From the NCBI GenBank assembly GCA_963924555.1, contig OZ004584.1, positions 1,611,001-1,675,000 of the forward strand: a stretch of 64,000 nt of DNA. Direction: 5' to 3'. The stretch's first letter is position 1. Each line of letters begins with the position of its first letter. The notes beneath the pieces were generated by a model that saw nothing but the letters and a program-made list of their open reading frames with translations, searched no databases and was not told the DNA's origin. This DNA is from Crambe crambe. Taxonomy: Eukaryota > Porifera > Demospongiae > Poecilosclerida > Crambeidae. This document shows, in pieces, positions 1-64,000 of this stretch. Both the position numbers and the translations under genes were made by a program.

Positions 1-1242
1 CTGAGTAGATTGGTATAAGAATTATAGCATTTTGAAGACAGGAATTATTCCTGCATAAAGAAAAAAGTCAATGCTTTATATTGGTGCAATGGGGGCATCC
101 CAAAAATTCCCCGCCCCCGTGCACGTGATTCTTAGACCTTGACCTTGCATCTGACTGCACTTTAGTCTCGCGGGCCGACCCTTTACCAACCCAAGGGAAG
201 GGAAAAGGTCTGGTCAAACTCGCATGAGCGTTTCGTTCTACACTGTGGTCCAGGAATTTTTTGGATAATTAATTCAGTGTAAAATAACCTCAAAGTCAAA
301 GCTATGAATAATGTTAGAATAAATTGGCGTGTAAGTTTAGTCATTCGGGCATAAACTGGTGATCGATCGAGAGCGAGCTGCTAGAGAGAGCAGCTGCTGG
401 CTTGCTCTAGCTACTAAGTTATAAGAAGTTGCATGGAGCTAGTTGTGCCGCTGAAGGGTCGGCTGTGTGAGACTACACAGCAGCTACACACAGCAGCTAC
501 TGTGCCTTTGGAAAGCCCAGCAGGGATTGTGCTTATGCTCGACCTGTGAGTGCTAGTATTGCATACAGCATAGATCTATTGTAGCACTATTCCATGCGCG
601 CAATAATGTGACGCACGCAAATCATTAGCACGTTCTATTTTGCTGAGTGTGCGCTCATCCCTTCCCCCTAGCCCTTCCCTTGGGTTGGTAAAGGGTAGTC
701 CCGCGAGAACTGATCTGGTTATGAGCGAGCGCCTAGCGCCTAGCCTCGACAGGCTCTCGCGCGCGCACGGAAGGGGGGAGGGGAAGAAAGAGCCTGATCG
801 TAAATTTAATCACGTGCGACTCCTGCCGCCTGGCACGTTATCTCATTATGACGCTTCGATGTGCTAGAAATAGAATTAGAAATAGATTATTTGATCTACC
901 ATCAGGGGAGAAACTACCAGTACAGCGCAGCTCTTGGAAGTGTCAAGTTGGTTATTTGGTTATACTGTACTGGTGTTCCAAACGGCTCTGATCGACAGAT
1001 GCTGCTCATCCTTCAAGGAGAGATCGCTAAAACCTAACCTTCCAAGTCCGTCGTCTTCAAAACTAGCACTGCTATATACTAGCACTAGGAACACTAGCCT
1101 CGCGCCAGGCTCTCAGGAAGGGGGAGGGGGAAGGAAAAGAGAGCCTGGTTGCCACTGTCTGCGCATGCGCTGATTTTTCCGCGATTTTGCGGAATCCGGA
1201 TACTTGCCTGTATATGTCCGCAACACTAAACGTCAAAAGTTA

Positions 1243-1992
1243 GCCTCGTTCCCAGGCTCTCAGTGAAACGGGAAATGTGGGGGCGGAAAGGAGAGCCTGG
1301 TTTCTACTGCAGACCGGATCCCTCACATTCCGGGGGATTTGGATTCCCTCCGTACTTTCCCGTTTTTGATTTCATCATAATTTTGTCTAATCAGCGTTTT
1401 TTTGTGCAAGATGGCGAGTTCGTTTCTGAGAGTGTTTCTTCTAGCGTTTCTTCAAGCGATTCAAGTTCCCACTATCTGCAAGCGCTTTCTCATGCCCTGT
1501 CAATGCTTGGTTTACCTGAACTGTTGCTGAAGGAAGAGCAGAAGCTGGCTATCCGAGCTGTATTTGATGGCAAGGATATGTTCGTGCCCCTGCTCTCAAG
1601 GGATCTCCGCAAAGAAGATCTGGCCAGCTATTTGAAGCTAGTAATGTTTGCAGTTGCCTTCTCCAAGGATATTCTCCTCTTGCAAGCTTAACAGATGTGT
1701 GATGGGAAGGGGTCATCTGGAGCTAGCTCAGGGACATCCAGGAGTTTGTTGATCCTAAAAGCCCACTTCTATGATAATCCAGAACTGCTGAACAAGGCAA
1801 TGGCTGCACTTTACACAAGCGACATGCAATACGCACGTTTGTACTAATTGTGACGTTTACTTAATAATTACATCATCAATCGTGTTATGAATATAATTAT
1901 GTGGTCAAAATTTACACGCCCGTGCGTGCAGTAGAAACCAGGCTCTCCTTTCCGCCCCCACATTTCCTGAGAGCCTGGGAACGAGGCTAAGG
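1243..1992. repeat. Innermost inverted pair (about 65-bp arms) around the RecQ fragment
   Basis: The arms 1243-1310 and 1925-1992 are nearly perfect reverse complements, including a GTGGGGGCGGAAAGGAGAG-like core. They enclose about 615 bp that contains the helicase fragment, which suggests a separate, younger insertion inside the larger element. Confidence 0.7.
1393..1850 (+). pseudogene. RecQ-like DNA helicase fragment
   Basis: An open stretch ending at 1691 contains LGLPELLLKEEQKLAIR followed by AVFDGKDMFV. This resembles the start of RecQ-type helicases, where a Gln motif (KxEQ..AI) precedes GKDVF and the Walker A box. The Walker A sequence itself is missing: GKDMFV runs into unrelated residues, so the ATP-binding loop is deleted. 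Further coding-like traces (ILKAHFYDNPELLNKAM) occur in another frame near 1750-1810. It is a dead internal fragment of a transposon-borne helicase. Family assignment rests on short motifs only. Confidence 0.45.
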
Positions 1993-2734
1993 TCAAAGTA
2001 CATTGTTGCTCTACTACTGCTCAGTTGTCCTTTTCGCCCTCGAAACAAGGATTGTCACCCACTGCTTCTTCATTGCAGTAGTGTTACCCAAGATGAGGAC
2101 ACTTCTATTGCTGCTCACTACAAACGAAACCATGTTTAAATGACGTTTTATGACTAACATAGCACGCGCGTGGTGATTCGCGGCTTAAAAAATCAGCGCA
2201 TGTGCATACAGTGGCAACCAGGCTCTCTTTTCCTTCCCCCTCCTCCTTCCTGAGAGCCTGGCGCGAGGCTATAGGAACACTAGACACTGCCATTGTACGC
2301 ATTTGTACGTGAATGAACCGAAGAATTACGGAAGAATACAAAATTCACAGATTTCTGTGAAAAACCTGAGCATGCGCAGTCAGTGTGTACCAGGCTCTCT
2401 TTCTTCCCCTCCCCCCTTCTGTGCGCGTGTGAGAGCCTGGGGACGAGGCTAGAATCAAGCCTTGATGCAACTCTGATCAAGTATATAAGGTACAACACCA
2501 GTAAAAAGGCCTTAAAAATGACAATCAACTGTATAAATACGAGTTTATCCTTCCTTTTGGCTGAAACCTCTGATGAACTGCATAGCTGAAATAATACATG
2601 TCTGGGATGGATAGAAGGATCGCAGCATCCAGTTGCAATAAGCAATAGCTAGTTACAAAGTTACAAAGTAATAAGTATCTCTGAGACTTCATTATCCAGA
2701 TAGCTACATGCACCATAATATCATAAAAGGTGAT

Positions 2735-2925
2735 GATCACCAATATTACTATGAGCTAATTATTCCTATTTCACTCCTATTATGGGAGTGAAGTAGGAAT
2801 AGTTAGCTCATGGTTTGGTAATATTGGTGATGGATAAGGGATTACTTGACTGAAGTTCACTCCCTTGTTGCTTAACCTTTTTGAACCGCACACATACAGC
2901 CATCCCTACTTCTCCTTTTTAATAT
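2735..2925. repeat. MITE-like hairpin, truncated on its left
   Basis: Two arms built on CCAATATTACTATGAGCTAA and its complement flank a central TCACTCC/GGAGTGA stem near 2770-2795. The right arm continues to an ACTTCACTCC...TTTTTGAACYGCACACA end matching the complete copies at 42037-42268 and 44071-44303, while the left outer arm is absent. It lies upstream of membrane-protein gene 1. Confidence 0.7.
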
Positions 2926-2949
2926 TTTTTCCTTTGCTTGTACTATAAA

Positions 2950-4063
2950 TGTTCATGTTGCAGAAACACTTTAAGCATATACGTAAGTTGCATACATGCC
3001 ATATGTATTTATCCCATAACTTAGAGCCACTAAGCTAGCTGTTTATGTTGTAGAAACACTTTAGCTAAGCATTTGTCTGAAATAATTTGTATAGCTATGG
3101 CTACATGTATTAAAAAGCTGTGACTACAACAGCCACTATCCTCTGTTATTTCTTTTATGTTGCAGTAACACTCATGCATCAGTTATTGTTTATAAATTTA
3201 ATGTTTTTCCAAATGGACACTATAGCTATATAGCTAAAAGCTTCCATTTTTACAGTGTAGCAATTTATTAGCTTAAGGGTGCAGGCACACTCCACCCATG
3301 CATGGTTGCTAGGGAAAATTAACTTAAAAACTATATTCATGATAACTTGCACCACGTTATTAAGCATCAGAATAGTACTACATACACAAAAAATAAAGGA
3401 GGACCAATCAAAATGACTGATGTTATGACTGATTTCATTCTCAAGGTAACATCTCAATGACCATGGAATCAATGGCTGATTTTTGATATACAGCTTCTTA
3501 TACTTATTGCCATAAAAATTACATTTAGTTTTTGTCAATTCACATTTTATTTTTCAATTTATCCATAATAGGATCTTGTGTCTTGCACATTCTGTACTAC
3601 GTAGCTATAAACTAAAGCAAAATGTAACTTTTTAGACCTTACCAAGTAGTTGCCATATGCAAAATAATTATTGGCTCATTCCCATGCATAGTAGCTACAA
3701 TGACTTGTTCATTATTCATGCTAGCATGGATTTTATATGTGCCAAAGCAGCAGCTGCTATTGTGTTTACTATCTTTAGTGTGGTAGTGTTTGTGGTTAAT
3801 TAGTGCTTATACTAGCACATATGCCTTGGTTACTATGTGCCACCACCCTTAAACTAGCTAATAATAAAAATGGAAGCTTTTACTGCACACCATTTATCCC
3901 AATATCACGTACACACACTGTTTTGTTTTTAGTGTGTGTATTGGGTGTGCAGTGCACTGTGTAGCTACATGTATATCCTCTGTTTGCATCTGTTATAGTT
4001 GCTCTTACATAGTGCTGTCATTGCCAATACATGAATTAATAATGGAAGTGTTTCCGCAACATA
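2950..4063. repeat. Upstream segment framed by ATGTTGCRGAAACACTTT motifs in opposite orientations
   Basis: ATGTTGCAGAAACACTTT-like motifs recur in + orientation near 2958, 3038 and 3160, and the reverse form (AAGTGTTTCCGCAACAT) stands at 4047-4063, just before gene 1. The same arrangement precedes the other family members. No gene is visible in this stretch. The motifs could be terminal repeats of a short mobile element or shared regulatory sites. Confidence 0.45.
3883..3953. repeat. Conserved upstream stem-loop (CACACC / CCCAATA / ACACAC)
   Basis: ACTGCACACC, CCCAATA and ACACACAC are answered by GTGTGTGTATTGGGTGTGCAG across a TTTTGTTTTTA loop. Similar structures lie upstream of gene 2 (14232-14290) and gene 3 (23037-23126), with a weaker one upstream of gene 4 (about 36706-36752) and an inverted one near 41585-41665. 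Confidence 0.55.
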
Positions 4064-4114
4064 AATAGTTTTAATTAGGCATAAGCAAATAGCTAAAAAG
4101 CTGAATGCGTGCAG
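4044..4114 (+). promoter_or_regulatory. Putative core promoter of membrane-protein gene 1
   Basis: GGAAGTGTTTCCGCAACAT, then AAATAG, then a TAAAAAGCTGAATGC block shortly before the start codon. The block, usually (A)AATAAAAAGCTGAATGCAG, precedes all six family members at similar distance, which supports a shared TATA/TSS region. Function is inferred from position and conservation only. Confidence 0.4.
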
Positions 4115-4152
4115 TGCTATGCAGTTTCAATAGCTATCTAGCTATAATAAAA

Positions 4153-5523
4153 ATGAATAAAAAAGTGAATGTCGATGATGATACAAGATATAACATTCAT
4201 GAAAATGAATGCTATGCAACTACGATGTGTACTTCAGTTGTTAATGGAGAAGGAAAAAAAGAAGCTTTCTTAAAGAAGAAATTCTTCTGCATTTTAATGA
4301 TTGCAGTTGCAGTCATTTTGCTTATCATTGCAGTCTTTATCAGCATTGTATTTGCCTTTGTTGAGATCTCAAATTTGAAGAACGTTTCTTTTGGTCAGTC
4401 GAATCAAGAATTAGCAAAACTAAATGGCAAGTGTGAAGCCAATGGACAAATGCTCAATGTTTCAATGCTTAAGTTAAACCAGCTGAGGCAAGATTACTCT
4501 ATGCTGGAGAACAGAACCCAGGAATTGATTGAGACCACTGATTATTTTTTAATCCTAAATGATCAGTTTGACACTGTTCAACAAATGTTGAACACTTCTT
4601 TTGGTCAGTTAAATCAGGAATTAGCAAAACTAAACAACAAGTGTGAAGCCAATGGACGAATGCTCAATATTTCAATGCTTAAGTTAAACCAGTTGAGGCA
4701 AGATTATTCTGTGCTGGAGAACAGAACCCAGGAATTGATCAATAATTTAGAGAACCCAGGTTTGCATCCAAGTTATCCTGCAGCTTCATGTGCTGCTATT
4801 CTCCAGTTTGTTCCTTTCTCTCCCTCAGGCCACTACTGGATCAGGTCATCCAACGGCTCTGCTGTGCATGCGTACTGTGACATGACCAGGTCATGTGGTA
4901 ACATCACTGGAGGGTGGACTAGAGTGATTGAGCTGGATATGAGTAACACATCCCAGCATTGTCCTTCTTCTTGGACTATGACTTCATCACCTGCAAGATC
5001 GTGCTTTGCTTCCACACCTAGAACCTGCCCAGGAACATTTTTTCCAACTCCTGGATTGACCTACAGTCACATCTGTGGGCGAGCCATAGGATATTGTACT
5101 GGCACTACAGATGCCTTTGCTGAAATATTCAACTTCAGAAATTCTCCGAGTATTGATGAGCCGTACGTGGACGGTATCAGTGTGACTCATGGATCACCAC
5201 GACAACACATTTGGAGCTTCGGTGCAGGTTATGGTCATTATCTCTTCCGCTGTCCTTGTGATAATCCTAACCATGCTCTCAATCAAGCTCCCTATCCACC
5301 TTCTTATGTTGGCAATAACTACTTCTGTGATGGCAACTACAATGATGCATTGTGGGATGCTATGAACTGCACCACCAACTGCTGCACCTTCAACAATCCT
5401 CCGTGGTTCAGTGTGTCCCTCCCTGCCCCCACCTCTGATGATATTGAAGTGAGAATCTGTGGTGATGAGAATCCTAGTAATGAGAATGTCCTGCTAAGCT
5501 TTCTGCAGTTGTATGTGCAGTAA
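4153..5523 (+). CDS. Type II transmembrane fibrinogen-related protein, copy 1
   Basis: A single-exon gene of 456 codons if translation begins at the ATG that aligns with the start of the paralogues; an upstream in-frame ATG at 4105 is less likely. Cytoplasmic tail (residues 1-45) with DDDTRYNIHENECYATT, Lys-rich border, one hydrophobic helix (about 48-76), then a Leu-rich N-glycosylated stalk (NVS, NRT). The stalk holds two copies of a roughly 73-residue unit (QELAKLN...CEANG...SMLKLNQLRQDYS). The ectodomain begins near residue 225 with a fibrinogen-like lobe (HYWIRSSNG, YCDMTRSC, GGW) and continues with a Cys-rich lobe (HIWSFG, CPCDN, NNPPWF, DDIEVRICGDE). The usual fibrinogen C-lobe is not recognisable. 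A cell-surface recognition or adhesion receptor is inferred; the ligand is unknown. Closest to broken copy 6, with which it shares the doubled stalk. Confidence 0.85.
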   Translation: MNKKVNVDDDTRYNIHENECYATTMCTSVVNGEGKKEAFLKKKFFCILMIAVAVILLIIAVFISIVFAFVEISNLKNVSFGQSNQELAKLNGKCEANGQMLNVSMLKLNQLRQDYSMLENRTQELIETTDYFLILNDQFDTVQQMLNTSFGQLNQELAKLNNKCEANGRMLNISMLKLNQLRQDYSVLENRTQELINNLENPGLHPSYPAASCAAILQFVPFSPSGHYWIRSSNGSAVHAYCDMTRSCGNITGGWTRVIELDMSNTSQHCPSSWTMTSSPARSCFASTPRTCPGTFFPTPGLTYSHICGRAIGYCTGTTDAFAEIFNFRNSPSIDEPYVDGISVTHGSPRQHIWSFGAGYGHYLFRCPCDNPNHALNQAPYPPSYVGNNYFCDGNYNDALWDAMNCTTNCCTFNNPPWFSVSLPAPTSDDIEVRICGDENPSNENVLLSFLQLYVQ

Positions 5524-5869
5524 TTCCAGTTCCTGCATGATTACTATAAAGACAATTAAAATAGCTAGAGTGTGCATGACTTGAATCATTGGTAGCTATG
5601 TATTGCTCATTATTGTAGTGAATTCTTGTTCTTGCTGGATAAATCTTATCCATTAATTGTGTGCTAAATTTTTTGTTTCTGAATGCTAAATTAAATTTGT
5701 ATCACCAATAGCTATAATCTGTTTTTTCAGTTAGAATAATAGTGCGGTAATCAATCATCAGGAGGGATGGAAAGTGCCTCTCCATTTTATTAGCTATGAC
5801 ATTAGTAAATCAGTAATGTGCAAGTACACTCTTTGCTAATTAATAATACAAGCTACATATGTATCATGG

Positions 5870-6030
5870 GCAAGATTATTGTAAGACTTGTGATGAAGTT
5901 CCTATTTTGCTTGGATGTGTCATGCAGGACTACATAGCACTCTTTGGGATGGAGAAGAGTGTGATAATTACTCATTGCTACAGAAATAATCCTCCATTAT
6001 AGTTATTCTATAAGCAGAGGACCACTGACA
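5870..6030 (+). pseudogene. Decayed C-terminal exon of a related fibrinogen-like gene
   Basis: GATGAAGTTCC, CTCTTTGGGATGGAGAAGAG and TGCTACAGAAATAATCCTCC can be read as fragments of the family C-lobe (LWDGEECG, CCYRNNPP), with stops and gaps. Equivalent relics lie downstream of copies 3, 4 and 6, so a second gene probably belonged to the ancestral duplication unit. Confidence 0.5.
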
Positions 6031-6153
6031 ATATTTTTGTAATAATAATTGTGTTGACATAATTATGATGAGTTGGCACCTTTTCTCCTATAAGTTCCTG
6101 CGCTAAAATTTCACCTGCTTGTGCATCTTCCAGCGAACTGCATTTATATTGAA

Positions 6154-6260
6154 ATGTCTAGTACAATTGGTTTGGAGGCTGCAGCAAATGCTGCAATAAG
6201 ACTTGGATACGAAGAGGGCTTGAAGGCCAACCAGCTGAAAGTAGTGCAATGTCACTTTTT
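6154..6260 (+). pseudogene. Short RecQ-like helicase N-terminal remnant
   Basis: The reading contains ANAAIRLGYEEGLKANQLKVV, which resembles the residues before the Gln motif of transposon-borne RecQ-like helicases (ALxxLGYxxLKxxQxEVV). No Walker A motif follows. A more degraded version sits at the matching place in block B (about 45420-45530). The similarity is short. Confidence 0.35.
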
Positions 6261-6400
6261 TTCTGAGATGGATATTTTCATTCCTTATATTACAGTCACA
6301 TCCACAACAGTACACAGGCATCATTGAATATTATCGTACGATAAAAAAACTATGACAACTGTGATGTCACTGGCTATATATAATACTGCTAGCTATATAT

Positions 6401-6430
6401 GATTTCTAGAGGGAGTTTATAAGCCATTAA
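6401..6430. other. Paralogous empty sites of the two large block-B transposons
   Basis: This locus reads GATTTCT at 6401-6407, a short AGAGGGAGTTTATAAGCCA stretch, then TTAA at 6427-6430. In block B the 6021-bp transposon sits between two GACTTCT copies and the 9420-bp transposon between two TTAA copies, with the same intervening bases. Block A therefore preserves the uninterrupted target. Confidence 0.85.
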
Positions 6431-6618
6431 AATAAAAGCTCTATGTAAACAAGCATGCTATACTTATATGTACCTATATAGACTTTTAATAATGATACAT
6501 TATAGCTAGCTATAATTATGGCTACCAGAGAATTATCTGTAGCTATATTATATTTCTCCATTCCATAATGATCTGCTTTTGATGATCCGGATTGATCCCA
6601 TCACAGGCAAGGTAGTCT

Positions 6619-6781
6619 TGTGGTATAACTATACTAGTTATACATGTAGTTACATGTACTGTTTATAATTAGGTTACATGTTTACAGGTTAGCACCTGCA
6701 TGATCATTCTAGCAGCTGTTTTATATATAGAGAACTAGCTATCAACAGACTATTACTCTTTACTATTTCGGAGATACCACA
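6619..6781 (+). repeat. 5' LTR of gypsy element 1
   Basis: 163 bp, starting TGTGGTATAAC and ending ATACCACA; it matches 10466-10638 except for a gap. Confidence 0.93.
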
Positions 6782-6812
6782 TGGTGGCAGCGGTGAGATT
6801 GAACACTAGCTA

Positions 6813-9800
6813 TTGAAAATGTCTCATATTCGTTTACAACCTCCAGATGCCTTTAATTTCCGCAACCCTAATGACTGGCCCAGATGGAAAAAAAGATTTG
6901 AACAATTTCGAGTTGCATCAAACCTGAGTAGGGATCCTGAAGATAGACAGATTAGTACCCTGCTATATTGCCTTGGGGAAGAAGCAGAGAATGTTTTGAC
7001 CTCTACAGGTATTTCGGAGGATGACAGAAAGAAATATATGACTCAGTTCTATTGCAATTTGACAAGTTTTTCAAAGTACGGAGGAATGTTATATTTGAAA
7101 GAGCTGTTTTCAACAGAAGAAATCAGCAACAGGGGGAATCTGTGGAACAATACATCATTGAACTATACAAATTGGCAGAAACCTGTGAGTATGGAACGAT
7201 GACACCAGAACTCATACGCGATCGTCTCATTGTGGGAATACTTGATTCTGAACTGTCTGAGAGACTTCAACTAATCCCTGATCTTTCGTTGGAGAAAGCA
7301 AAAGAAATGGTACGTCAAAACGAAGCTGTCCATGAACAGCAACAGGAACTAAAAGGATCAAAAGAATTCAGTTCTGTGAATGAACTAGCTTCAAGGCGAG
7401 GAAAGTATCCCGCAACAGGCAGAAAATACAATTCCAGGACACTTAAAGCTTGTTCTCGCTGTGGGAGAGGCCCACACCCCCGTGAAAAATGTCCAGCCAT
7501 AGATGCCGAGTGCCATAATTGCAAAAAGAGAGGGCATTTTAGCTCTCAATGCTTCAGCAAAAGAATTTCAGAAGTAGAAGTAACAGAAGAATGTAATTTG
7601 GAAGCAGCATTCTTGAATACTGTTGAATCTAATCCCAAAACATTTTGGGTCGACAAGATAAGTATAAACGGACAAGAAACAGTATTTAAATTGGATACTG
7701 GAGCAGAAGTCACTGCCATTTCCCAGCAAACGTTTGAAAGTCTGGATAAACCCAGACTCAGCAAAGCAGAAAAGATCCTTTATGGACCATCCAAATAACT
7801 TTTGGATGTCACAGGACAATTCATGGCCAAACTCTCAAGGGGGAAGATCACCACTACACAACAAGTGTTCATAATCAACGGACTCAAGAATAACCTGCTT
7901 GGTCTCCCTGCTATTACTCAGCTGAACCTGGTAGCAAGGGTGGGGGAAACTACAGATATTCGCTCACAGATTGTACAGAAATACTCACCAATGTTTCAAG
8001 GACTTGGGAACCTTGGATGTGAGTATACTATCAAATTAAAGCCAGGTGCATCCCCACATTCAATATTTGCCCCGAGGCATGTTCCACTTCCGTTACGTTC
8101 TAAAGTCAAGGAGGAATTGGAAAAAAATGGAATCGATGGGAGTAATCTCAAGAGTTGATGAACCAACCGAATGGTGCGCTGGAATGGTAGTTGTGCCAAA
8201 AAAAGGGGGGAAAATCCGTGTGTGTGTAGATTTGAAACCCCTTAACTCAAATGTTCTCAACAAATTACCGTTTGGCATTTCGAGTGCCCCTGAACACTTC
8301 CAGAAACGAATGTCTGAAATCCTAGTTGGTCTTGAGGGCGTACTCTGTTCGATGGATGATGTCCTTATCTTTGGGAAAGACCTACATGAGCACAACACTC
8401 GCCTTGACACAGTCTTCAGGCGAGTTCAAGCTGCAGGAGTAACATTAAATTTGGAAAAATGTGAGTTCGCAAAAAGATCACTAAAGTATCTTGGTCATAT
8501 CATTGACGAGAAAGGAATCAAAGCAGATCCAAACAAGACCTCAGCTATTCTGGAGATGCACCCCCCTAAAACAGTGTCTGAGCTGAGGAGGTTCCTAGGA
8601 ATGGTCAACCAGCTGGGGAAATTCTCAAAGAACTTGGCTGATTTGACTAAACCTCTACGAGAACTACTGAGCAAACAGAAACAGTGGGTGTGGAGCACTC
8701 CACAGGACCAAGCTTTCCAAAAGGTTAAATCAGAACTCTCTAATGAAACAATTTTGGCACTCTACGACCCAGAAGCAGACACAAAAGTTTCAGCTGACGC
8801 ATCATCTTACGGCCTGGGTGCGGTCCTATTGCAGAAATCTGAAACCTCCTGGAAGCCAGTAGCATTCGCTTCCCGCTCTATGTCCGAGACTGAATAGCGT
8901 TATGCACAAATTGAAAAGGAGGCCCTTGCCAGCACATGGGCATGTGAAAAGTTCTCCAGCTACATCTTGGGAAAACCATTCATAATTGAGACCGATCACA
9001 AGCCACTGGTCCCATTGCTGGGAGCAAAAAACCTCGATAGCCTTCCACCCCGAGTTCTCCGATTTCGATTGAGGTTAGACTGATTTGATTATCACATAAT
9101 CCATGTCCCAGGAAAAGAATTGTACACTGCAGATACGCTGTCTCGAGCCCCATTATCATACTATGGAGATCAAAAACTCCAGGAGGAGGCAGAGTCACTG
9201 ATGGAAATGTGCGTTGACCACTTACCAGCTAACAGTTCACGTCTAGACGAGTTCCGGAAGGCACAAGCAACAGATCCTGTTTGTTCATCCCTCATCAATT
9301 ACTGCAGACATGGCTGGCCAAATGAAAAAAGGGACATCGATGTCACACTCATATTGGCATGTACGAAGTGAACTCACAGTTCATAACAATCTACTTTGTA
9401 TGGCAGAAGGATCCTAGTACCTAAACAATTGCAGAAAGAAATTCTTTACAAAATACATTGTGGTCACCAGGGCATACAACGGTGTCAATCGCGAGCCAAA
9501 ACAGCAGTATGGTGGCCAGGTATTTTACAGCATATCGCTGACATGGTCGAAAAATGCCCAGAGTGCATCAAAAATACCTCACAGAAAAGCGAACCACTTC
9601 TCTCAACTAAACTCCCAGACTACCCTTGGCAGAGGATTGGAACAGACTTATTCATGCTGAATGGAGCCACCTATCTACTAGTCATAGACTATTTCTCCAG
9701 ATTTGTCGAAGTTGTGAAGTTGAAAACCACCACTTCAGCCAGCATCATTGAAGTTTTGAAACCCATATTTGCACGATTTGGTATACCAGAAACCCTGATG

Positions 9801-10444
9801 AGTGACAATGGTCCTCAATACTCTTCCCAGGAGTTTGCTAACTTTGCCAAAACTTACGATTTCTGCCACATTACCAGCAGCCTCATTATCCGCAATCCAA
9901 TGGCCTAGCCGAAAGGGCCATACAAACAGTTAAGAAGCTGTTGAAGGAGTCAAAAGATCCCTACCAAGCAGTACTCAGTTATCGAAGCACACCCCTTCCC
10001 TGGTGTAATATTTCTCCAGCAGAACTCCTAATGGGCAGACAGCTCCATACAGCACTGCCACAAGTTGATGATCTGTTGCTACCGAAATGGCCATATCTGG
10101 ACGAATTTCGACGTAAGGATGTGGAATTTAAACAAAAGCAGAAGCAGAATTTTGACAGCCGTCATCGTGTTCGAGTACTCCCTCCTATTCCTAACAACAC
10201 AGAAGTGCAAATCACATCTGGGACTGAGACCACAGGCCAGGTAATCACACCAGCCAATGCTCCAAGGTCATACATAGTTGAAACGCCCACTGGCTTAGTG
10301 AGGAGGAATCGCCGCCACCTCAATGTTATTCCTAATGACCAGACTTCCGATGGAGTTCAACAACCTGATACTCCTCCCCGCCAGATTATGACAAGGTCCC
10401 AAACCGGAACAGTAATTCACCCCCCTGACCGATTCCATTTCTAA
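6813..10444 (+). pseudogene. Broken gag-pol of gypsy element 1
   Basis: Gag begins at 6813 or 6819 and shifts frame near 7045. Two CCHC zinc knuckles follow (CSRCGRGPHPREKC, CHNCKKRGHFSSQC), then protease with LDTGAEV near 7697. A stop near 7797 and a shift near 8120-8150 break pol. Within RT, text after VCVDLKPLN jumps to KLPFGISSAPEHF, so about 60 residues of the palm are deleted; the YxDD box reads SMDD. RNase H (DASSYGLGAVL, ETDHKPL) is interrupted by stops near 8895 and 9082. Integrase keeps HCGH, CPEC, GTDLF, SDNGPQ and NGLAERA with a frameshift near 9885. The element cannot move on its own products. Confidence 0.88.
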
Positions 10445-10465
10445 CCAAACTCTGAGAAAGAGAGA

Positions 10466-10638
10466 TGTGGTATAACTATACTAGTTATACATGTAGTTAC
10501 ATGTACTGTTTATAATTAGGTTACATGTTTACAGGTTAGCACCTGCTTAGAGGTGCATGATCATTCTAGCAGCTGTTTTATATATAGAGAACTAGCTATC
10601 AACAGACTATTACTCTTTACTATTTCGGAGATACCACA
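10466..10638 (+). repeat. 3' LTR of gypsy element 1
   Basis: 173 bp; identical in layout to the 5' LTR apart from about ten extra bases (TTAGAGGTGC). Confidence 0.93.
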
Positions 10639-10909
10639 GTCTGGCATAGCACTGCCCACCAACTTGAGTACGTGGTAATACGTACATAGTCTGGCATAGC
10701 AGCTTGTAAACTTCACAAGCCTTTAACAGCTTTTAATGTTTGCTTGATAAGACCCCATATTATGGTGAATGAGTTAGTTGATGCCACTATAGGCTGGGTG
10801 GGTGGTTTTATTTCAAAATCTTCTCTGATATAGCTAGCTACGTATGGAGAAGGGGATGTTGAGTGATAGCTAACTAAGTATGTAATCATCACCCTCTAAC
10901 AGTCTACAT

Positions 10910-11170
10910 GTTCACAGACCGCAGCAGTGTAGTGAAAGCTGTGTTTGTCAATGATGAGAATGTCTGAGTGGTAAGGTGGTTGTGGATGCTCAGGTGAAGC
11001 TTCATTACCTCTTCTATGTGACATGGTTGAAGTTCAAATCAGAGACTGCAGACCCTAAGTTCGTGGTAACCAAGAACTTGTACCAGAGGGATTGGATCAC
11101 TAGTCCTAGACTGATGTGTTCTTGCTGCTACAAAGGCCAATGAACCCTTTTACTTTGTGTCTGAAGTAGG
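10910..11170 (+). pseudogene. Unrecognised coding remnant, block A copy
   Basis: Short exon-like readings (KAVFVNDENV, then VKLHYL...FVVTKNLYQRD) are broken by stops. The block-B homologue at about 61470-61720 keeps a longer reading. The protein family is not recognised. Everything else between the LTR and 11230 looks non-coding. Confidence 0.35.
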
Positions 11171-11231
11171 TGAGTCACTTGATTAGCTGCTAGCTACTAT
11201 AACTTATGTGTGTCATAATAGGGTCAGAGTC

Positions 11232-11472
11232 TCTTAATGCACACAACATCCATGGATGCAGTGTATGTGTTTTATGTTATTCCTTATTGTTTTTCTACAT
11301 GCCTGGATGACATGCCCCCACATGCCCTTATTTCATGTTCTCTTAATTAATCCTCCCCTTAATGCACGCAACATCCATAGCTGCATTGTATACATGTTCT
11401 GTTGTTTTTCTACATGCCTGGATGACATGCCCCCAGATGCACCATGGCTATGCCCTTATTTCATGTTCTCTT
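11232..11472. repeat. Two tandem copies of an about 120-bp unit
   Basis: The unit runs from TTAATGCACRCAACATCCAT through TTTTTCTACATGCCTGGATG and CATGCCCCCA to TTTCATGTTCTC, and occurs at 11232-11345 and 11355-11472, with a third start after 11471. No gene is visible up to the GT14 stop. Confidence 0.7.
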
Positions 11473-11686
11473 AATGCACATGCATACAACAATCAACATC
11501 CATGCATTGTAGCTATGTGTTTTGGACTTTTGTAATCAGTGGTTAACCAAAACTATATACTCTTAAACAATCTTTCTATGAAGCTATATAGTAAGTATCA
11601 GAATGCTAGCTATTCATGCACTATAAGTTATAAAGGCCACTATAATATCATCTATATAGCTGTCACAATTGTCTTATTCCTCATAG

Positions 11687-13005
11687 CTATACTCTCATAT
11701 TCTGACCTGTTTCAATAGCTCTTACAATTTCTTCTTCCTCATATTCTAACCTGTTTTGGGCAACTATCCTTTCCTCCATGCACTTCATGACCGTATGGTC
11801 CAGTTCCATGAAGTACTTATTATGAAAGAGAGAGTTGGGCTGCTGCGCATGTGCTTTCACCACCTTTGGTAGGTCGACTGCTGTGATGATGCATATATTG
11901 TGTACCACTTTCCCAAGGCAACTATTGAGATTTTTCCCCTTTGGTTTGATCCAAAACGCTTTTTCAATGTAAAAATAGTGATCAATGTGTTTGTCGTATC
12001 CTCCTGGTACGTGAGGAAGCATATATACAGTTGCATAAAAATGCTCTTCTGAGTATCTGCACATTTTGAAGAACTCACGAAACTTCCTCATGGTTCTATT
12101 AAACACGAGAAATCTTGCAAATTTAACTGATATTGCATTGTATGATGAACTCTTATAAAATGCACTGTCATTAAATGAAGGGGGTGCTAACTGTAAGAGT
12201 TTGAGGGAATAGTTCTTAACACTCTCCTTCATTCGATATTCAAACTCTCGTGCTGTGAGTTTGTGTGCCATTATGGATGAAGATCCATTTAGGTTTATGA
12301 GTCTCTTCACCATCTCCCTGTTGGTCATCAGGGGAAGCTCTTTCCCACACAAGTTGATCACATACTTCCATTTGTACTTCTCTTTGGCTCTCAACTTGAC
12401 AAGATCAGTCATACAGCTCATTTGAGCTTCCATAATGGTCTCCTTTCCCCACACCACGTCGATCAACTTTGAAGGAATAATGATGTTCTCAAAACAGCTA
12501 GCAATTTTTGAAAGAAAGCTTTGTGTGGAGATTTGGCATCACAGTGGATGCAGTAGGAGTTTTGAGGTCTGTAGAGGAGACGCAGCAATCTGAGTACCTG
12601 TTGGGGATTATTGTACACTACAAAGGTGAATGCTATTGGGAAAGACCTCTCTAATTTAGAGTTATACAAGTTGTTGCTGAAAGAATCTCTAAGCCAGGAA
12701 CAGTTCTGCATCTTCCTCATTAATGCTTCATCTGTTAGGGCATTTCTCCATCCTGACACCAGCGACATTATTCTATTTATCTCTCTCTCATCACCCGACA
12801 TCACTCTACTACAATTCACTGCTACTTCAGGTTGAACAGAGGTCACGTAGCCTCTATCCCAAGCCCTGAACCTTGAAGGGGGTACTCTTGACATAGCTTT
12901 AGTCTCTCCATGCTGAAGCACTGTCCAATATGTGACAAACATTGTCAGAAATAGCACAACTAGTGGCAGCATACAAAGTAGGAACACTGACTTTGCTATA
13001 CTCAT
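11687..13005 (-). pseudogene. Core-2/I-branching glycosyltransferase (GT14), block A copy, one frameshift
   Basis: Nearly identical to the open 430-codon gene at 62037-63329. A single missing base near 12508 (TTTTTGAAAG here, TTTTTCGAAAG in block B) shifts the frame after AFFQK, splitting it into 180 and 259 codons. Upstream: N-terminal signal anchor (LFLTMFVTYW) and the SFPIAFTFVVYNNPQQVL and CIHCDAKSPH motifs of the Branch family. Downstream: NLCGKELPLMTNREM, FYATVYMLPHVPGGYD and FHNKYFMELDH. Function by family: Golgi type II beta-1,6-GlcNAc-transferase acting on O-glycans or I-antigen chains. The single lesion means decay is recent, or the base could be an assembly error. Confidence 0.82.
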
Positions 13006-13295
13006 CTTTATCTACTCTGGCTGTATTAGCTATTGCTAGCCAGAACCAAGTGATATGTCTGTGCTTAGAATTTAACCACAATGTTATCATATCTATATAA
13101 GGCTTGCATTTCAAAAACCAGAATAAGTAATAAGGAAAAAACAATTCTGTGAAAGAAAAAAAAGACCATTAACTACATATGAATTAGCTAAGGATATGTG
13201 GCCAATTGATCTGTGTTAGTAGCTATATACTTTTGATCCAAACATTTTACATGTGGTAGGTAAGTTAATACTGAAATTGATAATCTTTAATTTAT

Positions 13296-13361
13296 GCACA
13301 GTCTACACTAAGACCTGGATGATTGTGGAATGTACAATTCCATACCTGATTGTAGACTGTG
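13296..13361. repeat. Short inverted repeat
   Basis: GCACAGTCTACA at 13296 is answered by TGTAGACTGTGC at 13350 around a 42-bp loop. Confidence 0.6.
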
Positions 13362-13446
13362 CAATTCACAATAAAATGTTTGATATGAGGTACAATTTTT
13401 CATTGTGATTCAAAATTGTCCTGATAGCTACGTATCACAGCACAAG

Positions 13447-13447
13447 T

Positions 13448-13482
<35 letters not shown>
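13447..13482. repeat. (TTG)n microsatellite
   Basis: About twelve TTG/GTT units in a row, ending in an ATTGTTGCTG tail. Confidence 0.95.
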
Positions 13483-13636
13483 ATTGTTGCTGTTTTTGAT
13501 GTGTTTTTTGTATTGCTTTATAACACAAGACAGGACACAAGCTGATAAAAATAAAGGTGACAGTAAGTACTAAGAGTCAATCAGCTGACTGCCCTGGCTA
13601 AAATGGAAAAACTAATAATGTAACACCACATGCATG

Positions 13637-13675
13637 GCCAATTAACATATTAGATATTGGATATGTTAATTGGCC
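13637..13675. repeat. Perfect 15-bp hairpin
   Basis: GGCCAATTAACATAT and its exact complement surround a 9-bp loop; GTAACA and TGTTAC-like bases lie further out. Possibly a very small MITE relic. Confidence 0.7.
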
Positions 13676-14231
13676 TGATAGTACCATGTTACTCAACTAA
13701 TGGGTGTGGTAAAAAGCAGCAATACCCTTTACCTAGTATTAAACACATGATCACATGATATACACAATGATGTCATGCAATAGCTGCTAATAATTGTTGT
13801 TATGTTGGCAGAAACACTTTCCGTCATTGTTTATAATATTTTTTCCAAATGGACACACTATTTAGCTAGCTATAATCTATAGCTACGTATAGCAACACTG
13901 TAACTACTGTAAACAATTCAAGTCACATGATTTTTATTTGTGCTTCACATGAGAGGGAATATGTATACACATAGTAATGTATACCCTCTTCCTGCACCCT
14001 TCACCCCTTGCCAGGGCTATATTGCATGGCCACACTATTGAGATAATTAATGTTCATGTTGCGGAAACACTTTAAGCATCTGTCTAAAAGAAGGTATCTA
14101 CCCCATTTAAAAGTTGTGACTATAATAGCTGCTATCCTCTGTTAGCTGTTTATATTTCCATGCCATATTGTTTACAAAATTTAAAATGGACACTATAATA
14201 ACTAGCTCTATTTAAAAATGAAAATGTTCAT

Positions 14232-14290
14232 TGCACACCATTTAATCCCAATAACGCACACGGTACACAATGTGTATTGGGTGTGCAGTA
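14232..14290. repeat. Conserved upstream stem-loop of gene 2
   Basis: TTGCACACCATTTAATCCCAATA is answered by TGTGTATTGGGTGTGCA. Same structure as at 3883-3953. Confidence 0.5.
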
Positions 14291-14408
14291 TACACACTTT
14301 CATTTTATGGAATGTGTATATTCTTTGTTTGCACCTGTTATAGTTATGTACTCTTACATAGTGCTGACACATGATTGTTCGTTATTATAGTTGAATGTTG
14401 ATAAATCG

Positions 14409-14500
14409 TGGAAAGTGTTTCCACAACATAAATAGTGTCAGAATTTTTCTTAGGGAATTCTTACAGCCCAATTTGAAGCAAATAAAAAGCTGAATGCCAG
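14409..14500 (+). promoter_or_regulatory. Putative core promoter of gene 2
   Basis: GTGGAAAGTGTTTCCACAAC with AAATAG, then AAATAAAAAGCTGAATGCCA about 30 bases before the start codon; same layout as the other copies. Confidence 0.4.
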
Positions 14501-14526
14501 TTTTAATTTCCTCATTTAACTTTAAA

Positions 14527-15777
14527 ATGAGTAAAAAAGTGGATGTTGATGATGATACAAGATATAACATTCATGAAAATGAATGCTATGCAACTACGAT
14601 GTTTCCCTCAGTTGTTAATAGAGAAGAGATAAAGGAAGTTTTCTCAAAAAAGAAATGGTTCTGCACTATAATGATTGCAGTTACAGTCATTGCGTTTATT
14701 ATTACACTCGTTATCTGCTTTGTGTTTGCCTTCATTGAGATTTCAAGTTTGAAGAGTACTTCGACTGAAATTTCACGATTCAATTCTGAGCTTGCCTCCA
14801 TTCAAAAATCCATTTCGCTCTCTAACCAAGAAGCACTGGCTCTCACAAACAGTTCTATGATCGAAATGAGATTCAGTCAAGACCTTTCAGCAATAAAAAA
14901 TCAGACCATGGCAATACAAGAAGCACTGGCTCTCACAAACAGTTCTATTCGAATGATTGAAATGAGATTCAGTCAAAACCTTTCAGCAATAGAAAGTCAG
15001 ACCATGGCAATACAAGAAGCACTGGCTCTCACAAACAGTTCTATTCGGATGATCGAAATGAGATTCAGTCAAAACCTTTCAGCAATAGAAAGTCAGACCA
15101 TGACTTTAATTCAGAATTACACAGAAACATCTTGTTTATATAAAAATTATCCAGCTGCTTCTTGTGGTGCAATTCTGCAGTTTGTTCCCTTCTCTTCCTC
15201 AGGCCACTACTGGATCAGGTCCTCCAATGGCTCTTCTGTGTGTGTTTACTGTGACATGACCAGGTCATGTAATAACATCACTGGAGGGTGGATGAGAGTG
15301 GCTGAATTGGACATATGAGAGACAGCAGTAGCCAGTGTCCCAGTGCTCTCAGGAATGGAACAGATTGCCCTGTACCAACATGTATAATAACACTGATGGT
15401 CCAAACTGTTCTTCAGTCATTTTTGCTTCACACGGTTTCAACTACTCCAGAGTCTGTGGGATGATCAGAGCTTATCAAAAAGGAAGAACTGATTCAATTC
15501 ATAATGATGGTGGAATAAGAGGTTCTCCCACTATAGACTCCAACTATGTTGATGGCATCAGTCTAACTTATGGTGAATCCCCAAGACAACACATTTGGAC
15601 ATTTGGTGTTGGCCCTGACGGTATAATAGTTTGTTGTCTATTAACTTTACTAATTCATTTTGTATTATTTTTATAGGTTGTTCATCTCAACCACCACAGT
15701 AGATGAGAGTGTGTCGTGATCAGCCACGTAGTGATGAAGGTGTTGCAATTCAAGCATATGAAATTTATATCCAGTGA
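14527..15777 (+). pseudogene. Type II transmembrane fibrinogen-related gene, copy 2 (broken, intron type)
   Basis: The start ATG aligns with MSKKVNVDDD of the paralogues. The tail motif, membrane helix and fibrinogen lobe are intact up to AELDI, where two extra bases near 15312 create a stop. A one-base deletion near 15385 shifts again. The stalk differs from the other copies: about three units of EALALTNSSI..IEMRFSQNLSAI. A splice donor-like site follows HIWTFG near 15620 and an acceptor ends near 15687, matching the intron of copy 5. The last exon has lost about 160 bp, leaving an in-frame stop just before MRVCRDQP. It ends in the family EIYIQ terminus. Confidence 0.85.
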
Positions 15778-15877
15778 AAGCCATTAATTACTTTAATTTA
15801 TTAAAGCTCATTTGAAATTTGAGCTGACAAAAAATGAACTAATCTTCTCAGTATTATTAATTTTTATGACTGTAAAG

Positions 15878-16450
15878 TGTGATACTCATTACAAACTCAT
15901 ATGCATTACTACTCTCTAATTACTTGTGTATAATAATAATAATTTGTGATTTTATGTTCATCCTGAACTAGTTAGCATAGGCGGAGGAACCAGGGGGGCC
16001 AGGGGGCCATGGCCCCCAGATGTTTAAACTTATGGTTTTGGCCCCCCCAGATTTCATTCAACTATTAAGTCATTGTAGGAGACAGTTATGCATGACTGCA
16101 TGTGCAAAGTGAAGCATTTTCAACTCTATTGACAAAACATGAAAATCATTCACACATGAGGCTAAGTTAGTCACTTAAACTGTTGCAGCAGCTTGATTGC
16201 TAATTGCTGGAAGATATTATTTTGGTATCTATTAGAACTTACTGTTACGTATATAACTTGTTTGTGTTGACTGAATTTTGACTCTTGTTTTTTAATTAAA
16301 TCACAACTATTGTTGGTATGCATGGTGAAATGGGGGTTTGGGGTTGCCCCCCCCCCCAGGTAAATTTATGTTCCTCCGCCTATGGTATTTTGGTATTTGT
16401 CAGTTGTCAATTTGATACCTGCTTCTGCGTGCTATTACTAAGTTACCACA
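15878..16450 (+). repeat. 5' LTR of gypsy element 2, interrupted by a MITE
   Basis: Matches the 3' LTR on both sides of the inserted MITE at 15977-16383. Confidence 0.85.
15977..16383. repeat. MITE with ATAGGCGGAGGAAC terminal inverted repeats
   Basis: ATAGGCGGAGGAAC at the left and GTTCCTCCGCCTAT at the right are exact inverted ends. Poly-C and poly-G tracts lie inside each end. No coding capacity. Confidence 0.88.
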
Positions 16451-16477
16451 TTTGGCGACGAGGATAAAACTTTGCAG

Positions 16478-19400
16478 ATGGCAACTCACGGTACTTTAAC
16501 GGCATTTGATCCAGGCAAAGAAGACTGGACATTGTACGTCCTCCGAATAAAGTTCTACTTTGATGCAAATGGGGTCACTGACGCAGGCAAAAAGAAGTCT
16601 ATCCTGCTCACTGCCTGCGGTTCTTCAGCTTTCACGAAAATCAGCAGCCTTTTTACGACAGAGCGTTTGGACGAGATCGGCTACGACAATCTGGTCGCTG
16701 AAGCAAAGAAGTTCTACGACCCCAAGCCGTCAGTCATTGTTACCAGGTTCCACTCGAGGATGAGAGCACCAGGAGAATCTATCGCCTCATACGTTGCGGC
16801 CTTGAGGAAGCTAGCCGAGCACTGCAGTTACGGCGACAGGCTCAACGAAATGATTTGAGATAGACTTGTTTGTGGAGTGAACCACGATACAATTCAGACT
16901 CGCCTCCTTACGAAAAGGCACTTGAAATTGCTCAAGCAGTCGAAGCTGCAGAGACTAATTCTAAAATCCTCAAGAATGGCTCCAGCAATTCCACTGTATT
17001 ACTCTTTTCCAAATCTGATACGACGGGTGCAGGCAGGCTCAAGAAGCCACCAACTTCCAAGACCACCATTCCAACCTGCTACTGCTGTGGAGGCCCGCAT
17101 CTAGCACCAGTGTGTAATTCAAAGAGGTAACTTGCCATTTTTGTAGGAAAAAGGGCCACCTTGCAAGCATGCTCCTAACAATTCCCCTTCTAATACAAGT
17201 CATTATGTTCAAGACGACCAGGCAGAGTCAGAGCAACCTGAAACTAATCCAACTTATAGTTTATTGTACAGTACAAACAAATTCATCGGGTCCTATAGTA
17301 CGGGAGGTTTTTCTCAATAACATTCCAGTCAAGATGGAGCTGGACACAGGAGCCTCGCTCACCATCCTCAGTGCAGCAACTTACTGTAATATTTCTGAGC
17401 AGACTGAAGTCAGGACTCCACTGTGCATCTAAGGACCTATACTGGTGAGGACATCAAAGTACTTGGTGTCACTTCTGTCAATGTGAGGTATGGTAACCAA
17501 CAGGCGGTACTTACTATTCATGTTGTTGAAGGGGGTGGTCCAGACTTGATAGGAAGAGATTGGCTAAGCCATTATAACATAACCTTTGATGTGATTGATC
17601 AGGTGGAACAACCACCAACACTTCAAAAGATCTTAGACAAGCATGCAGCTGTTTTTGATGGTAATCTAGGATGCATGAAAGATGTAGAGGTCACCCTTCA
17701 AGTGAAGACAGAGGTCAAGCCCAAATTTTTGAGGCCTCGTAAAGTCCCATACATATTAAAACAGAAGGTTGAAGAAGAATTGGATAGACTATCCATAGGC
17801 GGAGGAACCAGGGGGGCCAGGGGGCCATGCCCCCCCCCCCCCCCCCGATTTTTAGACTTATGGTTTTGGCCCCCCCAGATTTCATTCAACTATTTATGTC
17901 ATTGTAGGAGACAATTATACATGACTGCATGTGCAAAGTGAAACATTTTCAACCTATTTGACTCTTGTTTTTAATTGAATCATAACTATTATCGGGTAGG
18001 CAGGGGTTTGGCCCCCCCCCCCCCCCCCAGGTAAATTTATGTTCCTCCGCCTATGCAGTATCTAATCTGGGAATAATTGCACCAGTGAAGACCTCTAAGT
18101 GGGCTGCACCTATTGTACCTGTACTTAAACGTAATGGTTCCCTCAGAATTTGTGGTGATTTTAAAACTACGTTTAATCAAGTGTCCAATATCGAATCATA
18201 CCCCCTTCCGAGAGTTGAGGAGCTTTTCACCAATTTGTCAGGAGGGAAATTCTTTTCTAAATTAGACATGTCAAATGCTTATCTACAGTTACCATTAGCA
18301 GATTCCTCCAAAGAATTCCTCACCATTAATACCCATAAGGGTTTGTATCAGTTTAACAGATTTTGGAGTCAACTCTGCTCCTGCCATCTTCCAAAGGTCG
18401 ATTGAGACACTCTTACGTGGTCTCCCAGGCATATCCGTATATCTGGATGATATTCTTGTAACTGGACGAACACCTCAAAAACTTGCAACAAGTTCTAGGA
18501 AAGCTAGAAGAAGCTGGTCTAAAACTGAATAAAGAAAAATGCTCAAACAGATTGAGTATCTTGGATATGTCATTGATGCTCAGGGCCTCCATCCTTCTGA
18601 AGAGAAGATCAAAGCAATCAAAGCTGCTCCTTCTCCCAAGAATATCACGGAACTCCGCTCATTTCTGGTATTATAAATTACTAAGTTCTTGCCCACACTC
18701 TCTACTCCTTACTACGTAAGCACACCAAATGGTCATGGGGCAAGGAACAGGAAGTATATAGCTTTTACATCTGCAAAACAAGCATGCACTTTAAGCTGAC
18801 TCTCTCCTTGTGCACTTTGATCCGGCAAAACCACTCCTCCTTGCATGTGATGCTTCACAGTATGGAATCGGCGCCGTCTTATCTCATCTAATGGATGATG
18901 GTCGAGAACGTCCCATAGCTTTTGCCTCAAGGACACTCAACCCTGCCGAGAAAAAGTACTCTCAGCTTGAAAAAGAGGCACTGGCAATCATTTTTGCAGG
19001 AAAAAGTTCCATAATTATATCTATGGCAAACACTTCACAATACAATCGGACCATCAACCACTATCCTTTCTATTCAGTGAACTGAAAGGCATTCCGGCAA
19101 TGGCATCATCTCGCATCCAGAGATGGTTAACTCTCATTGCATACCAGTATTCAATCAAGTACAAAGCTGGAAAGTCACTGAATAATGCAGATGCACTGAG
19201 TCGACTCCCTCAAGCTGACATTTCCTCTGACAATGGTCTACCTGGAGACATAATTCAATTGATCAATCATCTCTGTTATCAGTTGTTCTCACATTCGCAA
19301 ATGGACCAACAGAGATCCAGTTCTCTCAAAACTCAAACAGTATGTCTTGCAAGGATTTCCAACAATCAAACTGGATGATGAACTCACTCCATACAAATCA

Positions 19401-20489
19401 AAAGCACAAGAATTGAGCGTGATAGATGGTTGCATTCTTTGGGGAGTAAGGGTAGTCGTTCCACCCCAAGGCAGACAAGCAGTCCTCAATGAACTTCATG
19501 ATAGTCATCCAGGATGTAGCAAGATGAAGTCACTGGCACGGAGCTATGTCTGGTGGCCCAAAATGGACATCACCACCGACAGCACCTCTCCATCCATGGG
19601 AATGGCCTAGCGAGCCTCATGGTCTAGGTTACACTTGGATTTTGCCGGACCTTTCCTTGGTCACAACTACCTAGTCCTGGTAGATGCTCACACCAAATAG
19701 ATGGATGTACAAGTTATGTCCTCTACGACGTCCGCCAAAACCATCGAGAAACTTCATGAAATTTTCTCCACACATGGTCTCCCTCTCAAAATTATAACAG
19801 ACAATGGATCCGCATTTACAAGTCAAGAATTCCGTAAATTCATGGAACAGAATGGCATTCGACATATCACATCAGCACCATATCACCCCTCTACTAATGG
19901 TCTTACCGAAAGGGCCGTGCAAACATTCAAACAAGCGATTGAAAGATTGTCAGATCTTCTGATCCAAGAAAGACTGTCAAAATTTCTTTTCACGTACCGG
20001 TTAACCCCTCATACAACAACTGGAATTGCTCCAGCTGAACTCCTAATAGGATGCAGGCCTCGTACAGTACTAGACAATTTACACCCTGATGTATCCCAAA
20101 AAGTGGAGCATAAGCAAGCAAAACAAAAACTGTCACATGATTCAAATGCACCACTTTGAACCTTCCAAATTGGAGATGCTGTCTTCGCAGAAAACTTCAC
20201 AGGGAAGTCACCAAAATGGATTTCTGGTGTTATCGCTGAGGTAACAGGACCTCTCTCCTATACTGTCAAATTCTCCGATGGAACAACTGTCGATTCCATC
20301 AGGAAACGCACTTCTCCTGATAGTTCAGATAAGTCAAGTACGGTTGATCCACTTGCATTTCCTTATCCTTGTGTTCCAAATCCAACGCCGGCAGCACCTC
20401 CACCTGAACGTTCACACGATCCACCACCCAACCCCACTCCACGTCGTTCAACAAGAGTCAGACATCCACCCGATCGTTTTGGTTTGTGA
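16478..20489 (+). pseudogene. Broken gag-pol of gypsy element 2
   Basis: Gag starts MATHGTLTAFDPG and meets a stop near 16856. A damaged zinc knuckle (CYCCGGPHLAPVC) lies near 17080 and protease (ELDTGASLTIL) near 17340. A MITE interrupts the start of RT at 17805. RT retains LDMSNAYLQL and a YLDD-type box near 18440 across frameshifts. RNase H keeps ACDASQYGIGAVL. Integrase (from about 19440) shows DSHPG, TDNGS and NGLTERAVQ. Several frameshifts and stops make every domain non-functional. Its gag and protease resemble element 3 more than element 1. Confidence 0.85.
17805..18054. repeat. Second copy of the ATAGGCGGAGGAAC MITE, inside RT
   Basis: Same 14-bp inverted ends as the copy at 15977-16383 but about 250 bp long, with a shorter centre and longer poly-C runs. 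It splits the RT reading between ELDRL and the SNLGIIAPV stretch. Confidence 0.88.
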
Positions 20490-20507
20490 ATCTTAAAAGG
20501 GGGGAAG

Positions 20508-20702
20508 TGTGGTAAACTGTGGTACTCTTTACAAACTCATATGCATTACTTTAATATTACTCTCTAATTACTTGGTGTATAATAATAATAATAATTTGTT
20601 CATCCTGAACTAGTTCTTTTAATTCATGTAAATAGCATTTGTCAGTTATCATCTGTTGTCAATTTGATACCTGCTTCTGCGTGCTATTACTAAGTTACCA
20701 CA
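20508..20702 (+). repeat. 3' LTR of gypsy element 2
   Basis: 195 bp from TGTGGTAAACTG to TTACCACA, without the MITE; it has a short duplication of TGTGGTA at its start. Confidence 0.88.
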
Positions 20703-22530
20703 GTGTGTAACACCAGTTTTGACTAATTAGCTAACTATTGTAACATTAATATACTTTTTCTTTGTAATGATAACTAGCTAATAGCTAAAAAAATTAAATG
20801 AAAGTTATAGGGATGAGAAATCAAACATCAAAAAGTTTACATGAGACGTCAACTGATATACATGCAGTTATGTATGCTAAATATTTTAGGATGCTAGCTA
20901 ATTAACATGAACGTTCAAGACATTCCAGAATTGTGTTTTGTGGGATGACCATATGTTTCTGGGACATGCAGGAATTGCCTTTGCTGATAAAATTAAGCAA
21001 CTAAAAGATCAGCAATTCTATACTGCAGGCTATCATACAGTGGCTGATAAGGGCCATTCAAACTTGATATTTTCCATTTCCAAATTCCATTTTCAAACTT
21101 CATGTTTATCATTTCCAAACTTGATGTTTGTCACTTCCAAACTTAATTTTCAAAGTACTACAGTGGTATCAGAATGGCAAGGATTATCCTTACAAACTGA
21201 AGATTCTGATGGAGTACTCAAAAAAAATCTTGTTCCATGTCTCCATCAAAAGTTAGAGCATCATAGCTAGCTAGCTACTGAAACATATACCTGAAAGACA
21301 TACGTAGCTACTGTTACAGTACTTTGACGGACATACTGAGGAGAAAAATCTATGGATGAGATGATAGAAATTTTAGCCATCTAGCTACCAGTTGACCTAC
21401 TATTCTCCATGCCCCAAATTTTCACTTCGCCTTAACACTGTTTTAAATCAATAAAATGAATCGTATCATTAATTCTCTTAGCCATCAGTCATAACAGCAA
21501 GCTAATAGCTAGTTGCTTCCATACGTCTCTAGCTAAGGTTGAATACTCATTACTCAAGTTTTCCCAACATCTTCCACTTTGACTTTTAATAATTTTTTTC
21601 GAATTTCTATATAATTTTGGCCCCTTATAATCTATGAAACTATCAAAGTTAAAAACTTCTAATTTGGAATTTATGACTGAACTCAGAGAGGATATTTCCC
21701 CCGATGGCAGTGGGAGTTCGACTCCCAAATCAAATCTGGTTCGTAATGGACATTCGCGGAGTGTGCACAGCCTAACTTCAATAGTTAAGGCCCATCTCTG
21801 GATTCAATATCCTAACTGTCAAAGTTTAAAACTTCTAATCTTGATTCTTCTGTCAAACTTTAGTGATGCCATAAGATAGCTACTAGCTAGTACGAGAAAG
21901 TCACCATAATTATTATTATAAGACTTACCCCATCCTTATGATCAGTAACGCTGGCTGGTTCTGTTAGTAACGCTGGCTGGTTCTGCCAGAAGTCTTAAAA
22001 AAAATTTTTTTTGTATTTTTACATGCCTGGCAACAGTCATTCATGCCTAAGATGCACCAATCACACCTCTCCTATGCATGCACACATTTGAATGTCTCTT
22101 TGTTTTGGATGATCCCTAGTCTCACGTAGCCAGACTCGAAGGGGGCATGCCCCCTAAATGATGCACTTTGTGCACTGCCATGTGTATAGCTAGCAGAGAC
22201 CCCAACCATACTGATTCATCAGTATTTTGACCAGAATTTTCAAAAATACTGAAATTCATACACATTTTATATTAGCATTACTATGAAAATGGCTGAAATA
22301 CTGAAATTCATGGTAAAATACTGAAAATGGGAGCACTTTATACTGAAATCAAAGTTCACAATAAATGCACTTGAAATACTAGAACTCAAGATTACTTTTG
22401 TGATGGAGTTCCTATTTGCAGGTAGCTACACTGTGAGTAGTTACGTATACTCATAAGCTATAGCTACGTACACAAGTCACATGATTTTGATTTGTGCTTC
22501 ACATGAAAGGGAATAATATGATTGTAGCTA
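20703..22530. other. No gene seen; duplicated intergenic sequence
   Basis: 20890-21000 resembles 30870-30970 (CATTCCAGAATTGTGTTTTG-type text), so both are the 3' flank of intron-type family members. A tRNA-like B box (GAGTTCGACTCCC) occurs near 21711 without a convincing partner. GTAACGCTGGCTGGTTCTG is directly doubled near 21945-21983. No supported coding region. Confidence 0.5.
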
Positions 22531-22625
22531 TAATAACCACATTGTTGAGATAACTAATGTTCATGGCCACATTGTTGAGATAACTAATGTTCATGGCCAC
22601 ATCGTTGAGATAACTAATGTTCATG
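22531..22625. repeat. Three tandem 30-bp units
   Basis: The unit TCATGGCCACATTGTTGAGATAACTAATGT (written here as a degenerate 30-mer in two halves: TCATGGCCACATTGT and TGAGATAACTAATGT) is repeated three times upstream of gene 3. Confidence 0.85.
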
Positions 22626-23036
22626 TTGCAGAAACGAACACTGTAAGCATATAAGTTTCATGCATATGTATAATATTTACCCCATAAATCAGTATAGCTA
22701 GCTATAGCTATATAGCACTATCCTCTGTTAGCTATTTATGTTGAAGAAACACTTTCAGCATCTGTCTAAAATAATTTGCATAGCTATATACACGAATTTA
22801 AAAGCTGCATGTACAGCCCACTGTCCTCTGTTAGCTGTTTAGCTATGTTGATAAAACACTTTCAGCATCTGTCTAAAATAGCTACATATATTTATAAGCT
22901 GTGACTACAACAGCCACTATCTTCTGTTAGCTTGAAGAAACACTTTTCCATGCATATATGTTTACAAATTTAATGTTTTGCCAAATGGACACTATAATAA
23001 TAGCTGCGTAGCTAGTTACACACAGAATTCAGTGTT

Positions 23037-23126
23037 TACTACACACCATTAATTTTTATCCCAATAATACACTCACACACTGTTTTGTTTTTTTAGTGTG
23101 TGCATCGGGTGTGTAGTACACTGTGT
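23037..23126. repeat. Conserved upstream stem-loop of gene 3
   Basis: CTACACACC...CCCAATA...CACACAC is answered by GTGTGTGCATCGGGTGTGTAG around a TTTTGTTTTTTT loop. Confidence 0.55.
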
Positions 23127-23215
23127 ATATCCACTGATCTGTTATAGTTATACTCTTACATAGTGCTGCCATTGGCAACACATGATTGTTCATGTTTATT
23201 ATTAATGACAGATCG

Positions 23216-23280
23216 TGGAAAGTGTTTCTGCAATAAATAGTTTTGTAGGGCATTGAAGCAAATAAAAAGCTGAATGCAGC
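23216..23280 (+). promoter_or_regulatory. Putative core promoter of gene 3
   Basis: GTGGAAAGTGTTTCTGCAA, AAATAG, then AAATAAAAAGCTGAATGCAG, at the same relative position as in the paralogues. Confidence 0.4.
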
Positions 23281-23337
23281 ATCCAGTTTCAATTCCCTCA
23301 TCATAGCTAGTGATTATAGCTATCTATAATAATGAAA

Positions 23338-24507
23338 ATGAGTAAAAAAGTGAATGTTGATGACGATACAAGATACAACATTCATGAAAATGAATGCTAT
23401 GCAACTACGATGCATGCCTCAGTTGTTAGTAGAGAAGAAAAAAAGGAGGTGTTCTCAAAGAAGAAATTCTTCTGCATTTTAATGATTGCAGTTGCAGTCA
23501 TTTTGCTTATCATTGCAGTCTTTATCAGCATTGTATTTGCCTTCATCGAGATCTCAAATTTGAAGAATATTTCTTTTGGTCAGTCAAATCAGGAATTAGC
23601 AAAACTAAATAGCAAGTGCGAAGCCAATGGACGAATGCTCAATATTTCAATGCTTAAGTTAAAACAGTTGAGCAAAGATCATTCTATGCTGGAGAACAGA
23701 ACCCAGGAATTGATCAATGATTTAGAGAACCCAGGTTTGCATCCAAGTTATCCTGCAGCTTCATGTGCTGCTATTCTCCAGTTTATTCCCTCCTCTCTAT
23801 CAGGCCACTACTGGATCAGGTCCTCCAATGGCTCTGCTGTGCATGCATACTGTGACATGACCAGGTCATGTGGTAACATCACTGGAGGGTGGACTAGAGT
23901 GGTTGAGTTGGATATGAGTAACACATCCCAGCGATGTCCTTCCTCTTGGACAATGACTACATCACCTGCAAGGTCATGCTTTGCTTCCATGCCTAGAAAC
24001 TGCACAGGAACATTTTTTCCTGCCCCTGGATTGACTTACAATCACATCTGTGGGCGAGCCATAGGATATAGTACTGGCAGTCCAGATGCTTTTGCTGAAA
24101 TATTCAACTTCAGAAATTCTCCGAGCATTGATGAGCCTTACGTGGATGGTATCAGTGTGACTCATGGATCCCCTCGGCAACACATTTGGACTTTTGGCGT
24201 AGGTCATGGTATTAGTCACTACGGTCAATATCGCTGCCCCTGTGATAATCCTAACCATGTTCTTGATGCAGCTCCCTCTCCGCCTTCTTATGTTGGCAGT
24301 AACTACTTCTGTGATGGTAACTACAATGGTGCATTGTGGGATGCTATGAACTGCACCACCAACTGCTGCACATTCAACAATCCTCCATGGTTCAGTGTGT
24401 CCCTCCCTGCCCCCACCTCTGATGATATTGAAGTGAGAATCTGTGGTGATGAGAATCCTGGGAATGAGAATACCCTTCTAAGCATTCTGCAGTTGTATGT
24501 GCAGTAA
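23338..24507 (+). CDS. Type II transmembrane fibrinogen-related protein, copy 3
   Basis: A single-exon gene of 389 residues from the conserved MSKK start; an ATG two codons upstream (23332) is also in frame. Tail with DDDTRYNIHENECYATT, one membrane helix (FFCILMIAVAVILLIIAVF), and one stalk unit only, against two in copy 1. The ectodomain has the fibrinogen-like lobe (HYWIRSSNG, GGW) then HIWTFG, RCPCDNPNH, YFCDGNYNG, NNPPWF and DDIEVRICGDENPG, ending LQLYVQ. No breaks. By family a surface recognition or adhesion protein; ligand unknown. Confidence 0.87.
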   Translation: MSKKVNVDDDTRYNIHENECYATTMHASVVSREEKKEVFSKKKFFCILMIAVAVILLIIAVFISIVFAFIEISNLKNISFGQSNQELAKLNSKCEANGRMLNISMLKLKQLSKDHSMLENRTQELINDLENPGLHPSYPAASCAAILQFIPSSLSGHYWIRSSNGSAVHAYCDMTRSCGNITGGWTRVVELDMSNTSQRCPSSWTMTTSPARSCFASMPRNCTGTFFPAPGLTYNHICGRAIGYSTGSPDAFAEIFNFRNSPSIDEPYVDGISVTHGSPRQHIWTFGVGHGISHYGQYRCPCDNPNHVLDAAPSPPSYVGSNYFCDGNYNGALWDAMNCTTNCCTFNNPPWFSVSLPAPTSDDIEVRICGDENPGNENTLLSILQLYVQ

Positions 24508-24839
24508 TTTCAGTCCTTCCTTTTAGACCTAGCTATAATAACTATTACTATACTGGCATTCACTACATGATTACATACTATAAAGACAATTAAAATAGCT
24601 CGTGTATGTGTGACTTGAATCCTTGGTATTGTAGTGAATTCTTGTTCTTGCATGGACATAGCTAGCTAAATCTTGTCCATTAATTGTGTGTACACGTAAT
24701 TTTTGTTTCTGGATATTTTGTATCACCAGTAGCTATATATAATCTGTTTTTTCAGTTGGAATGGAATAAAACAATACTATTATTGTATCATCAGGAGGGA
24801 TGGAAAGTACCTCTCCATTTTTATTATCTCCATGCATGC

Positions 24840-25115
24840 TTCCAATATCCCAAAGTCTGTGGTTCCACAGAGGATGATGGATTTAGATTTAGTGGTCAGA
24901 CTTCTGGTGTGGTAAATCTAAAGATTCAAATCATGTTGACAGTAGCTATTATTCTGAAATGTGGGAATAGAATACATGCAACATCACATTTGGACCTTTG
25001 CTGCTGAGTAAAGGTGACAGAGTTCCTATTGGCAGAGACATGTCACGTGACTAGCACTTTTTGGGATGAAGATGGTGATGATACTTGTTGCTACTGAAAT
25101 AATCCTCCGCTGTTC
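24840..25115 (+). pseudogene. Decayed second family member downstream of copy 3
   Basis: CCCAAAGTCTGTGG, TTTGGACCTTTGCTGCTG (WTFAA) and TTTTTGGGATGAAGATGG followed by TGCTACTGAAATAATCCTCC align with the family VCG, HIWTF, LWD and NNPP positions but are broken. It matches the relic at 38435-38800. Confidence 0.5.
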
Positions 25116-25889
25116 TACGTATAAGTAGCTACCACTGATAATTCTAGAATCATCAGTTTAGTTTTTTGAAATTTATATAATGCAAAAGTCATGCAAGGTT
25201 TTCCATACAGTGGCTCCAATATAACTTGCTAGCTGTGCATACATAACCTACATGCTAGAAAGATAGCTAGTACATTAATACTTCAAAATCACTTTGAGTA
25301 TTAGCTACACAATAACTCAAATTCATTAACTATGATTTTCACATGAGAGGGAATAATGCACTGAGTAATGCACCCCTTCCTGCACCCTTCACCCTTGCCA
25401 TAGCTATACCACACTGTTGAGATTAACCAATCTTCATGTTCCAACAACGTTATACGATTCACATTGTTGAGTTATATTATAACTAATGTTCATGTTGCAG
25501 AAAGACTTTAAGCATCTGAAAAATAAATTGCATACCTATTAAAAAGCTGTGATTATATAATGAGCCAGTTGTTTACAATCTGTCATTGTTTACAAATTAA
25601 CTTCCGAATTGGAACTATTTATGTTATAGAAACACTTTCCATGAATCTGTTACTGTTTATAAAATTCAAATGGACTTTAGCTAAAAACTCTCGCATCTGA
25701 TGTTATTGTTTATAAAATTTAATATTTTGCCAAATGGCATGTTGCAGAAACAGTTTCTTTATATGCATCTGTCATCATATAGCTACCAAGGTTATAATAC
25801 ACATAGGGGAAATGGCCATTTCCTAAATGTTATTGATGTTATTGTTTAAAGTAAGCACAAAAAATTTAGCTATGTATAAAAAAAAAGAA

Positions 25890-26096
25890 CTTATAAATCT
25901 TTTTTTTTTTCATATGACTGTCATAGAATGAATTTGGAGTTTTTAAACGTTCTTCTCTCTTCTGTGTAGATGTAGGGCTTGAACCAGGGGTTCTGAGAAC
26001 CTGCAGAATGAAGGTAGAAGAGGAAGAAAAGTTTTTAGTTTGTACAGTCTTATGACCTTTGACCCGCCATCCCTAACGCACTCTCTGATAAAATTT
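25890..26096. repeat. Solo end of the GAGAGTGCG repeat, reverse orientation
   Basis: Ends in CCATCCCTAACGCACTCTCTGA, the reverse form of GAGAGTGCGG...TAGGGATGG found at the start of the tandem copies at 26961 and 28040, with related sequence inward (ACCTGCAGAATGAAGGTAGAAG). Confidence 0.6.
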
Positions 26097-26339
26097 AATG
26101 TTTTTCCAAATGGCATGTTGCAGAAACAGTTTCAATATATGCATCTGTCATCGTATAGCTACCAAGGTTATAATACACATAGGGGAAATGGCCATTTCCT
26201 AAATGAGACGAATAACACACAAATATGAATTTAACCATTCAGCATGATACCTAGATAGACCATGTGGTTACAAAAAAGGATCTTTTCAGAAATTTTAGAT
26301 TGGTTTATGTCTGTGACCATGACAAGTACATATGCTCAG

Positions 26340-26972
26340 TAATTCTGTTTGGTTTCAGGTGTTTGGTTGGAGTTGGCAGGTGCCCTGAACAAATAGCTGC
26401 ATGCTTATGGGACCCTCAACATCGTAGTCGGTTCAGTTCTGGACTCCAACAGAGATGGACAGAGAGACCCTGACTCCAAGTACCCCAGTTTCCATGGCAT
26501 CGTAGCCATACCAAGTCATTGTGACGCGATGTACGAAAGGAGTGGACTTGAACGCGTGTGCTGTGGGGGATATAGACGTCCATGGGATGCTCTTCCAGCA
26601 CCCAATAGAACCTGGGGTAATTGTCCTGTCCCAAAATTAATGTTTTCTCTTGCTCTTATATGATTAATTCCATCTTGCATCCCCTCTCTTGCCCTCATCC
26701 TTCACCCCCACTATATACCCCTAAATCGACCTCCAGCATTTGTGGGAAACGATTACTTCTGTGATAGCTACAGCAAGTAAAGGTCGTTTTCAATGCAACA
26801 CATTCTACCCTAATGACCCCCTGTGGGATGGGGCTGGTTGTGGACCCCTAAACACCTGCTGTTCCTTGAACAATCCTCCAGATGATATCGAAATGAGGCT
26901 ATATTCTGATGAAGGCAGTGGTAATGAAGACACTCCCATAGAAATTATCAATATATATCAGAGAGTGCGGTA
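26340..26972 (+). pseudogene. Relic of a divergent fibrinogen-related family gene
   Basis: Near 26735 the reading FVGNDYFCD shifts frame into SKGRFQ, DPLWDGAGCG and CCSLNNPP, then jumps to DDIEMRLYSDE because the WFxxxLPxPTT stretch is deleted. The expected ending ...IYQ-stop is converted to IYQRVR-stop by a repeat inserted exactly at the stop codon. The stretch 26340-26640 may hold older exons but none is readable. Confidence 0.6.
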
Positions 26973-29099
26973 GCACTCTCTAAGTAGGGATGGCAGGTCA
27001 AAGTCCATAGGACAGTATAAACTAAAAACTCTTCTTTCTCTTCTACCCTTACTCTACAGGTTCTCAGAAGGCTACAGTGAATTATTATATCTACAAAGAA
27101 GAGAGGAGAATGTTCAAAAGCCAAAAATTCATTCGCCAACATAAGAAAAAAACGAGTTCTAAAATTGACTTTTCGTTCTTTTTCTTTATAATAATAAGGA
27201 TAATAATAATAATAAGATCGACGTACCGACTTACTGGCTATAGTCATCAAAATTCTGCTTTGGCCATCTGTTAGAGCGGCACCTAGAGGCTGATCTTTTG
27301 CTATTAGTTTTGACTAAGGCTCTACTTCACTATTCGATAGCACTCGGAACACAGCTGCTAATCTTTCTACGCCATTTGGAAGGGGGCGGGGCTTATGGGC
27401 GGAGCCACGTAAGCTTAAGTTTAGCTATAGCCAAGGTCTTCATTCATTATCTGATGATGTTCCAGTCACTCCTTGCTGAATTACAGTACAGATGCTCATC
27501 CTATAGTAGCATTATAGCCAGTACTTGGCTGTAGTGTAGTCAGCTCACTTCACCATGCCGTGTACATGTCATTTACATTGCTGTTGCTGTAAAGTTTTAT
27601 ATCAACAAAACTTAAATAGCTAAACAAATTCTTCAACCAGAGACACTGTATGTACCTACAAAAGAGGTTTATGTACAGCTGGCTTTGTATACTACTGTAC
27701 TGTAGCCTCCCTCATCCAACTTCAAGCACTAAGAAAAAAGGATAGAAACAAGTGAGCGTAAAAAATTTCTTCAAATAAAAAGGTTAAGTAGGGATAGCCT
27801 AAAATCTAGCTGGGCTATCTATAATGTGCTGCAGCCTCGTATGAAAAAAATCTTCGCGATATTACCTCATAAAAGGGGTGGGGCAATTAATAGCAGTTCT
27901 CCTCATATAACACCTGCACAGGATGTGGCCATTTGATGGCATCCACTATTATGATCACTACACCCAATGCATAAACTCCCCATACTCCTCCCTCAAGCAA
28001 GACATACGTACCATCTCAATAATTATTCACTTGTAATCAGAGAGTGCGGTAGCACTCTCTAAGTAGGGATGGCAGGTCAAAGTCCATAGGACAGTATAAA
28101 CTAAAAACTCTTCTTTCTCTTCTACCCTTACTCTACAGGTTCTCAGAAGGCTACAGTGAATTATTATATCTACAAAGAAGAGAGGAGAATGTTCAAAAGC
28201 CAAAAATTCATTCGCCAACATAAGAAAAAAACGAGTTCTAAAATTGACTTTTCGTTCTTTTTCTTTATAATAAGGATAATAATAATAATAATAAGATCGA
28301 CGTACCGGCTTACTGGCTATAGTCATCAAAATTCTGCTTTGGCCATCTGTTAGAGCGGCACCTAGAGGCTGATCTTTTGCTATTAGTTTTGACTAAGGCT
28401 CTACTTCACTATTCGATAGCACTCGGAACACAGCTGCTAATCTTTCTACGCCATTTGGAAGGGGGCGGGGCTTATGGGCGGAGCCACGTAAGCTTAAGTT
28501 TAGCTATAGCCAAGGTCTTCATTCATTATCTGATGATGTTCCAGTCACTCCTTGCTGAATTACAGTACAGATGCTCATCCTATAGTAGCATTATAGCCAG
28601 TACTTGGCTGTAGTGTAGTCAGCTCACTTCACCATGCCGTGTACATGTCATTTACATTGCTGTTGCTGTAAAGTTTTATATCAACAAAACTTAAATAGCT
28701 AAACAAATTCTTCAACCAGAGACACTGTATGTACCTACAAAAGAGGTTTATGTAGAGCTGGCTTTGTATAGTACTGTACTGTAGCCTCCCTCATTCAACT
28801 TCAAACACTAAGAAAAAGGATAGAAACAAGTGAGCGTAAAAAATAAAAAGGTTAAGTAGGGATAGCCTAAAATCTAGCTGGGCTAGCTATCTATAATGTG
28901 CTGCAGCCTCGTATGAAAAAAATCTTCGCGATATTACCTCACAAAAGGGGTGGGGCAATTAATAGCAGTTCTCCTCATATAACACCTGCACAGGATGTGG
29001 CCATTTGATGGCATCCACTATTATGATCACTACACCAAATGCATAAACTCCCCATACTCCTCCCTCAAGCAAGACATACGTACCATCTCAATAATTATT
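26961..29099. repeat. Two tandem copies of a 1.07-kb repeat
   Basis: Copy 1 is 26961-28027 and copy 2 is 28040-29099, with a 1079-bp offset and very few differences (indels in an ATA run near 27200/28280 and an 11-bp gap near 27770). Each begins GAGAGTGCGGTAGCACTCTC and ends CATCTCAATAATTATT. Readings of 78 and 100 codons on either strand are repeated with the unit and resemble no known protein. A GGGCGGGGCTTATGGGCGGAG box occurs near 27385/28464. TCA stands at both outer junctions. Probably a non-autonomous mobile element duplicated head to tail. Confidence 0.8.
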
Positions 29100-29300
29100 T
29101 CAGTGATCACATAGCTATGTAACAATTAGCTAATGCTGTTCACTTTTTAAAATGTTCACTCCTTTCAGTACTCCATTACACTGCAGATGATCATCCTTCA
29201 AACTCTCCTCCCTGAACAGAATGAAATACTGATCATTAGTTCAATCAAGGAAGCCTTTAGTGTCTATCAATTTTCATAATCACAAAGAAAAAGAATGCAA

Positions 29301-29749
29301 ACAAGTGAATGCAAAAAATTTCTTCGAAATAAAAATGTGAAGTAGGGATGCTATTATAACTGCAGCTTCATTATGAAAACCAAGTACTGCAGCATCGAAG
29401 CAGTATGGCCCAAAAATCTAGCTGGAATATGTATTATAACTGCATGCAAGAGAGTGAACTTAGTGAAGTGACCCTTACCCATCATCAAGTACAAGATACT
29501 ATTCCTACTTCATTCCCATGATCAAGGGCCAAGGGAGTGAAGTAGGAATAGTATCTCGTACTTGATGATGGGTAAGGGTCACTTCACTAAGTTCACTCTC
29601 TTGCATGCAGTTATAATACATATTCCAGCTAGATTTTTGGGCCATACTGCTTCGATGCTGCAGTACTTGGTTTTCATAATGAAGCTGCAGTTATAATAGC
29701 ATCCCTACTTCACATTTTTATTTTGAAGAAATTTTTTGCATTCACTTGT
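29301..29749. repeat. Long palindrome, about 215-bp arms (MITE)
   Basis: The left arm from ACAAGTGAATGCAAAAAATT through AGTAGGGATGCTATTATAAC to GAACTTAGTGAAGTGACCC is mirrored almost base for base by the right arm, with only about 15 bases of loop near 29516-29531. The outer end matches text inside the neighbouring tandem repeat (27739 and 28826), so the two families are related. Confidence 0.9.
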
Positions 29750-30322
29750 ATACAATAGAAACAAACAAACAAACAAACAAAACACACACCATTAAAAGCT
29801 TGTGCTGCAGTAGCATAAAGTGTGTGACATTAATTAGAATATTCAACCCTTTATTAGTGATAGCTATGTACTTCCAACATGAAAATTATTGATTTGTGGC
29901 AGCTGTTCTAAAGTCAAGGTAGCTATAGTGAGAATCATTTACAATATTATAGCTAATTAACTGTAATAGCTAACTAGCATACCAGTAGTTAGTACTTAAT
30001 TTTTATCTGAAATATTTTTTTCTTACGTAAGTTTTGCACACTACATATACTGTATATAACTCAACAATGTGCATCGTAATGCATGAAGATTGGTTATCTC
30101 AACAGTGTGGCCATTATAGCTATGGCAAGGGTGAAGAGTGTAGGAAGGAGTGCATTACTAGTGCATTATTCTCTCTCATGTGGAAATCATGTGACTTACT
30201 GTATATAATGAATTTCAGTTATAGTGTAGCTATATAATGCTCAAAGTGATTTGCAGGGATATTAATGTAGCTGTCTATTAACCGTATAGCTACGTACTTA
30301 ATTCATTTTATTATGTAGCTAG

Positions 30323-30606
30323 GTTGTTCATTTCAGCCACCAATTCGGCCACCAAGTTTCATCAATAGAGCTCATTACTTTTGTGATGGCATTCACACAA
30401 GTACACAGATGTGTGTAATTAACAGGCCTTTATGGAATGGAGGAAGCTGCACTCACTGTGCCTCTTCCTCTTTCTCTAATCCTCCATGGTTTTATAGGCA
30501 ACTTCCAGTGCATACAACTGACAACATTGAGATGAGAGTGTGTCGTGATCAGCCACGTAGTGATAAAGATGTTGCAATTCAAGCATATGAAATATACATC
30601 CAGTGA
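30323..30606 (+). pseudogene. Orphan last exon of an intron-type fibrinogen-related gene
   Basis: Starts after an AG acceptor and reads without stops in the phase of copy 5 exon 2: CSFQPP, RAHYFCDG, NRPLWNGGSC, NPPWFYRQLPVHTTDNIEM, RVCRDQP, EIYIQ-stop. No matching first exon lies upstream within the preceding 6 kb. It may be a stranded duplicate or a rarely used terminal exon. Confidence 0.65.
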
Positions 30607-31019
30607 AAGCCATTATTTTTTTAGGGCTCATTTGAAATTTGAACTCACAAAAAACAAACTAACTTTCTCAGTATTATTTTATGACTGTAATTGTGTAACA
30701 TATGGCTTTTTTTTCATAAAGATAACTTAATAATATTATGTAGATAACTTTAGCTTAAAAAAATTATTAAACGAAAGTCATAGGGATGATAAGTCAAACA
30801 TCAAAAATGTTTACATGAGACGTCATAACTGATAGTATACAGTTACACTAGCTAAGTATTTTAGGTATAACATGAACAAGACATCCCAGAATTGTCTTTT
30901 GTGGGATAGCGATGCTTCTGGGACATGCAGCAATTAATTGCCTTTGCTGATAAAAGCAACTTAAAGCTAATCATTGATTGACCATATGCACGTGAATGAA
31001 TGATATTAGTGCTGGATTC

Positions 31020-31290
31020 TCATAGGAATGTCCCTGTGATAATGGTAATAGTATGCCTTCGTTCTGTCATGAATTAATTCTGTGATGATGAATGCAATAT
31101 GGTGTATTGTGGGATGATAAGGACTGTAGCTACGTACCTGTGTTAATTGCTGCAATGGCAACTTTTATCCATGCATGCATGGTTTAGCTAGTATGTGTGT
31201 CTCTCCCTCCTACCTCTGATGATATTGAAGTGAGGATCAGTGGTGATGAAGTTACAACAAATCTTGAGATTATTGTATACCAAGATGTTC
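31020..31290 (+). pseudogene. Relic of the family C-terminal lobe
   Basis: GTCCCTGTGATAATG (CPCDN), ATGGTGTATTGTGGGATG (GVLWD) and CTCTGATGATATTGAAGTGAGG (SDDIEVR) follow in order but in different frames. Confidence 0.5.
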
Positions 31291-31439
31291 TAATCTTTTA
31301 AAAGACTATTAAACTTGTGTGGGATGGGAAAAGACACAGGAACACAGAAACCTTGTGCTAAAATTGCTTGCATGCAGATTTACACACTATTGGAAATAGC
31401 TATACATGCAACAACAAATGCACTTGAAATACTACATGT

Positions 31440-31600
31440 ACATACATGCAACAACACATTTTGGACCTTTGCTGCTGCTGTAAAAGTATGGGCAAGATTA
31501 GCTACTTTTGTGACTGAGTTCCTATTAGCAGGGACATGTCATGCAAGAGAAAAGAGTGTGATAGTAGCTAATAGCTGCTTGTTACTACAGAAATAATAGC
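31440..31600 (+). pseudogene. Second short family relic
   Basis: ACATTTTGGACCTTTGCTGC (TFWTFAA) then a decayed YFCD- and NNPP-like tail; equivalent to the relics at 24.9 and 38.6 kb. Confidence 0.35.
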
Positions 31601-32446
31601 ATTTGAGATTATTGAGGTTTATGTAGCTACGTATGTGCAATACGTAGCTAATGCAAAAGTCATGCAAGGTTTTCAAAAGTATGCATGTCATACAGTAGCT
31701 GCAAATAACTTGCTAGTATATAACCCATAGTTCACAAACTTATAAGCATGCATGCATGTTAACTAGCTATAGAAAGAGAAACATTAACATCCCTGCAAAT
31801 TCACTTTGAGTATTAGCTATTATAGCAACAGTATTGTATTCATCATACAAGTCGCATGATTTTGATTTATTGCTTGACATGAGAGGGAATATTATACGTA
31901 TACACGTAATGTACCCCTTCCTGCACCCTTCACCCTTGCCAGGGCTATAGGTCGGCATTTTCTTTGATGTCTATCTGTGTTGTATCCAGCGAAGTGTTTG
32001 GTTTTCCCCTCACAATGATGTAATGCTGAGGACTATAATTATAGAAGAGCTAACTACAGCACCTGGCTGGCTGGAGAGAGACTTTTTGGAGAAAAAGTTG
32101 GTGAGTTGAGGCTAATGTTTGTTAGCAATGCTAGATTACCTTTAACTTCATAAATAGTTTGATTTTGTGTTTGTTCAGAAGATCACATAGCTAAACAAGT
32201 AAAATATGACTGAATGATATGCAGACCTTGGTTTTTCAGGTCATCCAAAGCGTTTTATTTACAATAATGTAACGCTGGGATCTTGTATAAAGGTAGCTAT
32301 GCTATGTACCTCTGGTGCTTCTTTGGTACTTCCTTCTGTCATCAATTTCAATATTATGACTACTAAGATGCTATAGCATTGAAATCACACATAAATCAAA
32401 TTATAGAGCCATCTCCTGATAGTGTACATATTCTTATTATTCAGCC

Positions 32447-35205
32447 ATGGGTCGTAAATTGAGACTGTGCTCTAGAAAGTATCGTGACTGGAAGAAGAAA
32501 GTGACTGTAAAGCAAGCTGTCCAGGTATGTATGATATGATATTGTGTTTAGGATATAGCCTCATTGATCATATTATTTGATAGTGTGCTGAAGCAGAAGA
32601 TCTGACTTTGTCGTCACTGCATGAGTCATTGGAATTGCCTTCAATGTGGCATGATCACACTTCTAAGGGGGTGGACTCAATTCTGCTCTGTAAGATTATT
32701 ACAGGTTCAAGTCAGCCATTGCTTATAACTTGTTCAATATCTATTGATTCTGATCGGAAATGGAGAGTGTTTATTCATAGTCATGAAATAAAGAAGTGTT
32801 CAGCTTTAAGTAATATCCCTTTGCAGCTTAATAGAGCCTGTTTCAAGGAACTTATACAAAATGTTGATCAACTCAATGTCTGTGTTGGACACCCAGATAG
32901 TGATTTCATAGTGTTTGCTGACTCTCGAAAAGGGAAATTTATTGGTAAAGATGGAAGTATTGCTGCATTTCTTGACCATTATGCACCTGTTAGTACCAAT
33001 GGTGAACTTTTCTCAAAGACGGTTCGTACATCAAGTTACTTGTTCGTGGCCAAAAATGTAAGTCTTGCACTTACTATAGAAGAACACTAAGAATATTGTA
33101 TAGTAGATGGTCCAGTCGTAAGGATGACTTGAGCAGTTCAAGTAGCCACACCAATGTACGCTACCTTAATACACCAGAGAAATTAGCCAAAATTTCAGAT
33201 TTGAGGAAGCGAGTGAAGAATGCTGAGACTGAGATAGTCAAACTCAAAGAAAAGGTGCTTAATTTAATTCAAGAGAATGGAGATGATATTGATCATGGTC
33301 TACATGGAGATCTTTTGTCAATTGTACAGGAGAAGACGAAGGATGTACAAACAGCTTTTCCTGAGGGAACGTTTCGAAGAGTTTTCTGGGACCAACAAAT
33401 TGAAAATTCTAAGAAATCAAATGCTAGGTAATATAGATGGCACCCAGTAATGATTAAATGGTGTCTGAATCTCAAACTAATCTCTAGTGCTGCCTATCAT
33501 GCGATCCAGTGGTTTCATAACCCTTCCATCAGAACGAACGCTGAGAGATTACACTAACTACATCAAGTCTGTTCCTGGCTATCAGCAGGAATTGATTGAC
33601 ATGATGAGGCATGAATCTAATTGTAATGAGTTATCTGAGAGCAGGCGGTATGTGACCATAGTATTAGATGAGATGAAAATCAAGGAAGATATCGTTTTTG
33701 ATAAACACTCGGGAAACATCATAGGGTTTTGCAATCTTGGAAGTATCAATGATGACTTATTAAAAGCTGAACGTGATGCCGATGCTCATCCTCCTGTCTC
33801 AAAGCAAATTTTAGCTGTGATGGTTCGTGGGATTTTTTTCAAATTTGACTTTCCACTTGCACATTTTTCAACTGAGGGGATCACAGCAGACCTACTATTT
33901 CCTATCGTGTGGGAAGGAATTGGAGCACAGGCCTCAAAGTAATTGCTGTTACTGCAGACGGAGCTAGCCCTAATAGGAAATTCTTTAGGATGCACAAGAC
34001 ATCGAAAAGCCATTTAGTATACAAGACAAACGTGTATGCCTCTGATGAAGTCATTCAAGCACCAGTAGGCTCATGAAAGTAAGTTAATACCCTGATATAC
34101 AATGTGCATAATTATAATGTACATGCATTGCAGATAAATGGGCAGTGTATTACCTGGCAGCATATCCGTGATTTGGTTGATAAAATTAGCAGCACTACTG
34201 TAGCTTCCCATGGCTTATCTCTCGTGCCAAAGCTTAAACAAGAGCATATAAACTTGACATCGTACTCCCGTATGAGAGTGGATTTGGCAGCTCAGGTGAT
34301 AATGTCTGGGCATGTGCATGCTCACTTTCTTGCTGACACTTATACTGTAATTTTTGTAGGTCTTAATCAAGTCTGTAGCTGATGCTTTGGCATATTTTGG
34401 GGATCCACAAACCAAAGAAACTGAGAGGTTCATTCGCTACTTTGACAAGCTATTCGACTGTTTAAATGTTAGGAGTTTATCAGAGTGGAAGACTAGCCGT
34501 AAACCAGATAGGAAGCCATATACTTCACCAGATGATGACCGGTTTAAGGTGAGGAACCATTCAGAGAACTATTTGCGAAACTGAACTTTGTTTTCTTTTA
34601 GTGGTTAAGGATGATTTCCTAGTCTACTTGACAAAGTGGGAGGAGACTGTTTCTAAACTTCCTGGAATTTCAGCAGAGGAAAAGAAAGCTATGACACTGA
34701 GCAGGGAGACATTGGAAGGACTGAAAATTACTGGTTAGAAGCTTTATATAATTTCTATAGTTATGTCAAGTATGCATGTTATTTTTCTTTACAGTGCATT
34801 CATTTGTGGAAGTTGCAAAGTTTCTGTTATCTTCTAACAAAGATGATCTCTTCCTTCTCAGTGAAAGATTTAGCCAAGACCCACTTGAGAATTATTTTGG
34901 CCAACAAGGCCAGGGGAGGCAGAAGTGACAATCCCACTATCCAGTGCAGCTTGCACAATGCTAGTGCCTTGCGGGTTCAAAAGTCTAAGGCATTGGACCC
35001 TGTTCGTGGGAATTGTAGAAGGAAACGACGATTATTTGATGATAAAGACCAAGAAACAATTGTTGCTGAGGCTAGTAGCTTACCATTGCCTAAACGCAGT
35101 CGAAATAGATCTGCAGAAAAACTCAAAAAAAAGAAAAGAAAAAAAGACAAACATCATGATGTTTGTGTTTTGTTTAGTCATCAGTTTCTTCAGTGTCCTT
35201 TTTAA
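32447..35205 (+). pseudogene. P-element/THAP9-like transposase gene, spliced but frameshifted
   Basis: Exon 1 (32447-32524) ends in phase at GT and exon 2 begins at 32584. After a shift in an A-run near 33053 the reading gives CKSCTYYRRTLRILYSRW, a coiled segment and RWHP. A stop (33431), a shift near 33485 and a one-base loss near 33942 follow. Recognisable P-superfamily landmarks: LPSERTLRDYTN, VLDEMKI (first Asp), TADGASPNR (second Asp) and DPLENYFGQQ (Glu). Introns are visible after DLAAQ, after DDDRFK and after GLKIT. No THAP zinc finger is seen at the N-terminus. A basic tail (KKKKRKKDKHH) closes it. It is not functional as it stands; terminal inverted repeats were not found. Confidence 0.8.
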
Positions 35206-36268
35206 ACTTTTTTCTCAGTGCTCTATCTTTTGAAATGGTTAATTGTTTGGCTTTCTTGTACTCCTCTAGCCAGGTCGAAGCTTGTGAGAATCCTCGAATT
35301 GTTATCCACAAGGTTACAATCTCTTTCAGCAGTCTAACTACATCTTCTTCCTCATCAATATCCTGAGAGATAAGGGTCCAGTAGAATTGTACATCAATAT
35401 CTTCAGTAATAACTTTAATGAGTACATCCTTGGTGTTTTCATAATTATTGCTGCAATATTTTGGCAGATATGTACGTGTCACTTTTTCAACAGCTATAAA
35501 GAAAGTAAGGGTCTCATCATTCACAGGAAATAACCCTCCTCGGTTAGTCTTTTTGAACCATTCACTTGTGTATGTCGTGAAGTCAGTAGTATCTCCTTGA
35601 ACAGCCATGTTACCCAAGCACATTTCACAGTCTGGATATTTGTTACTTTTTTCATACTTCTTCAATATTTTAAGGGCAACATAACCACATGAATATTGCA
35701 ATGTATTCAGCTCATCTTTTGACAGTAAAATTTCTTCTCTTGGATCTTTTCGACTTTCAAAAGTACATTTAAAGTGCTCTTTCAGTAACTCCTCAAATAC
35801 TAGTAAGTTCACAGTTTGGTAGAAAAGTGGTTCCTTACAGTCTATTTGAAGTGACTCATACAATTTACTCCACAGATGGGGAAGATCTTTCACAGACAGT
35901 TTATGAAATGCTGTCCATAAACGTGCCCTCTTAGCAGAAGATGATCTACACTTGTCAGTGACCTTATTCATTAGAGGCTTCTTCAACAGCTTCACTAGAT
36001 CTTGGTTGAATTTCTTAAAAACTCTTTCATTTGCACCTGACAAAGATAGGAGAGTTTTGCCAATAGACTGTATACTCTGAGTACGAGAAGTTCCAGTTAA
36101 AAACTCTCTTTTTGTCAATGTCAATGTTATAGCTTGTTTTGACAGCCTTTCAACCTCATCTGGTTGCAAAACATGGCCAGCAGCACGAGCAGAACAAGCA
36201 GCACTTGCCGATGCCATCTCTAGTCTGGTGGGTGTGGTTTCCTGTATGGAAACACGGAGTGTTTTCAA
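35174..36268 (-). CDS. Open 364-codon ORF convergent with the P-like transposase
   Basis: One uninterrupted exon. MASASAACSARAAG at codon 18 (36217) is an alternative start. The body is Lys/Glu-rich and mostly alpha-helical in character, with a CEMCLG pair of cysteines and LQYSCGYVALKILKKYEK, which recalls the YIAGYVxRKLxK stretch near the C-terminus of P/THAP9-like and other transposases. It overlaps the 3' end of the transposase by about 30 bp, so the pair probably travelled together. The product is not recognised. It is open although its neighbour has several lesions. Confidence 0.6.
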   Translation of the reverse strand: MKTLRVSIQETTPTRLEMASASAACSARAAGHVLQPDEVERLSKQAITLTLTKREFLTGTSRTQSIQSIGKTLLSLSGANERVFKKFNQDLVKLLKKPLMNKVTDKCRSSSAKRARLWTAFHKLSVKDLPHLWSKLYESLQIDCKEPLFYQTVNLLVFEELLKEHFKCTFESRKDPREEILLSKDELNTLQYSCGYVALKILKKYEKSNKYPDCEMCLGNMAVQGDTTDFTTYTSEWFKKTNRGGLFPVNDETLTFFIAVEKVTRTYLPKYCSNNYENTKDVLIKVITEDIDVQFYWTLISQDIDEEEDVVRLLKEIVTLWITIRGFSQASTWLEEYKKAKQLTISKDRALRKKFKKDTEETDD

Positions 36269-36836
36269 TTGAAGCTATGCGTGTTGCCAATCCCTCCTTC
36301 TACTTTATCTATGAACGGCCACACTGAGATAATGTTCATGCTGCAACAATTATAATGGCCACACTGTTGAGATAACTATAAATGTTCATGATGCAATGAT
36401 TTAATGGCCACATTGTTGAGATAACTAATGTTCATGTTGCAGAAACTAACACTTTAGCCATAAGTTGCATACATTATATATCTACCCCATAAATCTTAGC
36501 TATTATAGCTATATAGCACTATCCTCTGTTAGCTGTTTATGTTGAAGAAACACTTTCAGCATCATTCCGTCTAAGCATACCTGTATATTTATTTATAAGC
36601 TGTGACTACAACAGCCACTATCCTCTGTTAGCTAACTGTTTATGTTGATGCATCCATCATGTTTACAAATTTAATATGTGTTTTTGGTTGTATTGGAACA
36701 ATTTAGTGTGCAATACACATTTTCATTTTTACAGTGTGTGTATTGGGTGTGCAGTATACTGTGTGTATCCTTTGTTATAGTTATACTCTTACATAATGCT
36801 GGCATTGCCAACACATGATTAATATATGACCAATCA

Positions 36837-36900
36837 TGGAAAGTGTTTCCACAACATAGCTAAATAGTAATTTTGAAGCAAACGAAAAGTTGAATGTATA
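36837..36900 (+). promoter_or_regulatory. Putative core promoter of gene 4
   Basis: ATGGAAAGTGTTTCCACAAC, AAATAG, then AAACGAAAAGTTGAATGTA; the most diverged version of the shared block. Confidence 0.35.
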
Positions 36901-36955
36901 GAGTCCAGTTTCAATTCCCTCATCTATAGCTGATGGTTAGCTGTCTATAATAAAA

Positions 36956-38113
36956 ATGAGTAGAAATGTTGATGATGATACAAGATACAACATTCATGAA
37001 AATGAGTGCTATGCAACTACAGTGCATGCCTCAGTTGTTAGAGAAGGAAAAAAAGAAGCTTTCTCAAAGAAGGAATTCTTCTGCATTTTAATGATTGCAG
37101 TTGCAGTCATTTTGCTTATCATCACGGTCTTTATCAGCATTGTATTTGCCTTTGTTGAGATCTCAAATTTGAAGAACATTTCTTTTGGTCAGTCAGATGA
37201 ATTAGCAAAACTAAATAGCAAGTGTGAAGCCAATGGACGAATGCTCAATGTTTCAATGCTTAAGTTAAACCAGTTGAGGCAAGATTATTCTATGCTGGAG
37301 AATGAAACCCAGGAATTGATCGATAATTTAGAGAACCTAGGTTTGCATCCAAGTTATCCTGCAGTTTCATGTGCTGCTATTCTCCAATTTATTCCTTTCT
37401 CTCCCTCAGGCCACTACTGGATCAGGTCATCCAATGGCTCTGCTGTGCGTGTATACTGTGACATGACCAGGTCATGTGGTAACATCACTGGAGGGTGGAC
37501 TAGAGTGGTTGAGCTGGATATGAGTAACACATCCCAGCAATGTCCTTCCTCTTGGACTATGACTTCATCGCCTGCAAGGTCGTGCTTTGCTTCCACACCT
37601 ACATCCTGCCCAGGAACAGTTTTTCCTACCCTTGGATTGACTTACAGTCGCATTTGTGGGCAAGCCATAGGATATAGTACTGGTTCTACTGATGCCTTTG
37701 CTAGAATACACAACTTCAGAAATTCTCCGAGCATTGATGAACCATACTTGGATGGTATCAGTGTGACTCATGGATCCCCTCGGCAGCACATTTGGACTTT
37801 TGGTGTAGGTCATGGTATTAGTCACTACACTATATATCGCTGCCCCTGTGATAATCCTAACCATGCTCTTAGTCAAGCTCCCTATCCACCTTCTTATGTT
37901 GGCAATAACTACTTCTGTGATGGTAACTACAATGGTGTATTGTGGGATGCTATGAACTGCACCACCAACTGCTGCACCTTCAACAATCCTCCGTGGTTCA
38001 GTGTGTCCCTCCCTGCCCCCACCTCTGATGATATTGAAGTGAGAATCTGTGGCGATGAGAATCCTAGTAATGAGAATGTCCTGCTAAGCGTTCTGCAGTT
38101 GTATGTGCAGTAA
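36956..38113 (+). CDS. Type II transmembrane fibrinogen-related protein, copy 4
   Basis: Single exon, 385 residues. It begins MSRNVDDDTRYN (two residues shorter than the MSKKVN type). Same tail, membrane helix and single stalk unit as copy 3. Fibrinogen-like lobe, then HIWTFGVGHGISHY, RCPCDNPNH, YFCDGNYNGVLWD, NNPPWF, DDIEVRICGDENPSNE and LQLYVQ. No lesions. Its downstream flank matches that of copy 3 for over 1 kb, showing block duplication. Confidence 0.87.
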   Translation: MSRNVDDDTRYNIHENECYATTVHASVVREGKKEAFSKKEFFCILMIAVAVILLIITVFISIVFAFVEISNLKNISFGQSDELAKLNSKCEANGRMLNVSMLKLNQLRQDYSMLENETQELIDNLENLGLHPSYPAVSCAAILQFIPFSPSGHYWIRSSNGSAVRVYCDMTRSCGNITGGWTRVVELDMSNTSQQCPSSWTMTSSPARSCFASTPTSCPGTVFPTLGLTYSRICGQAIGYSTGSTDAFARIHNFRNSPSIDEPYLDGISVTHGSPRQHIWTFGVGHGISHYTIYRCPCDNPNHALSQAPYPPSYVGNNYFCDGNYNGVLWDAMNCTTNCCTFNNPPWFSVSLPAPTSDDIEVRICGDENPSNENVLLSVLQLYVQ

Positions 38114-38434
38114 TTTCAGTCCTTCCTTTTAGACCTAGCTATAATAACTGGCATTCACTGCATGATTAACTTGTGTAGCTATAATGTGTGACTTGAATCC
38201 TTGGTATTGTAGTAAATTCTTGTTCATGCATGGACATAGCTAAATCTTATCCATTAATTGTGTGTGCTATAGCTAATTTTTGTTTCTGGATATTTTGTAT
38301 CACCAATAGGAATAAAACAATACTATTGTTGTACAATCATCAGGAGGGATGGAAAGTGCCTCTCCATTTTTATTATGATATTAGTAAACCAGTAGGTACA
38401 CTCTTAATAAGAATATTATTGTACAAGCTATGTG

Positions 38435-38800
38435 GGCAAGATTATTCTTGTGATGGAGTTCCTATAATTGCTTGGATGTGTCATCCAAGACTATATACGT
38501 AGCATGCTTTGGGATGGAGAAGAGTGTGGTGGTAATATGGGCCTGCTATTCCTCCCAATATTCCAAAGTCTGTGTTTCCATTGAGGATGATGGATTTGGA
38601 TTTAGTGGTCAGACTTCTGGTGTGGTAAATCTAGATTCAAATCATGTTGACAGTAGCTATTATTCTGAAATGTGGGAATGGAATACATGCAACATTTGAA
38701 CCTGAGTAAAGGTGACGGAGTTCCTATTTTGCAGAGACATGTCATGTGACTAGCATTTATTGGGATGGAGATGGTGATGATACTTGTTGCTACTGCTCAG
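38435..38800 (+). pseudogene. Decayed family relic downstream of copy 4
   Basis: ATTATTCTTGTGATGGAGTTCC (YSCDGVP), TGCTTTGGGATGGAGAAGAG (LWDGEE), then CCAAAGTCTGTG (KVC) and GGGATGGAGATGGTGATG in disordered frames, as in the relic after copy 3. Confidence 0.5.
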
Positions 38801-39644
38801 TTTATATTTTTGAAATTTATAATGCAAAAGTCATGTCAGGTTTTCAAAAATATGCCATAGCTACAGTGGCTACAATATGTATACCTTGCTAGCTGTGTAT
38901 ACATAACCTACATGCTAGAAAGATAGCTAGTACATTATAATATCCCTGCAAATTCACTTTGAGTATTATATAGCTATTATATAGCTACACAATAACTGAA
39001 ATTTATTAACTACAGCAAGTCACATGATTTTCACATGAGAGGGAATAATGCACTGAGTAATGCACCCCTTCCTGCACCCTTTCACCCTTGGCATAGCTAT
39101 AATGGCCACACTGTAGAGATTATCAATCTTCATGTTCCAACGTTATATATGATGCACATTGTTGAGTTATATAACTAATGTTCATGTTGCAGAAAGACTT
39201 TAAGCATCTGAAAAATAAGTTGCATACCTGTTTAAAAGCTATAGCTATAGTTGTTTACACTTTTCTGTCAATTATTTATAAATTTACTTCCGAATGGACA
39301 CACTAGCTATATAGCTATTTATGTTATAGAAACACTTTCCATGAATCTATCAACATTTACAAAATTCAAATGGACTTTATGTTGTAGATAAACTCTCGCA
39401 TCTGATGTTTTTGTTTACAAAATTGATACACTATTCATGTTGCAGAAACAGTTTCTATATGCATCTGTCATCAATGATAGATGTATTTAACTACATTATG
39501 TATAATAGCAAAACATTATGTTAGCAATGGCAGCAATCATCATCAGCTTAGAGTAAAATATAAAAACAAACACTTCATAGATGTAACGCAAACGAAAGTT
39601 ATTATAATTACGTCATGACTTTTGCTAATAATTATTAGCCCGAT

Positions 39645-39675
39645 TTTGAAGCGAATAAAAAGCTGAATGCAGTGT
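39645..39675 (+). promoter_or_regulatory. Putative core promoter of gene 5
   Basis: GAATAAAAAGCTGAATGCAG is conserved, but the GGAAAGTGTTTCC palindrome is not seen upstream of this copy. Confidence 0.35.
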
Positions 39676-39720
39676 TAAAAGCCATTCCAGTTTCAATTCC
39701 CTCATCTATATAACTTAAAA

Positions 39721-40924
39721 ATGAGTAAAAAAGTCAATGTTGATGATGATACAGGATATAATATTCATGAAAATGAATGCTATGCAACTACGACGTTTCC
39801 CTCAGTTGTTAATAGAGAAGAGATAAAGGAAGTTTTCTCAAAAAAGAAATGGTTCTGCACTATAATGATTGCAGTTGCAATCATTGCATTTATTATTGCA
39901 CTCGTTATCTGCTTTGTGTTTGCCTTCATTGAGATTTCAAGTTTGAAGAGTACTTCCACTGCTCAGTTTTCACTGCTAAATGATCAGTATGAAACTATTC
40001 AACAAAATTTAATGTTGAATACTTCTTTCGATCTGTCAAATCAGAAATTATTATATTCAGACTCTGCACTGGAGAACAGAACCCAGCAATTAATAAAGAT
40101 TTCACTATCAGGATTGCATCCAAGTTATCCTGCAGCTTCATGTGCTGCTATTCAGCAGTTTATTCCCTCCTCTCCCTCAGGTCACTACTGGATCAGGTCC
40201 TCCAATGGCTCTGCTGTGCATGTGTACTGTGACATGACCAAGACATGTGGTAACATCACTGGAGGGTGGATGAGAGTGGCTGAACTGGACATGAGAGACA
40301 GCAGTAGCCAGTGTCCCAGTGCTCTCAGGAACGGAACAGATTGCCCCATACCATCATGTATAATGAACATTGACAGTCCAAACTGTTCTTCAGTCATTTT
40401 TCCTTCACATGGTTTCAATTACTCCAAGGTCTGTGGGATAATCAGAGCTTATCAAAAAGGAATACCTGATTCAATATTTAATGATGGTGGAATAAGAGGT
40501 TCTCCCACTATAGACTCCAACTATGTTGATGGCATCAGTCTAACATATGGTGAATCCCCAAGACAACACATTTGGACGTTTGGTGTTGGTCTTCGAGGTA
40601 CATATCTATAGCTAACTGTCTATTAACCTTATCTTTTATACATACGTAGGTTGTTCATCTCGGCCACCAAGTTTCATCAATAGAGCTCATTACTTTTGTG
40701 ATGGCATTTACATATACAATACACAGACGTGTGTAATTAATAGGCCTCTATGGAACAGGGGAAGTTGTACTCAATGTGCCTCTTCCTCTTCCTCTAATCC
40801 TCCATGGTTTTATAGGCTACTTCCAGTGCATACAACCCACTACATTGAGATGAGAGTGTGTCGTGATCAGCCACGTGGTGACGAAGACACTTTAATTCAA
40901 GCGTATGAAATTTACATCCAGTGA
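39721..40924 (+). CDS. Type II transmembrane fibrinogen-related protein, copy 5 (one intron)
   Basis: Exon 1 is 39721-40597 and exon 2 is 40650-40924; the 52-bp intron is GT-AG and interrupts a Gly codon after its first base. The joined model is 383 residues. Tail DDDTGYNIHENECYATT, helix of a different subtype (KKKWFCTIMIAVAIIAFIIALVICF), and a stalk unlike copies 1, 3 and 4. Fibrinogen-like lobe (HYWIRSSNG, YCDMTKTC, GGW), VCGIIRAYQKG, VDGISLTYGESPRQHIWTFG. Exon 2 gives RAHYFCDG, NPPWFYRLLPVHTT, EMRVCRDQP and EIYIQ. Subtype shared with broken copy 2 and the orphan exon at 30323. Confidence 0.85.
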
Positions 40925-41209
40925 AATTTTAACTTAGTACAAACAATGAAACTATAGCTAGCTATATTATTTCATATGACTGTAAGAGTTTGTGACTAAT
41001 TAACATTATTCGATCGGCTTTTTTTATTTGTTTTGCCTTTTTGTGATAGCTAATAGCTAGATAATTTTTATCTGAGATGTGTAGCTAATTATCTTCATAA
41101 TTATCATTAAACAACTTATTTCAATCTATACTCAGAAATGACTGCGCTATAATCCTTCACTTTTAACTCGACATGTTCAACCTGCTAGCTACAACGTGCA
41201 TGGCAGATA

Positions 41210-41470
41210 ATGCCTCGCCCTCGTGCACGTGATTCTTGGACCTTGACCTCGCATCTGACTGGCACTGTGCACTGGTCTGATTACCTTGATGCAGCTCTGA
41301 TCAAGTATATAAGGTACAACACCAGTAAAAAGAAAATGACAATCAACTATATAAATACGAGCTACATCAGCATTTATCCTTCCTGGGTCTGATGAACTGC
41401 ATAGCTGAAATACATGTCTGGGAGGATCTCAGCATCAGTTGTTTATAATAAAATAAACAATAGTAATAAG
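41210..41470 (+). repeat. Block-B copy of the 0.1/2.45-kb flank; also inverted at 44395-44710
   Basis: Continuous here: CGTGCACGTGATTCTTGGAC, ...TGATCAAGTATATAAGG, ...TACATGTCTGGGA. In block A the same text is split by the insert at 160-2452. A degraded reverse copy (GGTCCAAGAATC, TTGCATCAAGGCTTGATTC, GCAACTGGATGCTGTGATTC) lies at 44395-44710, so gene 6 is bracketed by inverted repeats. Confidence 0.65.
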
Positions 41471-41539
41471 TATCTCTGAGACTATATTATCCTAGATACA
41501 TGCACCATATCATTATGGCTATCTGTAAAAAAGGTGAAC

Positions 41540-42035
41540 AATTTAAGTAAAGGAAAAAAATATTAAAAAGGAGTAGTATGGAGCACACCCAATACACACA
41601 CTACAGTGTGTGTGCATGTGTACATGTTATTGGGATAAACATATGGTGTACGTGCAGTAAAAATGGAAGCTTTTAATATTAGTTATAATACAATAGCTAG
41701 CTAGTGTCCATTTGGCAAAACATTAAAGTAAACAATGACTGATGCATGATTGTTTCTGCAACATAAAAAAAAAAAACAGACGATAGTGGCTGTTGTAGAC
41801 ACATGCAGTTTTTAATACATGTAGCCATAGCTATGCAAACTATTTCAGATAAATGCTTAGCTAAAGTGTTTCTGCAACATAAACAGCTAACAGAGGATAG
41901 TGGTTATATCTAGTTTGGGATAAATACATATGGCATGTATGCAACTTACATAATATTATATGCTTATTTTAAAGTGTTTCTGCAACATGAACATTTATAG
42001 TAGCTACAGCAAAGGGAAAAAATATTAAAAAGGAG
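41540..42035 (-). repeat. Upstream segment inverted relative to gene 1
   Basis: AAAGTGTTTCTGCAACAT motifs and the CACACCCAATACACACAC hairpin appear here as the reverse complement of 2915-3300 and 3880-3953 upstream of gene 1, ending at a GGAGAAGTAGGGATGG MITE boundary. Confidence 0.65.
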
Positions 42036-42036
42036 A

Positions 42037-42268
42037 AGTAGGGATGGTTTAAAAACGTTCAGTAACCAGGCAGGGAGTGAACTTCAGTCAAGTAATCCCT
42101 TACCCATCACCAATATTACCAAAGTATGAGCTAACTATTCCTACTTCACTCCCATAATGGGCGAAGATGGCATAAATGGAGTGAAGTAGGAATAGTTAAC
42201 TCATAGTTTGGTAATATTGGGGGTTACTTGACTGGTGTTGCTGAACTTTTTTGAACTGCACACAGCCA
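42037..42268. repeat. MITE (AGTAGGGATGG ends)
   Basis: Arms GTTCAGTAACCAGG...GTCAAGTAATCCC and the reverse GGGTTACTTGACTG...TTTTTGAACTGC enclose ACTATTCCTACTTCACTCCC and its complement. Confidence 0.8.
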
Positions 42269-42357
42269 TGTATAATATCCTCTGTTTGCATCTGTTTAAT
42301 TATAGTTGCTCTTACATAGTGCTGTCATTGCCAACACATGAATTTATAATGACAGAT

Positions 42358-42447
42358 CGTGGAAAGTGTTTCCGCAACATAAATAGTTTTAATTGGGCAT
42401 AGCTAGGCAATTTTGAAGCAAATAGCTAAAAACCTGAATGCATGCAG
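42358..42447 (+). promoter_or_regulatory. Putative core promoter of gene 6
   Basis: CGTGGAAAGTGTTTCCGCAA, AAATAG, then TAAAAACCTGAATGCATG; very close to that of gene 1. Confidence 0.4.
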
Positions 42448-42481
42448 TGTTATGCAGTTTCAATAGCTATCTATAAGAAAA

Positions 42482-43843
42482 ATGAGTAAAAAAGTGAATG
42501 TCGATGATGATACAAGATATAATATTCATGAAAATGAATGCTATGCAACTACGATGTGTACTTCAGTTGTTAATGGAGAAGGAAAAAAAGAAGCTTTCTT
42601 GAAGAAGAAATTCTTCTGCATTTTAATGATTGCAGTTGCAGTCATTTTGCTTATCATTGCAGTCTTTATCAGCATTGTATTTGCCTTCGTTGAGATCTCA
42701 AATTTGAAGAACGTTTCTTTTGGTCAGTCGAATCAAGAATTAGCAAAACTAAATAGCAAGTGTGAAGCCAATGGACAAATGCTCAATGTTTCAATGCTTA
42801 AGTTAAACCAGCTGAGGAAAGATTACTCTATGCTGGAGAACAGAACCCAGGAATTGATTGAGACCACTGATTATTTTTTAATCCTAAATGATCAGTTTGA
42901 CACTGTTCAACAAATGTTGAACACTTAAATTCTTTTGATCAGTTAAATCACAACAAGTATGAAGCCAATGGACGAATGCTCAATGTTTCAATGCTTAAGT
43001 TAAACCAGTTGAGGCAAGATTATTCTGTGCTGGAGAACAGAACCCAGGAATTGATCAATAATTTAGAGAGCCCAGGTTTGCATCCAAATTATCCTGCAGC
43101 TTCATGTGCTGCTATTCTCCACTTTGTTCCTTTCTCTCCCTCAGGCCACTACTGGATCAGATCATCCAATGGCTCTGCTGTGCGTGTATACTGTGACATG
43201 ACCAGGTCATGTGGTAACATCACTGGAGGGTGGACTAGAGTGGTTGAGCTGGATATGAGTAACACATCCCAGCAATGTCCTTCCTCTTGGACTATGACTT
43301 CATCACCTGCAAGATCGTGCTTTGCTTCCACACCTACTACCTGCCTAGGAACATCTTTTCCTACTCCTGGATTGACCTACAGTCGCATCTGTGGGTGAGC
43401 CATAGGATATTGTACTGGCACTACAAATGCCTTTGCTGAAATATCCAACTTCAGAAATTCTCCGAGCATTGATGAGCCATACGTGGATGGTATCAGTGTG
43501 ACTCATGGATCACCACGACAACACATTTGGAGCTTTGGTGCAGGTTATGGTCATTATCTCTTCCGCTGTCCTTGTGACAATCCTAATCATGCTCTTAATC
43601 AAGCTCCCTATCCGCCTTCTTATGTTGGCAATAACTACTTCTGTGACGGTAACTACAATGGTGCATTGTGGGATGCTATGGACTGCACCACCAACTGCTG
43701 CACTTTCAACAATCCTCCATGGTTCAGTGTGTCCCTCCCTGCCCCCACCACTGATGATATTGAAGTGAGAATCTGTGGTGATGAGAATCCTAGCAATGAG
43801 AATGTCCTGCTAAGCGTTCTACAGTTGTAGCTATGTGCAGTAA
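42482..43843 (+). pseudogene. Type II transmembrane fibrinogen-related gene, copy 6 (broken)
   Basis: Closest to copy 1 and shares its double stalk. Lesions: a rearranged stretch near 42927-42950 (four extra bases and loss of 18 bp) that creates a stop after MLNT; CGA to TGA at 43396-43398, truncating after RICG; and a four-base insertion (TAGC) near 43828 that ends the protein at LQL instead of LQLYVQ. The segments between still read with normal motifs (HYWIRSSNG, HIWSFG, NNPPWF, DDIEVRICGDE), so inactivation is recent. Confidence 0.88.
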
Positions 43844-44070
43844 CTTCATTCCTCCCTTTAAGACTTGAGTTAACGAACTTCTAATCATTATACTGGCATT
43901 CACTGCATGATTACAATAAATTTAGTGTGTGACTTGAATCATTGGTAGCTATGTATTACTTATTAGTGTTCATGTTCATTCCGGTCCATTGTATGTGCTA
44001 AGATGCTAAATTAAATTTTGCATCACCAATAATCTGCTTTTCAGTTGGAATAGAAAAAATTTATAAAAAA

Positions 44071-44303
44071 TAGGGCTCTGTGTGCGGTTCAAAAAAGTTC
44101 AGCAACAAGAGAGTGAACTTCAGTCAAGTAACCTTACCCATCATCAATATTACTATGAGCTACTTCACTCCCATGACAGGCCAAGATAAGATATAAAGGG
44201 AGTGAAGTAGGAATAGTTATATTGGTGATGGGTAAGGGGTTACTTGACTGAAGTTCACTCTCTTGTTGCCGAACTTTTTTGAACTGCACACAGCCATCCC
44301 TAC
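44071..44303. repeat. Complete MITE with about 95-bp inverted arms
   Basis: TAGGGCTCTGTGTGCGGTTC opens and GAACTGCACACAGCCATCCC closes. Both arms include GAGAGTGAACTTCAGTCAAG and a GTAGGAATAG/TACTTCACTCCC core. Confidence 0.85.
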
Positions 44304-44394
44304 ACTTTTATTTTTATTTAGAATAAATATTTTCCTTAACTTGTTCGTCACCTTTTTTGATGTAATGCTTTATTATTTTATTATAGGCAACTGG

Positions 44395-45150
44395 ATGCTG
44401 TGATTCTGCTATCCATGTTGAAGTTCATGTATTGTAGCAATTAATGGAGGTTTATTGTATGAGCTGAAATGAATCTGATCTGGAAGGACATGCTATCTAC
44501 CTATAAGATTGCCATTGGCCTAATTTTGTATATAAAAGATATACTGTTGCATCAAGGCTTGATTCATAACCAGACTAGTGCCATTAAGGGTTTACGCTCT
44601 AAGCATCGAGAGACAAACATCAAGAGATGACAGATTCACTAGTCAGTTGTGGGGTCAAGGTCCAAGAATCTACATGTACCATAAAAATATCTGCCACGTT
44701 GTAGGTTGAAAGCTATAGCAAGACTTAGTCGGAAAAATTATAGCATTTGAATGAACTTAATGATGATTATGAAGATGATGATGATGATGAAAGACTAAAT
44801 GAAAATGACGATTTTAGAAGTCGCTGTACTGCTTTATCTTCTGCTCTTCATACTTGAGTCCTAGCATATTGAAGGTGTTCTGTCTTCAAGTTAGGAGTTG
44901 CTGACTGTAGGAGGGAAGTATACTCTGGAGTTATGAAATATAACTCAGTTATACTATTATACTACTCCATGGACTGCATGATTACGATAAAGATAATTGA
45001 AATAGCTAGTGTGTGACTTGAATCATTGGTATGTACATACTCATTGTTGTTGTTTATGCTAAATCTTATCCATTAGCTGAATTGTGTGTGTGTTGTTTCT
45101 GGATGCAAATAGCTAATCTGTTTTTCAGTTGCAATAGAATAGAATAATAC
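44395..45150. other. No gene seen
   Basis: Holds the reverse copy of 41210-41470, a GATGAT run near 44762-44790, and a copy of the gene 3' flank (GATTACGATAAAGATAATTG). Confidence 0.4.
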
Positions 45151-45151
45151 T

Positions 45152-45285
45152 ACCGGCAAGATTATTCTTGTGATGGGATGTACATGTCATGCAGGACTAA
45201 TTAGCACTCTTTGGGATGCATGGAGAAGAGTGTGGTGGTAATACTTGTTGCGCTACAGAAATAATCCTCCATTAGTCATATTATA
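45152..45285 (+). pseudogene. Decayed family relic downstream of copy 6
   Basis: GGCAAGATTATTCTTGTGATGG, CACTCTTTGGGATGC and TGGTAATACTTGTTGC before ACAGAAATAATCCTCC (LWD...CGGNTCC...NNPP), matching 5870-6030 in block A. Confidence 0.5.
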
Positions 45286-45747
45286 AGCAGAGCACCACTG
45301 GCAACATTTTCGACAATAATTATTGAGGTAACACTGTGTTGACATAACTACTTAGGATAAGGAGTAGTCTACGTATATACACTTGGCGCCTTTTCCTATA
45401 AGTTCGCATGCTAAAATTGCACCTGCTGAAATGTCTAGTACAAGTGTATATGGAATATTCTGGCTGGCTCGCGAGACCATAGTTTGGAGGCTAATGAGAC
45501 TTGGATACGAAGAGGGCTTGAGGTTGTCTGAGATGGATGTTTTCATTCCTTTATATATATAACTATAATTACAGCCACATCCACAACAGTACACACGCAT
45601 TGAATATAAATCATAATGATAAAGAATAACTATGACAACTGTGATGTCACTGGCTAATTATAATACCGCTAGCTATATAATATTATATGACTTCTTATGG
45701 AAGCCGAGAAGTGCAATTTACATCATCCGCAAGCAAATTAATTTTGG

Positions 45748-45936
45748 CGCAAGTCTCCGCAAGTCTCCGCAAGTCTCCGCAAGGCTCCGCAAAGCTCCGC
45801 AAGGCTCCGCGAAGTCTCCGCAAGGCTCCGCAAAGTCTCCGCAAGTCTCCGCAAAGCTCCGCGAAGTCTCCGCAAGGCTCCGCAAGTATCCGCAAGTATC
45901 CGCAAGTCTCCGGAAGAGCCCGCAAGTCTCCGCAAG
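45748..45936 (+). repeat. Left subterminal array of GCAAGTCTCC (10-bp) units
   Basis: About 19 units, with 10- or 11-bp spacing. Common variants are GCAAGGCTCC and GCAAAGCTCC. Confidence 0.95.
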
Positions 45937-46059
45937 TTTTTCCGCCTTGCAAAATGATTTTTTTGAAAGTTGGTAAAGGATCTCCCGCGCGTGCGACCGA
46001 TAATGTACGCGCGCGCGTATGTGTGTAAGACAACTAACTATGGATGGTAAGTCTTATTT

Positions 46060-47814
46060 ATGGTTGAAGATAGCCGTGATTTGGATATCTTTCTAGACAT
46101 ACTTATAGAGTTATTCTATTCGTGGAGACCGTACAAGAGGTTATTAGCCATTTTGTACTTGAAGTATCACATGAAGAGAAGGTATCAAGTTATTAAACTG
46201 CTAGCTAACAGATTGTGTATTGACAATGACTGTTTGGTGTCTAGTTTGAGATGGCTGAAAAACCAGTTTAATCGTCTTGGGTTATCCAGGCGTTGGCCTG
46301 ATCCACCTGAACACCAAGTCAGGTCCATCATCAGGGTAAGGAACAATTACATGATCATAAACTGGCGTCTTTACATGTAGCTATGACTTAAAACTGTAGG
46401 TTGAATTGGCCTCATCTAACCAGCTTAGAGGCTATCGAGCCATGTGGCAGATTCTCAGACTCAAGTATCATCTCCTGGTCAGAAGGTAATTAAATTTCAC
46501 TTAAAGATGGAATGCTATTTCAACAATAACAGAGATACTGTGATGAAAATCATGAAAGAGGAAGATCCCTGTGGTTCCGAACGAAGGCGAAAAAAGACAC
46601 TAAAGAGAAGAATTTACAGAAATAAGGTACAAACAGTGTTAAAACTAGGAATAGCTATAGCTATTATCATAATATTATTATAGGGACCAAATTTTATCTG
46701 GCATATCGATGGATATGACAAAATGACCCCATTTGGCTTCACTCTTCATGGCTGTATTGATGGGTATGCAAATTTGTGTGCAAGGCAAATTATCATAATG
46801 TTCCTTCAGTTTTTCTAGGAAAATCATTTGGCTGAAGCTAGCCCCATCTAATAGTAATCCAAGAGTAATAGCTAGATATTACTTGGAAAATGTGGAGCAA
46901 GTGGGAGGTAACTGTTGCAGCATGCTAGCTAGCCAGTTTACGGTGTGCATCATATAGGATGTCCATCAGTTATAAGAGGCGATTATGGCACAGAAAATCC
47001 AACAATTGCAGCTATACAAATTGCCTTTCGTTTTTATCATACCGATGGGATGGCTAATGAAAAAAGCTTTATCTATGGACTATCCAAATCAAATATTGTA
47101 GGTGTTCAAAAAGTACATGAAACTATTTCATTTGAACTACTACTATAACCCATTTACAGAGAATCGAGGCATGGTGGTCTCAGCTTAGAAGGCACAAAAC
47201 ACACTGGTGGATTGATTTTTTTAAGGTATAAATTGTTGCTAAGATAATTGCTACCAATAATAAAATTTTCAGACCCTAGCCCACTGTGGAGACTTTGTTT
47301 CAACTAATGACTTTCACAGGTATATAATATATATATATATATATATATTATGTCAGAAATTATTATATTGCTGTTGTAATAGGAGTTGCCTGGCATATGT
47401 TGTACTTGTACCATTGAAAAAGGATCTAGCTGAATTTATTGAAACCTGGAATTCACACTTGATTCGTAAAAATCGCCTTTCAGAGTGTCCCAATGGAGTG
47501 CCGAATGAGCTATACGAGTTCCCATCCCTATATGGTTAGCTATAATTCAAATATCCTTTAACTTCCTTCTTTCCTAAACTTCAGGAACAGAAGATTTCTC
47601 TAAACCAATCAGTACAGATATCTGGCTTGATGCTATGATGACAGAAAGTGAACCACCAGCACCTTTTTATTCACCAATTTTTGAAGCATGGGCTGACACT
47701 GTGCTTCGAGTTGACTTTGCCATGGACCAACAGAGTATTAGTCAATCTTTTTGTTCATCATTGTACCATCATTTGGTTACTCATCCAGCACGGGATTTCA
47801 TTATCAACAGTTAA
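46060..47814 (+). CDS. DDE/integrase-type transposase, ten exons, open
   Basis: Exons inferred from GT-AG sites and phase: 46060-46335, 46400-46485, 46533-46626, 46684-46763, 46810-46907, 46958-47097, 47160-47225, 47273-47319, 47383-47534, 47585-47814; total 1269 nt, 422 residues, with no stop or frame conflict. The N-terminus resembles a helical DNA-binding region ([14 protein letters not shown]). The catalytic core reads WHIDGYDK (first Asp), [10 protein letters not shown] (second Asp) and [12 protein letters not shown] (Glu), close to the metazoan integrase core domain family (WHIDGNDKLKPFGF type). Role: cleavage and strand transfer at the transposon ends. The relation to IS3EU-like or Ginger-like transposases is a guess. 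Start 364 bp inside the left end, so its promoter probably lies in the inverted repeat. Confidence 0.85.
47321..47349. repeat. (TA)n microsatellite in the transposase intron
   Basis: About 12 TA units within the intron after exon 8. Confidence 0.9.
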
Positions 47815-47940
47815 CTACTATTAAATTTTTTGACAGAATGAAATTTTTTTGACTGAATGTGAATTGAAAGTGAATACAATTGAGTGAGTTTCTGGGTGAG
47901 CATGTCATTTGATAGCAAACAAGAAAAAAACCTGGACTAC

Positions 47941-50900
47941 TCATTCATGTGTCAACATTTCAAGTACCTATAATAACAACAAAAAAAGTCAACCAGGAGC
48001 AGTAGAGAGCACACATCAAAGCTAGTGATCTGCACACCCTCACTATTCAGTGCCCAGTTACCCACAATACACATACACATTCCCAGCCAGCCACAAGTGT
48101 GTAAACATGACCCCCTTACATCTGATGATTGTGCCCTGACACTGTGTCTCTTCAAGCAAGCTGAGATAATGTTGAAATAGTAGTCACAAGAAGGAGGGGG
48201 CACACCTAAAAAAGAATCGTATACATCACTGAACTTAGTCCGATCGGAGATCTCTTCTTGTAGGGAATCAACCTACAATGCCAGATCAAGAATCAGATCA
48301 TCAGTGAAAAACGTTGGATTGTAATTTAGAATGCATAGGGGCTATTATTTTAATACACTTTAAATCGATGTACATACCAGCTTGGGATCATCTCTCTCTT
48401 CATCATAAGCTTTAAGTCCAGAATAGGTTTCTAAAATAACCTGAAAGTACATGGATCTAAATATTTTGGGCATGACCACCCAACTTACAACACCAAAACA
48501 GTATACATCACTCCTATCAGAGATTTTTCCAGAACACACTTCAGAAGGGTAATAGCCCTCGGATCTAGATATGAAGTTGGCAGTAAATAGTGTCTGGCCA
48601 CTAGATACAGATGGTAATTCTACAGAAAAGCCGAAGTCACCCAATTTCGCTTTATAAGCCTCATCAAGAAGAATATTTGCACTGCAGCAATATATCAATA
48701 TCACATAACATGAAATTACAGTCTATAAAACGTACGATTTAATATCCTGGTGAATTAGTGGAGGGGTGGCTGTATGCAGGTACACAAGGCCTTTACAAGC
48801 ATCTACCAGGATAGATTTCCTCCTGTCCCACGAAAGCAACTGATCTCTTTCCTATTACACAAAAGGAAGTCAAAATCAATTCAGCTTACAAGTACTAGGT
48901 TGGCATTACATTATGAAGCTTCTCAAATAGGCTTCCATTCATCATAAACTCAAATATTAGTGCAGGTGGCTTGGAGCAAAACCCAAGCATCTGTAGCACA
49001 TTAGGATGGCGGAAACTGAAATATGAACACAGGATTATAAGCTGAACCTTTTAAAAACATCTCCTACCGATTCAAAGCTCCTACTTCTGTTTGAAGTAAC
49101 ATAGAGGAGCTACAACCAAGAGCATTCTTACCATCCTATAATAGAAGTTTACCGTCCTATAAGTTGTAACACTACAGATATACACATTCATTAGAATAAC
49201 CTGTGATAAGACCTTGATTGCCACACTGCCATAACGCAACACACCTTTATACACCGTACCATAGCCACCTCTACCAATCACTGTTGAACGACAGAAATTC
49301 CGTGTCGATTCACTAAGTTCTTGTGCAAAAAATTCCATACACTGATCTATAGTACATACGAAAAAGCATATGCTATATGTATATGCACAAGATAAAACTA
49401 GCAAACCAGCTTTAGGCCTTTTTGCAGGATGCCTTGATGCCCTAGGACAACCAGCCTCCCTAATGGTAGTTTGAGATAATGGACGCTTCCCTTTTCCCTT
49501 TCCTTTCTTTGAAAGAGCCTTATCCGAACTTCGCTCATCAACTGTTAGTAACATAAGCAATGCTAAATACTTAAGTGCCAAGTACTGTTTACTGATGATA
49601 GAATCAGTATCAGATTTTGAAGCAGGGCTGGAACAACTGCGATAACCAGAGGATGAATGGATAGGTGAAATTGGTGCCTATGTGCACAAATCAAAATGTG
49701 AAGGTGGGCCAATACAGAATCTGATAAGACTAACCGTAGATACAAAACCAATCCCAAATTGAAGTTTGCCTGGTCCCCTATGGTGCTGATGCATATACAA
49801 ACTCAATGACCAGTCCTTACTCTCCTTTATCATGGCCCCCCCAGGAGTAAATAAGGCAGTGGTATGCCCAAATGGGAGAGGAGAACAGTCGAGTGCATCA
49901 CAACCCGATGACAACAGATCTTTATAATTAATATCTCTATCCACTATAATTTCAATTGAAAAACCATCTTTAACATAATTTTTTTTCCTCTTCCTCATGG
50001 AAAAAAAAGTTACCTAGATAAATGCAATACAAGTCAAACATCTCGGGCAGTTACACATCAATCTGTATGCACTATATAAACCTTTACTTACAGGACATGA
50101 AGAACTTTCACCTATAATCTTAGGAGTCCTTTTCAATTTTTTCTGGATCTCATTAGCCCTTTTAAGTAGATCAGACGATTTAAGTAGATCAGACGAGGCT
50201 TCTGTGTGTGTGTGTGTTGAGAACAAAAATTCTCTCTTAGTCACACAAGCACAGATAGTCTGGTACAACTCCTATATTGCATAATTGGGACACTGATAGC
50301 ACCACCAGACTCTCTTCTCAGGTGAGAGTCTGTGCAAGATTTCTCTTACATAAAATTTACTGTACTATTTCTTGAAATACAGTTCATTCTAGTGCCTGAG
50401 ACTCCAATATCTCAAATAAAGCACATCACCCACTTACCTATATCCTTTTGAGGATGTGGCTCTTTTAACATATCTGCGATAAGTCCGTGCATCTCACTTG
50501 ATAGCGTCAATAAGCGTTCTTTTCTTGACCTCATTTATACTATTCAGCGAGCTCGAGACTAACTATAACTATTCAATAGGCTAACTATTCAATAGCTGCA
50601 TGCAAAGGTGAACTAACTGTAAGCTTATCACGTGCACACAATCCTACATGATGAACCCTTTACCTACCTACCCCGACCATGTTCCAGAAGGAGACATACT
50701 TTTATCTACTACTTACCCACATCACTTTCAGGATCATGCTTTTCTGGGTGTATGTTTGCAAACATCACTCTCTCTGCCTGTATATGTAGACCTCTGAATC
50801 AGTGCTCAAGAATGAGGCTACAACTTACTTCCTCTGCATTGATACTGAATTGCTCCATCACAAGACACTTTATTGCTTCTGGGTAGAGGATGGCAATTGT

Positions 50901-51416
50901 ATAGCCAAAAAGCTAACCACAAGCATGCTAGTAAAACTTGTTAATACAGCCTGTGCATAATTATACCTTCATGCTTTCGACACAAAAGTGATGGGTTAGC
51001 CTGTCATATAGAGCATATGTAGCTTTTGATGAGACACAAGTTATAAAATACGATTTGTTTGTCAGCTCATCTATTGTACATTCAATAAGCAATAACCTTA
51101 CACACCTTGATTAATCAGCTAGCTACATACTTTTTGTCTTGCAGGAACCCTGCCACCACTTCCTGTGGCTTTCCAAAGGAACCTGCATATATATTATGGG
51201 TTACATTATGTTACATTATGTGCAGGTGTACTGATACAACCTGGGAGGAGTATTGATGAGGTATCTCCTACTGCTACCTGAATCTTTGCTCCTTGCACTA
51301 ACCTTTCCATCAGCTATCTTCTTTAGGTGATCAATAAAAGAAGGCAGCCTAGAAAGAAGATCAGCTTCTGTTAATGTACTAAATTCAAGTGCTCTTTTCG
51401 AGTCAGTGGAACTCAT
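47941..51416 (-). CDS. Spliced protein kinase gene carried by the transposon
   Basis: Seventeen exons inferred, all GT-AG and in phase: 51303-51416, 51131-51182, 50967-51070, 50829-50912, 50717-50777, 50438-50473, 50092-50201, 49735-50013, 49407-49677, 49201-49346, 49068-49135, 48910-49015, 48736-48851, 48489-48681, 48378-48440, 48120-48272, 47941-47967; 1983 nt, 660 residues. Residues 1-380 match nothing I recognise; a Lys/Arg-rich stretch (KKGKGKGKRP) may be a nuclear signal. Residues about 385-655 are a protein kinase: GRGGYGTVYKG, VAIKVL (Lys), QTEVGAL (Glu), HQDIKSANILL, GDFGFS, SDVYCFGV, and a closing VLEML. It resembles tyrosine-kinase-like Ser/Thr kinases of the IRAK/receptor-like type. 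HRD is HQD, so activation-loop regulation may differ, but Lys, Asp, Asn and DFG are present. A start at 50534 would give a 542-residue form. Exon 2 is the least certain. Confidence 0.8.
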
Positions 51417-51538
51417 GTCGCTGTTCTTCTTCCTATGGCTAGAAAAAATTGAGAGAGCACGCTCATGCGTACCCGCCCGCGCCACAGCTGGCCGGCCGCC
51501 GTGCGCACACGGGGATCCTTTACCAACTTGCTTTTGCA

Positions 51539-51664
51539 CTTGCGGAGACTTGCGGAGACTTGCGGAGGCTTGCGGAGGATTGCGGAGGCTTGCGGAGGAA
51601 TGCGGAGACTTGCGGAGACTTGCGGAGACTTGCGGAGCCTTGCGGAGATTTGCGGAGACTTGCG
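51539..51664 (-). repeat. Right subterminal array of the 10-bp unit
   Basis: Twelve units of exactly 10 bp (CTTGCGGAGA type), the reverse complement of the left array. Confidence 0.96.
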
Positions 51665-52199
51665 CCGCATGCTAATTTGCTTGCGGATGATGTAATTGCA
51701 CTTCTCGGCTTCCATAGACTTCTAGAGGGAGTTTATAAGCCATTAAGGTGGCGGTAAACAGTTTGCACCAGAAAATTTGCGCTTTTAAAAAGATTATTAT
51801 AAGTAATGGGTGTACCTATATCCATGAAATTTGGTATCAGCATGTAGAGCAAAACTAGCTCTATCTACTCATCTAGAGATCATGTTTTACAAACAAGCCA
51901 CTGGAGATCTACAGCTAAAGTATAAATACTACCCAAAAGTTACTTCTTCCCAAATTGGAGGACATCTAGCAACCCTGAAACAGAACCACAGCCTTCTTCA
52001 CGTGACGTATGGAATAATTAGTATCTCTACACAACCAAAAAGTGAATTCTGTTACGTTACCGTATACGGTGTCAGCACACTATTCGTAAATCAGCATCAT
52101 TACTGTATCTTCAGGAAATACATCGTAACACTCATACTTCGTCAGTACTGATACTATTGTGTTCACCGTACTGATACCATACTGATACTATGGTACTTA

Positions 52200-52564
52200 C
52201 TTTACTGTATCAGCAATCGATGTGCTTTCATAATAATAATTATAATACATAATTTATAAAGATATCAACTGCTCAAATTTTACATACAATAAACATTTAA
52301 ACAATACATCAAGTTATTGAAGTCATGTTGGTATTCAATTTTTGAAATGGACACCAGTTCTCGTTCTAAGTTCTGAGGAACATTTTTTGTTGAGAAACGG
52401 CAAGTTTCTGAGCACTCGTGTACTACAGATACTGCTTTCAATATTGCTGAAGTTTTTGTAGTAAATATGATGTGACTGAGTAGAAGAAGAGAACAGTCTT
52501 TCTCATTTGTGATTGGGAAACCCAATGGTGATGAAAGAGATTGTAGACCTCTAATAAGACACAC
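52200..52564 (-). pseudogene. C-terminal fragment of an unrecognised transposon protein
   Basis: An open stretch (52280-52564) reads RGLQSLSSPLGFPITNEKD, VVHECSETCRF and NLMYCLNVYCM-stop. A His/Cys cluster and a YCLN-Y-C end suggest a metal-binding tail. Its upstream part is cut off by the LTR that begins at 52565. No equivalent 5' exon is visible beyond the retrotransposon. 51760-52200 holds no gene, only ACTGATAC repeats near 52140-52210. Confidence 0.45.
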
Positions 52565-52780
52565 TGTGTGATGTTCTCCAATAGTATCACAATGTTAATT
52601 AGCAATAACTTCTTATTATTCAGCTGACAGTAACTAAGTGACAAAAATCAGATCAAACCAGCCAGCGACTGGAAGTGATACAGAGGTTAAATAAGCTAGA
52701 GCTAAGAGCTATAGCGCAATGCACTAGCTGGACAAAATACAATACTGAGCATGCTTATAAAATGTTCCAAAGTTATCACA
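52565..52780 (-). repeat. 3' LTR of gypsy element 3
   Basis: In element orientation it starts TGTGATAACTTTGG and ends near CATCACACA; ends inferred from the TG/CA rule and the polypurine tract because the second LTR is absent. Confidence 0.6.
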
Positions 52781-55700
52781 CTCCTCCCCACTAAGCATAC
52801 AAGTCACACTCACTGGTACCATTCAGGGGGGTGCCTAATTCGGGTAGGGTAACGTGGAGGTGGTGGTTCAGTGTTCTCCAACTCTATAGCAGTGGAGGAT
52901 GAGGGTCGAGTGCCAGGGTCAAGAGGCTCAGCATGAGATCCTGAAGGGGTCGGTGGAGGATCACTGACAGGTACATCAACTTCTGGAGGTGGATCCTCTG
53001 CATGTGGTTCATCAGGGAAATCCCCTGTAGTAGGTTCTGAAAAAGTGGGTAAGGGGTCTTCATTGTCAACAGCAACCTCTCTGTCAGAGCCACTCTGGAC
53101 AGAGTTAGGCAACCCACTTCAAGTGGTCCAGATGTCTCCGCCACATCTGATGATCAGCTGTTTCCACCAAATATGAAACAGGTCCCAGTCTCTCAACAAC
53201 AATTGCTGGCACCCAGTCTTGTCCAGGACGAAAATTCCGAACCATGACACTCTGTCCTACAAGGAACTCTCGACATTGAGCTCTCCGGTCGTGAACAGCT
53301 TTCTGCTGTGCCTGCTTTTCCACAACACAGGCTTCCAGATTCGGACGAAGCAGATCAAGTCGAGTGCGAAGGGGACGATGAAGAAACAGCGAACAGGGGG
53401 AAACCCCAGTTGTTGCATGAGGCGAACTGCGATAGGTGAGTAAGTAGCTGAGCGATCTTTCGGAGAGTGATTTTCCACTATTAACACTGGCCTTGAGAGC
53501 CAACTTCACCGACTGCACAAACCGTTCCGCTAAGCCATTGGTGGCTGGGTGGTAGGGGGCACTCCTGATATGTCTGATACCATTCAGCTTTGAAAACAAT
53601 GCAAATTCCTCAGACAGGAACTGTGGCCCATTGTCAGTGACCAGTTGCTCAGGCAATCCGAAAGTAGCGAACATCTTCCTGAGAACATCAATGGTTTTGG
53701 CAGCCGTTGTACTGTGTATGATCTCAACCTCCGGCCACTTTGAGTGGGCGTCGACAGCAACGAGCAGCATGACCCCTTGGAAGGGACCGGCAAAGTCAAG
53801 ATGCACCCGCTGCCATGGTTTCTCAGGCCAGGACCATGGATACATCGGGGCCACGGCAGGTGCATGTTTCACGGCCTGACACGACTGACAGCTCTTCACC
53901 AAGTCTTGGATTGACTTATCCAGACCCGGCCACCACAGGTATCCACGTGCAACGGCCTTCATCCGGCTGATGCCAGGGTGGTCTCTATGGAGTTCTTCTA
54001 ACAGCTTCTGCTGAAGTTTCCCTGGAATAACTGTGCGTACTCCCCAGAGCACACAATCTTGTTCCACCGTGAATTCTTGTCTGTGTAACCAGTAGGGGCG
54101 TAGTGACGCATCAAATTTCTTCGGCCATCCTCCCCTCGTAAAACGAAGGACTTTGCTCAGGATATTGTCTGTACGAGTAGCTGCTTGAAGTTGTTTCACT
54201 GTCACAGGTAAACTCTCTAACTGAGATATATTGAAGATAGATGGTTCTGACGAAGCACCTTCTCAAGTGACTTCCTGCAGCGGCAGGCGTGATAACCCAT
54301 CAGCGTTGGCATGCTGACCAGTGGGACGGAACTCTATATGGTATGTATAGGCAGATAGTATCAGTGCCCAACGTTGTAGGCGAGCTGCAGCAAGGGTAGG
54401 GATACCCTGCTTTGGTCCCAAGATGGTTGTAAGTGGTTTGTGGTCAGTTGTGAGAGTAAACTGTCTCCCATACAAATAGGCGTGGAACTTTTTAACACCA
54501 AAGACCAATGACAAGGCTTCCTTCTCCACCTGAGCATAATTACGCTCAATGCTTGACAAGGTTCGGGAAGCAAAAGCGATCAGGCGTTCTGAGCCATCCT
54601 CCATTACATGTGAGATCACTGCTCCCACTCCGTAAGCGGAGGCATCACCTGCAAGTTTAAGAGGAAGATTAGGATTATAGTGTATCAAAACCTTGGAGGA
54701 TGTCAAGGCTTCTTTGGCTTGGTTAAAGGCTTTCTGGCAACCCGAGGACCACTTCCATGGACAACCCTTGCACAACAGCTTGTGTAAGGGGTGGAGCAAT
54801 GATGCCAAATTGGGTATAAACCAGCCATAATAGTTTAAAAGTCCCAAAAATGACCGCAACTCCTGCACATTCCGTGGTGGGGGTGCTTCTGCTATGGCAC
54901 GGAGTTTGTCATTGGTGGCATGCAACCCTTCTCGATCCACACGATGTCCGAGATATTCAACGCTGGCTTCTAAAAATCGGCACTTGTCTCTTTGTAGCCG
55001 CACACCATGCTCCCTCAACCGACATAGCACCTCCTCAAGGTGGGCGAGGTGTTCCGCAGGGGTAGCACCTGTAATCAGGATATCATCAAGATAACAAGTC
55101 ACCTTACCTAGGCCCTGCAACAGAGTGTCCATCGTCTTTTGGAACACAGCGGGCGCTGAGGCAATTCCAAATGGCAGTCTGCGATAACGATAGAGTCCTC
55201 GATGGGTATTAATGGTGACCAAATGTCGGGATTGCTCCTCAAGAACGAGTTGGTTATATGCATGGGACAAGTCCAGTGTGGTGAACTGTTGTCCCCCAGC
55301 GAGGGTGGCAAACAAGTCTTCCGGCTTGGGTAGGGGATACTGATCAACCTCTAACACGGGATTGACGGTAACTTTGTAATCCCCACAAATTCTGACTTGG
55401 CCGTCCTTCTTAGGGACTGCTACGATTGGTGCCGCCCACTCACTGTGGTCAATCTTCTCGATGACTCCTTGTGCTTCGAGACGATCCAATTCTTCTTCCA
55501 CAGCACTTCTCAGAGCATAGGGCACGGGCCTAGCCCTACAGAACTTGGGTCGAGCTCCTGAGGACACAGATAGCTTTGCAGTGAAGGGTTGAATAGTTCC
55601 AAGATCATCTGCAAATACGTCTTTGTTCTTGTCCAGAACATCCTGCAAGGCCTGCTCACGAGATAGTGATCCAATAGATGCCCAATTAAGTGTGATATGC

Positions 55701-56800
55701 TTGAGCCAATTTCGACCGAGGAGAGCAGGTCCCTCACCTCGAACTATAGTCAGGTCTAGCTCCCGAGGCAACTGCTGTTCGTACTGCACCAACACAGGAT
55801 ACGTCCCAATCACAGCCATGGCTTCTCCAGTATATGTACGTAGTACCATGTTGGACTTACGTAACTTGACCTTAGGAAACATCTTCCTAAACACTCCCTC
55901 AGGGAGGAGGGACACGGCAGCACCAGTGTCTAACTCCATGGTCAACGGCTTCCCTGAAATTCGAAGTTCAATTCGGATTGGGTGAGAAGAATTTCCTCCA
56001 ATCGAGAAAGTTCCCAGATCCTCCGGTTCACTCTGAGTAGATTCGAGATAGCGGACATCATTGTGACCTAGACCAGCTAATTTCTTGCTCCGGCAAGTAG
56101 GGGCAATGTGGCCAACCTTGCCACATTTATGGCAAGTAGCTGATTTGAATTTACAGTCCTTGCCTTCATGGCCCTTCCTGCCACATCTAAAACAAGGCTT
56201 CCCTTTGACTTGGGCGGAGCCTTTCATAGTATTTGTGGTTGACAGCTGCAAAACTCCAGACATTGTGGTCGGACCTTGGCCTTTCAAGTTTCGGGCGTCT
56301 CTAGCAGCAGTCTCCTTAGCTTGAGCTTTCTCTACAGCCTTAGCCAGGGTCAGTCCTTCTTCAGCTAACAAGCTCTTCTGGGTTTGTTCCGACTTGAGCC
56401 CACAGACAAATTTATCTCGGAGCGCCTGGTCAAGAAAAGTGCCAAAATCACAGGTAATGGCGAGTCGTCGTAATTCTGCCACATAGTCTAGCACCGATTC
56501 AGTAGGCCCTTGGTTCCTTTGGTAGAAACGAAAACGTTCGGCAATTATCAAGGGTTTGGGCTGGAAATGATCTGTCAGCACAGTCACAAGATCCGCGAAA
56601 GTCTTGTCCTGCGGTAAAGCTGGAGCTACAAGGCTTCTGATGATACCGTAGTTCTTGGTACCTATCTCTGTCAGCAACACAGAAACCTTCTTGCCATCTC
56701 CAATGTCATTTGCCGCAAAGTACAAAGACACTCTCTCCAGATAAGTGGAGATGTTCTCAGCTTCTGGGTCGAATGCCGTCAGCTGACCGTAGATCGGTAC
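52565..56800 (-). mobile_element. Ty3/gypsy LTR retrotransposon 3, nested, 5'-truncated
   Basis: Order gag-protease-RT-RNase H-integrase on the - strand. The 3' LTR is about 52565-52780, preceded by the purine tract GTGGGGAGGAG. No matching LTR is found above 56800; homology to gag begins abruptly at YGQLTAFDPEAEN, so the 5' LTR and gag start are missing. Coding is otherwise far better preserved than in elements 1 and 2, making it the youngest of the three. Confidence 0.85.
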
Positions 56801-56854
56801 TCTTGTGTGAGCCAAGAATGCTAATATCATCACATCATCACAAATTAATACCAA
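52810..56854 (-). pseudogene. gag-pol of gypsy element 3, interrupted by one in-frame TGA and one frameshift
   Basis: A continuous 863-codon reading (54263-56854) holds gag, two CCHC knuckles (CFRCGRKGHEGKDC, CHKCGKVGHIAPTC), protease (ELDTGAAVSLL), RT with CYLDDILITG, and RNase H (GDASAYGVGAVISH, TTDHKPL). An in-frame TGA at 54263-54265 separates this from integrase (to 53105): HRDHPG and CQSC zinc site, HLDFAG, TDNGPQ and NGLAERFVQ. The tail (52810-53112) is in another frame and ends RYPTRIRHPPEWYQ. The first residues up to about HTRVPI are flank, not gag. Apart from those two lesions all domains are complete. Confidence 0.88.
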
Positions 56855-56869
56855 AGAATGTAATAATTA

Positions 56870-57595
56870 TTATTGACAGTCTTCAGGAAATGAAATGTCC
56901 CATATTTTTAGCTCCTCCTCAGTTTCACAGGGAATCCTATGACGGCAAGTTAGCTGTATCCTTTCTTTTTCTCCCTGGTAGCTACCACTAAAGTTAACAC
57001 TCCATGGATATCATTATACAGTAACTATATTCTACAGTTTACTTTTTTACAATCAGGACAATGAAACCTTTCATCCCTGTGGGGTTTCAAATTAGCTCTT
57101 GATATCTATTATATAGAAAGGACACAGTACACAGAATGAAGTAACTATTGAGAAGTAAAATTACAGCTTTCTTCGGCTTTGAATAGTGATGACCCTTCAG
57201 GCTGAAATCAAGTTCCTTTGATTTTTTTACAGGCACCCTAATGCATGATTATCACCATCGTTTGTAATTGTTACAAAGAAAACCAACTTTTGTCTCACCT
57301 ACAATGAATCCACCCATTCCTTCGTTCGTAAGTGTAGGACACTTTCTGCTTTTTTGGGGTTGGCTCTTCAACATTATGGGGGGTTAATATCCTCTTTTTG
57401 GTTGGAGTCTTGGGAATTGATGAGTCTAGTAAGGGAGGGGGTAGACCTTGACACTGAGGAGGAGTGGGTGGTAATATAAAATTATCTTCATCTGCACAGG
57501 AATCCGCTAAAATGTGAGAACAGGTAAATCATTCGCTAAAGCTAACTCTGAGGCACATAGCTATATAACTCACTGATATCAGGGCAGTTTTCCAT
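56870..57595 (-). CDS. Four-exon, 123-residue unknown protein of the TTAA transposon
   Basis: Exons 57574-57595, 57299-57506, 57165-57201, 56870-56974; every junction is GT-AG and the joined 372 nt are open from ATG to TAA. The N-terminal half is Pro/Thr-rich with a likely basic nuclear signal (PPTPPQ, IPKTPTKKRILTP, EPTPKKQKVSY). The C-terminal half, RRNGWIHC...GHHYSKPKKA...LTCRHR..C, could be a small Cys/His metal site, ending ELKIWDISFPEDCQ. It is preceded by about 430 bp without genes, which may be its promoter. No family recognised. It is the only undamaged gene of this transposon. Confidence 0.6.
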
Positions 57596-58032
57596 AATTC
57601 TTCGAATATTGACAGTGCTGGTTCAGTATCGAATTTAGCTTCCAGTAGTGTTCCAGTACCATAATGACTACCATCTTTTCGATAGAATAAGACCTACTGT
57701 TACGGGAGAAATGCTACGGTAATGTTTCGTGGGTGGGGCTCATACAGCAACGTAGCGATTTGAACTTCATTAACAATTCAATACCGTACTACATTACGCC
57801 GTCGAGAATTTTTGGTTGTGTAACTAGAGCCAACTTACTGGTCAAAGTCTGGTTCCAACTATTTTGGTCCTAATTTTAAAAATTCTATTACTCACCTAAA
57901 AGACTAATCCATACGTCACCGCACTAAACTCGATGCACATGGCTAGAATTAAAAAAAATCAGGGCTGTTCATTTTCTTTCTTCAGATATTTGGGGAAAAG
58001 GAAGTTGTCCATAATTAATTATGTGATATGAG

Positions 58033-58950
58033 CTAGCTATATAGAGTGCGCGCGCTTGCTGCATAATACACGCGTACAAGAAACCACAAAAATTCAAAGG
58101 TGAGTAATGTGTGTGTGCAAGTGCCTGGTTCACGAATAGGCCTTCCATTGGGGTGTTCTGGAGCAGCTAGTTCAGGGAGAAGGGCATTGTTATAAAATGC
58201 CAAGAATTTGGGTAGCATGTGATCAGCCCAAAAACCTGAATCATAGTCAATCCTTTCAATAGATATACCTTTCGGGGTCCACACTACAAAGTCACACCAT
58301 CTTCTTTTTGTGATGGCCATGACACCCTGAACTTGATAGTAGTATTTGTCATTGTGTTTTAGTTTCACTTGGCCATTGTCCATGGTGCAAAAAAAATTCT
58401 CTTTGGAAGCTTCGATAGGGGTAATATCCCGGGAAGCATACGGGCATTTGTACTCAACAATGCCATGTATATCAGGTGAATTGTTATCCTCTACCTAGCC
58501 ATCAGGGCTACATGCCAAGCAACTATTGTTCATGCTAATGATTAAGCCTGATACCTTGGTAGTCACAGGAGTGCCCCTTCTTGCCATCTCTTGTAAGTAA
58601 GACTTTCGTGCATTATCTTCATTCTCTCACCCCCAACGTAAAGATGACACGAAATCGACTTGTACAACAAGGTTTTGACAGCATTGGCAACAGGGGTGGA
58701 TTTACGACGTTTGCATATAATTCCAAAATTTGAAGCAGTAAGCTGTGACCTCCTCAAGCTGTTCCATAGGCCTGTGGCATCATCTCCTTGTTGTCTGGTG
58801 TCATGCTCTATGTGAATAGCATTTCCAGTCCACTTCTAAATTCTGAACAGAGTCGACAAACTTCATCAGACGGTAGAGGTGGTTGAACTGACTGTGTGCC
58901 ATACACTTGCTTGGCTGAAGTTGAGGAGTCAACAGAACTGAAGTACCTAT
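58033..58950 (-). pseudogene. YqaJ-like PD-(D/E)XK nuclease
   Basis: In order: CRLCSEF, a shift, EHDTRQQ, RSQLTASNFGIICKRRK, a shift near 58625, YLQEMARRGTP, CLACSPDG followed by an in-frame TAG near 58497, GIVEYKCPYA, then an open part to 58033 with KYYYQVQGVMAITKRRWCDF and GISIERIDYD. These are hallmarks of YqaJ-type recombinase nucleases (SPDG Asp, ExK in VEYKCP, YYxQxQGxM). Similar nucleases are common in large invertebrate transposons, where a role in end processing or replication has been supposed. At least two shifts and one stop. Confidence 0.75.
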
Positions 58951-59153
58951 TGGTAATTAATTATAATATGTTTAGGTTTGGTGTGTATACCATTCCTATA
59001 GGATTCCATTAAAATCGTCCCTACTTTACCTAGGTTAGATTATATTTTGGAATGCTGTGCTTTAAAAAGAATATTATATTTTTACATCCAAAAAGGACAG
59101 TTCTGCAGCCAAGGATTTTGAGGGGAGCAGGGAGGGCAATAGAAGTATGGGAA

Positions 59154-60941
59154 TTAATTGTACATATTTATAGTTGTACATACGTACTTCGTCTTTTTGC
59201 GTTTTTCTTTGTATTCTGTTGTGGATTTCCTCTTCATCATTTTCTCATGTTCATTAACTCTGTGCTCACTGAAGGACATTCTCAACTCTCCAGGTTCAAT
59301 TCCTGTTGTTTTCGACCATGATTTTGAAGACCAGTCGGGTCCAAGCTGAAATCTCAATCCAGCACCATATGTGCGATGCTGAAAAGAACCCCTCTGGATT
59401 CGATTGTAGTATTTCCCTCCATCAAATTTGCATCTAATGTTCATGAATGCCTCAGCCACATTACTTGTGGAGTTTGAAATCAGTTGCGGAGCCATGGACA
59501 CGAGACGGTCACCTGCCCTTTGTATTCGACAAAAGAGATCATCAGGTATGTTTTTGCGATCACAGGAAGCATTTATACCACGTGCTTCATCCTCTTCATT
59601 ATGTATTTCTGTTTCTTGCTGAAGAATTGCATCAAGCGTACTTGATATACTTGAGTTATTATCATGTGTATTGCTATCTGCAATTATCATCTGATTATAG
59701 ATTCAGTAGTTTTTGCTGCCACTTTGCAGAAAGTGGGACTGCAATATGTGTGATTATTGAACACATGATTTGGTCCATTTCTCAAATCTTTCCTAAGCCT
59801 TTGTACATTTTTACTCTTACTATGCATTTTGATTGCACATCTTGCTCCAACCACTAGTCGTTTCATTGCTTTTTGTGTTAGTCCTCCTTTACCCTTATAC
59901 CTGGGAAAATCTTGCACTATCTTTTCCAATCTGTTACGGTAACATTTCATTGCATGATTAGCACATTCCACTTTAGTTACCATGTTTCCCCATACAGGTA
60001 CGTACTGTTGAATGCTATTCATAACCGAGCTGTCGCCATCTCCAATTACTCTCATATACCTCAACCCATGCATCTTTTCAGCAACATTGAAGCCTGACAC
60101 TAAAATGTCTACTTCCATCGCACTGGATGATCCGAACCTGTTTTTATAGCAGATATGCTTCTGAGGTGGTAAGTTTTTATTGTGTGCAATTGTGCAGATA
60201 GAGCAAAATTTATTACGAACTCCTAAATATAATAGTTTGTTCGTTTCCTTGCCTATAGCTATGCTTATGCGAGCGTTTTGACCACCCACCATCAATAACT
60301 ACTGTGATAGATGGAACCCCTTGAAAGAAATCCTTTCTTTCCACAGCTAGATTTTTTTCTTCTTCACCTGCCTTTATAATTTCATCTGATAAAATTTCTC
60401 CCCATTTCTTGCCAATTTGTGTTTCTATATGATTGAATGTTGGTTTAGACATACCAGGGGCATTAATTGAGGCCATGAATTCATTTAGATTTCTTTGCCC
60501 TCCACCTGTTGCCATTTGACCCCACACAGCCCCCACATTAACACTGTATCGTGTATTCATTCCCTTAGACCCCACAATTTTGTCAGAAGATTCTATGGCT
60601 AGTTTCTCATCACAACCATCACATGACACTTCAAGAACTGATGCCAAACCATCACGACGGACTTCACCACTAATAAAACAGTTACCTTCACACTGCTTGC
60701 CATGTTCTGATACAGTAGTGATTCCTTCAGACAAACGTTTTAAATCCATCACACGAGCACCTACCATAGATGGTGGAGCAGAAGGCAGAGATATTGAAGT
60801 GGATATTGAAGCTGAGGATGATGGTGCAGGAGTTAAGGGTGATACTGGACGTTTCCAACGTGCAGCTATAGCTAATTTAGCTGCCCTACGTCTCCTTTTC
60901 TTTTTCTGGGACTTTGGGGTTGGACGGTGTTGGTTCGGCAT
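59154..60941 (-). pseudogene. Mutator-like DDE transposase of the TTAA element
   Basis: Three overlapping readings (60213-60941, 59687-60295, 59154-59690) form one protein of about 600 residues with breaks near 60240 and 59690. N-terminus basic (KKKRRRRAAKLAIAARW), a CEGNC...CDGCDE Cys cluster, then NVGAVWGQMATGGG, ITVVIDGGWSKRSHKHSY (first Asp), SSSAMEVD, RVIGDGDSSV (second Asp), ECANHAMKCYRNRLEK, and NSTSNVAEAFMNIR with QRGSFQHRTYGAGLRF. This is the pattern of the metazoan Mutator-like transposase domain. It would cut and join the 13-bp ends. A deletion or shift lies right after the first catalytic motif. Confidence 0.78.
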
Positions 60942-61171
60942 TAGAAGATCGGCTCTCGAAATTTAAAAAAAAAAAACAACTAAATTCTCAAAGATACAGC
61001 TGTTTCCACATGCACATTACTCATAATAGTAGTATAAAATTGTACTTTGTACTGTGAATTTGGGGGGTTTACAGGTACAAGCATGAATGTCATTATGTGT
61101 GGTAACTAACTTACGCGCGCTAAATAAGCTGTTGATTAATTTTAGTAGCGCAGGGTTTACCGCCACCTTAA

Positions 61172-62030
61172 ATTAAAATAACTAAAAGCTCTATGTAAAC
61201 AAGCATGCTATACTTACACGTACGTACCTATATAGACTTTGATTAATGTTTTGCTTGATAAGACCCCATATGGTGAATGAGTTAGTTGATGCCGGGCGGG
61301 TGATTTTATTCCTAAATCTTCTCTGATATAGCTACGTATCAGTGGCAGAGATACTGGGGGCTGACATTTTGTTGTGGCCCTGCATATGAAGAAGGGGATG
61401 TTGAGTGATAACTAGCTAAGTATGTAACCATCACCCTCTAACAGTCTACATATTCACCTTATCCACCAGACTGCAGCAGTGTAGTGAAAGCTGTGTTTGT
61501 CAATGATGAGAATGTCTGAGTGGTAAGGTACTTCTTCACTACTATATACTGTGGTTGTGGATGTTCAGGTGAAGCTTCATTACCTCTCCTATGTGACATG
61601 GTTGAATTTCAAATCAGACCCTAAGTTCATGGTAACCAAGAACTTGTACCAGAGGGATCGGATCATTGCCAATGTGTTCCTAAAAAGGCCAGTGAACCCT
61701 TTTAGCTACAGAACAACCATTTTTCACCTATTTAGGTTGATGGACCCATATCCATTTCCTCCTCCCATTTTTGTCGATTTTTTTTTCATTAGTTTGTTTA
61801 TTGGTATATACATATGCAGATGACATGCCCCCAGATGCACCACATGCCCTTACTTTATGTTATCTTAATGCAGTGTTTAACCAAAATTCTAAATTCTTAA
61901 ACAATCTTTCTATGAAGCTATAGCTAGTATATTTAAAGCCAGAATGTCCACTATAAGTTATAGCTAAAGGCCAAAAAAATTATTCCACTATCATCTAAAA
62001 CTGTCACAATCTCATACTCTCGTATTCTGA
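61172..62030 (+). pseudogene. Unrecognised coding remnant, block B copy
   Basis: Resumes block-B backbone. Around 61551-61730 reads VVDVQVKLHYLSYVTWLNF, KFMVTKNLYQRD, NVFLKRPVNPF, preceded by KAVFVNDENV near 61490. It corresponds to 10910-11170 in block A, which differs by a short indel. The remainder of this stretch is non-coding. Family unknown. Confidence 0.35.
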
Positions 62031-62036
62031 CTTGTT

Positions 62037-63329
62037 TCAATAGCTGTCACAATTTTCTTCTTCCTCGTATTCTAACCTGTTTTGGGTAACTATCCTTTCC
62101 TCCATGCACTTCATGACCGTATGGTCCAGTTCCATAAAGTATTTATTGTGAAAGAGAGAGTCGGGCTGCTGCATATGTGCTTCCACTACCTTTGGCAGGT
62201 CGACTGCTGTGATGATGCATATGTCATGTACCACTTTCCCAAGGCAACTAATGGGATTTCCCCCCTTGGGTTCGATCCAAAACGCCTTTTCGATGAAAAA
62301 GCAAGGAATGTGTTTGTCGTATCCTCCTGGTACATGAGGAAGCATATATACAGTTGCATAAAAATGCTCTTCTGAGTATCTGCACAGTTTGAAGAACTCA
62401 CGAAACTTCCTCATGGTTCTATTAAACACGAGAAATCTTGCAAATTTAACTGATATTGCATTGTATGATGAACTCTTATAAAATGCACTGTCATTAAATG
62501 AAGGGGGTGCTAACTGTGAGAGCTTGAGGGAATAATTCTTAACACTCTCCTTCATTCGATATTCAAACTCTCGTGCTGTGAGTTTGTGTGCTTTAATGGA
62601 TGAAGATCCATTTAGCTTTATGAGTCTTTCCACCATCTCCCTGTTGGTCATCAGGGGAAGCTCTTTCCCACACAAGTTGATCACATACTTCCATTTGTAC
62701 TTCTCTTTGGCTCTGAACTTGACAAGATCAGTCATACAGCTCATTTGAGCTTCCATAATGGTCTCCTTTCCCCACACCACGTCAATCAATTTTGAAGGAA
62801 TGATGATATTCTCAAAACAGCTAGCAATTTTTCGAAAGAAAGCTTTGTGTGGAGATTTGGCATCACAGTGGATGCAGTAGGAGTTTTGAGGTCTGTAGAG
62901 GAGACGCAGCAATCTGAGTACCTGTTGGGGATTATCGTACACTACAAAGGTGAATGCTATTGGGAAAGACCTCTCTAATTTAGAGTTATACAAGTTGTTG
63001 CTGAAAGAATCTCTAAGCCAGGAACAGTTTTGCATCTTTCTCATTAATGCTTCATCTGTTAGGGCATTTCTCCATCCCGACACCAGCGACATCGTTCTAT
63101 TTATCTCTTTCTTATCTCCAGATATCACTCTACTACAATTCACTGCTACTTCAGGTTCAACAGAGGTCACGTAGCCTCTATCCCAAGCCCTGAACCTTCC
63201 GGGGGGTACTCTACACATAGCTCTAGTTTCTCCATACTGAAGCACCATCCAATAAGCATCAAACATTGTCAGAAATAGCACAACTAGTGGCAGCATACAA
63301 AGTAGGAACAATGACTTTGCTATACTCAT
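62037..63329 (-). CDS. Core-2/I-branching beta-1,6-N-acetylglucosaminyltransferase-like protein (GT14)
   Basis: Single exon, 430 residues, matching the usual 400-440 of GCNT-type enzymes. Short N-tail and signal anchor (residues 5-24, LFLLCMLPLVVLFLTMF), stem, then the Branch domain: FPIAFTFVVYDNPQQVLRLL, CIHCDAKSPHKAFF, EAQMSCMTDL, YVINLCGKELPLMTN, KFARFLVFNR, FYATVYMLPHVPGGYD, and FHNKYFMELDHTVMKCMEE at the end. By family a Golgi type II enzyme that adds GlcNAc in beta-1,6 linkage to O-glycan cores or polylactosamine. An extra T near the 3' end relative to block A replaces the last residues (ENCDSY). Exact acceptor cannot be told from sequence. Confidence 0.85.
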   Translation of the reverse strand: MSIAKSLFLLCMLPLVVLFLTMFDAYWMVLQYGETRAMCRVPPGRFRAWDRGYVTSVEPEVAVNCSRVISGDKKEINRTMSLVSGWRNALTDEALMRKMQNCSWLRDSFSNNLYNSKLERSFPIAFTFVVYDNPQQVLRLLRLLYRPQNSYCIHCDAKSPHKAFFRKIASCFENIIIPSKLIDVVWGKETIMEAQMSCMTDLVKFRAKEKYKWKYVINLCGKELPLMTNREMVERLIKLNGSSSIKAHKLTAREFEYRMKESVKNYSLKLSQLAPPSFNDSAFYKSSSYNAISVKFARFLVFNRTMRKFREFFKLCRYSEEHFYATVYMLPHVPGGYDKHIPCFFIEKAFWIEPKGGNPISCLGKVVHDICIITAVDLPKVVEAHMQQPDSLFHNKYFMELDHTVMKCMEERIVTQNRLEYEEEENCDSY

Positions 63330-63542
63330 CTTTATCTACTCTATTAAATTTATAGTAGCTAAGTTATATATTGCTAGTCATAGCCAACTGATCAATATTT
63401 CACTAGCTATGCTTGTATTGGCAAATAAAAAAATGCACTTGTAGCTGTATCGGGATTCATTAGAAGTAATACTCTATGGCTACAGAGGCATGCAGGTTGC
63501 TTATCCACAACTATGTAGAGTATTACTGTAAGTGATCAATCA

Positions 63543-63779
63543 TCACAATATTCAGACAGCAAAAAATGGGTTGATTAGTAATTTGACCCTTCAGATTCAA
63601 TACCATCAGCACCTAATATGTACCCAAAGTTTCAAGTCCCGAAAATAAATGGTACTATAATTGTTACTGTCATTATTGCTTGTTTTTTTGTTTTTTTTTG
63701 TGATCTGTAGGTGCAGCTGAAGGGTCAAATTACTAATCAACCCATTCAACCCATTTTTGCTATCTGAATATTGATTACC
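63543..63779. repeat. MITE with about 50-bp inverted arms
   Basis: CAATATTCAGACAGCAAAAA...TTTGACCCTTCAG at the left is answered by CTGAAGGGTCAAATTACTAA...GCTATCTGAATATTG at the right; no coding. Confidence 0.85.
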
Positions 63780-63840
63780 TAAAAGTGCCTTTAAATTCAG
63801 GTTTGTAATGCAGTGGTATTTGAAGTTTGACTTTTATAGA

Positions 63841-63915
63841 TGGAGACACAGGGGAAGGATCGAACTTCCAGTCTTCCAACTTTGACAATCATACCTAGAA
63901 AACTCTGCCATAAAC
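63841..63915 (-). repeat. tRNA-like segment, possible SINE
   Basis: On the - strand TGGCAGAGTTTTCTAGG resembles an A box and GAAGTTCGATCCTTCCC a B box, about 40 bases apart, as in tRNA-derived Pol III promoters. The cloverleaf is poor, so a functional tRNA is unlikely. Confidence 0.3.
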
Positions 63916-63961
63916 TGGTAGCTGTCTGAAATATGATATATTTGTGGGTGTATACAATCGG

Positions 63962-64000
63962 TGGACTGGACTACTGGACTGGACTACTGGACTGGACTAC
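63962..64000. repeat. Tandem TGGACTGGACTAC (13-bp) units
   Basis: Three units are visible and the array runs off the window end. Confidence 0.9.

What the first reader, a model, noticed from the sequence alone, without database searches (positions are those of the whole stretch)
45689..51723. A DNA transposon that carries an open, spliced protein kinase gene
Seen directly: inverted ends, 7-bp GACTTCT duplications and a matching single-copy empty site in the duplicated block delimit a 6021-bp unit. Its whole interior is two convergent genes, a DDE-type transposase and a gene whose last third is a kinase with P-loop, VAIK, HQDIKSAN and DFG. Both multi-exon models are open and phase-consistent. 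Inference: the kinase is a resident component, perhaps regulating transposase, host defence or the cell cycle, or a captured host kinase. I know of no described eukaryotic transposon family defined by transposase plus TKL-type kinase.
Basis: partly seen in the sequence, partly recalled or inferred. Interest (0 to 1): 0.92.

Follow-up and report, generated by a model that had tools for sequence, protein, structure and literature searches.

The report
Transposon family with resident kinase gene
An animal genome (probably a sponge) holds a family of cut-and-paste jumping genes that carry, besides their own transposase, an intact-looking protein kinase gene, kept through so much divergence that it probably does something useful for the transposon.

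Summary
Window 45696-51716 is a 6,021-bp transposon (TATGG..CCATA ends, ~180-bp imperfect inverted repeats, 7-bp TSD, a related empty site) with two convergent spliced genes: an rva_4 (DDE-type) transposase and a kinase gene. It is a family: four more near-full-length copies at 94-99% identity, one with both genes open. Four divergent families in the same genome also pair a multi-exon transposase with the kinase gene. Of 22 distinct end pairs over 4.5 kb, 20 hold the kinase gene. Between families, kinase synonymous sites are saturated while catalytic motifs are kept. The protein has an RTC4-like region (sub-threshold), a predicted ubiquitin-like beta-grasp domain and a TKL-type kinase. Ends and TSDs fit the IS3EU superfamily; its tree was not tested. 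A precedent narrows the novelty: fungal IS3EU elements carry an alpha-kinase opposite the transposase. New here: the TKL type with its architecture, an animal host, and other rva_4 transposases in this genome with a HECT-ligase match in the same convergent place (22 of 52 strong matches; chance 0.3). The second gene looks like a swappable slot for protein-modifying enzymes. Its target is unknown.

The parts
45689..45695 (.). left target-site duplication GACTTCT
45696..45876 (+). left terminal inverted repeat with an array of ~10-bp CCGCAAGTCT units (likely transposase-binding repeats, inferred)
   Evidence: 87% match to the right end in reverse complement; repeats; unit counts
46060..47814 (+). 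transposase gene, 10 exons 46060-46335, 46400-46485, 46533-46626, 46684-46763, 46810-46907, 46958-47097, 47160-47225, 47273-47319, 47383-47534, 47585-47811 + stop; 422 aa; rva_4 integrase core
47941..51416 (-). kinase gene, 17 exons (51278-51416, 51127-51182, 50967-51065, 50829-50912, 50717-50777, 50092-50201, 49735-50013, 49593-49677, 49407-49541, 49201-49346, 49068-49135, 48910-49015, 48736-48851, 48489-48681, 48378-48440, 48120-48272, 47944-47967), stop 47941-47943; 639 aa
   Evidence: stop read
50717..51065 (-). exons of the RTC4-like N-terminal region
   Evidence: PF14474 below its cut-off in the F1 piece; matched by 4 of 4 aligned relatives, best E 2.7e-4
49735..50013 (-). single exon coding a predicted ubiquitin-like beta-grasp domain
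   Evidence: AlphaFold pLDDT 91 on a 5-row alignment; structure matches
47944..49346 (-). exons of the TKL-type protein kinase domain (GRGGYGTV, VAIK, HQDIKSAN, DFG)
   Evidence: Pkinase E 7.6e-34; motifs
50438..50537 (-). possible alternative first exon (MRSRKERL..) of the kinase gene
   Evidence: open, phase-compatible, found in other copies; no RNA evidence
51539..51716 (-). right terminal inverted repeat with subterminal repeat array
51717..51723 (.). right target-site duplication GACTTCT
6259..6430 (+). related unoccupied site in the duplicated block, single GATTTCT

Best explanation
The unit is a recently active cut-and-paste transposon that fits the IS3EU superfamily by ends and TSD, with two resident genes. 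SHOWN by sequence: ends, TSD, empty site, near-identical dispersed copies, two convergent spliced gene models, and the same pairing in four divergent families (F3, F4, F6, F7) in one genome. INFERRED: the transposase binds the terminal and 10-bp subterminal repeats, cuts the element out and reinserts it with a 6-7 bp duplication. The second protein (RTC4-like region, ubiquitin-like domain, TKL kinase) is an accessory enzyme kept by purifying selection. The mechanism I think most likely (about 45%) is that it phosphorylates a host protein that limits the element (silencing, DNA-damage or innate-signalling factor), so raising transposition or survival; phosphorylation of the transposase itself is next (about 30%). 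The reason is that elements of this type carry different protein-modifying enzymes (HECT ligase, TKL kinase; alpha-kinase in fungi) opposite the transposase.
For: Copies C10:4863128 (99%), C20:1500027 (99%), C5:8328132 (98%), C3:3738347 (94%) span nearly the whole unit. C10:4863128 has both genes open, 417/422 and 638/639 aa identical, 3/2317 non-coding differences. Kinase gene in 20 of 22 distinct end pairs over 4.5 kb; transposase hit in 18, 17 of those with the kinase gene (with C11:5404795 added and one nested pair counted once; hits picked by hand). Divergent families: C6:8328500 (F3), C21:3483200 (F4) and C5:1103500 (F6) have the kinase gene without stops in the spliced model and the transposase opposite; C9:1773967 (F7) likewise, with stops in both. 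Kinase domain between F1, F3, F4, F6: pS 0.73-0.86, pN 0.23-0.34; G-loop, lysine, HQDIKSAN and DFG kept in all four. Within the family, window against C3:3738347: kinase gene 6 synonymous/401 sites, 5 non-synonymous/1411, non-coding 23/2279 (Fisher p 0.019 and 0.030). Both trees join F1 with F3 apart from F4, F6, F7. HECT match convergent beside 22 of 52 strong rva_4 matches. Alpha-kinase opposite the transposase in fungal IS3EU (PMC12730594).
Against: No RNA from this genome. The within-family selection test rests on 11 changes; for the transposase it shows nothing (3/257 against 10/970). Several copies have a broken gene, and the transposase models of the F3 and F6 loci read contain stops, so those copies may be dead. 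In F4 (C21) the aligner put N-terminal exons outside the element's left end, so the RTC4-like region was not found in F4. F9 has transposase and kinase on one strand and may be two elements; it also sits in different places in the two trees. Two end pairs lack the kinase: C6:4570198 (transposase relic) and C3:5115514 (neither gene found); L011 and L012, read only in part, showed transposase and no kinase. No profile similarity between the ubiquitin-like domain and the region before HECT (hhalign probability 0.2%), so a common origin of the two second genes is not shown. 30 of 52 strong rva_4 matches had no HECT match nearby. Nothing here tests the kinase's substrate.
Confidence: 0.82

Rival explanations
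1. The kinase is a host gene captured once and carried as a neutral passenger.
For: Its domain belongs to a wide TKL group; the best solved relatives are plant-type, RIPK-named and IRAK kinases. The genome has many kinase matches, three high-scoring ones not tied to an end pair.
Against: It persists in families at 50-63% kinase identity with saturated synonymous sites and intact motifs, with the ubiquitin-like domain in F1, F3, F4, F6 and F9 and partly in F7; a passenger would decay.
Confidence: 0.06
2. The kinase phosphorylates the transposase to time transposition (for example to cell cycle or damage) rather than acting on host proteins.
For: Both genes are co-inherited and give broadly similar trees; an element-encoded regulator needs no host target.
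Against: Elements with rva_4 transposases can have a HECT ligase, and fungal IS3EU an alpha-kinase (PMC12730594), so no particular modification of the transposase is indispensable across the group.
Confidence: 0.3
3. The kinase protein acts in host immune or cell-death signalling and keeps cells that carry the element alive.
For: Relatives IRAK and RIPK-like kinases work in innate signalling (matches; function recalled).
Against: No Death domain was listed; no expression or phenotype data.
Confidence: 0.15
4. The long gene is really two genes: an RTC4-like protein (51416-50717) and a shorter kinase starting at 50537.
For: The exon at 50438-50537 begins with ATG, is in phase with the next exon and is found in other copies.
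Against: One continuous model without stops spans both parts in F3, and the RTC4-like region precedes the kinase in F1, F3 and F6.
Confidence: 0.2

Closest known systems
[quoted passage not shown]
   Same: TA..TA termini and TSDs usually 6 bp in the paper; here TATGG..CCATA, 6 bp in three copies (L002, L005, L062), 7 in the window copy; integrase-type DDE transposase
   Different: The parts read mention no TKL kinase; whether the transposase falls inside that superfamily's tree was not tested
Fungal TET+ IS3EU elements with alpha-kinase (PMC12730594, passages read)
   Same: TAYGG..CCRTA ends, 6-bp TSD, a kinase gene in opposite orientation to the transposase
   Different: Alpha-kinase, not a TKL protein kinase; extra TET/JBP gene between the two; fungi
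HECT-bearing rva_4 elements of the same genome, e.g. L060 (C9:3771500)
   Same: TATGG..CCATA ends, 6-bp TSD ATCAAT (by eye), rva_4 transposase, convergent second gene
   Different: Single-exon transposase; the two HECT-type rows sampled stand apart in the tree (100/100); HECT ligase in place of the kinase; region before HECT not alignable to the ubiquitin-like domain
IRAK/Pelle and plant receptor-like kinases
   Same: Among the best solved relatives of the kinase domain
   Different: Own clade apart from 12 sampled plant, Pelle-like and other rows (100/100); no Death domain listed

Membership tests
IS3EU | TA..TA termini (TAYGG..CCRTA in fungi) | tested here: met
   TATGG..CCATA; definition from PMC10045372 and PMC12730594
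IS3EU | TSD usually 6 bp | tested here: met
   6 bp in L002, L005 and L062; 7 bp in the window copy; none seen in L004
IS3EU | IS3-like DDE transposase | tested here: inconclusive
   rva_4 integrase core E 1.2e-28; HTH_21 (IS3-associated, recalled) E 0.0007 but below its cut-off; affinity to IS3 not measured
IS3EU | transposase falls inside the IS3EU/GingerRoot clade | not tested
   No Repbase rows; only clustering with public rva_4 proteins was seen
TKL-type protein kinase | catalytic motifs and best match to TKL kinases | tested here: met
   that IRAK and plant RLK belong to TKL is recalled
IRAK family | N-terminal Death domain | tested here: not met
   Pfam scans of F1, F3 and F6 proteins, and of F9 from the middle domain on, listed no Death domain; sequence level only
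RTC4-like domain (PF14474) | score over Pfam's gathering cut-off | tested here: not met
   20.8 against 23.7 bits for the F1 piece; 4 of 4 relatives match at E <= 1, best 2.7e-4
ubiquitin-like beta-grasp fold | strand/helix order and structural match | tested here: met

The most novel reading that the evidence does not exclude
IS3EU-type transposons have an accessory slot, convergent with the transposase, that is filled in different lineages by unrelated protein-modifying enzymes (alpha-kinase in fungi, HECT ubiquitin ligase and TKL kinase in this animal). These are interchangeable anti-host or licensing effectors, so that a eukaryotic DNA transposon behaves like a virus with swappable effector genes.
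Probability: 0.45. Interest if true: 0.85.

Novelty: new variant of a known kind. Interest (0 to 1): 0.72.

Why it matters
Eukaryotic DNA transposons are usually thought to need little beyond a transposase. Here is an animal lineage that has kept a signalling enzyme through the divergence of several families, beside another type in the same genome with a ubiquitin ligase. If these enzymes act on host control of transposons, they give a direct handle on how animal cells restrain DNA transposons and how the elements answer. It also suggests that some kinase and HECT genes counted as family expansions in such genomes may be transposon genes (inference).

Tried and rejected
Homology between the ubiquitin-like domain and the region before HECT: a lead from memory of fish HECT proteins; hhalign probability 0.2%, and the model of the HECT-side region was useless (pLDDT 40). 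Not claimed.

The 5-row profile of the ubiquitin-like domain against PDB sequences gave one match, Bem1 2kfk, at E 0.41: not significant. Pfam gave nothing usable. The RTC4-like profile gave no PDB match up to E 10.

A public protein matching the N-terminal and middle region: none at E up to 10 among 2243 candidates.

Alpha-kinase elements in this genome: 7 Pfam matches at 3 places (C20 481-485 kb, C9 3.66 Mb, C17 1.45 Mb); none lies beside a listed rva_4 match (compared by eye). Not followed.

First-pass dN/dS was inflated by misaligned frames and was replaced, whose KINdom rows are in the wrong frame and were dropped.

Literature: ten searches. No title or abstract start listed showed an animal transposon with a TKL kinase or with HECT. 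This covers the PMC open-licence library only and, for long hit lists, only the rows shown; Repbase Reports and most subscription papers are not in it. Papers: PMC10045372 (parts 1-3 of 5 read), PMC12730594 and PMC8195603 (passages); all others seen as listings only.

Full report
Anatomy. The unit lies at 45696-51716, with TATGG..CCATA ends, imperfect ~180-bp inverted repeats built largely of 10-bp units, and GACTTCT on both sides. The joined flanks align across the junction to window 6259-6430, where the site is unoccupied and GATTTCT stands once. So the insertion is real and precise.

Genes. The transposase (46060-47814, +) has 10 exons and 422 aa. Pfam gives rva_4 at 1.2e-28 and, below its cut-off, HTH_21. 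A public protein from a 1,304-bp contig, P0121, aligns to the spliced model over 349 residues without a gap, 59% identical. The second gene (51416-47941, -) has 17 exons and 639 aa. It has an RTC4-like region (sub-threshold in F1; matched by 4 of 4 aligned relatives), one exon coding a predicted ubiquitin-like beta-grasp domain (pLDDT 91; moderate structure matches, many of them ubiquitin-like), and a protein kinase domain with its motifs. A shorter form starting at 50537 is possible. The genes converge, with 126 bases between their stop codons. Exon borders were chosen by hand; there is no RNA.

Copies. A search of the genome (143 Mb, unnamed) found four more near-full-length copies at 94-99% and others with an insert or broken. 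C10:4863128 has both genes open and only 3 of 2317 non-coding sites differ, which suggests recent movement. The end sequence occurs 117 times against 0 for the control; 100 places were listed. They give 23 end pairs over 4.5 kb, one of them a nested double count, so 22. By overlay of search hits picked by hand, 19 of these hold the kinase or ubiquitin-like exon; reading C11:5404795 adds one, 20 of 22. Eighteen hold a transposase hit, 17 of those with the kinase gene. The two without are C6:4570198, with a transposase relic, and C3:5115514, with neither gene found (not read). Ten shorter pairs (0.4-3.2 kb) look like non-autonomous derivatives. Genome searches give lower bounds.

Divergent families. 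With a spliced aligner I read other loci. C6:8328500, C21:3483200, C17:2552000 and C5:1103500 each have the kinase gene on one strand and a related transposase on the other, converging; so do C9:1773967 and C11:5404795. Stops in the models: kinase 0 in C6, C21 and C5, 3 in C17, 2 in C9, 5 in C11; transposase 3 in C6, 1 in C21 (none), 7 in C5, 0 in C17, 2 in C9, 1 in C11. So several of these copies may be dead. In C21 the modelled N-terminal exons lie outside the element's left end and are not believed. C20:1693500 has both genes on one strand, and C16:4506500 is decayed. L066, L060 and L061 gave only background kinase scores (89-117) against 1234 for F3. L011 and L012, read only in part, showed transposase and no kinase.

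Selection. Between F1, F3, F4 and F6, kinase pS is 0.73-0.86 and pN 0.23-0.34, with G-loop, lysine, HQDIKSAN and DFG kept in all four. Within the family the signal is weaker: 6 synonymous changes in 401 sites, 5 non-synonymous in 1411, and 23 in 2279 non-coding sites against C3:3738347 (p 0.019 and 0.030). For the transposase the same test shows nothing (3/257 against 10/970).

Relatedness. The kinases of seven transposon loci and four public proteins (P0001, P0005, P0007, P0008) form a clade at 100/100 against 12 plant, Pelle-like and other rows chosen from the 120 listed. Other kinase matches listed in this genome reach at most 38%, except three fragments not tied to an end pair (64%, 47%, 43%); 140 of 689 candidates were scored. 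Host kinases could not be fetched for the tree. The transposase tree (six loci, two HECT-type, 16 of 120 listed public rows) groups F1 with F3 (and P0121), and F4 with F6 and F7, as the kinase tree broadly does; F9 differs. The nearest named transposases are from Dysidea avara, a sponge, so the host is probably a sponge; this is inference.

A second type in the same genome. Of 52 rva_4 matches of 200 bits or more, 22 have a HECT match within 3 kb, all 22 convergent, against 0.28 expected. These HECT matches are weak to moderate one by one (E about 1e-8 to 7e-4). The example L060 has TATGG..CCATA ends, 303-bp inverted repeats at 94%, and a 6-bp duplication. So the same layout carries a ubiquitin ligase in one type and a kinase in the other. 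Thirty of the 52 showed no HECT match; some may hold one too diverged or too split to be found. What the public animal rva_4 genes have beside them was not seen.

What is known. IS3EU elements have TA..TA ends and usually 6-bp TSDs (PMC10045372). In fungal TET+ IS3EU families a TET/JBP gene lies between the transposase and an alpha-kinase gene, these two in opposite orientations (PMC12730594). A kinase in this superfamily is therefore not wholly new. The TKL kinase with a ubiquitin-like domain, the animal host, and the HECT type were not seen in the listings of ten searches.

Function. Best guess: an accessory enzyme acting on a host protein that limits the element; next, on the transposase. 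Neither is tested.

Noticed in passing
L060 (C9:3771500-3778500), L061 (C5:5789500-5794800) and 22 places: rva_4 transposases with a convergent HECT-ligase match; L060 has 303-bp inverted repeats and a 6-bp TSD.
   Followed up: partly
C6:4041142-4041567, C11:4189796-4190262, C12:5129387-5129821, C3:9503617-9504051 and six other short pairs: Short elements of 0.4-3.2 kb between the same ends, probably non-autonomous derivatives.
   Followed up: no
L059 (C3:903500-911000), 5578-6027, + strand: An RTC4-like stretch of another family inside or beside a degraded copy, on the strand opposite to the copy's kinase gene.
   Followed up: partly
C18:2462749, C9:976630, C18:2181548, C12:3081700, C10:4842758: These copies are about 0.6-1.1 kb longer than the window copy, with the match broken inside the element: apparent inserts.
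   Followed up: no
C18:4110175, C9:3378495, C12:3072373: Kinase fragments 64%, 47% and 43% identical that lie in no listed end pair: relics or possible host relatives.
   Followed up: no
P0007, P0008: Public kinases of the same clade whose N-terminal parts look Ig-like by eye; possible host relatives of the transposon kinase.
   Followed up: no
window 6195-6430 and 45389-52023: Diverged duplicated block, one copy with the transposon and one without.
   Followed up: partly
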